A stretch of 51,804 bases of DNA from Planctomycetota bacterium. GTDB lineage: Bacteria > Planctomycetota > Phycisphaerae > Sedimentisphaerales > Anaerobacaceae. The stretch covers positions 1-51,804 of the forward strand of contig JACNGQ010000237.1 of assembly GCA_014384025.1 (NCBI GenBank), in the 5' to 3' direction. Positions within the stretch are counted from its first letter, which is position 1. Every line of letters begins with the position of its first letter. The position numbers and the translations under genes are program-made. The notes beneath the pieces were generated by a model. The model ran no database searches. It was not told the origin of the DNA and worked only from the letters and a program-made list of their open reading frames with translations. Positions 1 to 51,804 of this stretch are shown here, one piece after another.

Positions 1-104
1 ATTGCGAGTTGAAGGGCGATGTGAGTAACCTATTACATTTACTCGGGAAAAAGAGCGTAAAACCGCCAGCGAAACCGAGCCGCCCAACAGCCCCAACCCT
101 ATAA
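1..104 (+). CDS. 3' end of an unidentified protein (partial)
   Basis: Reading in the third frame from base 3 gives 33 uninterrupted codons ending in TAA at 102-104. The residues form a plausible C-terminus: a helical stretch (ELKGDVSNLLHLLGKK) followed by a Pro/Lys/Ala-rich tail. The gene begins before the window, so the product cannot be named. The other two plus frames stop early. Its co-directional neighbour accA starts 232 bases downstream, after a possible terminator. Confidence 0.45.
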   Translation, partial: CELKGDVSNLLHLLGKKSVKPPAKPSRPTAPTL

Positions 105-255
105 CAGATAATTGTTTTAAGTCTTTCATATATAAGGTTTTATAGGATATTGCTTCAGGGTATATTAAATTAAAAAGTACTGTACAACTGATCAATTGTC
201 AATTTTTTTCTTTGATTTCACCTTTTAAAGTGCTAACATTCTCTTTTCAAAAGAG

Positions 256-282
256 AGCCCGTTATTTATGGGCAATTTTTTT
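256..282 (+). terminator. Possible intrinsic terminator upstream of accA
   Basis: A short stem GCCCG (257-261) / TGGGC (269-273) closes a seven-base loop and is followed by AA and seven T. A second small stem, CTCTTT/AAAGAG, lies just before it. This would end the transcript of the partial gene at the left edge. The stem is only five pairs with one G-U, so the call is moderate. Confidence 0.4.
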
Positions 283-336
283 GTAAATGTTTTTTTACTT
301 ACTTAAATAATATAGAGAGATGTCAATATAGCTAAA

Positions 337-1413
337 ATGTCAGATAATAACAATAGACTTAGCAATGGCGGCCACCTTGAATTTGAGGATAAAGTAGCTG
401 ATCATGATAGCCAGATGAATGAACTGCGCAAGCTCGGTTCAATCAAAGGTATTGATTATTCCGCCGAAATCCGTCAGCTCCAGCGTCAGCAGGTTACCGA
501 ACTGAAGCGAATCTATTCAAATCTTACTGCCTGGCAAACCGTTCAGGTGGCACGTCATCCGAACAGGCCTATCCTTTCTGATTACCTTAGCTTGATGGTA
601 AAGGATTTTCGCGAATTGCATGGCGACAGATGCTTTGGCGATGACCGAGCGATTGTAGCTGGTCTTGGTCACATTGGAAGAGAAAGGGTATTGATTGTCG
701 GCCAAAATAAAGGCAAAACAACAAAGCAAAAGATCGCTTGTAATTTCGGAAGCCCGAATCCGGAGGGATATCGTAAGGCAATGGCCAAAATGAAATTTGC
801 TGAAAAGTTTGGCATTCCTATCGTTACCCTCATCGACACCCCGGGTGCATATCCGGGCATTGGTGCTGAAGAACGTGGCCAAGCTCAGGCGATAGCTGTT
901 AATCTTCATCAGATGTCACTTTTGAAGGTGCCTATAATATGTATTGTCATTGGGGAAGGGGGGTCAGGCGGTGCTCTTGGAATAGGCGTAGGTGACAGGC
1001 TGGCAATGCTTGAATTCGCATATTACTCGGTAATATCACCTGAAGGTTGTGCTGCAATCTTGTGGCGCGACGGCTCGCAGGCGCCTAAAGCTGCTGAGGC
1101 GCTTAAATTAACGAGTAAGGATTTGTATAAGCTCGGGCTGATTGACACCGTGATTAATGAGCCGCTTGGTGGCGCACATCGTAATCTTCACGATACAGTT
1201 TATAATGTTGAGAGATATATTGTAAAGACATTGCGAGACCTCAAACGCACAAAGCTCGATAATTTGCTTGATAACAGATACAAAAAATTGCGATCTATAG
1301 GCATCAGTCCTGCAGAGAAATTACGCCGCAAAACACAGGCAGGCAAAGAAAGAGTGAAAGAAGCACTGGAAGGCATCCCAAGCAAACGAAAACGAACCCC
1401 CGCTAAGGTCTGA
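337..1413 (+). CDS. accA: Acetyl-CoA carboxylase, carboxyltransferase alpha subunit
   Basis: This is the alpha half of the carboxyltransferase that moves the carboxyl group from carboxybiotin to acetyl-CoA, the committed step of fatty acid synthesis, in the cytoplasm. The family core is clear: a GDRCFGDD segment, an oxyanion-type glycine loop GEGGSGG at residues 206-212, and a downstream ISPEGCAAILW segment. The protein is 358 residues, somewhat longer than the usual 315-325, with a polar N-terminal lead of about 25 residues and a very basic C-terminal tail rich in Lys and Arg. The start at 337 is chosen because the nearest upstream in-frame ATG (319) runs into a stop. Its Shine-Dalgarno is weak. 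No accD, accB or accC is in the window. Confidence 0.95.
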   Translation: MSDNNNRLSNGGHLEFEDKVADHDSQMNELRKLGSIKGIDYSAEIRQLQRQQVTELKRIYSNLTAWQTVQVARHPNRPILSDYLSLMVKDFRELHGDRCFGDDRAIVAGLGHIGRERVLIVGQNKGKTTKQKIACNFGSPNPEGYRKAMAKMKFAEKFGIPIVTLIDTPGAYPGIGAEERGQAQAIAVNLHQMSLLKVPIICIVIGEGGSGGALGIGVGDRLAMLEFAYYSVISPEGCAAILWRDGSQAPKAAEALKLTSKDLYKLGLIDTVINEPLGGAHRNLHDTVYNVERYIVKTLRDLKRTKLDNLLDNRYKKLRSIGISPAEKLRRKTQAGKERVKEALEGIPSKRKRTPAKV

Positions 1414-1508
1414 TATCGTTGCGCGTTTAGTAGTAGAAATATCCTTGCAATTGTTTAGTTCTTAAGCAGATATCTTATCATTTATCAGTTTCTGGAAGGA
1501 GAGTAACT

Positions 1509-3059
1509 ATGGTAAACGATCAACATAGTGCAAAAGAGGAACACTCTTACTGCATACCAAAGAAACAAAAAAACTTATTGACTCGGAGAAATTTCATCAC
1601 AGCTGCGGTGGGTATTGGAGCGGTGAGTGTTGCTGCGGCTGATGCAAAGAAAAAAGAAGATGAATCAAAGATGCCTGTATGGACAGGAGATTTAAAAAGC
1701 TCTGTAAAACAGACTCCCCGCATACCAGTGTCCTCAAAGCCTAATGGCCTTAATATGATTGTAATCATCGCCGATACATGGAGGGCCGACCACCTCGGTT
1801 GTTACGGTAGTGCCCACATAAAAACGCCTTATCTTGACAAGCTGGCCAAAGAAAGTGTTTTATTTACAGATGCCACTGCCGAAGGACTGCCCACCATTCC
1901 CTGCAGAAGGGTGTATCACACAGGTAAGAGCGTACTTCCAGAAGCGAAGTGGCAGCCCCTTGCCGACAGTGATATTACTTTTGCGGAAGTTTTGCAAAAG
2001 CATGGTGTAACAACAGGTTTTATTGTTGATACATATCATCATTTCAAAGCGAATTACAATTTTCACCGAGGATTTGATTCATGGCAATGGGTTCGTGGAC
2101 AGGAGACGGACAGATGGAAAAGCGGCCCTAAGGAAGAGTTTGATCCTAAAAAGCATATGCCCGCACATTTATGGAACAAGAGTTATGACGCCAATATGCG
2201 CCAGTACATGATGAATACACAGGATAGAAAAAGCCAGGAAGATTATTTCTGTGCCCGGTCCTGCAGGTCAGCAATGGATTGGCTCGAACAAAATGCCGGT
2301 GGTAATCCTTTTATGCTCTGGATTGATATGTTTGATCCTCATGAGCCGTGGGATGCACCTTTGAAATTTCAGAAAATGTATCGCAATGAATATCCTTATG
2401 AGAGATATTTATTTGGGTACGGGGTAAGAAACGCTGATATTCGCCCTGAAGATTTACCTGTTATCAGGGACCTTTATGCCGCTGAAGTTACATTTAGTGA
2501 TTATTGCATCGGCCACCTTTTGAAAAGAGTTGAACAGTTGGGACTGATGGAAAATACAATTATTGTGTTTTCGACTGATCACGGCACTCATCTTGGCGAA
2601 GAGGGTTGTGTACAAAAAACTCCTGCTCTTCTTAATGCTTGTGTTACTCGCATTCCATTAATTATCAAACATCCGGATAACAGGTTTGCCGGAAAGCGTG
2701 TTGACGCACTTGTAAGTGCTGTCGATTTTATGCCCACGTTTCTTCCCCTGCTCGGGATTGATGATTATAAGAATATGGATGGGCAAAATATGTGGCCGCT
2801 GGTAACAGGAGAAATTTCTTCGCTTCACGAAAACGTTTACACTGTGTTTAATAAATATGGAGCGATTCACAATCTGAATTGGCACTATTTTCAGAACGTC
2901 GCGGGTAAAAACCCCGGCAAGGGACCCTGCCTTTATGACCTGAAAAGTGATCCCGAACAGACAAAAAATGTTATCAGGCAGTTCCCAAAAGTTGCAAAAG
3001 ACTTAAGAAATAAATTGCAGAGTCATCTTAAGATTAAGATACCCCCGTTGATTTTGTAA
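1509..3059 (+). CDS. Tat-exported sulfatase-fold hydrolase with Thr at the catalytic position
   Basis: This is an alkaline-phosphatase-superfamily (sulfatase) protein. A twin-arginine signal (R26-R27 in TRRNFI, then an Ala-rich hydrophobic run) predicts export folded across the inner membrane. Metal-site motifs are present: D89 and D94 in ADTWRADHLGCYG and D357-H358-G in STDHG. In the sulfatase signature the formylglycine Cys normally precedes xPxR. Here the segment is T129-I-P131-C132-R133 followed by a conserved TG, so the nucleophile position holds Thr and the only Cys is shifted by three. True formylglycine-dependent sulfatase activity is therefore doubtful. A Thr nucleophile is known in phosphodiesterase members of the superfamily. 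A strong GGAAGGAG site precedes the ATG. The natural substrate is unknown. Confidence 0.85.
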   Translation: MVNDQHSAKEEHSYCIPKKQKNLLTRRNFITAAVGIGAVSVAAADAKKKEDESKMPVWTGDLKSSVKQTPRIPVSSKPNGLNMIVIIADTWRADHLGCYGSAHIKTPYLDKLAKESVLFTDATAEGLPTIPCRRVYHTGKSVLPEAKWQPLADSDITFAEVLQKHGVTTGFIVDTYHHFKANYNFHRGFDSWQWVRGQETDRWKSGPKEEFDPKKHMPAHLWNKSYDANMRQYMMNTQDRKSQEDYFCARSCRSAMDWLEQNAGGNPFMLWIDMFDPHEPWDAPLKFQKMYRNEYPYERYLFGYGVRNADIRPEDLPVIRDLYAAEVTFSDYCIGHLLKRVEQLGLMENTIIVFSTDHGTHLGEEGCVQKTPALLNACVTRIPLIIKHPDNRFAGKRVDALVSAVDFMPTFLPLLGIDDYKNMDGQNMWPLVTGEISSLHENVYTVFNKYGAIHNLNWHYFQNVAGKNPGKGPCLYDLKSDPEQTKNVIRQFPKVAKDLRNKLQSHLKIKIPPLIL

Positions 3060-3154
3060 TAGAAATGTATGGAGCATCACATGGATTTCGAGTCGGTTAA
3101 TTCGAGTTCTTATTCTGGTGTTGAAGCAGCAAAAAGTATTTTGATTTCATAAAT

Positions 3155-3184
3155 AAAAGGGCAGGCCTCCTTGCCCACCCTTTA
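3155..3184 (+). terminator. Possible terminator after the sulfatase-fold gene
   Basis: GGGCAGG at 3159-3165 can pair with CCTTGCCC at 3169-3176 (one bulge), flanked by AAA and by CCCTTTATATTT. It lies 100 bases after the stop codon. It could also act on the minus-strand rpiB transcript, which ends at 3323. The T-run is short. Confidence 0.4.
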
Positions 3185-3322
3185 TATTTATAGATTCACA
3201 AGGTCGGTTGAAATATATAGTAATAAGATATCTTCACAAATTAACCTTTGTAAATGAAGTATATATCAGAATTTACCTTATGTTAACCGTAATATAAAAA
3301 ACTACTCGCTATATGTTCTTTA

Positions 3323-3796
3323 CTATACGTTAGCTGTTTTGATTTCGCTTGGGTCTTTGCCTTCTTCGATGGCTTTTATTTTTTTTACTCTTCTTTCGTG
3401 TCTTCCACCGCTGAATTCGGTATTAAGCCAGACCTCCACCATTTTGCGCAATAATACTTCTCCAACCTGGTCGCCTGACAGGCAAAGGACATTTGCATCG
3501 TTGTGGTCACGTGAAATTTGTGCACTTAATTCATCATGACACAGTGCGGCTCTGACTTTATGTACCTTATTTGCTGCTATGCACATTCCGATACCGGTTG
3601 CGCATACTAAAATAGCTCTATCGGCTTGTTTTTGGGATATCGCTGTTGCTGCTAAATAAGCCGGGTCTGGGTAATCAACAGGATTGTTGTTGTTGGTACC
3701 TACATCAATGCACTCATGGCCCAACTCGGCAACTATGGCCTTAATTTGTTGTTTTGCTTCGAAACCTCGATGGTCGCTTCCAACTACTACTTTCAT
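3323..3796 (-). CDS. rpiB: Ribose-5-phosphate isomerase B
   Basis: This enzyme interconverts ribose 5-phosphate and ribulose 5-phosphate (pentose phosphate pathway, cytoplasm). It matches the LacAB/RpiB family over its full 157 residues: the N-terminal GSDHRG with D8-H9, the catalytic-site Cys C65 in CATGIGMCIAANK, and the DHNDANVLCLSG segment. The start codon overlaps the stop of the upstream Sua5/phosphatase gene as ATGA (3793-3796), so the two are translationally coupled. In Bacillus subtilis the equivalent genes ywlC, ywlE and rpiB (ywlF) are also close neighbours, which supports both assignments. Confidence 0.95.
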   Translation of the reverse strand: MKVVVGSDHRGFEAKQQIKAIVAELGHECIDVGTNNNNPVDYPDPAYLAATAISQKQADRAILVCATGIGMCIAANKVHKVRAALCHDELSAQISRDHNDANVLCLSGDQVGEVLLRKMVEVWLNTEFSGGRHERRVKKIKAIEEGKDPSEIKTANV

Positions 3797-4923
3797 ATCA
3801 CAAGCTCTCTAATTCTTTTTTTCACGGCTGTTTCTATCATGTCAGCACAATTATTGTAATACTCCTGAGGTCGACCTATTGGGTCGGCAATTCCTTTATC
3901 TCCTGCTAATAAAAAACACTTATCCACAGCCTCGTGACTAAGAGCAATAATTCTTTCCTGGTGTATTGGCTCCATTGCGAATATAAAATCACTCTTTTCG
4001 ATAAGCTCTTTGGACAATCCTTTGTTCATGTGAGCTGTTAAATCTATTCCTTTGGCTGCACAAGCTATTATTGCTCCGGCGCTTGCTGGAAAGCCACTCG
4101 TATCCATAACTCCGCCAGAACATATTTTATAACCTAATTGTTCTAGTTGGTCAACCTTGCATTGGAGTTTTTCTGCCAAATATTTTCGAAATATTCCCTC
4201 AGCCATTGGACTTCTGCATGTGTTACCGGTGCAAACGAATAAAAATTTTACAGAAGACATTGCATCTAACTGAGCTTGAGAATATATACCAAGCCTTAAA
4301 ATCTCAATGCTCATTTTGCCTATTTTAACAACGGCGCTGCTTTTTTTATATTTACACACCCCAGCATCTATTAGCATCTCAATTTTACCTGATAACTGAT
4401 CAAGAACCTGCTTGGCATCAACCGCAGGCGGTTGGCCTGCTATATTTGCGCTTGGTGCAATAACAGGATTGATTGTTTCTTGAAGTAACATTGTGGCTAT
4501 TGGATTGTCAGGACACCGAAGGCCTATGGAATTATGTTTATACAGGTTCTTAAAAAGTTCTTTTTCGATAATATTTCGTTGTTTGTTGATATCCGAAAAG
4601 TCTAAATCAAATACTAAAGTTAATGGGCCGGGCCAGATGTTTTTGATTAGTTTTTTAGCTCTTAGATTGATGGTCGGCACATATTTGGTTACTTCTTTTT
4701 TTTGGCCGATATGTAATGTGTAGTATTTGGAAGGATCTCTGCCTTTAATATCGTTAAGTTTTGACAATGAATCAGTTCTGACCCGGCAGGCAATTCCATA
4801 GACTGTTTCAGTCGGAAAAGCAACAAGACCACCATTATCAACCAAGAGTGCTGCTTCCTTGATTTTCGATAAATCAATATTTGTACTATCGAGTTTTATA
4901 ATCTTTGTCTGCATAGGAGCCAT
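3793..4923 (-). CDS. Fusion: threonylcarbamoyl-AMP synthase (Sua5/YrdC) + low-molecular-weight phosphatase (YwlE-like)
   Basis: Two enzymes are joined in one 376-residue chain. Residues about 5-205 are a Sua5/YrdC domain (GGLVAFPTETVYGIA, KGRDPSKYYTLHIG, APSANIAGQPPA), which makes threonylcarbamoyl-AMP for tRNA t6A. Residues about 225-376 are a low-molecular-weight phosphatase with the P-loop C231-TGNTC-R237-S and a C-terminal ADPIGRP acid loop. The P-loop carries Thr at the position (T235) where YwlE has Thr11, the residue linked to phosphoarginine specificity; tyrosine phosphatases usually have Ile. A protein-arginine phosphatase role is an inference. The start is uncertain: in-frame ATGs also lie at 4914 and 4965, none with a clear Shine-Dalgarno. 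It overlaps rpiB by four bases. Confidence 0.85.
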   Translation of the reverse strand: MAPMQTKIIKLDSTNIDLSKIKEAALLVDNGGLVAFPTETVYGIACRVRTDSLSKLNDIKGRDPSKYYTLHIGQKKEVTKYVPTINLRAKKLIKNIWPGPLTLVFDLDFSDINKQRNIIEKELFKNLYKHNSIGLRCPDNPIATMLLQETINPVIAPSANIAGQPPAVDAKQVLDQLSGKIEMLIDAGVCKYKKSSAVVKIGKMSIEILRLGIYSQAQLDAMSSVKFLFVCTGNTCRSPMAEGIFRKYLAEKLQCKVDQLEQLGYKICSGGVMDTSGFPASAGAIIACAAKGIDLTAHMNKGLSKELIEKSDFIFAMEPIHQERIIALSHEAVDKCFLLAGDKGIADPIGRPQEYYNNCADMIETAVKKRIRELVI

Positions 4924-5369
4924 AAAATACACTATGAGATACCGAATGGCAAGATTTTCTATCATCAATGAAACAATCTACTGACAAAGATAATCAATTA
5001 TAAAGAGGACTATGTCGAATTAGTATAAGATTTGTATTGGTACGAAGCTGTAATATCGTTCACACAATTAATGATTAGTTTCTTTTCTGTCTATTGATTT
5101 CAATGGTTGTGTAAACAGAGTAATCTCTTCAAATTACTCTTTGGTTAAATCATTAGCGAATCTGTGGAATCTGCTGTCATCCGTTGTACTGGGATTGCCA
5201 TTCTTGCCGTGAGCATATCGAGTGATTCTATCTCTGTATAAGATGCCTGGGGATAAAAAAAAAGATTGATGACTCCTCTCAGTCATCAACCTTCGCTTTT
5301 TCACTGCCCCGTGTCTCCAACAGCCATAATCTCTCCACAATCTCTTCCAATATGGCTGTAAATTTTTAT
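4924..5369. other. Intergenic stretch between PilZ gene and Sua5 fusion
   Basis: Both flanking genes are on the minus strand. The stretch holds the PilZ gene's terminator (5255-5289) and, left of it, AT-rich sequence that should carry the promoter of the Sua5-rpiB operon. I could not pick out convincing -35/-10 boxes. A short minus-strand open frame at 5134-5340 runs through the terminator hairpin and is not called. Confidence 0.5.
5255..5289 (-). terminator. Intrinsic terminator of the PilZ gene
   Basis: A perfect nine-pair stem, TTGATGACT (5266-5274) with AGTCATCAA (5281-5289), closes a six-base loop. On the minus strand it is followed by TC and a run of nine T. It lies about 80 bases after the PilZ stop codon, in the right orientation for that gene. 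Confidence 0.88.
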
Positions 5370-5708
5370 TTACTCAAAAGCTATACCAACCCCAATCTCA
5401 GCACTTTCGAGTAAATTCGTGCGATCCACTCTGACAACTTTCCCGCTTTTGATACGGGCAAATTGCCCTTTTTCTTTCGCCAGTATTTCTGTTCTCGGAA
5501 AATTAAGTTCTACAATATGACCCGGTCTTACGGGCGCCGTTACTGGTAGTGTAATATAAACTCCTGTTTTGCTTATATTACAGCTTCTGCCATTAAAAAA
5601 TCTGTTAGCTTCAGGCATCCAAACACTAATAGGCCAGGAAACAGTATTCCGGCTATCCTTACGCTGTTCAACTAATGTTTCCATTGTATCCATATTTCTA
5701 TTCTCCAT
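5370..5708 (-). CDS. PilZ-domain protein (probable c-di-GMP receptor)
   Basis: This is a small cytoplasmic protein made almost entirely of one PilZ domain, the common bacterial receptor for cyclic di-GMP. Both ligand-binding motifs are intact: RxxxR at R16-R20 (QRKDSR) and NxSxxG at N44-G49 (NISKTG). The remaining sequence is the expected beta-rich barrel (VELNFP, KVVRVDR, EIGVGIAFE). It is monocistronic with its own terminator. It is divergent from the LamG/PA14 gene across a 494-base spacer. It may read the c-di-GMP pool set by the HD-GYP protein encoded 23 kb away, but no direct link is visible. Confidence 0.85.
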   Translation of the reverse strand: MENRNMDTMETLVEQRKDSRNTVSWPISVWMPEANRFFNGRSCNISKTGVYITLPVTAPVRPGHIVELNFPRTEILAKEKGQFARIKSGKVVRVDRTNLLESAEIGVGIAFE

Positions 5709-6202
5709 TAAAACAAAAATCCATCTATGATAAGCTCTATCGTCAATGTTAAAATGGATAGTTTAGAATAAATGGGCAAAATATTTGTTTTTTGAAAAAA
5801 CTTTTTCCGTCTTTATGTTATATTACTGTTACCCGTATATTATCGGCCGTACTTTTGTTTTTTGGGGATGAACTTTTGGGATGTTTTTCTCATAAATTTC
5901 GAAAAAAATACATTTGGATAGTCCAAATAGACATCAGAATTGAGGATATACAAGACAAATACAAAGAATAAATTTCTTGACAGGAAAATAGTAAATCTGG
6001 TATAAATTAAATAAAATACGTATATATGAGTTGATGGTCATAAGCATATTTTTGCTTGCTGATAAAGTGTATCTTTAATCTTGTTCTATCTATATAGGAG
6101 GAGATATTGAAGCGGGGTATGAAGTTGTAGTGAAGACTTTTACTTCGCTGACGACATTTCACACTTACATTAACAATATTTATTTTTTAGAGGAGGATTA
6201 TT
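5709..6202. other. Divergent intergenic region with promoter and long leader of the LamG/PA14 gene
   Basis: The left part is AT-rich and should include the PilZ promoter. The right part has a clear sigma-70 promoter (5977-6006) followed by a leader of about 190 bases. The leader holds a strong Shine-Dalgarno-like AGGAGGAG (6096-6103) well before the real start. It sits next to a possible seven-codon frame TTG...TAG (6107-6130). A loose hairpin, AGTGAAG/CTTCGCT, follows at about 6130-6160. Confidence 0.5.
5977..6006 (+). promoter_or_regulatory. Sigma-70-type promoter for the LamG/PA14 gene
   Basis: TTGACA (5977-5982) is followed after 18 bases by TATAAA (6001-6006). The -35 is a perfect consensus match and the -10 has one mismatch. 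Transcription would begin near 6013, leaving a leader of about 190 bases before the ATG at 6203. Confidence 0.65.
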
Positions 6203-8794
6203 ATGTACAAGAAATTGATTTATTTGACTTCTTTTGTTTTGGTGTTGGGCTTAGTGGGAACAAGTACAGCACAAAATATTGATCCAAGCCTTGTCGGCTG
6301 GTGGACGTTTGATGAAGGTTCTGGCGAAGTCGCCAAGGACACCAGTGGAAAAAGCGTTGATGGGACATTTTTTGGAGAGCCGAAGTGGGGTCAGGAAGGT
6401 GATCACAGAGGAATACTGTTATTTGATGGAACTGAAGCTGAACCTGAATATGTTTTCATCGATGGTGAATTTCAAGTACCGATCTACACGATTGCTTTGT
6501 GGTTTAGAATAGATGGTAGCATATCAGCAGACCATATGGATGTATTCTCGGCTTATGCACCTGGTGTAGCGCACGGCATTCTTTTGGAAGTAAGGCAGGG
6601 AGACGGTACTCTGCGTTATCTACACAGATATCCTCTCGGTACCGGAGGAGGAACAAATATTTACACGACAACTACATATGATGACGGGGCATGGTATCAC
6701 GCGGCAATGGTCAAGTCAGTAGATACAATAGCACTATACATCAATGGGGAACTGGTGGATACAGCAGCAGATACTAGTGAGTTCAATCCTGGTGATACTT
6801 TTGGTGTAGCATTAGGTATACTTGACCATGAGAGGGCTCCTGACAGAGTTATGATTGGTGCTATAGATGACTTTCGTATCTACGACCGACCGATGTCACA
6901 GGAAGAGATTCAGGCTATTATGGAAGTCGAACCTTGGCCGTATGCATGGGGACCCACACCGGCCGATGGTGCTCTTCATCCTGATACGTGGGCGAACATT
7001 AGCTGGGTGCCCGGGCCTTTTGCGGTATCACACGATGTGTATTTCGGCGACAATTATGACGACGTGAACGCTGGTGCTGAAAGTACGTTCGTGGGCAATC
7101 AAACTGCAACATTTTTAGTTGTGGGCTTTCCCGGATTTGCTTATCCGGAAGGCCTTGTCCCTGGGACAAGATATTACTGGCGGATAGATGGGATTAATGA
7201 TACTAATCCTGATAGTCCCTGGAAGGGTGATGTCTGGAGCTTTTTGGTTCCTCCCAAAACAGCCTATGAACCAGTTCCTGCTGATGGAGCTAAATTCATA
7301 GACCCAGGTGCAGCAGTTAGCTGGACAGCGGGTTTTGGTGCGAAACTGCATACCGTTTACTTCGGTGATAATTTTGACGATGTAAACAATGCCACCGGTG
7401 GGCTCGCACAGGGACCTACAACCTATGCTCCCAGCGCGCTTGAATCAGGCAAGACTTACTACTGGAGAATTGATGAGTTTGATGCTCTTACTACACATAA
7501 AGGTGATGTATGGAGCTTTACGACAGCAGGTGAAGGCGGAGGGCTGCGAGCTGATTACTTCCAGGGTACGAATTTCAGCAATCAGGTGCTGAGCCGCATA
7601 GACCCTCAAATCAACTTTAGCTGGGTTGACGCACCGGATGAGGCGGTCGGGGCCGATAGCTTCTCGGTTAGATGGACCGGCGAGGTGGAAGCGGCATTTA
7701 CTGAGACCTACACCTTCTATACCAACAGTGATGATGGTGTCCGTTTGTGGGTGGATGGCAAGCAGCTCGTAAACAATTGGACCGGCCACGAAAACACTGA
7801 GAATAGCGGTAATATTGACTTAGTTGCAGGGCAAACTTACAGCTTGGTAATGGAACATTATGACAATGCCGGCGTTGCAGTAGCAGAGCTTCGCTGGTCG
7901 AGTTCTCATACGCCCGAACAGATTATTCCCCAGGCCGCTCTGTCACTGCCTGTAAAGGCCAGTCGTGCGAATCCGTCTAACGGTGCTGTGGACATAAGGC
8001 AAACAACTGTTCTTAGCTGGAGTGCAGGAGAAGCGGCCGCGTCGCACGACGTATATTTTGGTACTGATGGAGATGCTGTGAAAAGCGCCGATACAAGTTC
8101 AACTGAATACAAGGGCAACCAGAATCTCGACTCTGAGAGCTATGATCCCGGTACACTTGAGTGGGACACCACTTATTACTGGCGTGTAGATGAGATCGAG
8201 GATGGCGGTGCGATACAGAAAGGGAACCTCTGGAGCTTTACAACAGCCAACTTCCTAATTGTGGATGATTTTGAGTCCTACAATGACCTTAATGAGGATG
8301 AATCCGGGAGTAACAGGATATATCTTGCCTGGGTGGACGGATTTGATAACCCGGCAATAAATGGCTCTGTCGTTGGTTATGCCAATCCTTCATTTGCCGA
8401 GCAGACTATCGTTCATGGTGGTAATCAGTCGATGCCGTTCGCTTATGATAATGCCGTCGGCAAATCCGAAGCTACCTTGACATTGACTGAAACCCGTGAC
8501 TGGACAGAGAATGGTGTTAGCACTCTGGTAATCTGGTACATGGGCGATGCTGCCAATGCCGCCGAAACAATGTATGTTGTTCTCAATGGCACGGCAGGTG
8601 TCGATAATGGTAATCCTGATGCAGCACTGACTGATGAATGGACTGAGTGGACTATTGACCTTCAGGCGTTCAGTGTGAATCTTAGCAATGTCAATACGAT
8701 TACTCTTGGCTTTGGTAACAGAACCAATCCGGTGGCCGGTGGTGCAGGTTCAGTGTTCTTTGATGATATTCGTCTTTATGCACCTACTCCATAA
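6203..8794 (+). CDS. Large secreted LamG / PA14 multidomain protein
   Basis: An N-terminal signal peptide (hydrophobic run ending near STAQ) predicts export. Domains in order: a LamG/concanavalin-A-like domain (about 28-232); two Fn3-like modules, each ending in a YYWRID...KGDVWSF signature (signatures near 323 and 418); a PA14 domain (about 447-582, YTFYTNSDDGVRLWVDGK); a third WRVDE...KGNLWSF module (near 657); and a C-terminal beta-rich domain opening with DDFESYND (about 682-863). LamG and PA14 domains usually bind carbohydrate, so a role in adhesion to or breakdown of polysaccharide is likely. No catalytic domain, sortase motif or membrane anchor is visible. It has a strong AGGAGG site, its own promoter and its own terminator. 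Confidence 0.85.
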   Translation: MYKKLIYLTSFVLVLGLVGTSTAQNIDPSLVGWWTFDEGSGEVAKDTSGKSVDGTFFGEPKWGQEGDHRGILLFDGTEAEPEYVFIDGEFQVPIYTIALWFRIDGSISADHMDVFSAYAPGVAHGILLEVRQGDGTLRYLHRYPLGTGGGTNIYTTTTYDDGAWYHAAMVKSVDTIALYINGELVDTAADTSEFNPGDTFGVALGILDHERAPDRVMIGAIDDFRIYDRPMSQEEIQAIMEVEPWPYAWGPTPADGALHPDTWANISWVPGPFAVSHDVYFGDNYDDVNAGAESTFVGNQTATFLVVGFPGFAYPEGLVPGTRYYWRIDGINDTNPDSPWKGDVWSFLVPPKTAYEPVPADGAKFIDPGAAVSWTAGFGAKLHTVYFGDNFDDVNNATGGLAQGPTTYAPSALESGKTYYWRIDEFDALTTHKGDVWSFTTAGEGGGLRADYFQGTNFSNQVLSRIDPQINFSWVDAPDEAVGADSFSVRWTGEVEAAFTETYTFYTNSDDGVRLWVDGKQLVNNWTGHENTENSGNIDLVAGQTYSLVMEHYDNAGVAVAELRWSSSHTPEQIIPQAALSLPVKASRANPSNGAVDIRQTTVLSWSAGEAAASHDVYFGTDGDAVKSADTSSTEYKGNQNLDSESYDPGTLEWDTTYYWRVDEIEDGGAIQKGNLWSFTTANFLIVDDFESYNDLNEDESGSNRIYLAWVDGFDNPAINGSVVGYANPSFAEQTIVHGGNQSMPFAYDNAVGKSEATLTLTETRDWTENGVSTLVIWYMGDAANAAETMYVVLNGTAGVDNGNPDAALTDEWTEWTIDLQAFSVNLSNVNTITLGFGNRTNPVAGGAGSVFFDDIRLYAPTP

Positions 8795-8849
8795 AGTCCA
8801 GGCAGCAACTAAGATTACGTAGTTGACATAGTATCTTTACGTAAATTCG

Positions 8850-8886
8850 GGGCCTATATTGAAAGATTCAGTATAGGCCCTTTTCT
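8850..8886 (+). terminator. Strong intrinsic terminator of the LamG/PA14 gene
   Basis: A 14-pair stem (8850-8863 with 8867-8880, one T-G pair, triloop AGA) begins GGGCCTATA and is followed directly by TTTTCT. It lies 56 bases after the stop codon. Confidence 0.9.
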
Positions 8887-9041
8887 AATTGCTCTTGCTT
8901 TAAGCATATAAGGATTTTGATAATAAGTCGTAGTACAGCATTCAGAGAATTGATTTATTTTGATGGTAATTGCGGTTGTGGTTATAGTATTATTTGTTTT
9001 TAGATAGCAGAAGATAACATATTCATAGTTGACGGATAATA

Positions 9042-9353
9042 ATGACGAAAGAGGAATTAGAAATCCTTTGGAAAGATAAGAATAACTGGTGGTGTGGTGC
9101 AATCTATCACTGCAAAGATGACCCGCGTCTGGTTGTGCCGAAACCAGTTAAATGGACGGGCTGGACAATGAATTTTGCATATCCATGGCGTGCAGTCAGC
9201 TTGATTATTGTCATTCTCTTAGCAGCATCTTTACCCATTTTTATTGAAATGAAATTGAACGTCGCTAATCCGGTTGTTCTATGTATAACTCTGATTGTGA
9301 TAGCAGTACTGATTATTGGATATTTTAAATACTTATCATCGAAGACTGAATAA
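9042..9353 (+). CDS. Small membrane protein, DUF5808-like
   Basis: The protein has 103 residues. The soluble N-terminal part includes WWCGAIYHCKDDPRLVVPKP and GWTMNFAYP, which resembles the DUF5808 signature (a DPR..VPK motif and a GWTxNFxxP motif). Two transmembrane helices follow, at about 49-68 and 76-95. The family has no established function. The Shine-Dalgarno (GGAT) is weak. It is followed on the same strand by another small membrane protein 107 bases away. DUF5808 is named from memory of the motif pattern. Confidence 0.65.
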   Translation: MTKEELEILWKDKNNWWCGAIYHCKDDPRLVVPKPVKWTGWTMNFAYPWRAVSLIIVILLAASLPIFIEMKLNVANPVVLCITLIVIAVLIIGYFKYLSSKTE

Positions 9354-9460
9354 CTAAAGAATGATTGACATATTACCTGTGTTATATTATGAAGGAAAGG
9401 GTGCGGAATTAGCTCGCGAGTTTTGTATGAGATGGTAAATTATTTTAAGAGGTATCTTTT

Positions 9461-9745
9461 ATGTTTACCTGGTGTAGGTTTCCGTTCTGGCCAATAAGGC
9501 CAATATTTGGGATTCAGGCTTTATTGGGTATTTTGGCTGTCGCGGGTGTGATTTTTTCTCTGATAATGCTTATCGATTGTCTAAAGAGACCGACGTCTAA
9601 GTTTTATCATCCGCTGACTAAAGAGGGCGAGTACGACAAATTGATATGGGCCGCTGCAATTGCTTTGTCGCTTAGCTGTTATTTTTTGGGAGCGATTGTT
9701 TATTTCTTTGTTATCAAAATAGCTAAACCCGAGGACAAAGAATAG
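9461..9745 (+). CDS. Small membrane protein, PLDc_N-like
   Basis: The protein has 94 residues and two transmembrane helices (about 17-38 and 63-86) separated by a polar loop. The second helix starts from DKLIWAA and ends GAIVYFFV, the pattern of the phospholipase-D N-terminal (PLDc_N) membrane domain, which is often found alone in short proteins. No phospholipase HKD motif follows. An AGAGG site precedes the ATG. Function is unknown. Confidence 0.6.
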   Translation: MFTWCRFPFWPIRPIFGIQALLGILAVAGVIFSLIMLIDCLKRPTSKFYHPLTKEGEYDKLIWAAAIALSLSCYFLGAIVYFFVIKIAKPEDKE

Positions 9746-9780
9746 CTGCCAATAGTGTTAAAATATGAATTGATACAGGC

Positions 9781-10401
9781 TTAGAATAATTCGATGTTGA
9801 TCGGCTTTTGCGGCGGGGGAGACTCAGCAGCTATTAATTCGTTACCGAGACGGAACGCTTCCTTAAGCGCTGTAGGATGTTTGTGTATTTCGCCTATATC
9901 ATCAACCTTACTGGTAAACAAATTGGTAGAATAATTTATATCAAGCACATCAAAGTAGGATTTCATCGTAAATCTAATACACTCGAATTGTTTTTTGCTT
10001 TTTGAGCCGCCCACGGCGATGACCATTGCACGGCGGTCGCGTTCGGAACTGAAAAGTTGTTTATGCAGCACATATTTATACGCCCAAAGACACTGGCTGC
10101 GATCAATAAGCATCTTTGCCTGGGCGCAAACGGTCATAAAAAAAACAGGGGTGGCGAATATAAGCCTGTCGGCGTCAAGTATCTTTTTTAAGAGTTGTTG
10201 GAAATCATCCTGAATCTTGCAATCGCCTCTTGAGTAACATGCATTGCATTCGATACACGGTGCGATATCATAATCGGACAAATGGATATATTCGGTTTTT
10301 GCACCTGCAGATTCGGCGCCCGAAAGAGCTTCACGTAAGAGAAGATCACTATTGCCGTGAATCCTAGGGCTTGTTGAAATGCCAAGTGTTTTAATAATCA
10401 T
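9781..10401 (-). CDS. NADPH-dependent FMN reductase / iron-sulfur flavoprotein family
   Basis: This has a flavodoxin-like fold: the N-terminal GISTSPRIHGNSDLL phosphate loop binds FMN, and TPVFFMTVCAQAKMLIDR is the typical second flavin loop. Between them lies a compact cysteine cluster C49-x2-C52-x2-C55-x5-C61, as in the Isf family, where such a motif holds a 4Fe-4S cluster. It probably transfers electrons in the cytoplasm under low-oxygen conditions; donor and acceptor are not evident. At 206 residues it is normal for the family. It runs convergent with the small membrane gene ending at 9745. Confidence 0.8.
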   Translation of the reverse strand: MIIKTLGISTSPRIHGNSDLLLREALSGAESAGAKTEYIHLSDYDIAPCIECNACYSRGDCKIQDDFQQLLKKILDADRLIFATPVFFMTVCAQAKMLIDRSQCLWAYKYVLHKQLFSSERDRRAMVIAVGGSKSKKQFECIRFTMKSYFDVLDINYSTNLFTSKVDDIGEIHKHPTALKEAFRLGNELIAAESPPPQKPINIELF

Positions 10402-10451
10402 ATTTATATCCTGATTTTACAAATGACCAAAAAAAAGTGTAAACAGATAAA

Positions 10452-10739
10452 CTAATCTACCATAGGTCTGATACTTCGCCGGATCGACCTGGGTTGGGAT
10501 GGAGTTCCAAAGTCGTACATGTCATTTCGGCTAAGTCTCCACGTATTTCCGGTTTCAGTGTCAATAACGAATACCGCGAGTGGTTCATTCCCGGCTGCAC
10601 AACATTGATATCGTTGAGAGTTATTGTCATAACTCTTGGTTGCGCCAAGGACCAACAGCAGGCAAAGTGTCAGTAAAAAACCGATGGCCAGACTGTTTAA
10701 ATTAAGATTCCAGTGTAGTGCTTGTTTGTTGTGTTCCAT
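10452..10739 (-). CDS. Short single-span membrane protein, unknown
   Basis: The protein has 95 residues. An N-terminal hydrophobic segment (about 15-33) serves as signal anchor. A short extracytoplasmic part follows with a CC pair and the segment LAVFVIDTETGNTWRLS, which looks like a single beta-hairpin module. A good AAGGAG site precedes the ATG. It lies 50 bases upstream of the flavoprotein gene on the same strand and may be co-transcribed with it. I do not recognise a characterised family. Confidence 0.6.
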   Translation of the reverse strand: MEHNKQALHWNLNLNSLAIGFLLTLCLLLVLGATKSYDNNSQRYQCCAAGNEPLAVFVIDTETGNTWRLSRNDMYDFGTPSQPRSIRRSIRPMVD

Positions 10740-11137
10740 AATGACAACTCCTTAGATTTTAAGGTAATTATTTATTGTAGATAGGTTTAATCTTACTGTT
10801 TATAACGGTTTAGTTCAAACTGTTTTTCAGCGGATATACGGCCTATAGAATGAGAATGTCAAATGTTTAAATATTTAAGACTAAAAGCAGATTCTACCGA
10901 TTTATAATACTAAGAGTAGTAAATTAGTGGCTCTGGAAAATGGCCAAATCGGTTATATTAGTTTAGACTTATTTTGCCTATCTTGTGGATTTTGATTACA
11001 TGTCAGATGGAGATGACGGCAGGGTAAGCAAGGGCTAAAAATGGAAAAGGAAAGAGCCACATAAATAAAGGGAGAGCATGTAATGGCTCTCCCGTTTTAT
11101 TGATCCAGATTGCTTGATTTATCTAATTTAGATTAGT
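10740..11137. other. Intergenic stretch, mostly featureless
   Basis: The stretch lies between two minus-strand genes. It contains the nagA terminator (11062-11100) and about 300 AT-rich bases that should carry the promoter for the small membrane gene at 10452-10739. No further gene, repeat or RNA structure was seen. Confidence 0.5.
11062..11100 (-). terminator. Intrinsic terminator of nagA
   Basis: A perfect eight-pair stem GGGAGAGC (11070-11077) / GCTCTCCC (11086-11093) is flanked by AATAAA and TTTTATT, so it could work on either strand. It lies 38 bases past the nagA stop codon. No plus-strand gene ends nearby, so minus is assigned. Confidence 0.85.
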
Positions 11138-12292
11138 TCATTTCGGAAAAACTACTTTGCCCGCAACGATAGTTGTGTGAACCGAGTAGTTGCGGTCGAG
11201 CAAAACCAAGTCGGCATCTTTCCCCGGTTCAATTGAGCCTTTTCTGTCTTCGATACCTAATAGTTCAGCAGTTTTTTGTGTAACGGCTTTGATTGCAGTT
11301 TCAAAGGGGCAGCCTGTAAAACCTGTGAGTCTTTCGAGAAGCTGGCTTAAGCCGAGTGCAGTACCGATAAGAGTGCCGTCTTTGTACCTTGCAGTACCGT
11401 TTTTAGATTCGTATTCGATACTATTATATATGAATATGCCGTCGCCAAGGCCGAGGGCCTGCATACCATCTGTGATAGGTATAGTGCGATTTGGGCCGAG
11501 TGTCTCATATGCTAATTTAAGAACGGCTGGATGTATGTGGACGCCGTCAGGTATAAGCTGTGCGGTTATGTGTTTTGTCTGGAAAATGGCAGCCAATGGG
11601 CCGGGTGAGCGGTGATGGAGTGAAGGCATTGCATTAAAAAGATGTGTTACGTGTGAGATACCGGCGTTAAAGCCGTCGATTGTTTGTTCATAAGTTGCGC
11701 TGGAGTGTCCGAAAGAGGCAATGACACTGGAATCGATGAGACGTTTGATTATTTTAGTGCAGTCTGGCAGTTCAGGCGCAATTGTCATCATTTTGAGCTG
11801 GCCGTTTGTAATATTCAGGATTTTATCAAGTACCTGCATTGATGGTGGACATATACAATCAGGCTGAATCATACCCTTTTTTTGCATTGAGATAAATGGA
11901 CCTTCGAGATGTATGCCGAGGAGATTCGCGCCTCCAAGGTCCCTGCCAACATGTTCGGCGGCTACGGTAAGGTGTTGATTTTTCTGCTCCGGTTTGAATA
12001 CGGTCGTTGCAAGAAAGCTCGTTGCTCCAAAATGTGCACAAGTTTGTGATATAGCTTTCAGCGCCTCCGGAGTTGCATCGAGTACGTCTGCACCGCCTGC
12101 GCCCTGAATGTGTACGTCGATAAAACCCGGAGCGGCTATTCTTCCCTGAGCATCGAGTGCTTTACAGCCCGTAGGAGGATTGATTTGGCCAATTTGGGTG
12201 ATTGTGCCATTCTCGATGAGAATGGACGTAGTTTTTGTCTCTTCAGGAACATCGAACAATCTGCAATTGGTTATAAGAAGTCTTTGTGACAT
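11138..12292 (-). CDS. nagA: N-acetylglucosamine-6-phosphate deacetylase
   Basis: This enzyme removes acetate from GlcNAc-6-phosphate in amino-sugar use and cell-wall recycling (cytoplasm). It is an amidohydrolase: APGFIDVHIQGAGG near the N-terminus, LLGIHLEGPFIS with the metal-binding Glu, SFGHSSATYEQT, HLFNAMPSLHHRSPG, and ITDGMQALG with the catalytic Asp. The first metal motif is HxQ rather than HxH, a variation known in the family. I chose the ATG at 12292 (384 residues, normal length); a longer frame from a TTG at 12379 adds residues not seen in NagA. The leader holds a GC-rich inverted repeat, GGCCGG (12371-12376) / CCGGCC (12397-12402). No nagB is in the window. Confidence 0.92.
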   Translation of the reverse strand: MSQRLLITNCRLFDVPEETKTTSILIENGTITQIGQINPPTGCKALDAQGRIAAPGFIDVHIQGAGGADVLDATPEALKAISQTCAHFGATSFLATTVFKPEQKNQHLTVAAEHVGRDLGGANLLGIHLEGPFISMQKKGMIQPDCICPPSMQVLDKILNITNGQLKMMTIAPELPDCTKIIKRLIDSSVIASFGHSSATYEQTIDGFNAGISHVTHLFNAMPSLHHRSPGPLAAIFQTKHITAQLIPDGVHIHPAVLKLAYETLGPNRTIPITDGMQALGLGDGIFIYNSIEYESKNGTARYKDGTLIGTALGLSQLLERLTGFTGCPFETAIKAVTQKTAELLGIEDRKGSIEPGKDADLVLLDRNYSVHTTIVAGKVVFPK

Positions 12293-12524
12293 ATCAGTTG
12301 CAGGATAATAGATTTTCGATTTAATTGCAAGATTAAGATTTTGTAATAGTTTTTGGTTGATAATGAATTTGGCCGGCAAAAAAGGCTTGGTGATTACCGG
12401 CCCCTTGCAAGTTTGTGTAATTTTGTTGATTTTGTGAGTTTTACCTGTTAAATTACGGCAAGATTACCCGTAACCGGTGTGGATGGCGGGTATTATGCAA
12501 ATCTAAAATAAAAGGAGAACTATC

Positions 12525-13622
12525 ATGAAAAAGGTAAGCATAATTTTGGTGCTTAGCATACTTGCAATGTTAATGTTCAGTGGCATGCTCTCGGCTGAGG
12601 AACGCGATAGAAATGGATCGGTGGGAGGAACCTTTGTACGGCTGGTCGAACAAGAGGTTGGCGAACGAGGATATATGGGTATCGTCATAAAACCGCATGA
12701 AAAAGACGACCATGTGACCGTACTCGTGCCATGGCAGCGTGAAGAACTTGTTCAAGCAGTAAGAAGATTGCGAGAGGGGCAAAACGTAGGCGTTTCCTTT
12801 GTGACTGAGGCAGGACAGAAGTGGGTCAAGGACATGGAAGCTGAACGGCGTGAAGTTGTTGAAGAAGGCCCGGAAGGCAGAAGAAGGATAAACATTAGCA
12901 GAGAGGTTCTGCGGTATGATGATGATAGAGAAAGGCGGGATGCCGGAAGACCGGAATATCTTGAGCAGATTCAAGAGTTGAAAAGGATTCTTTCTTCAAA
13001 TCTTGACAGGATGGCGAGAGAATTCCGAGAACTTCGGGGACGTTTGGAGGAGCAGGAGAGAGAGCTGCAAAGACTTCGCGCAGAAAATGAGCGATTGAGA
13101 AGGCAATTACAGGAGAAGAGCAGTCAGGAGCGAGAGCGAGGCAGAGAGGTTAGGGTACGAAGAGAAGTAGAGGAACGAAGAGAAAACAGAGAGCGCGAAG
13201 GTCTCGATAGACGAAGAGATCGGGATGAAGACAGGGCAATAGAGGAGCGAACCAGGAGTGAGCGGGAAGTTGCACTGCATCAGCTTGAAGTGATGAGGAT
13301 GGCACTGCATGCACTTAAGGAAGCTGAGCGTGGTGATGCAGTGGAACTGCTAACTTTAGCCATTCATGCCCGTGAAATGATGCTTGAAGGGCGAAGGGAC
13401 GAGGAGGCACAGCGTGTCCTAGAACGTGCTCCTAATCGCGGGCAACTTGTCGAAATTCTGTCTATGGCATCAAAGCTCTGGCGAGAATTCGACAACGCCG
13501 ATAAGAGCGTTGCTGTTGGACGACTGGCAGAGCAGTTGTCAGATTCAAGAGGCCGGCAGGTTAGGCAGCAAGAGGAGCGCGAGGTCCGAAGAAGGCGCGT
13601 AGAGCGAAGAGAAGAGAAGTAG
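12525..13622 (+). CDS. Secreted Arg/Glu-rich coiled-coil protein, unknown
   Basis: The protein has 365 residues with a clear signal peptide (MKKVSIILVLSILAMLMFSG, cleavage near SAEE). After a folded-looking N-terminal part (to about 130) comes a long, highly charged coiled coil (about 140-255) with dense Arg and Glu. Next is a helical, Ala/Leu-rich segment (about 245-345), then another basic tail ending RRRVERREEK. The coding strand is strikingly purine-rich over about 13100-13260. Similar proteins occur as hypothetical periplasmic proteins; no function is known to me. It has a strong AAGGAG site. It may be structural, or a scaffold in the periplasm. Confidence 0.75.
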   Translation: MKKVSIILVLSILAMLMFSGMLSAEERDRNGSVGGTFVRLVEQEVGERGYMGIVIKPHEKDDHVTVLVPWQREELVQAVRRLREGQNVGVSFVTEAGQKWVKDMEAERREVVEEGPEGRRRINISREVLRYDDDRERRDAGRPEYLEQIQELKRILSSNLDRMAREFRELRGRLEEQERELQRLRAENERLRRQLQEKSSQERERGREVRVRREVEERRENREREGLDRRRDRDEDRAIEERTRSEREVALHQLEVMRMALHALKEAERGDAVELLTLAIHAREMMLEGRRDEEAQRVLERAPNRGQLVEILSMASKLWREFDNADKSVAVGRLAEQLSDSRGRQVRQQEEREVRRRRVERREEK

Positions 13623-13782
13623 GCTTACCGGAAGGAATGATAGGATTTCATGGTGTGCCGGTCGGCAGGGCTCTATGGAAGCTTGACCGTGGTTTTGTTA
13701 TGAAACAAATTAAAATGAACCGGGTGGTAATTTTTGGAGCTATTCGTTTCGAGTAAAAGATTTTGCTTTTGGAGTAGATATA

Positions 13783-15171
13783 ATGGCTGAGCCAGAAAAG
13801 AGTTGGGAAAAGCGATTAGCCGGTGGTCCGGATGATCTTACCATTGATTTTGTGGAGTCGTTGTCGATAGATAAACGGCTTTATAAATATGATATTGTCG
13901 GCTCAATTGCCCATGCGAAAATGTTATCTGAACAAAAGCTGATTACCAAAGACGAGTTCAATTCAATTAAAGACGGGCTTATCGAAATCAGCGAGGAAAT
14001 TGCGGCAGGGCGGTTCAAATTCGAGAAGAAGTATGAAGATATTCATATGGCGATAGAAGCGGCCCTGGTGGCGAAAATAGGTGAGCCGGCTAAGAAACTT
14101 CATACCGGCAGAAGCCGCAACGACCAGATTGCCACCGATGTTCGTCTTTGGATGCGGGACCAGATAGAGATGCTGCAGGCTAAAATAACTCTGCTTCAAA
14201 AAGCGTTCGTTAAATTGGCGGGTAAGTATGCGGAAGATATAATGCCGGGCTATACACATCTTCAGCGTGCCCAGCCGATAGTTATTGCTTCTTATTTACT
14301 GAGTTTTGCCGAACAATTCGAGCGTGATTTTATTCGTCTGAAAAATTGCCTTTGTCTGCTCAATATTTCACCTTTGGGCAGTGGGGCCCTGGCCGGTTCT
14401 ACACTGCCGTTAGACAGAAAGAGCACCGCAAAGCAATTAGGTTTTTTGGATATTAGTTATAACAGTATTGATGCAGTTAGTGACAGAGACTATTGTGCGG
14501 AATTTATTTTCGATTGTTCGCTTATTGCGACACATCTGTCTCGATTGGCTGAGGACTGGATAATCTATTCATCCAGCGAATTCGGGTTTGTTCGGATTGA
14601 TGATGCCTATTGTACATCGTCGAGTATGATGCCTCAGAAGCGTAATCCGGACCTTTTGGAGCTTATACGGGCAAAAACCGGTTTGGTTTATGGTTCATTG
14701 ATGGCTATGCTGACGATTTTAAAAGGTCAGCCATCGGGCTATAATCGCGATATGCAGGAAGATAAGACTCATATCTTTGCTGCGAGTGATACGGCCGGTA
14801 TCTGTTTGGATGTGGCGCGTGCGATTGTTTCACATACGAAATTCAATACAAAGAAGATTTCAGCTAAGCTGGATGAAGGTTTTTTGGATGCTACAGCCTT
14901 AGCTGAGTATCTGGTTGGCAAGGGTGTTGCTTTTCGTGAAGCACATGGTATTGTTGGGTCTTTGGTTGCTTATTGTGAGCAGCAGAATAAGAATTTGGCA
15001 GGCCTTAATCTGGAAGAGTTGCAAAAGTATTCGGCTGCTGTTGAGAAGGACGTATATGAAAATCTCGGAGCTGCAGGTGTTGTATATAAATACCTTACAG
15101 CCGGTTCCGCCGGGCCAAAACAGGCAAAAGAGCAAATTGCATACTGGAATAATCATTTGGGACAACGATGA
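13783..15171 (+). CDS. argH: Argininosuccinate lyase
   Basis: This enzyme splits argininosuccinate into arginine and fumarate, the last step of arginine synthesis (cytoplasm). It belongs to the fumarase/aspartase superfamily. The mobile catalytic loop with the superfamily signature is present at S279[10 protein letters not shown], along with HTGRSRNDQ and [10 protein letters not shown]. At 462 residues it has normal length. GGAG lies eight bases before the ATG. The stop codon overlaps the start of thiL (ATGA), so the two genes are translationally coupled. No other arginine gene is in the window. Confidence 0.97.
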
Positions 15172-16088
15172 TTGCTGGAGAAGATGAAATAACCGCATGG
15201 TTTGCGTGCCAAAGCAAGTTGTCCGCGGCAGACTTTCCAATCGGCATCGGTGACGATATGGCCCAGATTAGATTAGGGAATGAATCACTGCTTATCACCA
15301 CCGATATGTTACTGGACGGTGTGCATTTCGACTTAAGAGAGGCGACAATAGAACAGGCTGGATATAAGGCCATGGCAGTCAGCCTTAGCGACTGTGCGGC
15401 TATGGCGACGGTGCCTGTTGCAGCGGTTGTATCTGTTGCTCTGCCTAAAGAATTCGGCGAAAAAGAATTAAAGCAACTTCACGCCGGGATTGTCAAAGCG
15501 GGAGAAAAGTTTGGCTGTGAGCTTGTTGGTGGTGATATTACAAGCTGGAAGAATAAAAATCCGTTTGCGATAAGTGTCGCAATGATTAGTAAAAAGGCGG
15601 ACAATGAGCCTGTCAGAAGGTCGGGTGCCAAGATAGATGACAATATCTGTGTAACTGGCTCATTGGGTGCTTCAGGCTGTGGGAAACATCTGGAATTTGA
15701 GCCGAGAGTGAAAGAAGCAATAAAAATCGCTCAAATGGTAAAAGTGCATTCGATGATTGATATAAGTGATGGGCTCAGCAGTGATTTGAACCGTATCTGC
15801 CGGCAAAGCTGCGTTGGGGCATTGATAAATGCCGAGAATATTCCGATATCTCAACAAGCTCGAAAAAACAAAGAACCGTTAGATTCGGCCTTGAACGACG
15901 GTGAAGATTTTGAGCTGCTTTTTACCCTTTCACAGGAAGACTGCCGGAGATTATTGGAAAAGTGGGATGAGCCTACGGCTATTTCGAAAATCGGCACAAT
16001 TACAAATACAAAAAAAATGCAGATAAAGATGACCGATGGCCGGATTATAGATTTACGTAGTAAAGGATATGACCATTTGAAGAATTGA
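15168..16088 (+). CDS. thiL: Thiamine-monophosphate kinase
   Basis: This enzyme phosphorylates thiamine monophosphate to thiamine pyrophosphate with ATP (cytoplasm). It belongs to the PurM/ThiL superfamily: [10 protein letters not shown] and [14 protein letters not shown] carry the metal-binding Asp residues, LVGGDITS is the core glycine segment, and [15 protein letters not shown] and [11 protein letters not shown] are C-terminal signatures. The 306 residues fit the family. Its start overlaps the argH stop by four bases. Confidence 0.95.
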
Positions 16089-16113
16089 CCGGTGAGTTAT
16101 GGAGGTAAGAGTT

Positions 16114-17823
16114 ATGAGAAGTAGATTTTGGTTTATTTGGATGATTGGATTGTCTGTACTATTTAGTCTTATTTCTGTCGTATCCGGTGTGGAGAAACTG
16201 GATCGTGGATTGGTGGCTGTTGAGAGAGAGGATGGTTCGGTATTTTTAAGCTGGCGTCTTCTCGATACGGACCCGGAAGATATGGCTTACCGAGTTATAA
16301 GTGTGCCTTTTGCTCAGCAATCTCGTCCTTCATTCACGGTTTTGACTGATGACAAGCCTTATTATCGAACGAATTTTGTGGATAAAAATCCTAAGCCGAG
16401 TTTAGGTACAAAAGCCTTTTGTTACAGGTTGTATCGGTATAACAAGGCGAAGACGTTGAAATCATGGGAACAATTGGGTAGCGTTACTGTCAGATTAAGA
16501 GGTAGGCAGTATATCAGTATTCCGCTCAAGGGCGACTACGATTTCCAGAAAGTGGGTATTGCGGACCTGGATGGGGATGGCGCTTATGAATATATTATAA
16601 AACAGCCCAATTTCAATACTGACCCGTATCAGCAGCCTGGCTACTGGAAGAAAAGCACGACCACTTACAAGCTTGAAGCGTATCGCTTAGACGGGACAAT
16701 GATGTGGTGCCATGATATGGGCTGGTCCATTGAAGCTGGGATATGGTATTCTCCGTGGATTGTCTATGATGTGGATGGCGATGGTAAGGCAGAGGTTTAT
16801 TGCAAGGCAGGTGTCGGAGACCCTCGAGACGAAAAGGGACTTGTCCAAAGCGGCCCAGAGTATCTGGTTAAAATCGATGGAGAAACCGGTAAAGTAATAG
16901 CTAAAACAGCGTGGCTGAGTAGGGACGGATTTACCCAATATAACTATTATTGCCGTAATTTTCTTACGGTGGCGTATCTTGACGGCAAAACGCCATCATT
17001 GATAATGCAACGTGGAACCTACAAGCTTATCAAGATGCAGGCGTTGGATAAGAACTTTGACCAAATTTGGTACTGGGACTCATCACAGGAAGAAAAAAAG
17101 TATGGAGGGCAGAGTGGCCACGGTTTGATTACAGCCGATGTTGACGAGGACGGCAGGGATGAGTTGGTTATGGGAGCCGCGGTGATTGATGACAACGGCA
17201 AGGGGCTCTGGACTTTAGAGATGGGACATCCTGATGTTGCCTACGTTGCCGATATTGATCCTGATAATCCAGGGCTGGAGGTTTTCTACGGAATCGAGCC
17301 GCGACAGAAAACCGACGCAATCTGTGTGGTGGATGCCATGACCGGTCGCAAACTCTGGGCCCATAAGGAATCCACTCGCCATGTTCACGGCCAGGGAATG
17401 GCTGCCGATATCCTCGCAGATTCACAAGGTATGGAAGTTTATGCCGGCGAAAGAGATTTAAAGCAGCGATGGCTTTATAGTGCCAAAGGCCGGCTGATTG
17501 AGTTTACGGAAACCGGGACCCTGAGCCCACGCGCTCTTTGGTGGGATTCGGATCCTCAAAAGGAAGTAGCTGTCTCTGGATCAATCCGTGACTGGTCTGG
17601 CGAAGCAATACAGCAAATTGAAGGCAGGGTAATAGCAGTAGTAGATTGTCTGGGTGATCATCGGGAGGAAGTAATTACCAGCCTGAAAGGAGAGCTTCGC
17701 ATTTACACGACAACCATACCTTCTTCTAAACGGCTTCGGTGTCTTATGCAGGATCACCAATATCGATTAGGTGTTGCCGCTCAGACGATGGGTTATTACT
17801 ATCCGGCACAATTGGGTAAATGA
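16114..17823 (+). CDS. Secreted rhamnogalacturonan lyase-like protein (PL11-type)
   Basis: A signal peptide (hydrophobic run to about residue 25) is followed by EKLDRGLVAV and VFLSWRLLDTDPEDMAY, which match the N-terminal domain of polysaccharide lyase family 11. Several propeller-like repeats follow with calcium-type loops (ADLDGDGAYEYI, YDVDGDGKAEV, ADVDEDGRDELV) and the PL11-like stretches GIWYSPWIVYD and VAYLDGKTPSLIMQRGTY. Such enzymes cut the rhamnogalacturonan I backbone by beta-elimination outside the cell. It is somewhat divergent, so the exact substrate is uncertain. An in-frame ATG at 16099 exists, but GGAGG (16101-16105) lies within that extension and nine bases before the ATG at 16114, which decides the start. 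Confidence 0.82.
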   Translation: MRSRFWFIWMIGLSVLFSLISVVSGVEKLDRGLVAVEREDGSVFLSWRLLDTDPEDMAYRVISVPFAQQSRPSFTVLTDDKPYYRTNFVDKNPKPSLGTKAFCYRLYRYNKAKTLKSWEQLGSVTVRLRGRQYISIPLKGDYDFQKVGIADLDGDGAYEYIIKQPNFNTDPYQQPGYWKKSTTTYKLEAYRLDGTMMWCHDMGWSIEAGIWYSPWIVYDVDGDGKAEVYCKAGVGDPRDEKGLVQSGPEYLVKIDGETGKVIAKTAWLSRDGFTQYNYYCRNFLTVAYLDGKTPSLIMQRGTYKLIKMQALDKNFDQIWYWDSSQEEKKYGGQSGHGLITADVDEDGRDELVMGAAVIDDNGKGLWTLEMGHPDVAYVADIDPDNPGLEVFYGIEPRQKTDAICVVDAMTGRKLWAHKESTRHVHGQGMAADILADSQGMEVYAGERDLKQRWLYSAKGRLIEFTETGTLSPRALWWDSDPQKEVAVSGSIRDWSGEAIQQIEGRVIAVVDCLGDHREEVITSLKGELRIYTTTIPSSKRLRCLMQDHQYRLGVAAQTMGYYYPAQLGK

Positions 17824-17844
17824 TTATTGATGAAATATTGACCT

Positions 17845-18297
17845 GTGGGTATAGATTTTAATAATATTTCGAATTCACCGGACGAAACCATAGAATTTGG
17901 TCGAAAGCTTGGCTCACAATTAAAAGGGGGGGAGATTATAGGTATTTGTGGGCAATTAGGCAGCGGTAAGACGCATTTGATTAAGGGGATTGCCGCCGGT
18001 GCCGGAGCAGAAGACTGCAGAGAAGTTAATAGTCCTACATTCGTTATAGTTAATGAGTACGCCGGCAGACTGGATATTTACCACATAGATGCTTATCGGT
18101 TGAATTCTGTTTCCGAGTTTGAGATGTTGGGCTTTGATGATTTTTGTTACCCCGGCTCAGTGGTTCTAATTGAGTGGGCCGATAAAATCGAACTTGTTCT
18201 ACAGGCTATAGACTATATTCGGATAGTGCTTGAACACTCAGGCGAATCCAAAAGAAGAATACACATCGAAAATACACCTCTGTATATTGACTATTGA
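17845..18297 (+). CDS. tsaE: tRNA threonylcarbamoyladenosine synthesis ATPase
   Basis: TsaE is the P-loop ATPase that supports the TsaB-TsaD complex making t6A at position 37 of ANN-decoding tRNAs. The Walker A GQLGSGKT (G36-T43), the SPTFVIVNEY segment and the HIDAYRLNSVSEFEMLG motif are all typical, as is the length (150 residues). The best start is a GTG at 17845; no clear Shine-Dalgarno was found. It lies 21 bases after the lyase gene. A Sua5 domain for the first step of the same modification is encoded at 3793-4923; tsaB and tsaD are not in the window. Confidence 0.92.
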   Translation: MGIDFNNISNSPDETIEFGRKLGSQLKGGEIIGICGQLGSGKTHLIKGIAAGAGAEDCREVNSPTFVIVNEYAGRLDIYHIDAYRLNSVSEFEMLGFDDFCYPGSVVLIEWADKIELVLQAIDYIRIVLEHSGESKRRIHIENTPLYIDY

Positions 18298-18727
18298 TTA
18301 TCCTCTATCCTTCCTGATTATAAGTTATCATTTTGCACCCATTCGTTTGCTCAAGGCAGGCTTGTGATGTGGAATCCAGGCATATCTGATAATCTCACGC
18401 CTGCAAGTTTGGCAAAGCGGGATTTATTTCTTATATTTTCTTTGGATGGTTATTTTGGAAAGAGCAATCTGGAAGGTTTTCGGACGTTTGAATTTAGACT
18501 TTTATTTGCCATCCTGCGTTCGAATGAGATTGATTAGAAGTATATATTATGGTGTATTTTCGCGGTTTTTAATATTAGGAGGGTAGAAACGGACAGAGGA
18601 TTAAAGGTGCGGTTAAGCAATGTATCGATAGGGTCGATACCCTAATTGCTGAGGAAAAGTATTATGCTGGATGTTATGTGATTTATCAGACAGTAAGTAG
18701 AACTATTTTGATGAAAAGGGGCAAAAA
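18298..18727 (+). other. Leader region of the major pilin-like gene
   Basis: The stretch has no convincing gene. A 56-codon frame from ATG 18367 to TAG 18537 is open but lacks a good ribosome site and resembles nothing I know. Nearer the pilin gene is a compact inverted-repeat element: AGCAAT (18616-18621) / ATTGCT (18645-18650) encloses TATCGA (18623-18628) / TCGATA (18634-18639). The inner bases can alternatively pair as GGGT/ACCC (18631-18642). This could be a protein operator or an RNA switch. An AGGAGGG at about 18580 has no start codon at useful spacing. Confidence 0.4.
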
Positions 18728-19198
18728 ATGAAAACTAAAAAAAGCGGTTTTACATTAGTCGAAATTCTGATTGTTGTGGTTATCCTGGGCATTTTGGCAG
18801 CTATCGTAATTCCTCAGTTTACGGAAGCCAGTACCGAAGCCAAATTGTCAAGTCTTTGTACTGATCTTCAAACACTGCGTTCACAAATTGAGCTGTACAA
18901 AATTCAGCACAACGATGTTCCACCTACTTCTGCCGCCTTCGTTGCGCAAATGACAGGGAAGACCGATGTTTACGGTGCTGTTGGTACTGATTACGGTCCT
19001 TATGTGCAGAAGATTGCAATAAACCAGTTCAACAACAAATATGATGCCACTGGTGTACATGGTTTGCTTGATACCACCGGAACCATTGGTGATAACGGTG
19101 GTAGCTGGGAATATAACCAAACCACCGGTCAAATCAATGCTGACGATGACGAAGATAAGAACCCCGCTGATGGCACGGCCGACCACATGAATCTATAA
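18728..19198 (+). CDS. Major pseudopilin, GspG-like
   Basis: This is a type IV prepilin-like protein. The class III signal is a short basic leader with cleavage predicted at G7|F8 (KKSG|FTLVE) and Glu at mature position 5 (E12), followed by a hydrophobic helix ending in IPQFTEAS. The C-terminal half ends with a Ser/Trp/Tyr strand (GGSWEYNQTTGQ) and an acidic DDDEDKNPADG loop; in GspG proteins this region binds calcium. It would form the shaft of the pseudopilus in the inner membrane/periplasm. It has its own strong terminator, which separates it from the minor pilin genes and suits a product needed in excess. No prepilin peptidase is in the window. Confidence 0.88.
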   Translation: MKTKKSGFTLVEILIVVVILGILAAIVIPQFTEASTEAKLSSLCTDLQTLRSQIELYKIQHNDVPPTSAAFVAQMTGKTDVYGAVGTDYGPYVQKIAINQFNNKYDATGVHGLLDTTGTIGDNGGSWEYNQTTGQINADDDEDKNPADGTADHMNL

Positions 19199-19233
19199 TG
19201 AATATTCTAACTGTTGAATAACAATGTTTATCC

Positions 19234-19279
19234 AGGCTGACCAGGTTTAGCAAATAGCCAAAGCTGGTCAGCCTTTTTT
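19234..19279 (+). terminator. Strong terminator after the major pseudopilin
   Basis: AGGCTGACCAG (19234-19244) pairs perfectly with CTGGTCAGCCT (19264-19274) around a 19-base loop, and a run of six T starts at 19274. It lies 36 bases after the pilin stop and ends 23 bases before the next start codon. It should uncouple the major pilin from the minor genes, with downstream expression from read-through. Confidence 0.92.
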
Positions 19280-19301
19280 GAATAATATCGGGAGAGGGGT
19301 T

Positions 19302-19712
19302 ATGAGAGAGAATAAGCGTTTGTCATATACTGAGATGCTAAGCATAGCGGTGGTGTTAAGCGTGGCTGCTATGTCAGTTGTTCCGAAGTTTACTGAAGCT
19401 AACCCGGAATCCATGACTTGCGAGTTGATCGACGGACTTCATCAAATGCGTTCTCAGCTTGATTTGTACAGTGTTCAGCACGAAAACCGCCTTCCACCGG
19501 TTGATTCTTTCGAGAGTTTCAAAACTGCTCTGACAACAAAGGTGGGACAGTACGGTCCGTATGTACAGGAAATTCCGGTTAATCCCTTTAATAATTTAAA
19601 TACGGTTCGTTTTGATGGCGAGCCGGCAGGAGTGGGTAAGGCTGGATGGAGAATTGATACAAAGACCGGATTATTCCAAACAGATGATTCCGCTGCACAT
19701 TCAGCTCTTTAG
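19302..19712 (+). CDS. Degenerate pilin paralogue without a prepilin cleavage site
   Basis: This is a diverged tandem copy of the GspG-like protein: shared features include VVPKFTEAN against VIPQFTEAS, LHQMRSQLDLYSVQHEN against LQTLRSQIELYKIQHND, and YGPYVQEIPVNPFNN against YGPYVQKIAINQFNN. Where the first copy has G|FTLVE, this one has R6|LSYTE. The Gly at -1, needed by prepilin peptidases, and the Phe at +1 are lost, while Glu at +5 (E11) is kept. It may stay as an uncleaved signal-anchored protein. The start at 19302 is fixed by GGAGAGGGG just before ATG; an in-frame TTG at 19278 sits inside the terminator. It is followed 16 bases later by the GspI-like gene. Confidence 0.75.
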   Translation: MRENKRLSYTEMLSIAVVLSVAAMSVVPKFTEANPESMTCELIDGLHQMRSQLDLYSVQHENRLPPVDSFESFKTALTTKVGQYGPYVQEIPVNPFNNLNTVRFDGEPAGVGKAGWRIDTKTGLFQTDDSAAHSAL

Positions 19713-19728
19713 AAAGTGATGTGAAGTT

Positions 19729-20160
19729 ATGAAGAATGCGAAAGCTTTCACACTTGCCGAGGCAATGATGGCCACGGTTGTATTAGGTATCGCCGCGGCT
19801 GGTGTGCTGCTTCCATTTACGTCTGGAGCGGCTGTCCAGGCTGAAGGTATGCGCAGAACCTTAGGTGCAAAGTTAGCGGGCGATTTGATGCAGGAGATTG
19901 TTAATAAACCGTTCAATCAGATAGTAGCAGTCTATGGAACTTTTTCCGAAGCCCAGGGTCAGATAAAGGATGCAGGTGGAGTGGTATTTACAGACTCAAA
20001 TTATGCGATGCTAAGCAGGGACTCGATATGCGATTATGTTTACGTCCCACAGGAAAGCGGGACGGGAGTAGCGAAATATATTCTTGTTACGGTTCGAGTT
20101 TATTACAGCGGCAAGGAAATTGCGATTCTAAATCGACTTGTGAGTGAACAAGAAAGCTGA
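19729..20160 (+). CDS. Minor pseudopilin, GspI/PilV-like
   Basis: This is a prepilin-like protein of 143 residues. The leader MKNAKA is followed by FTLAEAMM, so cleavage would be at A6|F7 (Ala instead of Gly at -1) with Glu at mature position 5 (E11), then a hydrophobic helix. The TLAEAMMA start resembles the GspI/PilV group, which forms part of the pseudopilus tip complex. It is co-directional with the flanking pilin genes at short spacing (16 and 24 bases). Assignment to GspI rather than another minor type is tentative. Confidence 0.75.
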   Translation: MKNAKAFTLAEAMMATVVLGIAAAGVLLPFTSGAAVQAEGMRRTLGAKLAGDLMQEIVNKPFNQIVAVYGTFSEAQGQIKDAGGVVFTDSNYAMLSRDSICDYVYVPQESGTGVAKYILVTVRVYYSGKEIAILNRLVSEQES

Positions 20161-20184
20161 GTTTAGTATTCAGGTTTATCCCTT

Positions 20185-20796
20185 ATGAGAGATGTCAGAT
20201 ATACAAGAGGTTTTACTTTAGTTGAGTTACTGCTTGCTTTGATTGTTACCGGCATAATATTAGCCGCAGTGACTACACTGGCTTTTGCTGTGGGTGCTGC
20301 AAATGATACAACAGATGACACGAGCCAGAAGCAAGCACAAGTGCGTTATACAACGCTAAGGATTTCGGAACTTATTAGACATTGCAAGCTGATATGCGGA
20401 ACACCCAACAGTGAAATAGCTATCTGGCGGGCGGATAATAATGGTGATGGACAAATCAATATAAATGAATTAGTCTATATCGAAAGAGGGGTGAGTGGAG
20501 ATTATCTGAGATTTTGTGAATTTCCTTTATCCGATGCTTCAATAGTAAACTTGAGCGATATTCAAACGCTCTCAACGAGTAGTTACAGCGTTACGTACAT
20601 ACCGTTGATTCCTCAATGCGTAAATGTGCAATTTAGCTTTGATGTGCTCCCGCCATATAGCAGATTTGTAAGTATTTCATTTGACGTTTTGGAAAATGGA
20701 ATGGTCCGTCAGTACCAAATAAACACCTCTCTTCGCGGCTGGGCAGGTAATTTACTTGACGCCGCCGGCAATAATATCGTTAGTGATGACGATTAG
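20185..20796 (+). CDS. Minor pseudopilin, GspJ/PilW-like, with an EF-hand-type loop
   Basis: This is a prepilin-like protein with cleavage at G9|F10 (TRG|FTLVELLLA) and Glu5 conserved (E14). Its length (203 residues), longer than the others, fits the GspJ/PilW group. An exact 12-residue EF-hand-type pattern DxNxDGxIxxxE runs from D84 to E95, in a surface-loop context, so calcium binding is likely. It is the last gene of the minor-pilin group before a gap of 432 bases. It probably sits in the tip complex in the periplasm. Confidence 0.75.
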   Translation: MRDVRYTRGFTLVELLLALIVTGIILAAVTTLAFAVGAANDTTDDTSQKQAQVRYTTLRISELIRHCKLICGTPNSEIAIWRADNNGDGQININELVYIERGVSGDYLRFCEFPLSDASIVNLSDIQTLSTSSYSVTYIPLIPQCVNVQFSFDVLPPYSRFVSISFDVLENGMVRQYQINTSLRGWAGNLLDAAGNNIVSDDD

Positions 20797-21228
20797 TATT
20801 ACTCCGCGAAAGCATAAGGCGGACGGATAACTGCTGACGGTTAATGCTTATCGGCCTTTCTATGCCATGAAAAGAAAAAACAAAAATATGTTAATAATAC
20901 CGATTGTATATCACAGCCCTATAAAAAGTTGGAATATTTCGATAATTCCTGTTGTACTGTTTTGACGATTGTACCAATTCTGTTGGCCTTAACTGCAGAA
21001 GGTATAGGAGATGACATTTATGATGGTTTATCTGTACTTGAAAGCCCCAAACTGGAAGAATTAATCTGATGGTTCTGCCGATCTGGGCAGGTCGGATAAT
21101 ATGATAGATACTGTAGTTCATTTGGATGGGTAGATTGGTCAGTAAAGATAGGTCATTAATAGGACGAAAAAAGAGCAAAGGGAATTGATGATAATGTGCT
21201 GGAATAGAAAAAAAAGAGGGCTGTTAGA
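20797..21228. other. Gap within the pilin cluster, no supported gene
   Basis: In one plus frame, codons from 20845 to the TGA at 21067-21069 are open (about 74 codons) but there is no ATG or GTG, only a TTG at 20929 without a ribosome site. The translated C-terminal part is hydrophobic, then acidic (VPILLALTAEGIGDD...). It could be the relic of a small gene. A 95-codon minus-strand frame (20891-21178) has no ribosome site and is dismissed. Right of 21180, AGAGGG precedes the GspH start. Confidence 0.4.
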
Positions 21229-21795
21229 ATGTTAAACTTAACATATCCAAAAGCAAGACCGAGCTATATGTTTTTCAAAAGTAATACGGGATATGACTTT
21301 AGAGGCCGAAGCGGTGGCTTTACTTTGGTGGAGCTTCTAATTGTGATTGCGATAATCTCGATAGCGGCATTAACGGCGATACCGATGATGAGTTCGGCGG
21401 CAAGTATGCAGATTCGCTCTGCGGCAAATATGCTGACAGCGGACTTGGAATACGCAAAGAGTATGGCAATCAGCAGGGCTCAAAATTTTTCAGTGGTATT
21501 TGATGCCAGCGCAGACAGTTACAGAATAGAAGACCAATACGGCAATGTATTACCACATCCTGTTAAGAAGGGTTTCAGTTATGTTATAGATTTTCAAAAT
21601 GACGGCAGGCTGAAGAAGGTCGATATTGTTAGTGTTAATTTTGATTCAACCAGCGAAGTTAAATTTGATTATCTTGGGAGCCCCTATAATGGCAGTAGCA
21701 CTCCTTTGAACAATGGCGTTATCAACCTGCAAGCGGGCTCAACGGCATCAATAATTACAGTAGAGCCTGTTACAGGATATGTTTCGATTCAGTGA
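21229..21795 (+). CDS. Minor pseudopilin, GspH/FimT-like
   Basis: This is a prepilin-like protein of 188 residues with an unusually long leader: cleavage is predicted at G30|F31 (RSGG|FTLVELL), Glu5 conserved (E35). The helix is followed by QIRSAANMLTADLEYAKSMAISRAQNFSVVF, the typical GspH/FimT segment, and a beta-rich C-terminal domain. AGAGGG lies ahead of the ATG. The 30-residue leader might mean that the true start is later, but no closer ATG with a ribosome site was found. It stands between the minor pilins and pilM. Confidence 0.82.
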   Translation: MLNLTYPKARPSYMFFKSNTGYDFRGRSGGFTLVELLIVIAIISIAALTAIPMMSSAASMQIRSAANMLTADLEYAKSMAISRAQNFSVVFDASADSYRIEDQYGNVLPHPVKKGFSYVIDFQNDGRLKKVDIVSVNFDSTSEVKFDYLGSPYNGSSTPLNNGVINLQAGSTASIITVEPVTGYVSIQ

Positions 21796-21828
21796 ATATG
21801 AACGCGGGAGTGAACGCAATTGACGATG

Positions 21829-21846
21829 TTGCTTTTGCGAAAGCAA
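21829..21846 (+). other. Hairpin between gspH-like gene and pilM
   Basis: TTGCTTT (21829-21835) pairs perfectly with AAAGCAA (21840-21846) around the tetraloop TGCG. Only GTTTAC follows, so it is a poor intrinsic terminator. It may be an mRNA-processing or stability element between the pilin genes and the pilMNO operon. Confidence 0.35.
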
Positions 21847-21928
21847 GTTTACTTCTGTTTAAGAAATAAGTCGTAATTCTACAGCGAGCGAGGGAATGCC
21901 ACAAATTACTGAGGAGGAAAATGTATAA

Positions 21929-23119
21929 ATGTTAAGCTGGGCTCTAAAAAGTCGAGGCTTACTGCCGATAGGGTTGGACATAGGTCATAACTCTATCAAG
22001 ATGATTCAACTACTAGTGAATGGAGAGCAATTAAGTGTTATTGCGGCTCAGAAAGCTCGTATTGATCACGATATCAATAACGAGCTGGAAAAAAATATGT
22101 TCATTGTTTCGGCTATAAAACAAATGCTTGCAGAGGGACGCTTTCATGGAAGCAATGTTGTCTCCTCGCTTCCAAATGATGGATTAGAGATCACGAGTTT
22201 GCGATTGGCTGAGGCCCAAAGTGATGGGATAGAGCAGGCATTAAGGAAAGAAGTTGTACAGCGTTTTGGATTAGACCCGGATGAAGACGCAATGCAGTAT
22301 GTGATTGCCGGCAATGTTCACCAGGGCGACGAGATTAAGAATGAGTTGATATTATTTGCGGCAGCTAATGAAACGATAAAGAGCCACATAGAGCTGCTTG
22401 AGCAAGCCGGGCTTAAACCAGTGTCAATAGATACGGTTCCGTGCGCATTGTTCAGGAGCTTTGAGAGATCACAAAGACGTCAGGAGGACAGAGAACGTAC
22501 TGTTGTTTTTGTGGATGTAGGAAACCAGTTTACGACAGTTGTCTTTGGTCGTGGTGGAGAAATCAGTTTCGTCAAGCAGATACCCCTTGGCGGGGAAAAA
22601 TTTAATGCAGAAATTGCAGCAAAATTAGGTGTTGATATTAGCGAGGCTGAGATGTTGAGGGAAGCACTTCAAATGGAAAAGAGCTTTTCGACATCGAATC
22701 ATGACTTATCGGAGCAACCCGTTGACGGCAACGAACAAAAATTAGAAGCAACAACGCGACAGGCAATAGTTGATGCGGTTAGTGAGGTTGCTGCGGAGCT
22801 GACAAGAGAGATATCCCTTTGCCTTAGATATTATACGGTAACATTTCGAGGCAAGCGAGTTGGACAGGCATTTTTTACAGGAGGAGGGGCTTACGAATAT
22901 ATTTTGCTTGATGTTTTGAAGAGGCAATTGGCTGTAGAGATTGAAGTGGCACAGCCGTTGAAAGGATTCGATATGTCAAGGGAAAGAGGGAATTTGAATT
23001 TTGATAGTGACAGGAGGGGTTTGCTTTGTGAGTGGGCGGTGGCTGTGGGACTTAGTCTGAAGGGCTGGAAAATAACAGAGAGCGTGGATTACGAAAGCTC
23101 AGAAGAGATACGAGTATGA
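21929..23119 (+). CDS. pilM: Type IV pilus assembly protein PilM
   Basis: PilM is an actin-like (FtsA-fold) cytoplasmic ATPase-type protein that binds the N-terminus of PilN and joins the inner-membrane platform. Visible signs: IGLDIGHNSIKMIQL at the N-terminus (phosphate-1 loop), VVFVDVGNQFTTVVF (phosphate-2), and FFTGGGAYEYIL (adenosine loop). Length is 396 residues. GAGGAGG precedes the start, with an ATG-TAT-AAA-TGT-TAA mini-frame (21921-21935) overlapping the true ATG. Its stop overlaps pilN by four bases. T2SS loci usually encode GspL instead, so this marks the locus as pilus-like or hybrid. Confidence 0.88.
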   Translation: MLSWALKSRGLLPIGLDIGHNSIKMIQLLVNGEQLSVIAAQKARIDHDINNELEKNMFIVSAIKQMLAEGRFHGSNVVSSLPNDGLEITSLRLAEAQSDGIEQALRKEVVQRFGLDPDEDAMQYVIAGNVHQGDEIKNELILFAAANETIKSHIELLEQAGLKPVSIDTVPCALFRSFERSQRRQEDRERTVVFVDVGNQFTTVVFGRGGEISFVKQIPLGGEKFNAEIAAKLGVDISEAEMLREALQMEKSFSTSNHDLSEQPVDGNEQKLEATTRQAIVDAVSEVAAELTREISLCLRYYTVTFRGKRVGQAFFTGGGAYEYILLDVLKRQLAVEIEVAQPLKGFDMSRERGNLNFDSDRRGLLCEWAVAVGLSLKGWKITESVDYESSEEIRV

Positions 23120-23856
23120 AAGAAATCGATTTTCTTCCAGAATGGTATAAGAGTGGTAAACGTCGCGAGATCAGCTATCACACGCAATACATCGCATTGG
23201 GTGGTGTAATTGTAATGATGGTGGTGTGGAATTGTATTACCGCTCAATCGATTTCAACAGCCAGAGCACAGTTCGCTCAAATGGAAAACAGACAGACACA
23301 GGCGAAAGGTCTTTCAATTAAATTAGACGAGCTTAAAAGAGAATTAAGAGGTTTACAGGAAAAAGCGGAATCTATAGAGGAAATTGATTCCAAAATTGAT
23401 GTTGCAGGTGTCTTAGCGGAAATGAGTTTTTTGATTGATGAAAAGATAGTGCTCGGCAAAGTAGAGTTTATTGCTGAGAAAATTGAGAACAAGCAGCAGG
23501 ACAAATTAACACCGAGGGGCAGTAATGTTGTAAGAGCGGCCCGGGGAACGATGAGTGGGAAGCAGGAACTGCCCCTTGGAGATGTGCGATTTAGAGTGGT
23601 TATAGGCGGCGTGGCAGCGGATTCGAGATATGTAGCGGCTTTGATATGCATGTTAGAGGACTCACCATATTTTTGTCAGGTTGTTCCGTCTTTTTCTCGA
23701 ACCACTATGATAACCGCAGCAGGCAATTCTTCTCTTCATTCGAAGATAAAGAATGAGAACACAAAAGGGACTGTTCAAAACAACAAAGGAAATATCCAAA
23801 TACAGGTTAGTGAGTTTGAGATAAGTACTTATTTGGCAAATTATCGCGAGCAGTAA
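23116..23856 (+). CDS. pilN: PilN-like inner-membrane assembly protein
   Basis: The N-terminus MKEIDFLPEWYKSGKRRE is the short cytoplasmic PilM-binding peptide typical of PilN (normally IN-LLPW-like). One transmembrane helix follows (about 24-44), then a coiled coil (about 55-100) and a ferredoxin-like periplasmic domain. The start codon overlaps the pilM stop (ATGA), which suits a complex of PilM with PilN. It is 246 residues, a little longer than usual. Identification rests on topology and gene order. Confidence 0.82.
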   Translation: MKEIDFLPEWYKSGKRREISYHTQYIALGGVIVMMVVWNCITAQSISTARAQFAQMENRQTQAKGLSIKLDELKRELRGLQEKAESIEEIDSKIDVAGVLAEMSFLIDEKIVLGKVEFIAEKIENKQQDKLTPRGSNVVRAARGTMSGKQELPLGDVRFRVVIGGVAADSRYVAALICMLEDSPYFCQVVPSFSRTTMITAAGNSSLHSKIKNENTKGTVQNNKGNIQIQVSEFEISTYLANYREQ

Positions 23857-23871
23857 AAGGCAAAACAAGTG

Positions 23872-24417
23872 ATGCTGTTTAGAGAAAAACAACAACTAAC
23901 GATTTGTGTCATAGCCGGAGTGATTGTAGGCGGATTTGTGGTATTTCGATATCTACCCCTACGCGGTAATATGAAAGCTATCAGGCAAATAAAATCTACA
24001 CAGGCACTCACTATCGCTAAGGGCGATGCGGACAATAAACAACTGTTACTGCTCAATGAGCAATTATTGGAGATCCATCGCGAACTTGAAAATTATGAGG
24101 CGAAAATACCCGAGCAAAGTGATATCGGTGGATTTTTGCACAGAATTGCTGATTTGATGAATGAGAACAACTTGAGCGACCAAATGATAGAACCCCACAA
24201 AGAAATAAAGGCTGAGAAGTTAAACTGCATACCGGTAAAAATGCAATGTAAAGGTAAATTAGCTCAGATATTCGAATTCTATAGACAGCTTCAGGTATTG
24301 GACAGATTGGTTCGTATCGAGCATGTGAAACTTTCCAACGATAGTGATTTTAACGGTCAGGTTAGTATGGAGTCAAAGGCGATTATATATTACAGGGCAA
24401 AAGTTGGACAGGGATAA
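23872..24417 (+). CDS. pilO: PilO-like inner-membrane assembly protein
   Basis: This is a bitopic membrane protein of 182 residues: short cytoplasmic N-terminus, one transmembrane helix (about 9-25), coiled coil (about 45-80, LLNEQLLEIHRELENYEAKIPEQSDIGGFL), then a compact periplasmic domain. The LP-x(n)-FL pattern after the coiled coil is the usual PilO one. It would pair with PilN to align secretin and platform. The frame also has a GTG one codon before the ATG at 23872; either could start it. Confidence 0.8.
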   Translation: MLFREKQQLTICVIAGVIVGGFVVFRYLPLRGNMKAIRQIKSTQALTIAKGDADNKQLLLLNEQLLEIHRELENYEAKIPEQSDIGGFLHRIADLMNENNLSDQMIEPHKEIKAEKLNCIPVKMQCKGKLAQIFEFYRQLQVLDRLVRIEHVKLSNDSDFNGQVSMESKAIIYYRAKVGQG

Positions 24418-24434
24418 AAAGTTCAAAAACGATT

Positions 24435-25031
24435 ATGAAACAAAATGCGAGAAATAACCGCCGGGGTGGTAACAGGTTTTTTAGCCATTTAGCCGTAGAG
24501 AAGAAAAAAGCGGTGTTGGCGTTGTGCTTGATTTCACTTATGGCTTTTATGTGGATCAAAGTGCTTACCAAAACGTCCCCGCAGGCTGCTGACGCAGGAT
24601 TGATTGCGGAACTGATGAATATGGAAACTCAATCTGAACCGGAATTAACAATATCATTTATAGAATTACCGCGAGTCACAGGACGCAATGATATGGTAGC
24701 CAGAGACTTTTTTGCCTCGGACGGCTGGCAAAACTTTGTCGGTGGACGGGGATCCAAATCAGTCGCTGTTGAAGAAATAGATATCGTTTCAAAAGATGAT
24801 GACCAAGAAGTAATCAGAAAAGTGGCGGAGAATTTGAAGCTTGAAGCAATAGTTTCGAGCGAAGATCCCCTGGCTTTTATAAATAACAAGGTATTAAGAG
24901 CCGGAGATAAATTGTTCGTCGGTGATGGAATTGAAAGTTATGAATTTGAAGTAGTAGAAATTAAAGAAAACATAGTGGTAATGAAGTGTAGAGAATCTAC
25001 GATAACCTTGAAAATGACACAGTTAAACTGA
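24435..25031 (+). CDS. PilP/GspC-like linker protein
   Basis: The protein has 198 residues: basic cytoplasmic N-terminus, one transmembrane helix (about 28-45), an unstructured stretch, and a small C-terminal beta domain. That domain (LKLEAIVSSEDPLAFINNKVLRAGD through ITLKMTQLN) resembles the homology region of GspC or PilP, which contacts the secretin N0 domain. No lipobox is present, so it is closer in topology to GspC than to PilP. Position between pilO and the secretin supports this. Named by analogy only. Confidence 0.65.
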   Translation: MKQNARNNRRGGNRFFSHLAVEKKKAVLALCLISLMAFMWIKVLTKTSPQAADAGLIAELMNMETQSEPELTISFIELPRVTGRNDMVARDFFASDGWQNFVGGRGSKSVAVEEIDIVSKDDDQEVIRKVAENLKLEAIVSSEDPLAFINNKVLRAGDKLFVGDGIESYEFEVVEIKENIVVMKCRESTITLKMTQLN

Positions 25032-25096
25032 AACAGTGGAATAGCTGATAGCAATGTGCGAAACGCTATTCGCAAAAAAAGGACAGGAGATGAATT

Positions 25097-26914
25097 ATGT
25101 ATCTAAACAAGAATTCAAAAAGCAAGATCAAAATCAGAGCCAAATTATTGGTATGGAGCATTGTGCTGGTTCTGATGGCAGCGATTGCGGTCGCTGATGT
25201 TGACCATGGATTGGCTGAAGCTAATCTTGTGGCAAATGTAAGTGTAGCACAGGTTTCGACAGGAGGCGGCCAGGAAGGTGTTCTCCAAAATGGGATGATT
25301 CCGGTATTTAAATGTGAGGAGAATTTTGGTGTACGTAAAGCTCTGGCATTGTTAGGCAGTATATGTGGGAAAAACATTGTGCCTTCGCCAAACGTGGATG
25401 GGTTATTGGCGTTCAGACAGCTTACCAATGTTACCTTCGATGAAGTTATGGATGCTATCCTGGGTGATAACTATAAGTACGAGCAAAGGGGTAATCTAAT
25501 AAGGGTATATACCAAGGATGAATATGACACGATTATGGCAGATCCCGGTCGAATGACGTACAAAATCTTTACTTTGTACTATATCAGCGCTGCCGAAGCA
25601 ATGAAGCTCATCACTTCGGTAATTAGCACTGCCGGAAGTATTCAGGGCAGTTCTCCTGCAGAGAACCTCGTGCCTGTCGGTGATTCTATCACCGCAGATT
25701 CAGGAGGTGGCGATACTATGGCTTTGAATGACACCATAGTTATCGAGGACTACCCGGAAAATATCGCTGAAGCGGAAAAGATGCTGAAAGAACTTGATGT
25801 CAGACCCAGGCAGGTCTTGATCGAGGCGACAATTCTCAGTGCCACTTTAACCGAAGGAATGGAACTGGGTGTTGACTTAAACTTTGCGGCTGGTGTAAGT
25901 CTGACGGGCACAGAGGCTGGAGCAGGTACGGCAGATAGTGTTTTGGGTGGTTATATTGAGGGATCTCAGACTGCTGGATTGAATCCTTTACAACAGGCTG
26001 GGGCTTTATCGGCAGGAACACCAGTAGAAACTACTGGATTCGCTAATATGGGAGGTTCCGGATTCAGAATTGGTGTTAGCTCGGGGGATTTCAGAGCGTT
26101 CATCACTGCATTAGAGACTGTAACCGACACCACGATTCTTGCTAATCCCAAGATTCTGGCAGTGAATAAGCAGCTTGGACAGGTTTATATCGGCAACAAG
26201 ATAGGTTATAGAGCTCAGACCACACAGACACAGACTTCCACTACTCAGGATGTTAAGTTCCTCGAAACCGGTGTCAAACTTTCTTTCAGACCTTATATAG
26301 GGGATGACGGATACATCCGGATGGATATTTATCCAAAGGACAGCTCCGGTACCGTAAAAGCTAATGATATTCCTGACGAGTTCTCGACAGAACTGAAGAC
26401 CAACATAATGGTCAAAGATGGCCAGACTATTGTTATCGGTGGTCTGTTTAGAGATGTCACAGTTACAAGCCGAAGCCAGATACCCTTGTTGGGTGATTTG
26501 CCGCTCATTGGAGCACTCTTTAGAAAAACGAAGGATGAGGTTAAACGCCAGGAAGTCATAGTTCTGCTGACACCTCACATCATTGATGAGGCCAAGGATA
26601 CTCAGAGTGATGCTAGAGTTGATGATATTCGCCGCAAGAGATTTGGCGCAAAGGAAGAATTGCAGTGGGCAGGCAAGGCGAGATTGGCTGAAGACCGTTA
26701 CGCAATGGCCGCCAAATACTATCTTGAAGGTGATACTGAGGCTGCAATGAATGCGCTGAACTATGTGCTTGAGCTTCGTCCGTCATATCTTGAGGCGATT
26801 AGACTCAAAGAAAGAATCATTGGCGAGACAAGACCGGATGAGCTGGATAGCATCGAAAGAATTATGCTTGGTGATATTGAGCGTGAAGATTCCGCCAGGT
26901 GGCAGAGAAGATAA
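25097..26914 (+). CDS. Secretin (GspD/PilQ family) with C-terminal TPR-like tail
   Basis: This is the outer-membrane channel subunit. A signal peptide (to about residue 35) is followed by a secretin N-domain (FDEVMDAILGDNYKYEQRGNLIRVYT, about 105-150) and a beta/alpha domain with VRPRQVLIEATILSATL (about 235). The secretin core then ends in the family signature IPLLGDLPLIGALFRK and EVIVLLTPHII (about 455-495). After the core, a helical tail of about 90 residues (AAKYYLEGDTEAAMNALNYVLELRPSYLEA) looks like a TPR pair. AGGAG precedes the ATG. T4P- and T2SS-type secretins cannot be told apart from this alone; the pilMNO context favours a pilus-like ancestry. Confidence 0.9.
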   Translation: MYLNKNSKSKIKIRAKLLVWSIVLVLMAAIAVADVDHGLAEANLVANVSVAQVSTGGGQEGVLQNGMIPVFKCEENFGVRKALALLGSICGKNIVPSPNVDGLLAFRQLTNVTFDEVMDAILGDNYKYEQRGNLIRVYTKDEYDTIMADPGRMTYKIFTLYYISAAEAMKLITSVISTAGSIQGSSPAENLVPVGDSITADSGGGDTMALNDTIVIEDYPENIAEAEKMLKELDVRPRQVLIEATILSATLTEGMELGVDLNFAAGVSLTGTEAGAGTADSVLGGYIEGSQTAGLNPLQQAGALSAGTPVETTGFANMGGSGFRIGVSSGDFRAFITALETVTDTTILANPKILAVNKQLGQVYIGNKIGYRAQTTQTQTSTTQDVKFLETGVKLSFRPYIGDDGYIRMDIYPKDSSGTVKANDIPDEFSTELKTNIMVKDGQTIVIGGLFRDVTVTSRSQIPLLGDLPLIGALFRKTKDEVKRQEVIVLLTPHIIDEAKDTQSDARVDDIRRKRFGAKEELQWAGKARLAEDRYAMAAKYYLEGDTEAAMNALNYVLELRPSYLEAIRLKERIIGETRPDELDSIERIMLGDIEREDSARWQRR

Positions 26915-26969
26915 GGCGTGTCTGATAACTAAAGCATGGTTTGGAATTTAACAAACACTGGAGTTTGTT

Positions 26970-28463
26970 TTGAGACTAACAAGAATCTTATATGCGATAG
27001 TCACAGTAATCGTGGCAAGCAGTTTATTAATAAGTGGTCTTGCCGAATGGCAGGATTCTGGCGCGGAAGAGGGTTGGCGCTACACCGGTTATGTGCAGCG
27101 GATACCGGTTGTGTCGGTATGCTATATTCTTGGGGCTGTGGGCGTGATTTATCTGGGTTGGTATCAGTTAAGACTGACCAGAGCAGTCATGTCCATAGCC
27201 ACGCTGCTCCAGGACGAAAAATCAGGTGGTACCTATGATGGTAAGAAATTCTTTCCTACGACACACAGGCTGACAAAAATAAACGAATTGTACCAGGCTC
27301 TTAGTAAACATTTTGCCTGCTGTACTTCTCGTATTACTGAGTATGAAAAGAAAATAAGGGATTTGCAGGTAAAGAATCAACTGTCAAAAAGACGGGGTGA
27401 AAACACCGAGGCAATAATATACAGCATTCGTGACGCTGTTATTGTTATTGATGAGTCTGACAGACTATTGATGGCAAATGAGGCGGCTGGCCGGCTCTTC
27501 AATTTTGATTATAACAGTTCACAGCTAAAACCTGTAAGCGAACTGATCGGGCCTGACCAGAGTGAATTTACGGATTTTCTAAGCCACAACAGACAAAGGA
27601 AGGGACAGGCAACAAGAAAAGAGATCGAAATTTCAAAAGAAGGACCGCCCAAAATTTTTGACTGCATTGTTTCATGTGTTTACGAACAGGACAGGCAGGT
27701 ATGCGGGGCTGTAGCGGTGCTGCATGATATTACACGAGAAAAGCAAATTCAGCAGATGAAAAATGATTTCGTAAGTCATGTCTCACATGAACTCAAGACT
27801 CCTCTTGCTTCCATCACAGCCTTTACGGAAATGCTTGCTGATGGTGAAGCTAATGATGAAAAGACGCGAAAAGAATTTTATTCCGTAATTCAAAGTCAGG
27901 CCCAAAGATTGAATCGATTGATTGAAGATATTCTGAATTGTTCACGAATAGAATCCGGTCTAATAAAAGTAAATAAGGAGACGGCCAGCTTGACGATGCT
28001 CATAGAAGAACAGTTGAAAATGATAAAAGGTTATGCTGAAGAAAAGAAAGTAGAGGTCATTGGGCAAAAGCCCATTATTTACGACCAGGTGGACGTTGAC
28101 AAGGATATGATTCAAGAGGTTATTGTTAATCTGCTAAGTAATGCCGTGAAATATACGCCATCTGGGGGTTCAGTGAAGATTGAAACCGAAGTTGACGAAA
28201 ATGCGGCTCTGGTTCGGGTCAGGGTCACTGATACAGGAGTTGGTATCCCCGAGGATGACATAGAATATGTTTTTGATAAATTTTACAGAGTTGGTGCAAA
28301 TAACAAGCAGGCAGAAGGTACAGGTCTGGGACTTAACCTTGTGAAGCAAATAATTGAGAAGGTTCACAACGGCCGAGTATTCGTTATGAGCAAGGTCGGT
28401 GTTGGGAGCACTTTTGGCTTTGAATTACCTCTGACGACAAGGCAGGCAGTCAGAGCCGTATAA
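26970..28463 (+). CDS. Membrane sensor histidine kinase (PAS, HisKA, HATPase)
   Basis: Two transmembrane helices (about 5-22 and 45-63) are followed by a coiled-coil linker and a PAS domain (about 145-260, RDAVIVIDESDRLLMANEAAGRLF). Next is HisKA with the phosphorylation site H273 in VSHVSHELKTPLAS, and a complete HATPase domain (NLLSNAVKYTP N-box, VTDTGVGIPEDD, EGTGLGLNLV). The start is a TTG at 26970, supported by GGAG nine bases upstream; no in-frame ATG lies near the first helix. A six-pair hairpin AGCGTC/GACGCT (28485-28501) separates it from the receiver gene next door, its likely partner. Confidence 0.9.
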   Translation: MRLTRILYAIVTVIVASSLLISGLAEWQDSGAEEGWRYTGYVQRIPVVSVCYILGAVGVIYLGWYQLRLTRAVMSIATLLQDEKSGGTYDGKKFFPTTHRLTKINELYQALSKHFACCTSRITEYEKKIRDLQVKNQLSKRRGENTEAIIYSIRDAVIVIDESDRLLMANEAAGRLFNFDYNSSQLKPVSELIGPDQSEFTDFLSHNRQRKGQATRKEIEISKEGPPKIFDCIVSCVYEQDRQVCGAVAVLHDITREKQIQQMKNDFVSHVSHELKTPLASITAFTEMLADGEANDEKTRKEFYSVIQSQAQRLNRLIEDILNCSRIESGLIKVNKETASLTMLIEEQLKMIKGYAEEKKVEVIGQKPIIYDQVDVDKDMIQEVIVNLLSNAVKYTPSGGSVKIETEVDENAALVRVRVTDTGVGIPEDDIEYVFDKFYRVGANNKQAEGTGLGLNLVKQIIEKVHNGRVFVMSKVGVGSTFGFELPLTTRQAVRAV

Positions 28464-28537
28464 TAAGGTGTAAACAAAAAATTAAGCGTCCATTCGACGC
28501 TGCAAGCTATGAATTAATCTTTTGAGGAGGCAAGATC

Positions 28538-28930
28538 ATGACAGGCAAGAGAGTTTTAGTCGTGGATGATGAAATACACATCGTTCATGTGGTAGCGATA
28601 AAACTTCGTAACAATGGTTATGAGGTCATATCAGCTGATAATGGTGCCGAGGCCTTTGAGCTGGCTTGCGAAGAGAAACCGGACATTATTGTCACGGATT
28701 ATCAAATGCCGGTTATGTCAGGGCTGGAACTTGTGGAGAAGCTTCGGCAAGGTGATGATACCAAGGATATACCCGTAATTATGTTAACTGCCAGAAGCTT
28801 TGCTATCACGAAAGAGCAGCAGGAAGATTTACGAATATCAAGTTGTTTGAGCAAGCCATTCAGTCCAAAGGAGTTGTTGGGAAATATCGAAGATGTTTTG
28901 TACCAGAAGCAAGTAATGGTAAGCAATTGA
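28538..28930 (+). CDS. Single-domain response regulator (CheY-like)
   Basis: This is a stand-alone receiver domain of 130 residues. Acidic pair D10-D11, phosphoacceptor D54 (IIVTDYQMPVMSG), switch Thr in MLTAR and Lys in LSKPF are all present. There is no output domain, so it should act by protein contact. A very strong GAGGAGG site precedes the ATG. It follows the histidine kinase by 74 bases and precedes the HD-GYP protein by 52, so it probably relays the kinase signal to that enzyme or to the secretion ATPase. Confidence 0.92.
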   Translation: MTGKRVLVVDDEIHIVHVVAIKLRNNGYEVISADNGAEAFELACEEKPDIIVTDYQMPVMSGLELVEKLRQGDDTKDIPVIMLTARSFAITKEQQEDLRISSCLSKPFSPKELLGNIEDVLYQKQVMVSN

Positions 28931-28982
28931 CGGTTTACGAAAAGCATTAAAATAATTGACATGAAATAATCGATAGGGAGCT

Positions 28983-30695
28983 ATGCTGGATACGGTAAGG
29001 AAAACCTTAAGTTTGTCACAACGACGCCAGTTTGAGAGCTTCGGGGCTAAGATAAATAAGTTCGGCTTTAATTTTGCAGTTTGCAATAACGCCGATGAAG
29101 TTGTCTTATTGTGTGAAGGCGGTAAATATAAAAGTAACCCTGAACAATTAAGCAAACTAAGTCGGCAGGCTTTATGCCGACTCAGCGAAAAAAGTGGTTC
29201 TGATGAGACCGACATGCCGGTTTGGAGATTTGGTGATACGAATATTGTTTTGGCTGTTGTTCTGAAATCTGCTCGCCTCAGTAACAAAGACGGAGAAGTT
29301 TCAGGAACAGCTTTGATTGACCTGGGTGATAAATCTCTATGTCCAGCTTCTGTCCCGCCAAACGATACAAACTGTGTAAATCCGGTTCAGATGGACAGCA
29401 ACTATTTAGCGGAAATGCTTGAGCTTTTAGTAGAGAAATTTCAAGCTGAGACAAAAGCAGAAAAACAGATTGAAATGGTCGGTACAGAGCTGTCGCAGAC
29501 ATATGAGGAGCTGGTATTGCTTCACAAGCTCAGTACAAATATGAAGGTTACCGAATCGGATGCCAACTTTCTACAGATGGCTTGTGACAGCTTAACTGAA
29601 ATTGTTTGTGTTGAAGGCATTGCAATATTGCTGGAAAAGACCATCGATGACAAGCAACAGTTGGTTGTGGCAGCCGGCTCAGGTCTTATAGATATTGATG
29701 AACAAACGGCGGCTATTTTACATAGTGGATTGATGGATGAAATAAACAGCGGGAAAGAAGCGCTTCTGGACAGCGAGGTCGATTCCGCATTTAAATATGA
29801 ATGGCCTGACAATATAAATAATATTATTGCAGTACCTTTATGCGGTAAGGAGAAAACAGAATCCGGCATTACAGGCAAAAACGAGAATAGTAACTGCATG
29901 ATGGGGTTGATGGTTGCGATAAACAGAATAGGAAAACAGGATTTTGACAGCACCGATATAAAATTATTTAATTCGGTGGCTGGAGGATGTGCCGTTTTTA
30001 TCGAGAACGGCGAACTCTTTAAAGACCTCAAAGAATTATTCATTGGCTCACTGAAAGCACTGACAAGTAGTATTGATGCAAAAGACAAGTACACACACGG
30101 TCATTCTGAAAGAGTTGCTTTTATTTCACGATGGATTGCGGAGAAGCTATCGGAGCGGGAGCAATTGGATGAAGAGCAAATACACATGGTTTATTTGGCT
30201 GGATTGCTGCACGATATAGGAAAGATAGGTATAGAAGAAGTGGTATTGCGAAAGAAAGGTAAGCTGACTGAGCAGGAATTCAACCGTATTAAGCAACATC
30301 CGTCGATAGGTGCGGGTATTTTACATGAAATAAAACAAATGCGTGATATTATCCCGGGTGTATTATCTCATCACGAGCGAGTTGACGGCAGGGGATATCC
30401 GGATGGCTTGGTTGGTGAGCAGATACCGCTGACGGGTAGAATTGTCGGATTGGCGGACAGTTTCGATGCAATGACATCAAAGCGAACTTATCGTGATGCA
30501 ATGACTGTAGAGCATGCACTTGAGGAAATAGGAAAAGGATTGGGAACACAATTTGATGAAAAACTAGGCAGGATATTTCTCGACAGTGATGTCGGGCTGC
30601 TCTGGGACATTATTCAGAATGGTTTTAACAATATTTACCAAAACGGCGACTCTGTGGAATATGGTGCCGCGGCTGTGGGAACGCTAATCGGATGA
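28983..30695 (+). CDS. HD-GYP c-di-GMP phosphodiesterase with GAF-like sensor
   Basis: Residues 1-130 form an unrecognised domain. A helical linker, a GAF-like domain (about 180-345) and a complete HD-GYP domain (about 360-545) follow. The HD-GYP motifs are intact: HGHSERVAF, LAGLLHDIGK with H410-D411, KQHPSIGAGIL, and H463-HERVDGRGYP. It should hydrolyse cyclic di-GMP in the cytoplasm. It lacks a receiver domain of its own, which fits a separate receiver just upstream. Its stop codon overlaps the STAS gene start (ATGA), so the two are coupled. Its place inside the secretion locus suggests local control of c-di-GMP near the pilus ATPase. Confidence 0.93.
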   Translation: MLDTVRKTLSLSQRRQFESFGAKINKFGFNFAVCNNADEVVLLCEGGKYKSNPEQLSKLSRQALCRLSEKSGSDETDMPVWRFGDTNIVLAVVLKSARLSNKDGEVSGTALIDLGDKSLCPASVPPNDTNCVNPVQMDSNYLAEMLELLVEKFQAETKAEKQIEMVGTELSQTYEELVLLHKLSTNMKVTESDANFLQMACDSLTEIVCVEGIAILLEKTIDDKQQLVVAAGSGLIDIDEQTAAILHSGLMDEINSGKEALLDSEVDSAFKYEWPDNINNIIAVPLCGKEKTESGITGKNENSNCMMGLMVAINRIGKQDFDSTDIKLFNSVAGGCAVFIENGELFKDLKELFIGSLKALTSSIDAKDKYTHGHSERVAFISRWIAEKLSEREQLDEEQIHMVYLAGLLHDIGKIGIEEVVLRKKGKLTEQEFNRIKQHPSIGAGILHEIKQMRDIIPGVLSHHERVDGRGYPDGLVGEQIPLTGRIVGLADSFDAMTSKRTYRDAMTVEHALEEIGKGLGTQFDEKLGRIFLDSDVGLLWDIIQNGFNNIYQNGDSVEYGAAAVGTLIG

Positions 30696-31027
30696 AAATT
30701 AAAATACAAGATTATAACGAGGTAACGGTTGTTGAGCTGCAGGGTGAACTGGATGGCGATGATGTCGAGTTCTTCCAAAGTACTATTACTGATATAATCT
30801 CAAGATGCAAAGTCGGTGTGGTGCTGGATATGAGCGGCTTGGGATTTGTTGATGGTGAAGGATTGGAACAGTTGTTGTGGGCGAGAGACTATTGTAGTCA
30901 GAACAAATGTGAGCTTCGATTAGCAGGACTTGATGAAAATTGCATGAGAATTCTTGAAATTACTCGGCTCGAAAAAGAATTTAACCACTATGTGGAACTT
31001 GCGGAGGCGGTAAAGAGTTTTGTGTAG
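30692..31027 (+). CDS. STAS-domain protein (anti-sigma-factor-antagonist fold) without phospho-Ser
   Basis: This single STAS domain has 111 residues. The usual loop is D-S-S-G, with the first Ser phosphorylated by an anti-sigma kinase. Here it is D54-G55-E56-G57 (GFVDGEGLEQLL), so the phosphorylated Ser is Gly. It therefore cannot be switched in the classic SpoIIAA manner. No anti-sigma kinase or PP2C phosphatase is near. It is translationally coupled to the HD-GYP gene and probably serves as a protein-interaction module for it or for the kinase. Confidence 0.88.
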   Translation: MKIKIQDYNEVTVVELQGELDGDDVEFFQSTITDIISRCKVGVVLDMSGLGFVDGEGLEQLLWARDYCSQNKCELRLAGLDENCMRILEITRLEKEFNHYVELAEAVKSFV

Positions 31028-31084
31028 AAAATACATGCCTTCTCTGGTCTGTATTAACGGGGCTTTAAAGAATTAGGAAAAGCT

Positions 31085-32803
31085 ATGAGTCAAATAGCTG
31101 TGGAAAATAAAATGCAGCTTGGGCAGTTACTTCTAGCACGTGGCGTTGTAACTGATGAGCAAATTGAACAGGCACTGGCTGAACAGAAAGAAAAAGGCCA
31201 TCGTAAGCTGCTCGGTGAGCTTTTGGTGGAGATGGGCTATTGTACGGAGAATCAGATAGCCTCGGCACTGGCAGAGGGCTATGGTGTTCCGTATGCTCAG
31301 GTTGGTCCTAAAATATGCGACACAAAAGCCATTGAGATTTTACCGAGAGAATTTCTCGAAGAATATGTAGTCCTACCGCTGTTTAAGGTTCATGATGTTC
31401 TAACTGTAGCTGTTAGTGAACCGACAAACGTATTTTTAATAGATGAAATAGAGCGGATAAGCGGTTGTAAAGTTCAGATAGTATGTTCAACAAGTAAGGA
31501 TATAAAGGCCACTCTGCAGACATATTTGCCGGCTGCCAATGTCTTTGTCATTGACGACATAATCGATGACGAAGGGCTGGAAGATTTTACTTTGATAGAA
31601 AATATTACGCAGGATATAAGCGACCTTGAGGAGGTGGCCGGACAATCACCTGTCGTAAAGCTGGTTAATTATCTACTGTATAACGCCGTGCGGGAAAATG
31701 CCAGTGACATTCATATAGAGCCGGATGATAAGAAACTCCGGGTTCGCTACAGAGTCGATGGTAGGCTGTATGAGAAGATATGTCCACCTTATCAGATGCA
31801 AGCGGCGATAGTTTCACGCGTTAAAATTATGGCAGAGCTGGACATTGCTCAGAGACGGCTGCCTCAGGACGGGGGTATCCATGTTTTAGTAGAAGGCAGG
31901 CCGATCGATTTACGGGTATCGGTTATGCCAGGCAACTTTGGCGAAAAAGTAGTGATTAGAATTATCGACCCGCAGAAGATTCTTTTCAGTCTTGAGTCAC
32001 TTGGATTTACTTATGGAAATCTCAAGTTGTTCAGGAAGGTAATACAATCTCCAAACGGTATAGTTTTGGTAACAGGACCGACCGGATCAGGCAAAAATAC
32101 TACTCTTTATGCGGCGCTTGTTGAGTTAAACAGTGAAGAGGTGAACATCTGCACGGTGGAAGACCCGGTGGAGTGCAATATTGAGGGAATAAATCAATTC
32201 CAGGTAAGCGAAGGGGCGGGTTTTGAATTTTCAACAGCCCTGAGAAGTTTATTAAGACAGGACCCGGATGTAGTTATGGTTGGCGAAATTCGTGATAAAA
32301 CTACAGCTAATATCGCCGTACAGGCGGCGCTGACAGGCCATCTGGTTCTATCGACTCTGCATACGAATGACGCTCCCGGAGCTGTAACTCGTTTGCTGGA
32401 TTTGGGTGTTGCGCCTTACCTTTTAAGTGCTTCACTTATTGCAGTCTTGGCCCAGCGACTTGTCCGGAAAATATGTCCGAATTGTAAGACGGAGTACGAA
32501 CCGCCTACAAGTATAAGGAAGGTTGTTGAAAAATCAGGCATAGAAACTACGGAATATTATCGCGGTGTAGGATGCAAGAAATGCCGAAACACCGGCCATG
32601 TTGGTCGAATTGCCGTTCACGAGCTTTTTGTCCCGAATGAGGAAATTCTGGAAATGATTAATGAGCGGCAGAGCTTAAAAAAACTAAGAGCAAAGGCGAT
32701 TGAAAATGGAATGGTATGCTTGCAATCTGATGGAATCGAAAAGGTAAAGGCTGGGATTATTTCTATTGAGGAAGTATTGAGAACAGCACAAACAGAAATA
32801 TGA
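31085..32803 (+). CDS. Secretion/pilus assembly ATPase (GspE/PilB) with MshEN-like N-terminus
   Basis: This is the hexameric ATPase that drives pseudopilus assembly. Residues about 10-60 contain two LG-x2-L-x3-G repeats (QLGQLLLARGVVTDEQ and LLGELLVEMGYCTENQ), the arrangement of the c-di-GMP-binding MshEN domain; c-di-GMP binding is inferred. The ATPase core has Walker A at about 331-339, Asp box VMVGEIRDKTTA, His box LSTLHTNDAPGA, and a zinc site CPNC...CKKC near 460-500. In Walker A the residue after K337 is Asn338 rather than Ser/Thr (GPTGSGKN), which is odd for an active ATPase. AGGAAA precedes the ATG. 48 bases separate it from gspF. Confidence 0.92.
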   Translation: MSQIAVENKMQLGQLLLARGVVTDEQIEQALAEQKEKGHRKLLGELLVEMGYCTENQIASALAEGYGVPYAQVGPKICDTKAIEILPREFLEEYVVLPLFKVHDVLTVAVSEPTNVFLIDEIERISGCKVQIVCSTSKDIKATLQTYLPAANVFVIDDIIDDEGLEDFTLIENITQDISDLEEVAGQSPVVKLVNYLLYNAVRENASDIHIEPDDKKLRVRYRVDGRLYEKICPPYQMQAAIVSRVKIMAELDIAQRRLPQDGGIHVLVEGRPIDLRVSVMPGNFGEKVVIRIIDPQKILFSLESLGFTYGNLKLFRKVIQSPNGIVLVTGPTGSGKNTTLYAALVELNSEEVNICTVEDPVECNIEGINQFQVSEGAGFEFSTALRSLLRQDPDVVMVGEIRDKTTANIAVQAALTGHLVLSTLHTNDAPGAVTRLLDLGVAPYLLSASLIAVLAQRLVRKICPNCKTEYEPPTSIRKVVEKSGIETTEYYRGVGCKKCRNTGHVGRIAVHELFVPNEEILEMINERQSLKKLRAKAIENGMVCLQSDGIEKVKAGIISIEEVLRTAQTEI

Positions 32804-32851
32804 TCCTCTTTGCTATGTATAATACTATATATAATGCTGGATAAATAATAA

Positions 32852-34117
32852 ATGATCGCTTCGGAAACAAAATTTACAGATGAGCTTGATTCTCAAGAGA
32901 AAGGTCAGGAATTACCTCCACTTGGAAACAAGCAGGGACAAGATAGAATCGGTTCCGGTAAATATAGCGATACCGAAACCGATTCAAGTTCCTATTCACA
33001 AAGAGATTATGGTCCAGTCCTCGAACAAGATGAATTGCCGGTACATCTTCAACTGTGTAAATCAAAAGTTAAGCCAGCGGAGCTTATACTATTCACAACA
33101 CAGTTATCAGTGATGCTTGATAGCGGAGTAGTACTTAGCGATGCTCTTGATGCTATTGCAGAGCAGGCTGAATATGGAACGTTTAAGATGGTGATTATAG
33201 ATGTAGCCGAAACTGTCAAAAATGGAGATGATTTTTCGAGGGCATTAGCTGAATACCCGAAGATTTTTAATAAAATGTTTATTAGTATGGTAAAAGCATC
33301 GGAAGCGTCAGGCAGAATGGCAGAAATGCTTAATGTGCTCAGCGGTTATCTGAATTTCGAATCTGAAACACGTAAACGCATCAAAGGTGCACTTACATAT
33401 CCATTTATCATGGCGTTAATGGCAGTGGCGGCCACAGGGACGTTGATGTTTTTTGTATTACCGAGGTTTATGAGAATTTATGAATCCAAGGGGGCGGCGC
33501 TGCCGAAAATTACTCAGGTTGTAGTTGGTTTCAGTAGATTTATAGGCGATTTTCAATCGATGACAATATTTCTGACAGGACTGATATTGACGTCAGTGGG
33601 ATTATATTACTTCTCAGGAACTTTAACCGGTCGAAGAGTAATTGATTTCATCAAAATTCGAACACCTGTATTGGGCACAATGTTTATTGATACGATAGTA
33701 ACTCGAAGTATGCGTATTATGGCAACAATGCTCAACACGGGGGTGAACCTGATGGATTCGATAGTGGTGATTCAGGGCTCCTGTGACAATTACTATTTTA
33801 GACAACTTTGGACCGGAGTGAATGATAAAATTCGGGATGGTTACCAGTTATCAGAGTCCATTATGATTTCGCCGAGCAGTCAATTAATGGCGCCTGGAAT
33901 TATTCAAATGCTCAAAGCAGGGGAAAAAAGCGGCAAACTCGGTGAAGTCTGCGATAAAATATCGGTCTTTTATGAGAAAAAACTAGAATCTTCAATCAGG
34001 AACGTTATGGCACTGATAGAGCCGATAATGATAACGATCTTAGGCTGTGTTATTGGAACTATTGCCATTGCATTGTTATTGCCGGTTTTCAGGATATCAA
34101 ACGTCATTGCACATTAA
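32852..34117 (+). CDS. Inner-membrane platform protein (GspF/PilC)
   Basis: This is the polytopic membrane protein at the base of the machine, which contacts the ATPase. It has two T2SSF repeats: ILFTTQLSVMLDSGVVLSDALDAI (about 78) and MRIMATMLNTGVNLMDSIVVIQ (about 290), each followed by a membrane region; three helices are predicted near 184, 235 and 396. The N-terminus has about 65 extra polar residues, longer than usual, with no alternative start between. The Shine-Dalgarno is weak. It is the last gene of the locus, followed by a terminator. Confidence 0.92.
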   Translation: MIASETKFTDELDSQEKGQELPPLGNKQGQDRIGSGKYSDTETDSSSYSQRDYGPVLEQDELPVHLQLCKSKVKPAELILFTTQLSVMLDSGVVLSDALDAIAEQAEYGTFKMVIIDVAETVKNGDDFSRALAEYPKIFNKMFISMVKASEASGRMAEMLNVLSGYLNFESETRKRIKGALTYPFIMALMAVAATGTLMFFVLPRFMRIYESKGAALPKITQVVVGFSRFIGDFQSMTIFLTGLILTSVGLYYFSGTLTGRRVIDFIKIRTPVLGTMFIDTIVTRSMRIMATMLNTGVNLMDSIVVIQGSCDNYYFRQLWTGVNDKIRDGYQLSESIMISPSSQLMAPGIIQMLKAGEKSGKLGEVCDKISVFYEKKLESSIRNVMALIEPIMITILGCVIGTIAIALLLPVFRISNVIAH

Positions 34118-34402
34118 AGCCAAAAACACAGAGTTTATAACAATTGATTCAGTATAAGCTCTTTTTATTCACCTTGTAATTGATGATGCATGCCTCATAA
34201 CACCTTGTCAATACTGCGCTTAACGTCGCGATATTGCTTAGGGGACATATCTGAGTTAGTTAATATCTTTTAGATATATTTCCCTAAAGGTGCAACTGAT
34301 TTCTTCCGATAAAGTGAAAACGTTGGGGTGGTTTATGATGTGTCATTATGCGGTGTTATAACAAATGCAAGCCTTTTTTTAAGTCTAAGGATATTGGTAA
34401 AT
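34118..34402 (+). promoter_or_regulatory. Spacer between secretion locus and chemosensory module
   Basis: The stretch holds the terminator of the secretion locus (34130-34167) and then about 230 bases that must carry the promoter of the receiver/CheA module. I could not identify confident boxes. Confidence 0.35.
34130..34167 (+). terminator. Intrinsic terminator of the secretion/pilus locus
   Basis: AGAGTTTATA (34130-34139) pairs with TATAAGCTCT (34153-34162), ten pairs with one T-G, around a 13-base loop, followed by TTTTATT. It lies 13 bases after the gspF stop codon. Confidence 0.8.
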
Positions 34403-34840
34403 ATGAATGAGCAAATAAACCAAAAGATTAAGTCTTTTTCAGATGAAAAAAACAAATCTGTTTCAGATCTGAATCTCAAAGCATTGGTTGTTGAGGATTT
34501 CGAGACAATGCGAAACATTATCGCTAAGGTCCTCGACAGTCTTAATATCAAGATAACCGAAGCTGTCAATGGTATCGAGGCACTTAAAGTTCTTGATGCT
34601 GAACCGGTGGATATAGTTTTGACCGATCTGGTCATGCCGGAGATGGACGGCTTTGAGTTGTGTGAAGAAATTCGTCGCAGACCGAATATCCGCCATTTAC
34701 CGGTCATTGTCATTTCCACACACCGTGATGCCAAATATGTTGTACAGGCGCTGCGTTGTGGAGCTGATGACTATTTAACGAAACCATTTACCGCTGCTTT
34801 TGCTGAGCGAATTATTGAAAGGGTTTTGAGCAATGTCTGA
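34403..34840 (+). CDS. CheY-like response regulator of the chemosensory module
   Basis: This receiver domain comes after a polar N-terminal extension of about 25 residues. Phosphorylation residues are canonical: E-D pair in VVEDFE, phosphoacceptor Asp in VLTDLVMPEMDG, switch Ser in VIVIST, Lys in LTKPF. I start it at the ATG at 34403 (145 residues), which has AAGGAT upstream, rather than at an in-frame GTG at 34328, which has no ribosome site and adds a hydrophobic stretch unlike the family. It overlaps the CheA-like gene by eight bases, so it is the likely direct phosphate acceptor of that kinase. Confidence 0.9.
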   Translation: MNEQINQKIKSFSDEKNKSVSDLNLKALVVEDFETMRNIIAKVLDSLNIKITEAVNGIEALKVLDAEPVDIVLTDLVMPEMDGFELCEEIRRRPNIRHLPVIVISTHRDAKYVVQALRCGADDYLTKPFTAAFAERIIERVLSNV

Positions 34841-36998
34841 TACGAATACTGCTGCAATAGAACAGAGACCCAAAAGTTCCTCAGGCCCCGCCACATCAAA
34901 TCAGGAGAGTATGATAGTACGTTTGAGCAGCCTGGACAATATGCTGGAACTGGCAGGTGAAGTTATTATTGTCAGCTCGAATCTCAATGCGATGAGCCGC
35001 GAAATACAGGAAGGGGCAAAGGTTTCACGTGTCCTGTCGGACAATGTCAAGGACCTTGCTATCACTTCTTCACGGATTTCATCGGATTTACATAATCTGG
35101 TTACTGATGTCCGCACAGTTGGGATGGGTGACTTATTCGCGCGTTTCCGACGGATTGCACGCGATACCTCAAGGCGTTTGGGTAAAGTGATTCGCTTTGA
35201 ATTGGAAGGTGTGGATATATGCATTGATAAAAGAACTTCGGAAAAGATATATGACCCAATCGCCCATCAGATACGCAACGCAATGGCGCACGGTATCGAA
35301 GACAAAGAAATCCGTGTTAAGTTGGGAAAAGATCCTGTCGGGACTGTTACGGTTAGAGTCTGCAACACGGAAAATAACACAATTATTGACGTAATAGATG
35401 ATGGTGGTGGTATCGATAAAGAAGCTGTACGACGTAAAGTATTGAAGATGGAGCTAACTGATGACAAAACGCTTGACGGTCTTTCTGACGAAGCTCTATT
35501 TGAATATTTGTATATTCCAGGTTTTTCAACCGCTGAACAGACCTCAGCTACTTCAGGACGAGGGGTGGGATTAGATGTTGTGCGCGACGTTATGAATCAA
35601 ATTAATGGCGAAACTCGCATCAAAAGCGAAGAAGGTAAGGGAACAACATTTTCTTTCATTCTGCCCAAGATAACAGCGGTAAATATCTCTGATGCTTTAC
35701 TTGTTCGGGCTGAAAAAATGACGTTTGCCTTTCCTATATCGTCTGTTGTCGCATCGCAGGCCATCTCCGTTAATGAGGTGACTACTATCAGGGGGACAAG
35801 CCGTACAATTAAATATCTTGGCAGGATTTTGCCTTTATTTGATTTGCTGGAGATTTTTGGTGAGTCGCCGGTTAAAATTCAGGACAACCAGATGCGGGCC
35901 ATTATAGTTGAGTATAAAAACAAACGTGCAGCTTTTGTTATTTCGGATTTCATGAATCCCCAGAAAATTGTAATCTCAGAATTTGACTGCGAGATAAAGG
36001 TTCCCGGCCTTATTGGAACCGCCATACTCACCGGCAGACAGATGGGTTTGGTAATTGACCTGCCGGGATTATTTGAGCAAACATTTGGCAATGGTAAGGA
36101 AATGGATATTAACAAATCCATCCGCATTGATACATGCGTAAAAAACAACTTGATGATGGATAAAGAAAATACGCCGCAAACAGTTTCAGCCAGCACAGAA
36201 ACTATGATACCGGCTGCTACCGAGGCGGATGAATCTGTTTACGAGGAACTGGATATCGATCGACCTGATTCACAATTCCTCAAGGAAGTGGAAGTAATGC
36301 TTGCTCGACTCAACCAGGAGCTATTTACGTTAGAGGAAAAACATGATACTGAAACCGCTGATGCTATCTTTCGTCTTGTACATTCGATAAAGGGCAATTT
36401 AACAATGTGCGGTGCAGAGGAACCAGCTTCCATCACTCACCAGGTTGAAACGATTCTGGAACGTGCAAGACGTGGGGCACTGGAACTGAATGATGAAGTT
36501 TTTGATGTTTTGTTCGATGGCTCAGCATATCTTGAACAAGTCGTCCAGTCACTCCTAACAAACCAGAAGCCTCCTGTACCGTCCGATAAGCTCCTTGCGG
36601 GGATGGAAAATTTCCGTCAGGAGGAAAAGAAAACTGACCAGGGTGCGACTGTAGCTGCTCTCGATAATGCTCAGGCAGTTTTGGATCCGACAGGCGAATT
36701 TTATCTTTCCTCACGTCGTCGGGATGGAGCGGTTTTGTATCGGTGTCATATTGAATTTAATCCCGGCGACCAGCCGCATTTTCTGGTTGCCTATCTTATT
36801 CTTCGCCGTCTTCAGCGGGTAGCTGACGTTCTTGGTAGTTTCCCCGCAATGACCGATATCGAAGCCGGCTTATGCAAGGGAGGTATTGTAGTACTTTTGG
36901 CTCCACGTGACCCAAAGCCTGATTTGCTCGATACCCTCGATAAAAACTTGAAAAGGTATTACGGAGTGGAGCGTTTTGAGGCTGCCACTTATGCATAA
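34833..36998 (+). CDS. CheA-type histidine kinase with permuted domain order
   Basis: The protein has 721 residues. Ordinary CheA runs P1 (HPt), P2, P3, P4, P5. Here the order is P3 dimerisation helices (about 25-95, LDNMLELAGEVIIV), P4 ATPase (about 100-285; HQIRNAMAHGIE, DDGGGID, SGRGVGLDVV), P5 CheW-like (about 286-425), a linker of about 50, then HPt with the phosphorylated His H517 in VHSIKGNLTMCG (about 470-580). It ends in an alpha/beta segment (about 620-715) resembling the region that follows HPt in other CheA proteins. In the N-box, the usual D of NAxDHG is Ala. No receptor, CheW, CheR or CheB gene is near, so the input is unknown. Confidence 0.88.
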   Translation: MSDTNTAAIEQRPKSSSGPATSNQESMIVRLSSLDNMLELAGEVIIVSSNLNAMSREIQEGAKVSRVLSDNVKDLAITSSRISSDLHNLVTDVRTVGMGDLFARFRRIARDTSRRLGKVIRFELEGVDICIDKRTSEKIYDPIAHQIRNAMAHGIEDKEIRVKLGKDPVGTVTVRVCNTENNTIIDVIDDGGGIDKEAVRRKVLKMELTDDKTLDGLSDEALFEYLYIPGFSTAEQTSATSGRGVGLDVVRDVMNQINGETRIKSEEGKGTTFSFILPKITAVNISDALLVRAEKMTFAFPISSVVASQAISVNEVTTIRGTSRTIKYLGRILPLFDLLEIFGESPVKIQDNQMRAIIVEYKNKRAAFVISDFMNPQKIVISEFDCEIKVPGLIGTAILTGRQMGLVIDLPGLFEQTFGNGKEMDINKSIRIDTCVKNNLMMDKENTPQTVSASTETMIPAATEADESVYEELDIDRPDSQFLKEVEVMLARLNQELFTLEEKHDTETADAIFRLVHSIKGNLTMCGAEEPASITHQVETILERARRGALELNDEVFDVLFDGSAYLEQVVQSLLTNQKPPVPSDKLLAGMENFRQEEKKTDQGATVAALDNAQAVLDPTGEFYLSSRRRDGAVLYRCHIEFNPGDQPHFLVAYLILRRLQRVADVLGSFPAMTDIEAGLCKGGIVVLLAPRDPKPDLLDTLDKNLKRYYGVERFEAATYA

Positions 36999-37016
36999 TA
37001 CTGCGGGAGATATATT

Positions 37017-37940
37017 ATGGTAAAAAAAGCATTGTTCTTAAGAGACGAAGACAATACCTGCATATTAGAGCCTTTGATAAAACGCTGTCGTCAGGAACAA
37101 TTTGAGGTTGAAGAATGTAATCAACCTCCAGACCATGAGACGCTAAAGAATTTGTTGCCATCGACGCCGGCAGTTCTGTTCGTACCGGCGATTGAAGAGG
37201 ATTGTTGGGGTGTCAAGCTGGCTCAGGATGCTCTGAACGAGAAGATGCCTCATGTTATTGTGCTTTATGCACCTTCTATGCCTTCCAGAGAATTCCTTTG
37301 CCTTGCCTTTAGAGAAGGTGTTGACGATATAATTTCTCTTGATGCCGACATAGAAACACTCAGCTCCAAACTTAAACGTGCTGACCATATACTGCAGGCA
37401 AGATTAGATTCGATGGATGCCGGAGGGCAATGGCAGCGGGAAATAAAATCGCTCCATCTTCGTTGTGAACAATTGGAATGCAAAAATGCTAAGTGGGAAG
37501 AAAGGTTGCTTGCCTTGTCTTCAACAGCAACAAGAATGGCTACAGGCCAACTGCGACTTGCAGAAAGTGCTCCTTCTGTACTTATTGTGGCTTCCAGCAA
37601 CTCCCAGGCTTCCAGTGCAGCCGAACTGTGTCGTCGTCTTGGTTTCAAAACACATCTGGCACATACAGGCAAGGATGGTTTGGAACAAATTAGCAAGGAT
37701 CCGCCACGGATCATCCTCGCTGATGGCACTTTGCCGGATATGGACGCAACGGCTTTTGCTCCGGCTGCCCGCAAGGCACTTGGCAATAAACCAGTAGTTA
37801 TAGTTGCATGGTCGAGCAGCCCTGAATCAGAAGACACTCTACTGGCTCCAGATATCGGTATAGACGATTTTGTTCTCAAATCGACTACCAGCGAAGGTAC
37901 AGGATTTTTAGCTGCTGCACTGCTCGGTGGGCTTCGTTGA
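37017..37940 (+). CDS. Dual receiver-like protein (pseudo-REC, coiled coil, REC)
   Basis: The protein has 307 residues. Residues 1-120 look like a receiver fold that keeps RDEDN at the N-terminus but has no Asp at the acceptor site (AVLFVPAIEED). A helical linker follows (about 125-175), then a second receiver-like domain (about 185-305). That one has lost the N-terminal acidic pair (IVASSNSQ) but keeps a possible acceptor D236 in ILADGTLPDMD, Ser in VAWSS and Lys in FVLKS. GGGAG precedes the ATG. It lies 18 bases after the permuted CheA gene and probably binds that kinase or its partner. No output domain is seen. Confidence 0.75.
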   Translation: MVKKALFLRDEDNTCILEPLIKRCRQEQFEVEECNQPPDHETLKNLLPSTPAVLFVPAIEEDCWGVKLAQDALNEKMPHVIVLYAPSMPSREFLCLAFREGVDDIISLDADIETLSSKLKRADHILQARLDSMDAGGQWQREIKSLHLRCEQLECKNAKWEERLLALSSTATRMATGQLRLAESAPSVLIVASSNSQASSAAELCRRLGFKTHLAHTGKDGLEQISKDPPRIILADGTLPDMDATAFAPAARKALGNKPVVIVAWSSSPESEDTLLAPDIGIDDFVLKSTTSEGTGFLAAALLGGLR

Positions 37941-38152
37941 AAATCAATTCATATATCCGATGAAACACATTGAGTGTAACCAAAAACTGCTTGTTATATA
38001 ACACCGTCCCATCAAAAACGGCTCGGATATTACTGCGACGTTCGTAGAAATCATTTAGATATGGAAAAATCGGCAAATGCACGTTAAAATATCTAACAAA
38101 TCGACAGTAGGTATTTTATATAATAAGCTAAATTCTAAGTTGAGTTTGAGCG
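37941..38152 (+). promoter_or_regulatory. Promoter region of the DUF3616 gene
   Basis: A TATAAT box lies at 38119-38124, 29 bases before the ATG. No matching -35 was found at 16-18 bases, so it would need an activator or another sigma factor. Nothing else is seen here. Confidence 0.3.
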
Positions 38153-39253
38153 ATGAAAATTATAATCAGATTTGTATTCTATGTATGGATAGGTGGCGCG
38201 TTAAGTCTTGCTTTTGGAAATGAGAACACAGCAGTAACTCTTGTTTATAGTGGTACTAGTGATGCGTCTGCTGCAGTGGCCATAGGCCGGGATATGTTCA
38301 TTGTTGCTGACGACGAGAACAATGTCTTAAGAGTTTACAAAACCACTCAAGGTGGATTGCCTCTTTTTTCGTATGATATCACAGAGTTTCTGGATATTGA
38401 GCCGAAATATCCTGAAGTCGATATTGAGGGGGCGACAATGATTGGGCGGCGTATCTATTGGATTAGTTCGCACGGTAGAAATAAAGACGGCAAAACAAGG
38501 CCTAACAGGTATCGTTTTTTCGCCACAATAGTAAAGTCTCAGGATGGTAATGTTACTATTGAACCTGTAGGAAAGCCATGCAAAACACTCATTCAATACC
38601 TCGTAAAGTCTGATAGCATGCGTTATTTGAGATTGGATAGAGCAACTCGATTCGACACAGGTGAACTTCCCAAAAAAGAACAACAAAAACTTGCCCCGAA
38701 GAAAGAAGGCCTTAATATTGAGGGACTTTGTACATCTGCTGACGGCAAAACAATCTACATCGGATTCAGAAATCCACGCCCCTTTGAAAAAATAAGCCAA
38801 CAGGCAAAAGCGATTATTGTTCCCTTAATTAATCCTGATGATGTGCTCGAAAAGAACCGGAAACCGATTTTTGACGAGCCTATATTATTGGATTTGGCTG
38901 GTCTGGGGATAAGGTCTATGGAGTATTCTAATTTCCATAAGGCGTATTTTATTATTGCCGGCACTTTTGACGATAGCCCAATGTACGCCATATATCGATG
39001 GTCAGGAAAAAAAGAAAGACCTCCGGTATTAGTGAAACAACTAAGACAAAGTGATTTTAGTCCTGAGGCAATGATTACCTTTAAAAACTCTGATAAGTTT
39101 TTTGCCCTTAGTGATGATGGGAGCCTGCAAATCAAGGTTGACGGAGCATGGGAGTGTATGGAAGGAGAATACCGTAAAGACGGAACTTGTCAAAATAAAT
39201 ACCTCCTCGATCCTGAGAAAAAAACCTTTAGAGGAATTTGGCTGGCCCCCTAA
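38153..39253 (+). CDS. Exported DUF3616 protein
   Basis: The protein has 366 residues with a signal peptide (hydrophobic run to about residue 20, LAFG|NENT). The body resembles the DUF3616 family: SDASAAVAIGRDMFIVADDENNVLRVY, a DIEGATMIGRRIYWISSHGRNKDGK segment, GLNIEGLC and a repeated pattern that suggests a beta-propeller. Family function is not established. Likely periplasmic. Ribosome site weak. It stands alone between the chemosensory module and yebC. Confidence 0.82.
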   Translation: MKIIIRFVFYVWIGGALSLAFGNENTAVTLVYSGTSDASAAVAIGRDMFIVADDENNVLRVYKTTQGGLPLFSYDITEFLDIEPKYPEVDIEGATMIGRRIYWISSHGRNKDGKTRPNRYRFFATIVKSQDGNVTIEPVGKPCKTLIQYLVKSDSMRYLRLDRATRFDTGELPKKEQQKLAPKKEGLNIEGLCTSADGKTIYIGFRNPRPFEKISQQAKAIIVPLINPDDVLEKNRKPIFDEPILLDLAGLGIRSMEYSNFHKAYFIIAGTFDDSPMYAIYRWSGKKERPPVLVKQLRQSDFSPEAMITFKNSDKFFALSDDGSLQIKVDGAWECMEGEYRKDGTCQNKYLLDPEKKTFRGIWLAP

Positions 39254-39419
39254 GCCAAAAGGTATCTAAATACACCAGACGAACTTCGCAGAAGAACACA
39301 TAAAGTCAAACTTGAAAAGAAGAAAAAATGATAGAATATTCATTACTTTTTATTCAAAAATAGTTATAATGTTCAGTTAATTCATATTTGGTCATTTATA
39401 TTATTGTTTAGGAGCAGTT

Positions 39420-40169
39420 ATGTCAGGTCATTCACACTGGGCTGGAATAAAGCATAAAAAGGCTGTGATCGATGCAAAACGCGGCAAAGCATGGAGCAAA
39501 ATCGCTCGGATGATAATAGTTGCGGCTAAGAATGGCGGTGGTGATCCGGCCACAAATCTGACTTTGCGATATGCAATCGACAAGGGCAAAGCTGCTAATA
39601 TGCCTAAGGATACTATTGAAAAGGCCGTAAAAAAAGGAACCGGTGATCTGGAGGGTGTTAATTTTGAAGAGGTGCTTTACGAGGGGTACGGGCCGGGCGG
39701 TGTGGCTATGATGGTCGAGGCATTGACGGATAACCGTAATCGAACCGCACCGGAAATTAAAAGACTGTTTGAAAAGCATGGTGGTTCTTTAGGTACAAGC
39801 GGATGCGTTAACTGGATGTTCAGCAAGAAGGGACTTATTACTGTTAGTACCATTAATACTGATGAAGAGCAGCTTTTGGAGATTGCTCTTAACGCTGGCG
39901 CTGATGATATGCAGAATACGGGGGATGTTTTTGAGATAACCTGCGATCCAGATGCTTATGAAGAATTGAAAAAGACACTCCATGAAAAAGAAATCGCCAC
40001 CGAGGTTGCTGAAATCTCAATGGTCCCGCAGAATACTATTGAGATTAACGACGAGCATAAAGCCAGGCGAATAATTTCGCTGATGGAGGCTTTCGATGAC
40101 CACGACGACGTGCAGAACGCATACGCTAACTTCGATATACCTGATGAGATAATAGCTCGTATATCGTAA
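39420..40169 (+). CDS. yebC: YebC/PmpR/TACO1-family protein
   Basis: This is a full-length member of the YebC family (249 residues): MSGHSHWAGIKHKKAVIDAKRGK at the N-terminus, YEGYGPGGVAMMVEALTDNRNRTAPE in the middle, and a C-terminal acidic alpha/beta domain. Members are described as DNA-binding transcription regulators, and more recently as translation factors that relieve ribosome stalling on proline-rich stretches. AGGAG precedes the ATG. It converges with the O-antigen-ligase-like gene 20 bases away; a small hairpin CGTAAT/ATTACG spans the gap. Confidence 0.95.
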   Translation: MSGHSHWAGIKHKKAVIDAKRGKAWSKIARMIIVAAKNGGGDPATNLTLRYAIDKGKAANMPKDTIEKAVKKGTGDLEGVNFEEVLYEGYGPGGVAMMVEALTDNRNRTAPEIKRLFEKHGGSLGTSGCVNWMFSKKGLITVSTINTDEEQLLEIALNAGADDMQNTGDVFEITCDPDAYEELKKTLHEKEIATEVAEISMVPQNTIEINDEHKARRIISLMEAFDDHDDVQNAYANFDIPDEIIARIS

Positions 40170-40189
40170 TGAGTATTACGAACATCGTA

Positions 40190-42541
40190 TCAGAGAACTG
40201 GTTGGCTTCTAAGATATTTTATCCGCTGTTTTGCAAATAGATATTTTTTGTCCCCGAGTCGACTGACAATTTCCTCTCTTTTGGGGTACATTTCTCTAAA
40301 CTGAGCACGATATTCATCTTCGATTTCAATGGCTTTTTCATATTGGCTGATTGCTATATCAGTTTTACCCAAAAGCTCTGAGATTTTTGCCAGTTCGATA
40401 CGAAGCCGGGCGCACCCGGGATAAAGATGCTCAACTGTAAATGAGGTGTTATCGAAGGCTTTATTAAGCCAGTCGGTTTTTTCCTGCTGTTTGGAAATGT
40501 CCGCGAGCAGGCTATATACTTCTGTTAGCCGCTCATAGTTTTTGAAAGCGGCACTGTTACGCTGAATTGCACACAGCGACTGCTTTTCTGCTGCTACAAG
40601 CAAGTCACGATTGACACTCGATGTAAGCTTGAAATGGTGCAGATACAGTTTGCTGTTGAGTGATGGGGCGTCGGAGCTTAAAGAGTCGTCTTCAGAGGCT
40701 CGGTCAAGCAGCTTGTGAGCCTGTTCGAATTGGCCGGTGGATATGGCCCGGTCTGCCAACTGGATTTTAGCGCTGGTTTTGCTTACAGGAATAACAACAT
40801 AATTGAGATAAACAACAATTAATACCAGGCCGGCTGCCACCGTCAGTATCTTTACAAAAGGAGCAGGCTTTAGGGAGACTTGAGGTCGTGGATATGTTTG
40901 AGAATATATTGCAATCAGACAAGCTATTATCACCCAGAAAACCGTGAATACTCCGGGCTCAAAAATAGCAAAGTCTATCAGGTTATGAAAAGCAACGCCC
41001 AATATAGCACAGAAAAGAGCCGCGATTATAATTTCTGAGCGAGACATTTTTGCCGTCTCACCGGCGGATGCGAGCAGGAAACCTGCTATGAAAATAATTA
41101 TAGGCATAATATATAATATGATTATCCCGGCTTGTCTTTCCTGAGGGGTAGCTGTAGACGGCAGGGGAAAAACAAACGGTCGAATAAACAGTAAAACAGC
41201 CGAGACAATTATTGCCAAACCAATAGCTGTTTTTATGAAAGCTGGTTCAGGCAGGTGAGTCTCCGGCGAGCAGTTTACTTTCCTGGCAGACAATACTGTC
41301 CACAATGGTATGCAAATCATAGCTAAAAACCCAGTAAGCCCAATGGGGCCGTATTGAGTAAGGATGCTGAGGAGAAAGCAATGTGGATCCGCAACTGATT
41401 CCGACGCGGAAGATGGTTTGTAATGCGGATAGAAGTGTGAAAAGTTACCCGGACCAACTCCTGTAAACCAATGGTCGGCATACATTTTTGCTGAAGCGTC
41501 CCAGTACTGCCATCTTACGAACATTGAATTACCGCCCGGTAGTCGGTCGTGTGTTAGCCCATACTGGATAACAATCCAACCACCTGCGATGCCCAATAAT
41601 AAACACCCAATCAATATCGCTTTTTTGTAAGCTATCAGCCGGTTACCAAAACAAAGATAAATAACAAACACTGTTGCAGCAAAGACTGAGGCAATAATTG
41701 CGCCTTTGCTTTTTGTGATTACAAGGCCAAAAATTAAAATAACAACGGCTATACCACGCATAATCAACCAGGCAATTTCAATAGAATCAGGATTTCGTTT
41801 TTTAAACTTTCCGATTAGCAATACAACAGCGGCAAAGGATGCCATCATCGCGAAAGAACCGGCAGAGTTGCTTGTTGTGAAAAAACCACTGATGTCCTTT
41901 GAGTAAAGACGATGTTCGAACTGAAAGTGTTCCAAACTGTCTGGGACAATTCGATGCTGAGCGAGCGCCGCGTCAAGGTCTTTTTCGTAAAATTCAATCA
42001 AATGCTCGTTATCGGAATATTGCTCCCAACATCGATAAGTTGAGACCATACCCAGAGCCACAATGAGAACTAAGATGAGTTTTATTTTTGTTTGAGAGTC
42101 CAGTATCTGTACCAGTACCAGGGCCATCAGTATCGGTGCCACAAGTCCGGTAAAGTTGTTAATCGCTCCTCGCTTATCAGGCGCTGCAAGACCGGAAATA
42201 ACAGCGGCTGCACAGAAAAGCAGCAAGCCTGTTTCGAGGCCGCTCAGGCAGTATGAAAACTTCCTGCTGCAAATTCTCAATACAATCCAGGCTACGAAGG
42301 AAAATATCAATGCAGTTGATACAAACATGCTGAACGAAGATATTAGTACAGCCCTCCATATCGGTAAGCCGTACATGCTATCGGTAATACTGGATGGCAG
42401 TGCAGCAGATTGTACTGTTGGGCCTTCGGTAAATGTCGTGCGAAGCACAATTACACAAACGCACAAAACAAGAAGTATGTATTCCAGGCATACTAATGCT
42501 CTACTTTTGGATTCGTTTGAATTAATCGTTGGTTTTATCAT
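40190..42541 (-). CDS. O-antigen ligase / Wzy-like membrane protein with TPR tail
   Basis: This is a large polytopic inner-membrane protein (about 12 hydrophobic segments over residues 20-590). The Wzy_C-type periplasmic loop holds YADHWFTGVGPGNFSHFYP, with the conserved Gly/Pro-Gly-Asn segment of O-antigen ligases and polymerases. The C-terminal part (about 600-783) is soluble and TPR-like (AISTGQFEQAHKLLDRA, ISQYEKAIEIEDEYRAQF). It probably joins or polymerises lipid-linked glycans on the periplasmic face. The start is uncertain: ATG at 42541 or TTG at 42559. The gene overlaps the WecA/MraY-family gene by about 20 bases, so the pair is coupled. Confidence 0.85.
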   Translation of the reverse strand: MIKPTINSNESKSRALVCLEYILLVLCVCVIVLRTTFTEGPTVQSAALPSSITDSMYGLPIWRAVLISSFSMFVSTALIFSFVAWIVLRICSRKFSYCLSGLETGLLLFCAAAVISGLAAPDKRGAINNFTGLVAPILMALVLVQILDSQTKIKLILVLIVALGMVSTYRCWEQYSDNEHLIEFYEKDLDAALAQHRIVPDSLEHFQFEHRLYSKDISGFFTTSNSAGSFAMMASFAAVVLLIGKFKKRNPDSIEIAWLIMRGIAVVILIFGLVITKSKGAIIASVFAATVFVIYLCFGNRLIAYKKAILIGCLLLGIAGGWIVIQYGLTHDRLPGGNSMFVRWQYWDASAKMYADHWFTGVGPGNFSHFYPHYKPSSASESVADPHCFLLSILTQYGPIGLTGFLAMICIPLWTVLSARKVNCSPETHLPEPAFIKTAIGLAIIVSAVLLFIRPFVFPLPSTATPQERQAGIIILYIMPIIIFIAGFLLASAGETAKMSRSEIIIAALFCAILGVAFHNLIDFAIFEPGVFTVFWVIIACLIAIYSQTYPRPQVSLKPAPFVKILTVAAGLVLIVVYLNYVVIPVSKTSAKIQLADRAISTGQFEQAHKLLDRASEDDSLSSDAPSLNSKLYLHHFKLTSSVNRDLLVAAEKQSLCAIQRNSAAFKNYERLTEVYSLLADISKQQEKTDWLNKAFDNTSFTVEHLYPGCARLRIELAKISELLGKTDIAISQYEKAIEIEDEYRAQFREMYPKREEIVSRLGDKKYLFAKQRIKYLRSQPVL

Positions 42542-43568
42542 TATGTGAGGTGGTTTCAAAAATAGCGATAATAGATAATACCATAACTGTTTGAATAATG
42601 ATTAGAATTGCGCCGGCCAGATTAACCTGATAGAGAAAAATCGCTCCAAGCCCGGTACAGAGTGTAGCTAAGTATAACGTCAGGACTGTCTGAGTATCTG
42701 TCAAGCCGTGCCTTTTTAATCGATGGGAGAAATGTTGAGTATCTCCTATAAAGGGGCTTTTCCCTTGGCTTATGCGCAGCAGTGTCACGCTGATGAAATC
42801 ATAGAGTGGGACCGCCATAACCAGCAAAGGCATAAAAACAGGATACCATGATCCGCTTAGTGCTTCATGATAATAAGTAGTACGCACGCTCAGCAATGCA
42901 ACAAAAAATCCCACAACAAGTGAGCCGGCGTCCCCCATAAATATCTTGGCAGGGGGGAAATTAAATACCAAAAAGCCCAACAATGTTCCTATGAAAATCA
43001 GTGTTAAACTCCCGACAAAGACCTGGCTGCTTAAAGCGGCCGCAGTTAATAATATACAGCTTATTATGACAGCGATACCCGCAGAAGCTCCGTCCATATT
43101 GTCGAGAAAGTTAAACGCGTTAATAATCAGAACTATCCAGACGGCGGACAGTAAAGAAGTAACAATTTTGCTTTCGATAAAAAGTTCAATCCTTATTTCC
43201 GCAAAGAAAGCGGCGATTATCGCTGCTGCGAACTGGACAGCGAGTTTGAAAAATGGGCTGAGATGTTTTTTGTCATCCCAAAGGCCGAGTGCGAACAAAA
43301 GAAGGACAACGAGCAATATAATCAGGAGCTGCCCTATTTTACTTAAAAAGCCGTCCGTATGGATTGTAATCGAACTGCCGAGCCAATCAAGGTGACCGCC
43401 GACGACCAAAAATTTGACGATTGCAATACCTGCAAGGATGATAATTGAAATCGTGCTGAATATTGCTATGCCGCCGCCGAGAGGTATCACTGTTCGGTGG
43501 TACCTGTCTTGGACCGGATGGGCAACCAAACCTGCTCGAATGGCCAGCTTTTTGGCAACTATTGTCAA
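42522..43568 (-). CDS. WecA/MraY-family sugar-1-phosphate transferase; N-terminus truncated in canonical frames
   Basis: This family moves a sugar-1-phosphate from a UDP-sugar to undecaprenyl phosphate, starting a lipid-linked glycan. Signatures: VAHPVQDRYHRTVIPLGGGIAIF, NAFNFLDNMDGASAG (catalytic Asp), FMGDAGSLVVGFFVA, and TQHFSHRLKRHG. About ten transmembrane segments. The only usual start is TTG at 43568, which gives MTIVAKKLAIRAG and omits the first transmembrane helix. Translating further upstream in frame gives exactly such a helix (IIILAIILFTGSFALSVIL) but offers only ATT, ATA, ATC or CTG codons before a TAA. Initiation may be non-canonical, or coupled to the DUF4416 gene, whose stop lies 50 bases before the TTG. 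Confidence 0.85.
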   Translation of the reverse strand: MTIVAKKLAIRAGLVAHPVQDRYHRTVIPLGGGIAIFSTISIIILAGIAIVKFLVVGGHLDWLGSSITIHTDGFLSKIGQLLIILLVVLLLFALGLWDDKKHLSPFFKLAVQFAAAIIAAFFAEIRIELFIESKIVTSLLSAVWIVLIINAFNFLDNMDGASAGIAVIISCILLTAAALSSQVFVGSLTLIFIGTLLGFLVFNFPPAKIFMGDAGSLVVGFFVALLSVRTTYYHEALSGSWYPVFMPLLVMAVPLYDFISVTLLRISQGKSPFIGDTQHFSHRLKRHGLTDTQTVLTLYLATLCTGLGAIFLYQVNLAGAILIIIQTVMVLSIIAIFETTSHNDKTND

Positions 43569-43618
43569 AATAACCGACAGTGCAAATGAGCCTGTGAACA
43601 GAATTATCGCTAATATGA

Positions 43619-44161
43619 TTATCTTTTCGATTTTAACTGCTCCAATAATCGGGCTCTGACTTTATCAAAATAATCGAAGTAGCATTGCTGTTTGTAATCG
43701 GGGTACGTATAAGACTGCGGTCTCCAACAGCCTTTGTCGAAAATCAGCGTTACTTCAGCATACATTTTTTTGCCGATATATATACGATGCGAATAGTTTT
43801 TTGTTGTTGCCAGTACTAATTTTGAGGGCTCGATGATACCCGGATCCAGGTTTACAGGTCTTGTTAATGGAAGTGCCAGCTTTTTTGACAGTTTTTGTTC
43901 GAGTTTGTTGGTCCGGAGTTTAATTTTGGCTAATAAACCTGGCTCTATCAGCCGTTTAATGCTGACAAACTGCCTTAAGATACGCGGGCCTGTTTGTTCC
44001 TTGTAATAATCTGTTTGGTCAAACGGCCAGACCTCGCTTGAAAGATCTACCTTGCCGAACTTATCACTCAGCAATTCGGCCGCTGTATGCAGGCATTGAT
44101 AGTTAGAAGCTAAAATTCCTATGATAAGCTTTACCGGCTTAGGATCATTTAATTTCCACAT
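43619..44161 (-). CDS. DUF4416 family protein
   Basis: The 180-residue cytoplasmic protein matches the DUF4416 pattern throughout: KLIIGILASNYQCL at the N-terminus, WPFDQTDYYKEQTGP, PVNLDPGIIEPSKLVLATTKNYSHRIYIG, YAEVTLIFDKGCWRPQSYTYPDYK. The family has no known function but is conserved in planctomycetes and deltaproteobacteria. No clear Shine-Dalgarno precedes the ATG. It lies 43 bases after the isomerase-like gene and its stop falls inside the sequence encoding the missing first helix of the WecA/MraY-family protein. Confidence 0.85.
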   Translation of the reverse strand: MWKLNDPKPVKLIIGILASNYQCLHTAAELLSDKFGKVDLSSEVWPFDQTDYYKEQTGPRILRQFVSIKRLIEPGLLAKIKLRTNKLEQKLSKKLALPLTRPVNLDPGIIEPSKLVLATTKNYSHRIYIGKKMYAEVTLIFDKGCWRPQSYTYPDYKQQCYFDYFDKVRARLLEQLKSKR

Positions 44162-44204
44162 CTATAGCTTGGAGTTTTTTAGTTTTGAGTTTCTGGTTTT
44201 TGTC

Positions 44205-45089
44205 TCAGACATCGCAAATTCGTACCGCATAAGCGAGAGACTCGATGGGATCTCGCTTTGGGACAAACTCGTGCGCCACATACCCTTTGAAACCTGTCTT
44301 GGCGATTGCGCGCATAATAGCCGGATAATACAATTCCTGTGTCTCGTCGATTTCGTTTCGCCCCGGGTTGCCGCCTGTATGATAGTGGCCTATGTATTCA
44401 TGATAATCTTGAATCGTGCGGATGATATCGCCTTCCATTATCTGAGCGTGATAGATATCATAAAGAATTTTAACCCTGTCTGACCCGACTTTTTTACAGA
44501 CCTCTACACCCCACGCCATTTTATCGAACATATAATCTTTATGATTTACTTTGCTGTTGAGGTACTCGATGCAAATAGTTACCTTCTTCTTCTCAGCGTA
44601 TCCGGCCACTTGTTTGAGGGCCGTTACCATATTTTCTATACCCACATCATCAGCCATCCCGGCGCGGTTTCCGGGGAAGGTAATTACATTTGGGAATTCA
44701 TATTCTGCGGTTGCATCGATTGCCGAGCGGATTTGTTCGAGGCATTGCTTGTGATTATCTATTCGGTTGAGTCCCTTCGTAAGGCTGTGGGTATTCACCA
44801 ATGAGCATACAAGACCATGTTTCTTAACGGTAGCGAAGTCCTTTGGGCTAAGTAGGTCGATGGCTTTTATGCCCATCTTTTTGGATACCGCGCAAAGTTC
44901 GTCAAGCGAGAGTTTTCCATAGCACCACTTGCTCACGGATTGATTGATGCGCCCCTTCTTAACAATTCGTTCGATATTGTCGGCTATGGCGGCATATCCG
45001 GTACCGGTCAATGAGCCGGCAACTGCACCGGCGGCCATCAGAGAAGTATTGCCAATAAACGACCGTCTTGAGAGTTTATCTTTTTTCAT
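44205..45089 (-). CDS. Tat-exported TIM-barrel sugar isomerase/epimerase (hydroxypyruvate-isomerase-like)
   Basis: This has a xylose-isomerase-like TIM barrel. A twin-arginine signal starts the protein (LSRRSFIGNTSLMAAGAVAG), so the folded enzyme should be exported. Barrel motifs with metal ligands: TICIEYLN (Glu), VKILYDIYHAQIMEG (Asp, His), IGHYHTGGNPGRNEI (His) and YVAHEFVPKRDP (Glu). This is the pattern of hydroxypyruvate isomerase and related epimerases. The start at 45089 has AAGGAGAG upstream; a TTG at 45107 overlaps that site and is rejected. It lies downstream of proS on the same strand. Substrate unknown. Confidence 0.82.
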   Translation of the reverse strand: MKKDKLSRRSFIGNTSLMAAGAVAGSLTGTGYAAIADNIERIVKKGRINQSVSKWCYGKLSLDELCAVSKKMGIKAIDLLSPKDFATVKKHGLVCSLVNTHSLTKGLNRIDNHKQCLEQIRSAIDATAEYEFPNVITFPGNRAGMADDVGIENMVTALKQVAGYAEKKKVTICIEYLNSKVNHKDYMFDKMAWGVEVCKKVGSDRVKILYDIYHAQIMEGDIIRTIQDYHEYIGHYHTGGNPGRNEIDETQELYYPAIMRAIAKTGFKGYVAHEFVPKRDPIESLAYAVRICDV

Positions 45090-45156
45090 CGGTTCTCTCC
45101 TTTTCAATTTTATGTTATTTCAAAATATTTCATAATTACCACTCAAAAACATTCTA

Positions 45157-46980
45157 TTAAGTCTTAAGCTGTTCTTTCAAAGACTCGACCAGCTTAATCA
45201 CTTCATTTGCGGCCTTTTCAATTGGAACTTTTTGGCTTTCGGATTCACATCTAAGTTTTATCTCGACGTTGCCCTCGGCGACGGATCTTTTACCAACAGT
45301 GACTCTCACGGGTATGCCAATCAGGTCGGCATCTTTGAATTTTACTCCGCCGCGAAGGACCCTGTCATCCAGTAATACGTCAACACCGTCCTCGATCAAC
45401 TGCTGGTAAATGTCCTCCGCTGCTTTGGCAACATTATCATCGTCCTGATTGACCGAAGTAACAATAACTTCGAATGGCGAAATACTAATCGGCCAGATAA
45501 TACCGTTGTCGTCATTGCCGAGTTCGATGGCCGAGGCAACAATACGGTTTATTCCAATACCATAGCAGCCCATAATACAGGGATTCTCGGCCCCTTCTTC
45601 ATCGAGGAATTTTGCGCCGAGTTTCTCGCTGTATTTGGTTCCAAGCTTGAACACCTGCCCGACTTCGATACCTTTCTTAAAAAGCAGCTTCTTGCCGTTA
45701 TATGTATCGCCTTCTCTTGCATGGCGGATATCGGTGACAGTAATATTATTTCCTTCGATAGGGAAATCTCTTCCGGGAACAACGTTTTTGATATGATAAT
45801 CTGTCTTGTTAGCTCCTGTAACACCAACCGCCATAGCTGCAACGGCGTGGTCGATGATGAATGGAATATTCATTCTAGTTCTGAGTTCTACTGGCCCTGC
45901 GAAACCTACATTCGCATCTGTTATCATTTGTATATCATCCTCGTCCGCAAACTCTAAACTTTCTCCCGCAATAATTCTGAGCTTCTCATCATTGATTTCA
46001 TGATCGCCTCGGACTAAAACAGCATAAAATTTTGGCCTAAGGGATTCACGATACCGCCCAACACCATCTTTATGGATTGCTTTGTACTCTACTATATTTT
46101 TTACAGTTTCCTTTAATGGGTGAGTCTTATATATTAAAGTTTTTATCATTTCGGTGGGTTTGGTTTTGAGAAATTCACAGACCGCGTCGATGGTACCAAC
46201 ATTTGGTGTATGTACTTCCTCCATTGGCGGAATCTCACCTTTAGCCGTATCTTTTGGCAATGGGTCCACTGCCGCTCTTTCGAGGTTTGCCGCATAAGAG
46301 CCGTCTTCGGTATAAACGATAGTATCTTCGCCCGACTCGCACGGGATAGTAAACTGATGTGACCCTGAACCACCCATCTCGCCGGATTCAGCCTCAACAA
46401 TCACATATTCGAGACCGCAGCGTTTGAAAACATTGCAATACGCATCGTACATTGACTTGTATGATTTATCGAGACCTGCCGCATCGCAGTCGAAGCTATA
46501 GGCGTCTTTCATAATGAATTCACGGGACCGAATCGCCCCGAACCGAGGGCGGAACTCATCGCGGAATTTCGGGCTTATCTGGTAAAGGTTGATAGGGAGC
46601 TGCTTGTACGATTTTATCTCGCCGGCAACCATGGACGTAAACACTTCCTCTGCGGTCGGCCCGAGGACATTCATTCTGCCGTGGCGGTCTTCGAGGCAGA
46701 ACATTGTTGGGCCGTAGTCGGTGCTCCGGCCGGTTCTGTCCCAAAGCTCTTTCGGCTGCATTGAAGGGGCAAGGATTTCCTGTGCTCCGGCCTTGTTCAT
46801 CTCCTCCCGGACAATTCCAATAACCTTCAGAAGGCTTCGCCAGCCTAACGGCAGGTAAGTATATGTTCCACTGGAAACTTTGCGTATTAAGCCGGCACGA
46901 ATCATCAGTTTATGGCTGGCTGTTTCGGCATCAGCGGGAATCTCCTTGATAGTTGGTATAAACATCCGGCTGTATCTCAT
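45157..46980 (-). CDS. proS: Prolyl-tRNA synthetase (bacterial type)
   Basis: This enzyme charges tRNA-Pro in the cytoplasm. It is a class II synthetase of the bacterial type with editing domain: MRYSRMFIPTIKEIPADAE and ASHKLMIRAGLIRKVSSGTYTYLPLG (motif 1 region), FRDEFRPRFGAIRSREFIMKDAYSFD (motif 2), a YbaK-like editing insertion at about 230-385, and GCYGIGINRIVAS (motif 3). Its C-terminal anticodon-binding domain contains GVKFKDADLIGIPVRVTVG. At 607 residues it is slightly longer than usual. AAGGG lies before the ATG. It heads the minus-strand operon that runs to the O-antigen-ligase-like gene. Confidence 0.97.
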   Translation of the reverse strand: MRYSRMFIPTIKEIPADAETASHKLMIRAGLIRKVSSGTYTYLPLGWRSLLKVIGIVREEMNKAGAQEILAPSMQPKELWDRTGRSTDYGPTMFCLEDRHGRMNVLGPTAEEVFTSMVAGEIKSYKQLPINLYQISPKFRDEFRPRFGAIRSREFIMKDAYSFDCDAAGLDKSYKSMYDAYCNVFKRCGLEYVIVEAESGEMGGSGSHQFTIPCESGEDTIVYTEDGSYAANLERAAVDPLPKDTAKGEIPPMEEVHTPNVGTIDAVCEFLKTKPTEMIKTLIYKTHPLKETVKNIVEYKAIHKDGVGRYRESLRPKFYAVLVRGDHEINDEKLRIIAGESLEFADEDDIQMITDANVGFAGPVELRTRMNIPFIIDHAVAAMAVGVTGANKTDYHIKNVVPGRDFPIEGNNITVTDIRHAREGDTYNGKKLLFKKGIEVGQVFKLGTKYSEKLGAKFLDEEGAENPCIMGCYGIGINRIVASAIELGNDDNGIIWPISISPFEVIVTSVNQDDDNVAKAAEDIYQQLIEDGVDVLLDDRVLRGGVKFKDADLIGIPVRVTVGKRSVAEGNVEIKLRCESESQKVPIEKAANEVIKLVESLKEQLKT

Positions 46981-47138
46981 TTTTGCCCTTTTTGTTTCAT
47001 TACTTAACTACTGAAAAATTAACAACTCACCATTCACTAAGAGCACTTTTATAGTCTGAAACCGAAAGCTTTGCAAGCATATTTAATAGCTGGTAAGCAA
47101 AAGAGTTGCACAGACAATTAAATTTCTGCGAAAAATTC

Positions 47139-47167
47139 TTGCAATAGGTTGCTCTCGATAGTAAAGT
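47139..47167 (+). promoter_or_regulatory. Candidate promoter of tRNA-Lys
   Basis: TTGCAA (47139-47144), 17 bases, then TAAAGT (47162-47167). Transcription would start about 39 bases before the tRNA. The -10 is a poor match, so the call is weak. Confidence 0.35.
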
Positions 47168-47212
47168 TACTGAAAATTTGTCTCTAATGTTTTATTAAAG
47201 ACTAAAAATCAG

Positions 47213-47285
<73 letters not shown>

Positions 47286-47296
47286 TTAAATAAAAG

Positions 47297-47326
47297 AAGC
47301 TACTCTTTTTTCGAGAGTAGCTTTCT
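47297..47326 (+). terminator. Terminator of tRNA-Lys
   Basis: AAGCTACTCT (47297-47306) pairs perfectly with AGAGTAGCTT (47314-47323) around a seven-base T-rich loop; TCTTAATTAAT follows. It starts 12 bases after the tRNA. The T-run is interrupted but the stem is strong. Confidence 0.7.
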
Positions 47327-47407
47327 TAATTAATAACAGTAACAAATAGGATTCGAACCTTAACAAGGGTGTGGGAAATGTATTTTCCCACGTCGTTGGG
47401 GTGACAG

Positions 47408-47465
47408 GGGCGAACGATAGTGAGCGACGGGTTCTAGGCGGAAGGCTGGAATCCTGTATCGCTCA
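47408..47465 (+). pseudogene. Degenerate tRNA-Lys-like copy (possible attachment-site remnant)
   Basis: The segment begins GGGCGA and ends TCCTGTATCGCTCATTA, which repeats the 3' end of the intact tRNA (TCCTGTATCGCCCATTA, 47273-47289) with one mismatch. The ends can still pair as an acceptor stem (six pairs, one G-T). The middle is only about 40 bases and no anticodon arm is recognisable. A 3' tRNA repeat just beyond an intact tRNA is the usual mark of site-specific integration. A decayed tandem tRNA is the alternative. Confidence 0.45.
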
Positions 47466-47759
47466 TTACACAAGCCTTTAAAAACAAACCGCTTACCGAA
47501 ACAGACAGACCGGACAGTAAATCCGAAAAACAAAACCTTGTTTCTGGCTTGTGCCGATGTCATTAAACTTTTAACAGAATCCTGCCCTTGCGCGAACGCG
47601 CCCTCGTAAGATACGCTTGTAGTGGGATTTTTGGTAGAGTTTTTTCAGGTTCGCAAAATGTAATCCTTTAGGGCAACAGGGAGCATCCTGACTGTCCCAT
47701 TTATGCTTGAAAAGTATAAACACATACAGAATCAAGTAGCGTATCGATCCGTAGATTCT

Positions 47760-48758
47760 CTAATCCTGGCGGTATTTCAACTCAATGTTTTCGTGTTGGG
47801 CCTCTTTCTCTTTCCTTTTCTCTTCATACGCGAAATGGTATCCGGGCTCTTTGCCTGGGTCGCTGGTGTTGTGGCATGGTGTGCAAGATCGTACTCCGGC
47901 TTTGTGGAAACCGACCGCCCGAAGTTCAGCAAACTTATAAGGCCGCTTGTTTTCCTTGATTTCCTCTTGTATTTCGTTGGCCTTGCTTCCCGGGCCATGG
48001 CACCCCTCGCATGTTACTCCGGCATTGTCCTTGGCTTGATTTTGCGCCTCGGCGTCACCGTCGGCCGGCACAATATAGCCACCAGGAATACCAAAACCGC
48101 TCGTATGACAACCGAGGCACGTGGCATCCTTGGTATAGTCCTTATTGGGGTCGAACTTGAGTTTGGTCTTTTCCTCACTCTTGACGCCAGGTTTGAGCGA
48201 TTCGAAAGCCTTGGCCATTTCCGTTTTTCGCCAGCTATTCCATTGCTTGAAGTGACAGCTCTTGCATTTCTTGACGCCGACGTATGTGGCGCCTTTGGAG
48301 GATATAATGTTCAAGCCATCTCTAAACAGCTTCGCTGCCTGATCCTGCTTGCCCTGCGACTGACAAATAACACCCAGTTCATATCTAATGCGGGCGGCGT
48401 CAGCTTCTTGGTGAAGCAGTGCGGTTAACGCCTGTTCATCTTTGCCGGATGCAGGTCCGGGAAAGGCGGCAGACAGTGCATCCTTGAAAAAGGGCATGGC
48501 CTTTTCTACCTCACCGTTTTCATAATGGATCAAGCCCAACTCATACCCGGCCATGACCGTTGTGGCCTTATCCTTGAGTAGCGAGGTGAGCGTGGCCTGG
48601 GCCTGTTCCACTTTGCCGCTGCGGGCGTCGACAGCGGCCTGGTCGAGTTTGTCATATACTTCACCAGCGCCAGCAAAAGCAGCGATGGTTATAGCCAACA
48701 AGGAAAAAACACAAAGGCTTGCGTAGAATTTGATGTGCGAACTAAACCGATTTCTCAT
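47760..48758 (-). CDS. TPR - tetrahaem cytochrome c (c554-like)
   Basis: The protein has 332 residues. A signal sequence (to about residue 30) is followed by TPR-like helices (about 35-150), then a cytochrome part with four CXXCH haem sites: CKSCH, CLGCH, CEGCH and CTPCH. The first sits in YVGVKKCKSCHFKQWNSWRKTEMAKAF, the usual opening of the cytochrome c554 family. The haems should be attached in the periplasm and pass electrons. A very good AAGGAG lies before the ATG. It is the last gene of the minus-strand electron-transfer group. The opposite strand is open for 241 codons, but only as a shadow. Confidence 0.88.
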   Translation of the reverse strand: MRNRFSSHIKFYASLCVFSLLAITIAAFAGAGEVYDKLDQAAVDARSGKVEQAQATLTSLLKDKATTVMAGYELGLIHYENGEVEKAMPFFKDALSAAFPGPASGKDEQALTALLHQEADAARIRYELGVICQSQGKQDQAAKLFRDGLNIISSKGATYVGVKKCKSCHFKQWNSWRKTEMAKAFESLKPGVKSEEKTKLKFDPNKDYTKDATCLGCHTSGFGIPGGYIVPADGDAEAQNQAKDNAGVTCEGCHGPGSKANEIQEEIKENKRPYKFAELRAVGFHKAGVRSCTPCHNTSDPGKEPGYHFAYEEKRKEKEAQHENIELKYRQD

Positions 48759-48823
48759 GTCATTGCTCCTTTAAAAGTAACCTCAATAATTAAAACCACC
48801 AGCCGAGCCGGTGGATTACATGG

Positions 48824-49852
48824 TTATGTTGATTCTTCTGGGTATATCAGTTGCAGCGCCCGAAAATATGTCTGCATAGCCCTCTCAGAGTCATTGCATT
48901 TCTGGTATATTCGACCCAGCTCAAAGCGAAGCCTCGGAGAGGTTGGATCCTGCTTGATTCCCTCCTGCAGAAACTCCTCCGCCTCTTCCAGTTGGTCCAG
49001 TTGGCGTTTGGCCCATCCCATGATCAGGTTAATTCTGGCCTTGTCTCGATCACTCTGGCCGGACAGGAAGCTGACGAGCTTAATGGCCTCTTGGGCCTGA
49101 CCCGCCTGACACAGGAGTTCCCCCAACTCCACGGCAACCTCCGCAGAATTCGGATCGATCTCGTAGGCCATTTGGGCTTGTTCAATGGCCGAACTGACTC
49201 TACCCTTTTTTGACAGCAGCTCGGCCATCTGCAGATGGCGTTTTGCCTTAGCAGACATAGTGCTGTTGGCCACGGTTCTAACGGCCGAGGCCTCGTCGGG
49301 GCTGACGTCCAAGGGGATGTCCAGGGCCAGGAAGAGCCTTAATTTGACCACCGGCGCAAAATCGTAGGCGTGTCCCGGCTTAACGCAGAGAACCTTACCC
49401 AGAGGATCGGAAATCACTACGGTGGGCGTGGCAATGACGCCGAACTTGCCCCATATCTTGTACTGCTCGTCACCGATGATCTGCACTACGACCGGCGCAT
49501 CTTTTTGAATCGATGCAATGAACTCTCTATTATCGACATTTTGCATGACAAAGGCAACCTGTAGAGACGTCAACTTGTCTGCCGGAATGCCGGACAAAAT
49601 GCTGAAAATATCCTCTATGGCCTCTTGGGAGCGTTTTTGCTGAGATGACAAGAATGTCAGCATCAGCACCTGGCTACCGGAGCGTCTGTAGGCAAAGGGC
49701 TTGCCTGCGGTATCCACTGTGGAAAATTCCGGCATTTTCGCGCCCTGCTGGATTCTTCGCGTCGAGGACGCTACAACCCCATATAGGACAGTTGAAAGTA
49801 CAAGCACAATAACCACTGCCAAAACGATGTTCCTTATCGTTTTCATTATCAT
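48824..49852 (-). CDS. Thioredoxin-fold / TPR membrane-anchored protein without redox cysteines
   Basis: An N-terminal anchor helix (about 5-27 from this start) is followed by a TlpA/AhpC-like domain (GAKMPEFSTVDTAGKPFAYRRSGSQVLMLTFLSS, and GVIATPTVVISDPLGKV with the cis-Pro) and then a set of TPR helices (about 205-340). Where TlpA has WCxxC, this protein has SSQQKR: both redox Cys are gone, so it is unlikely to be a disulfide reductase. It may act as a scaffold or chaperone for haem or cytochrome assembly. The start is uncertain between 49852 and 49846; a TTG/ATG-led extension upstream lacks a ribosome site. Confidence 0.78.
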   Translation of the reverse strand: MIMKTIRNIVLAVVIVLVLSTVLYGVVASSTRRIQQGAKMPEFSTVDTAGKPFAYRRSGSQVLMLTFLSSQQKRSQEAIEDIFSILSGIPADKLTSLQVAFVMQNVDNREFIASIQKDAPVVVQIIGDEQYKIWGKFGVIATPTVVISDPLGKVLCVKPGHAYDFAPVVKLRLFLALDIPLDVSPDEASAVRTVANSTMSAKAKRHLQMAELLSKKGRVSSAIEQAQMAYEIDPNSAEVAVELGELLCQAGQAQEAIKLVSFLSGQSDRDKARINLIMGWAKRQLDQLEEAEEFLQEGIKQDPTSPRLRFELGRIYQKCNDSERAMQTYFRALQLIYPEEST

Positions 49853-49926
49853 TCTCTTTTCAGTCCTCTCGGCAGGAGAAGACCTGCTGAATACTTCTTC
49901 CTTAATTGCCAACATCTGTAAAGTTA

Positions 49927-51288
49927 TCAGAACAGCCCGTTGAACTCATGTGATCGTCTTGCCTGTTTGACAGTATAGTCAACAGGGATTTGTCTATCAT
50001 ACCCTTTTGCCAAATGGCATCCAGGATCGCAAAGTCCCCCCGTGTCGGTCTTGCTAAAATTGATTGGTAGATCCTTCCATCCACCGTATGGCACACTCAT
50101 CCGGATATGCTTTGGCTGGTTGCTGGCATGGGTTTGATGGCACGCCCGACAGGTTCGACCGCGGCGTTCCTTGTTGACATGCAGGAAATGCAGATTCTGG
50201 TTGCCATTTCGGAAATCCGTTAGAGCGTCGGCGGTGGCCGTCCGAACCAGCGTCCTTTCATGACAGCCAAAACATAACTCATATTTCGTCTCATCAAATG
50301 AGGTATAGAATTCCGCCGGATACTCCCCGGCCAGGATCCGGAAATTGTCACTGCCATGCGTCATGTGGCAACCGCTGCAGTCATCCTCTTTGATGGGCCC
50401 ATGGAGATATGCCTTGTCCTTGATCTCGTTAAACGCTGGCAGAACCTCGTTTATGGTCACCCCTTGAGGCTCTTCATGGCAGGTCAGGCAGAGGGTGGTC
50501 GGCACACTGGCCAACAGGTGTCGGACGCTTGAAGCATGAGGCGTGTGACATTTCAGACATCCGCCCTGTTCTGAAACTATATTGTGCTGCTGTTTGGAAG
50601 TTTGAGCCTTTGTCTGGATTTCCTCATGACAGGGAAAACACATGTCCGGCGCCTCAGCCCTGAGCATTTTCCAGTTATTGGCCGCATGCGGATCATGACA
50701 GTCCGCACAGTTTTCGCGTACAGCCTCATGAACAAACTCAAGTCCTTCCAGTTCCTCCTTGGTGGTGACATGGCAGAACACGCACAACTGGTCCGGTCCC
50801 ATGGTCAAGCGGTTTTCATAATCGCTTTCGTGAGCCTCGTGACATAAGGAGCACTCGTTGACCGAGGTGGGGCCGTGAACGTGGGTTGCATTTTCAACCA
50901 CATCATGGCATTCCGCGCACATCTCTCCAACCGTTTTGGCACGTAATCGAGATTTATTATCGCTGGCGTGCGTTTCGTGACATTGTTTGCACTGGCCGTC
51001 ATCCAGAGCACCGTGAATATACTTCTTGCTCAGTTCGTCATGACATTGCATACAAAGTCCCGGCTCTTCGTCGGTCAATTTAAAGGTGTGCTCCTTCACA
51101 TCGACACTTTCGTGGCATGCTTCGCAACTGCCTTCACTTACGGGATCATGTATAATTTTTTTTGAGGTGTGTTCACCATGACATTCTTCCGTAATGCAAC
51201 TGTCCTGCTCGGTTGTAGGCTTTTCCACACCGAAAGCATAAGATGTCAAGTTAATGACTATGAGTAACACTGTGGTATGTTTTCTCAT
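49927..51288 (-). CDS. Multihaem cytochrome c with 15 haem-binding motifs
   Basis: The protein has 453 residues with a signal peptide (to about residue 20). I count 13 CXXCH motifs (CEACH, CMQCH, CKQCH, CAECH, CSLCH, CVFCH, CADCH, CFPCH, CLKCH, CLTCH, CSGCH, CFGCH, CRACH) plus two expanded ones: CITEECH (CX4CH) at the N-terminus and CDPGCH (CX3CH) near the C-terminus. They come in pairs separated by about 18-30 residues (CMQCH...CKQCHETHASD), as in the doubled-CXXCH family. Nearly every pair is followed by an HxxH-like motif that could supply distal ligands. It would form a periplasmic or outer-face electron wire. It precedes the thioredoxin-fold gene by 11 bases or so and belongs to the same operon. 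Confidence 0.92.
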   Translation of the reverse strand: MRKHTTVLLIVINLTSYAFGVEKPTTEQDSCITEECHGEHTSKKIIHDPVSEGSCEACHESVDVKEHTFKLTDEEPGLCMQCHDELSKKYIHGALDDGQCKQCHETHASDNKSRLRAKTVGEMCAECHDVVENATHVHGPTSVNECSLCHEAHESDYENRLTMGPDQLCVFCHVTTKEELEGLEFVHEAVRENCADCHDPHAANNWKMLRAEAPDMCFPCHEEIQTKAQTSKQQHNIVSEQGGCLKCHTPHASSVRHLLASVPTTLCLTCHEEPQGVTINEVLPAFNEIKDKAYLHGPIKEDDCSGCHMTHGSDNFRILAGEYPAEFYTSFDETKYELCFGCHERTLVRTATADALTDFRNGNQNLHFLHVNKERRGRTCRACHQTHASNQPKHIRMSVPYGGWKDLPINFSKTDTGGLCDPGCHLAKGYDRQIPVDYTVKQARRSHEFNGLF

Positions 51289-51368
51289 GGCACTACACCT
51301 GATTGTACAGCAATAGTTGATTCAGCACTTTCCATCCATTTTCTTCCAGTAAACATACTTCCTATGGC

Positions 51369-51804
51369 TCAGAACTCTTTCGGCAAGGCCTCCAAGTCGC
51401 TACATGGGAACACCGGGCCATCCTTGCAGACATAAAGGTTGCCGACATTGCAGCGACCGCATTTCCCCACCCCGCACTTCATTCTGTTTTCGAGCGTCGT
51501 GTACGCTGAATCCAGCGAGAATCCCAGTTCCACAAGAGATTCCAGCACAAACTTGATCATTATGGGCGGTCCGCAGAGAATGACGATGGTGTTCTCTGGT
51601 TTGGGCTTCATACTTGTCAAAACAGTGGGAACAAAGCCCACTTCGCCCTTCCAGTCAGGGGTTTCGCCGCCGGGGTCCACCGTATAGAGCGTTTGCACAT
51701 CCTTCATCTGCTGCCAAGTGTCCAGCCGCTCTTTGTACACGAGATCGTTCACGCTACGCGCCCCGTACAAAATGGATATGTCTTTGAACTGGTCCCGCAG
51801 ATCC
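51369..51804 (-). CDS. Flavin / 2Fe-2S oxidoreductase subunit (hydrogenase gamma / sulfite reductase B-like), 5' end outside window
   Basis: Only the C-terminal part is present; the frame stays open to the window edge (DLRDQFKDISILYGARSVNDLVYK). The NAD-binding end of a ferredoxin-reductase fold is visible (TIVILCGPPIMIKFVLESL), followed by the 2Fe-2S site C-x4-C-x2-C-x7-C (CGVGKCGRCNVGNLYVC). This arrangement occurs in the gamma subunit of NAD(P)-linked NiFe hydrogenases and in anaerobic sulfite reductase B. It would bring electrons from NAD(P)H or a hydrogenase to the multihaem proteins next door. The 80-base gap to the cytochrome gene suggests one operon. Partners lie outside the window. 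Confidence 0.8.
   Translation of the reverse strand, partial: DLRDQFKDISILYGARSVNDLVYKERLDTWQQMKDVQTLYTVDPGGETPDWKGEVGFVPTVLTSMKPKPENTIVILCGPPIMIKFVLESLVELGFSLDSAYTTLENRMKCGVGKCGRCNVGNLYVCKDGPVFPCSDLEALPKEF

Follow-up and report, generated by a model that had tools for sequence, protein, structure and literature searches.

The locus examined here raises the question of whether a CheA whose domains stand in a rearranged order is a genuine kinase, and what it might do together with the two receiver genes that flank it. In the usual picture of CheA, P1 and P2 come ahead of the P3-P4-P5 core. In the stretch of planctomycete DNA analyzed (51,804 nucleotides; hereafter, the window), the initial annotation had instead read the core first, followed by an HPt domain with the phospho-acceptor H517 in an HSIKGN motif. 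We found that Pfam confirmed this order, with each of the five domains scoring above its curated cut-off (Table 1). The HPt was recovered by domain search in the C-terminal part, and the alpha/beta segment noticed behind it proved to be the P2 domain. By domain content, the protein is a CheA histidine kinase that carries the HPt histidine within the same chain; it has one HPt and no receiver domain in the Pfam analysis. Standard CheA models miss it, as both NCBIfam equivalogs stay far below their cut-offs (CheA_Halo, 294 bits versus 950; PRK10547, 250 bits versus 793).

Table 1. Features of the three-gene cassette and its site (positions in the window).
Feature	Position	Strand	Size or residues	Evidence
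cheY-like single-domain response regulator	34403..34840	+	145 aa	PF00072, E 2.8e-30
Circularly permuted CheA, order P3-P4-P5-P1-P2	34833..36998	+	721 aa	Pfam, hhalign, PDB profile matches
P3 dimerisation domain, H-kinase_dim	34917..35105	+	residues 29-91	PF02895
P4 kinase domain, HATPase_c	35259..35669	+	residues 143-279	PF02518
P5 CheW-like domain	35694..36080	+	residues 288-416	PF01584
P1 HPt domain	36273..36539	+	residues 481-569; H517 at 36381-36383	PF01627
P2 CheY-docking domain	36738..36938	+	residues 636-702	PF07194
REC - long helix - REC protein	37017..37940	+	307 aa	AlphaFold2, Foldseek
Extent of the cassette versus the empty site of same-genus G068	34187..38026	.		blastn breakpoints 34186, 38027

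Scanning a single genome for each species gave 52 loci, and the C-terminal domains of the query were matched in 50 of them. One locus (L107) is cut at residue 381 by a contig end, the frames of three more (L097, L108, and L110) are broken, and L111, labeled Gemmatimonadetes, was fetched by pattern but left out as canonical because only P3-P5 are covered by its match, which lies at the C terminus of a 752-aa frame. The full-length set comprises 47 proteins, the window's and 46 relatives. According to Pfam, all 47 carry the five domains in the permuted order and align end to end, P3 lies directly ahead of the kinase domain in every one of them, and the canonical P1-P2-P3-P4-P5 order is absent throughout. 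HATPase_c and CheW always share a single chain, and a split of HPt and ATPase between two proteins was found in none of the 47. The alignment further showed that the residues of the N, G1, F, and G2 boxes of P4 are invariant, as are H517, H536, and E539, while K520 is kept in 46 proteins. The f43 CheAs have GRGVGMDVV in the G2 box, with GMD and not GLD, and every kinase box in them is intact.

Many of the relatives come from MAGs, which could favor the idea that an assembly or binning artefact joined two genes. However, more than 40 separate assemblies align end to end, among them the complete genome of Deltaproteobacteria bacterium Smac51 (CP026657, L069), making such an artefact extremely improbable; with five domains in 47 of 47 full-length proteins and one of these from a complete genome, we ruled out an assembly fusion. 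The CheA of the genome G053 might be taken as truncated after P5, but this reading was rejected, as the contig stops where the HPt begins; the remainder of the gene was not found in the rest of the G053 assembly.

To compare the displaced block with that of ordinary CheAs, we used a C-terminal profile built from the 47 aligned permuted proteins. The hhalign alignment runs over 225 columns without rearrangement and places the C-terminal ~225 residues colinear with residues ~17-250 of ordinary CheA (99.6%, E 3e-24), a block that spans P1, the linker, and P2. Profile matches to the PDB agree with this assignment: CheA P3-P4-P5 structures matched at 26-415, the P1 structures 2ld6, 1tqg, and 8c5v within 482-591, and the P2 structure 1u0s_A at 639-707, the last with an E value of 0.0037 that is weak alone. 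In the AlphaFold model, the folds of P1 and P2 are confident and the linker at 420-476 is disordered; the core matches CheA structures by fold as well as by sequence, and the pTM of 0.42 means that the mutual placement of the domains is not fixed. Because the C-terminal block is colinear with canonical P1-P2, the window's CheA is, as judged from these alignments, a circular permutation in form. How this form arose is a separate matter. Fusion could have brought in the P1-P2 part from the front of a different CheA, and any CheA N terminus would yield an identical block. We consider this rather unlikely compared with a permutation of one gene, since the native order of P1 and P2 is retained, as duplication and deletion of a single gene would give, and since the permuted CheAs form a single clade, even though neither the clade nor the order of the two domains excludes fusion.

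This clade was seen when a tree was built from the P3-P4-P5 core (59 rows): a branch with 100/100 support splits 24 permuted from 35 canonical CheAs, several of the latter sharing genomes with permuted ones. In this tree, the permuted CheAs are one clade apart from ordinary CheAs, with a single inferred origin. The record labels of the relatives include Phycisphaerae, other Planctomycetota, Sumerlaeota, Myxococcales, Proteobacteria, and Eisenbacteria, with many entries labeled "Deltaproteobacteria" or Candidatus Adiutrix; as taxon labels of MAGs, they carry the usual binning risk. The window's CheA clusters with sequences labeled Sumerlaeota and Myxococcales (100/99), while the permuted CheAs of other Planctomycetota cluster with deltaproteobacterial ones and not with the window's (99/98). 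This separation from other Planctomycetota suggests that the cassette has been transferred between phyla, although finer placement calls for caution because long branches meet in the tree. A tblastn search of plasmids returned 376 records, all less than 60% identical to the query. The best of these were discarded as permuted candidates, being annotated as, or resembling, ordinary CheAs whose match falls into two distinct segments.

The permuted cheA does not travel alone. As had been noted from the letters of the window, a CheY-like gene overlaps its start: cheY begins with the ATG at 34403, and its stop ends at 34840, giving an overlap of 8 bp with the cheA start at 34833, which is also the overlap most often seen among relatives. 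In nearly all relatives with enough upstream sequence, cheY lies 5' of permuted cheA, and in most a third gene lies no more than a few hundred bases 3' of cheA. The module keeps its gene order (cheY, permuted cheA, REC-coil-REC), and the flanking receiver genes indeed travel with the kinase. The third gene was not found in two outlying relatives, L063 (with 7.9 kb of room) and L102 (1 kb of room). The CheY residues D76, S106, and K128 (numbered from 34400) are invariant in 47 family members, and these conserved residues would fit the phosphorelay from H517 to CheY that had been proposed.

The neighborhoods of the cassette contain further recurring genes. At L079 (6256-7128), L082, L098, L105, and other deltaproteobacterial loci, a probable lipoprotein of ~300 aa that contains TPRs and carries the motif RRELDALKMEVADL is encoded 5' of the cassette, and at many deltaproteobacterial loci, a protein of ~200 aa that has a single hydrophobic segment and matches no Pfam family is encoded 3' of it. 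Both neighbors are possibly extra parts of the system, or else plain synteny. In the other planctomycete family (L052, 446-1492; L054; L058; L110), cheY is preceded by the gene for a ~350-aa protein that has a hydrophobic segment at its N terminus and matches TPRs weakly.

The third protein had been described as two degenerate receivers. AlphaFold2 (mean pLDDT 87.9) models two receiver folds with a 64-residue helix (112-175) between them, and Foldseek identified the tandem receivers of PleD as the closest folds. The description holds for receiver 1, where the window's lineage has Pro57 in place of the Asp seen in 29 of 33 members of the family, and in part for receiver 2, where the same lineage has lost an acidic-pocket Asp (Ser193). 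However, receiver 2 keeps its acceptor Asp236 and Lys288, both present in 33 of 33. The REC-REC arrangement is shared with PleD-type proteins, whereas the GGDEF output is missing, the inter-receiver helix is long, and the acceptor Asp of receiver 1 is lost in the window's lineage.

In the window, the cassette is preceded by genes for PilM, a secretin, a sensor kinase, a receiver, HD and STAS proteins, PilB, and PilC, a placement from which pilus control had been proposed. A cassette controlling the adjoining type IV pilus/type II-like locus (Tfp-class, Chp-like) would fit its position directly after pilB-pilC both in the window and in the genome G071. Yet three genomes of the same genus (G067, G068, and G069) have the identical pilus locus, with PilC followed by DUF3616 or YebC and the cassette absent; neither the permuted P1-P2 block nor a full third gene was found anywhere in these genomes, and more distant members of the family likewise lack the cassette after PilC. 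Moreover, in the relatives inspected, the cassette adjoins ATP synthase, GroES, transporter, or other unrelated genes, and both the window's genome and G053 carry flagellin genes, which leaves a flagellar output possible. Of the Tfp-class traits, multiple HPts and a receiver in the kinase are absent, and the pilus association is not conserved. Thus, the position next to the pilus genes is weak functional evidence, and we regard control of this locus by the cassette as very unlikely. Inside the pilus locus, the window encodes a PAS sensor kinase, a CheY-like receiver, and HD-domain and STAS proteins at 26970-31027. Because HD, STAS, PilB, and PilC are retained in the same-genus genomes, the genes of this interval are likelier than the cassette to serve as local pilus regulators. 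The simplest reading of the empty sites is a gain of the cassette in the window's lineage, while loss in the other genomes is possible. We found no convincing terminal repeats at the cassette boundaries, and its GC content is about that of the flanks.

The receptor context was examined in the window and in 15 genomes. In agreement with the initial annotation, the window lacks the MCP and the stand-alone CheW that a complete che cluster would have; its sole CheW match is the permuted CheA's own P5, and neither CheR nor CheB was seen in those window proteins to which Pfam was applied. The claim of a self-contained relay is unproven, since 14 of the 15 genomes checked encode MCPs elsewhere, with 3-30 matches per genome apart from the window's genome and G053. 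In the window's own genome, a single MCP match and a single stand-alone CheW lie on another contig, which carries a second, canonical chemosensory system. In G053, neither an MCP nor a stand-alone CheW was found; the absence is only suggestive because this fragmented assembly also lacks the end of its permuted cheA. The same assembly, rated 96% complete, has flagellin genes and two CheA genes. Flagellin genes are also present in the window's genome, and we did not take a sub-threshold FliM match there as a sign that flagella are lacking. FliM-like matches just below the curated cut-off (G000:C366:6309-6695 and G071:C326:9500-9895) are possibly divergent planctomycete FliM.

These data bear on whether the permuted kinase might work without receptors, with P5 uncoupled from MCP/CheW arrays and the REC-coil-REC or another protein as its regulator. 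Such a relay would match the lack of MCP, CheW, CheR, and CheB genes beside the module, which extends to the relatives inspected by reading frames, as well as the case of G053 and the permuted P5 domains, which are among the lowest-scoring CheW matches of their genomes. Against this, P5 is otherwise well conserved, G053 is the fragmented assembly just described, and orphan che genes can share receptor arrays. Because all but one of the 15 genomes encode MCPs away from the cassette, coupling of P5 to a receptor array is possible, and a receptor-free relay appears improbable on balance. Both receptor input and flagellar output are thus possible for the cassette. It is quite doubtful that the kinases form a distinct class in which a transferable cheY-permuted cheA-(REC-coil-REC) cassette would signal free of arrays, with the tandem-receiver protein as regulator.

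Compared with the canonical CheAs of E. coli, B. subtilis, and T. maritima, the permuted protein has the same five domains, catalytic residues, and P3-P4-P5 order, and P1 lies beside P2 in both. In contrast, P1-P2 are found here at the C and not the N terminus, and the linker leads from P5 and not to P3; the permuted core shares ~30% identity with local canonical CheAs. The text of a survey covering 13,673 CheAs (Berry, Andrianova, and Zhulin 2023, PMC10782961) describes P2-less, multi-HPt, dual-CheW, receiver-bearing, and bipartite forms. These variants likewise depart from the five-domain layout, but they do so by losses, duplications, fusions, and splits, and the C-terminal HPt-P2 order does not appear in the running text of the survey. 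As cited in that text, Wuichet and Zhulin (2010) found P3-P4-P5 always in one configuration, unlike Hpt and P2. The passages on Rhodobacter (Cereibacter) sphaeroides describe CheA4 as a P3-P4-P5 core without an N-terminal P1, implying that P1 need not sit at its usual tether place; in that split system (CheA3/CheA4), P1 belongs to a separate protein, while here one chain holds all domains in permuted order. In the literature library searched, nothing on point turned up for a permuted or C-terminal-HPt CheA, and the permuted CheA seems to be previously undescribed, although Wuichet and Zhulin (2010) could mention it.

Taken together, we estimate a probability of about 0.8 that the permuted P3-P4-P5-P1-P2 CheA is functional and that, with CheY and the tandem-receiver protein, it makes up a transferable three-gene phosphorelay cassette. 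Most likely, the cassette is a working CheA-CheY phosphorelay in which the mobile P1-P2 arm is anchored at P5 and not at P3. P3 would dimerize the kinase, and P4, by analogy with CheA biochemistry, would bind ATP and phosphorylate His517 of P1 within the dimer, P1 hanging from the C terminus of P5 by a flexible linker of ~60 residues. P2 would dock the adjoining CheY, and the phosphoryl group would probably pass from His517 to CheY Asp76. The REC-coil-REC protein may compete for or drain phosphoryl groups, or else assemble with the kinase, and input may arrive via P5 from a CheW/receptor array or another partner. In canonical CheA, according to PMC10782961, long linkers separate P1 and P2, and a liberated HPt still works; a tether at the P5 end is thus compatible with activity.

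The existence of a conserved permuted clade under several phylum labels implies that CheA can carry its substrate arm at the opposite end, behind the CheW domain. In an array, the P1-P2 arm of such a kinase would leave from the P5/CheW ring and not from the dimer bundle. With the permuted CheA, the way in which P1 reaches P4 and the effect of tether position on kinase control can be tested directly. Its cassette also looks like a CheA-CheY relay that is transferable in nature and has no receptor genes nearby.
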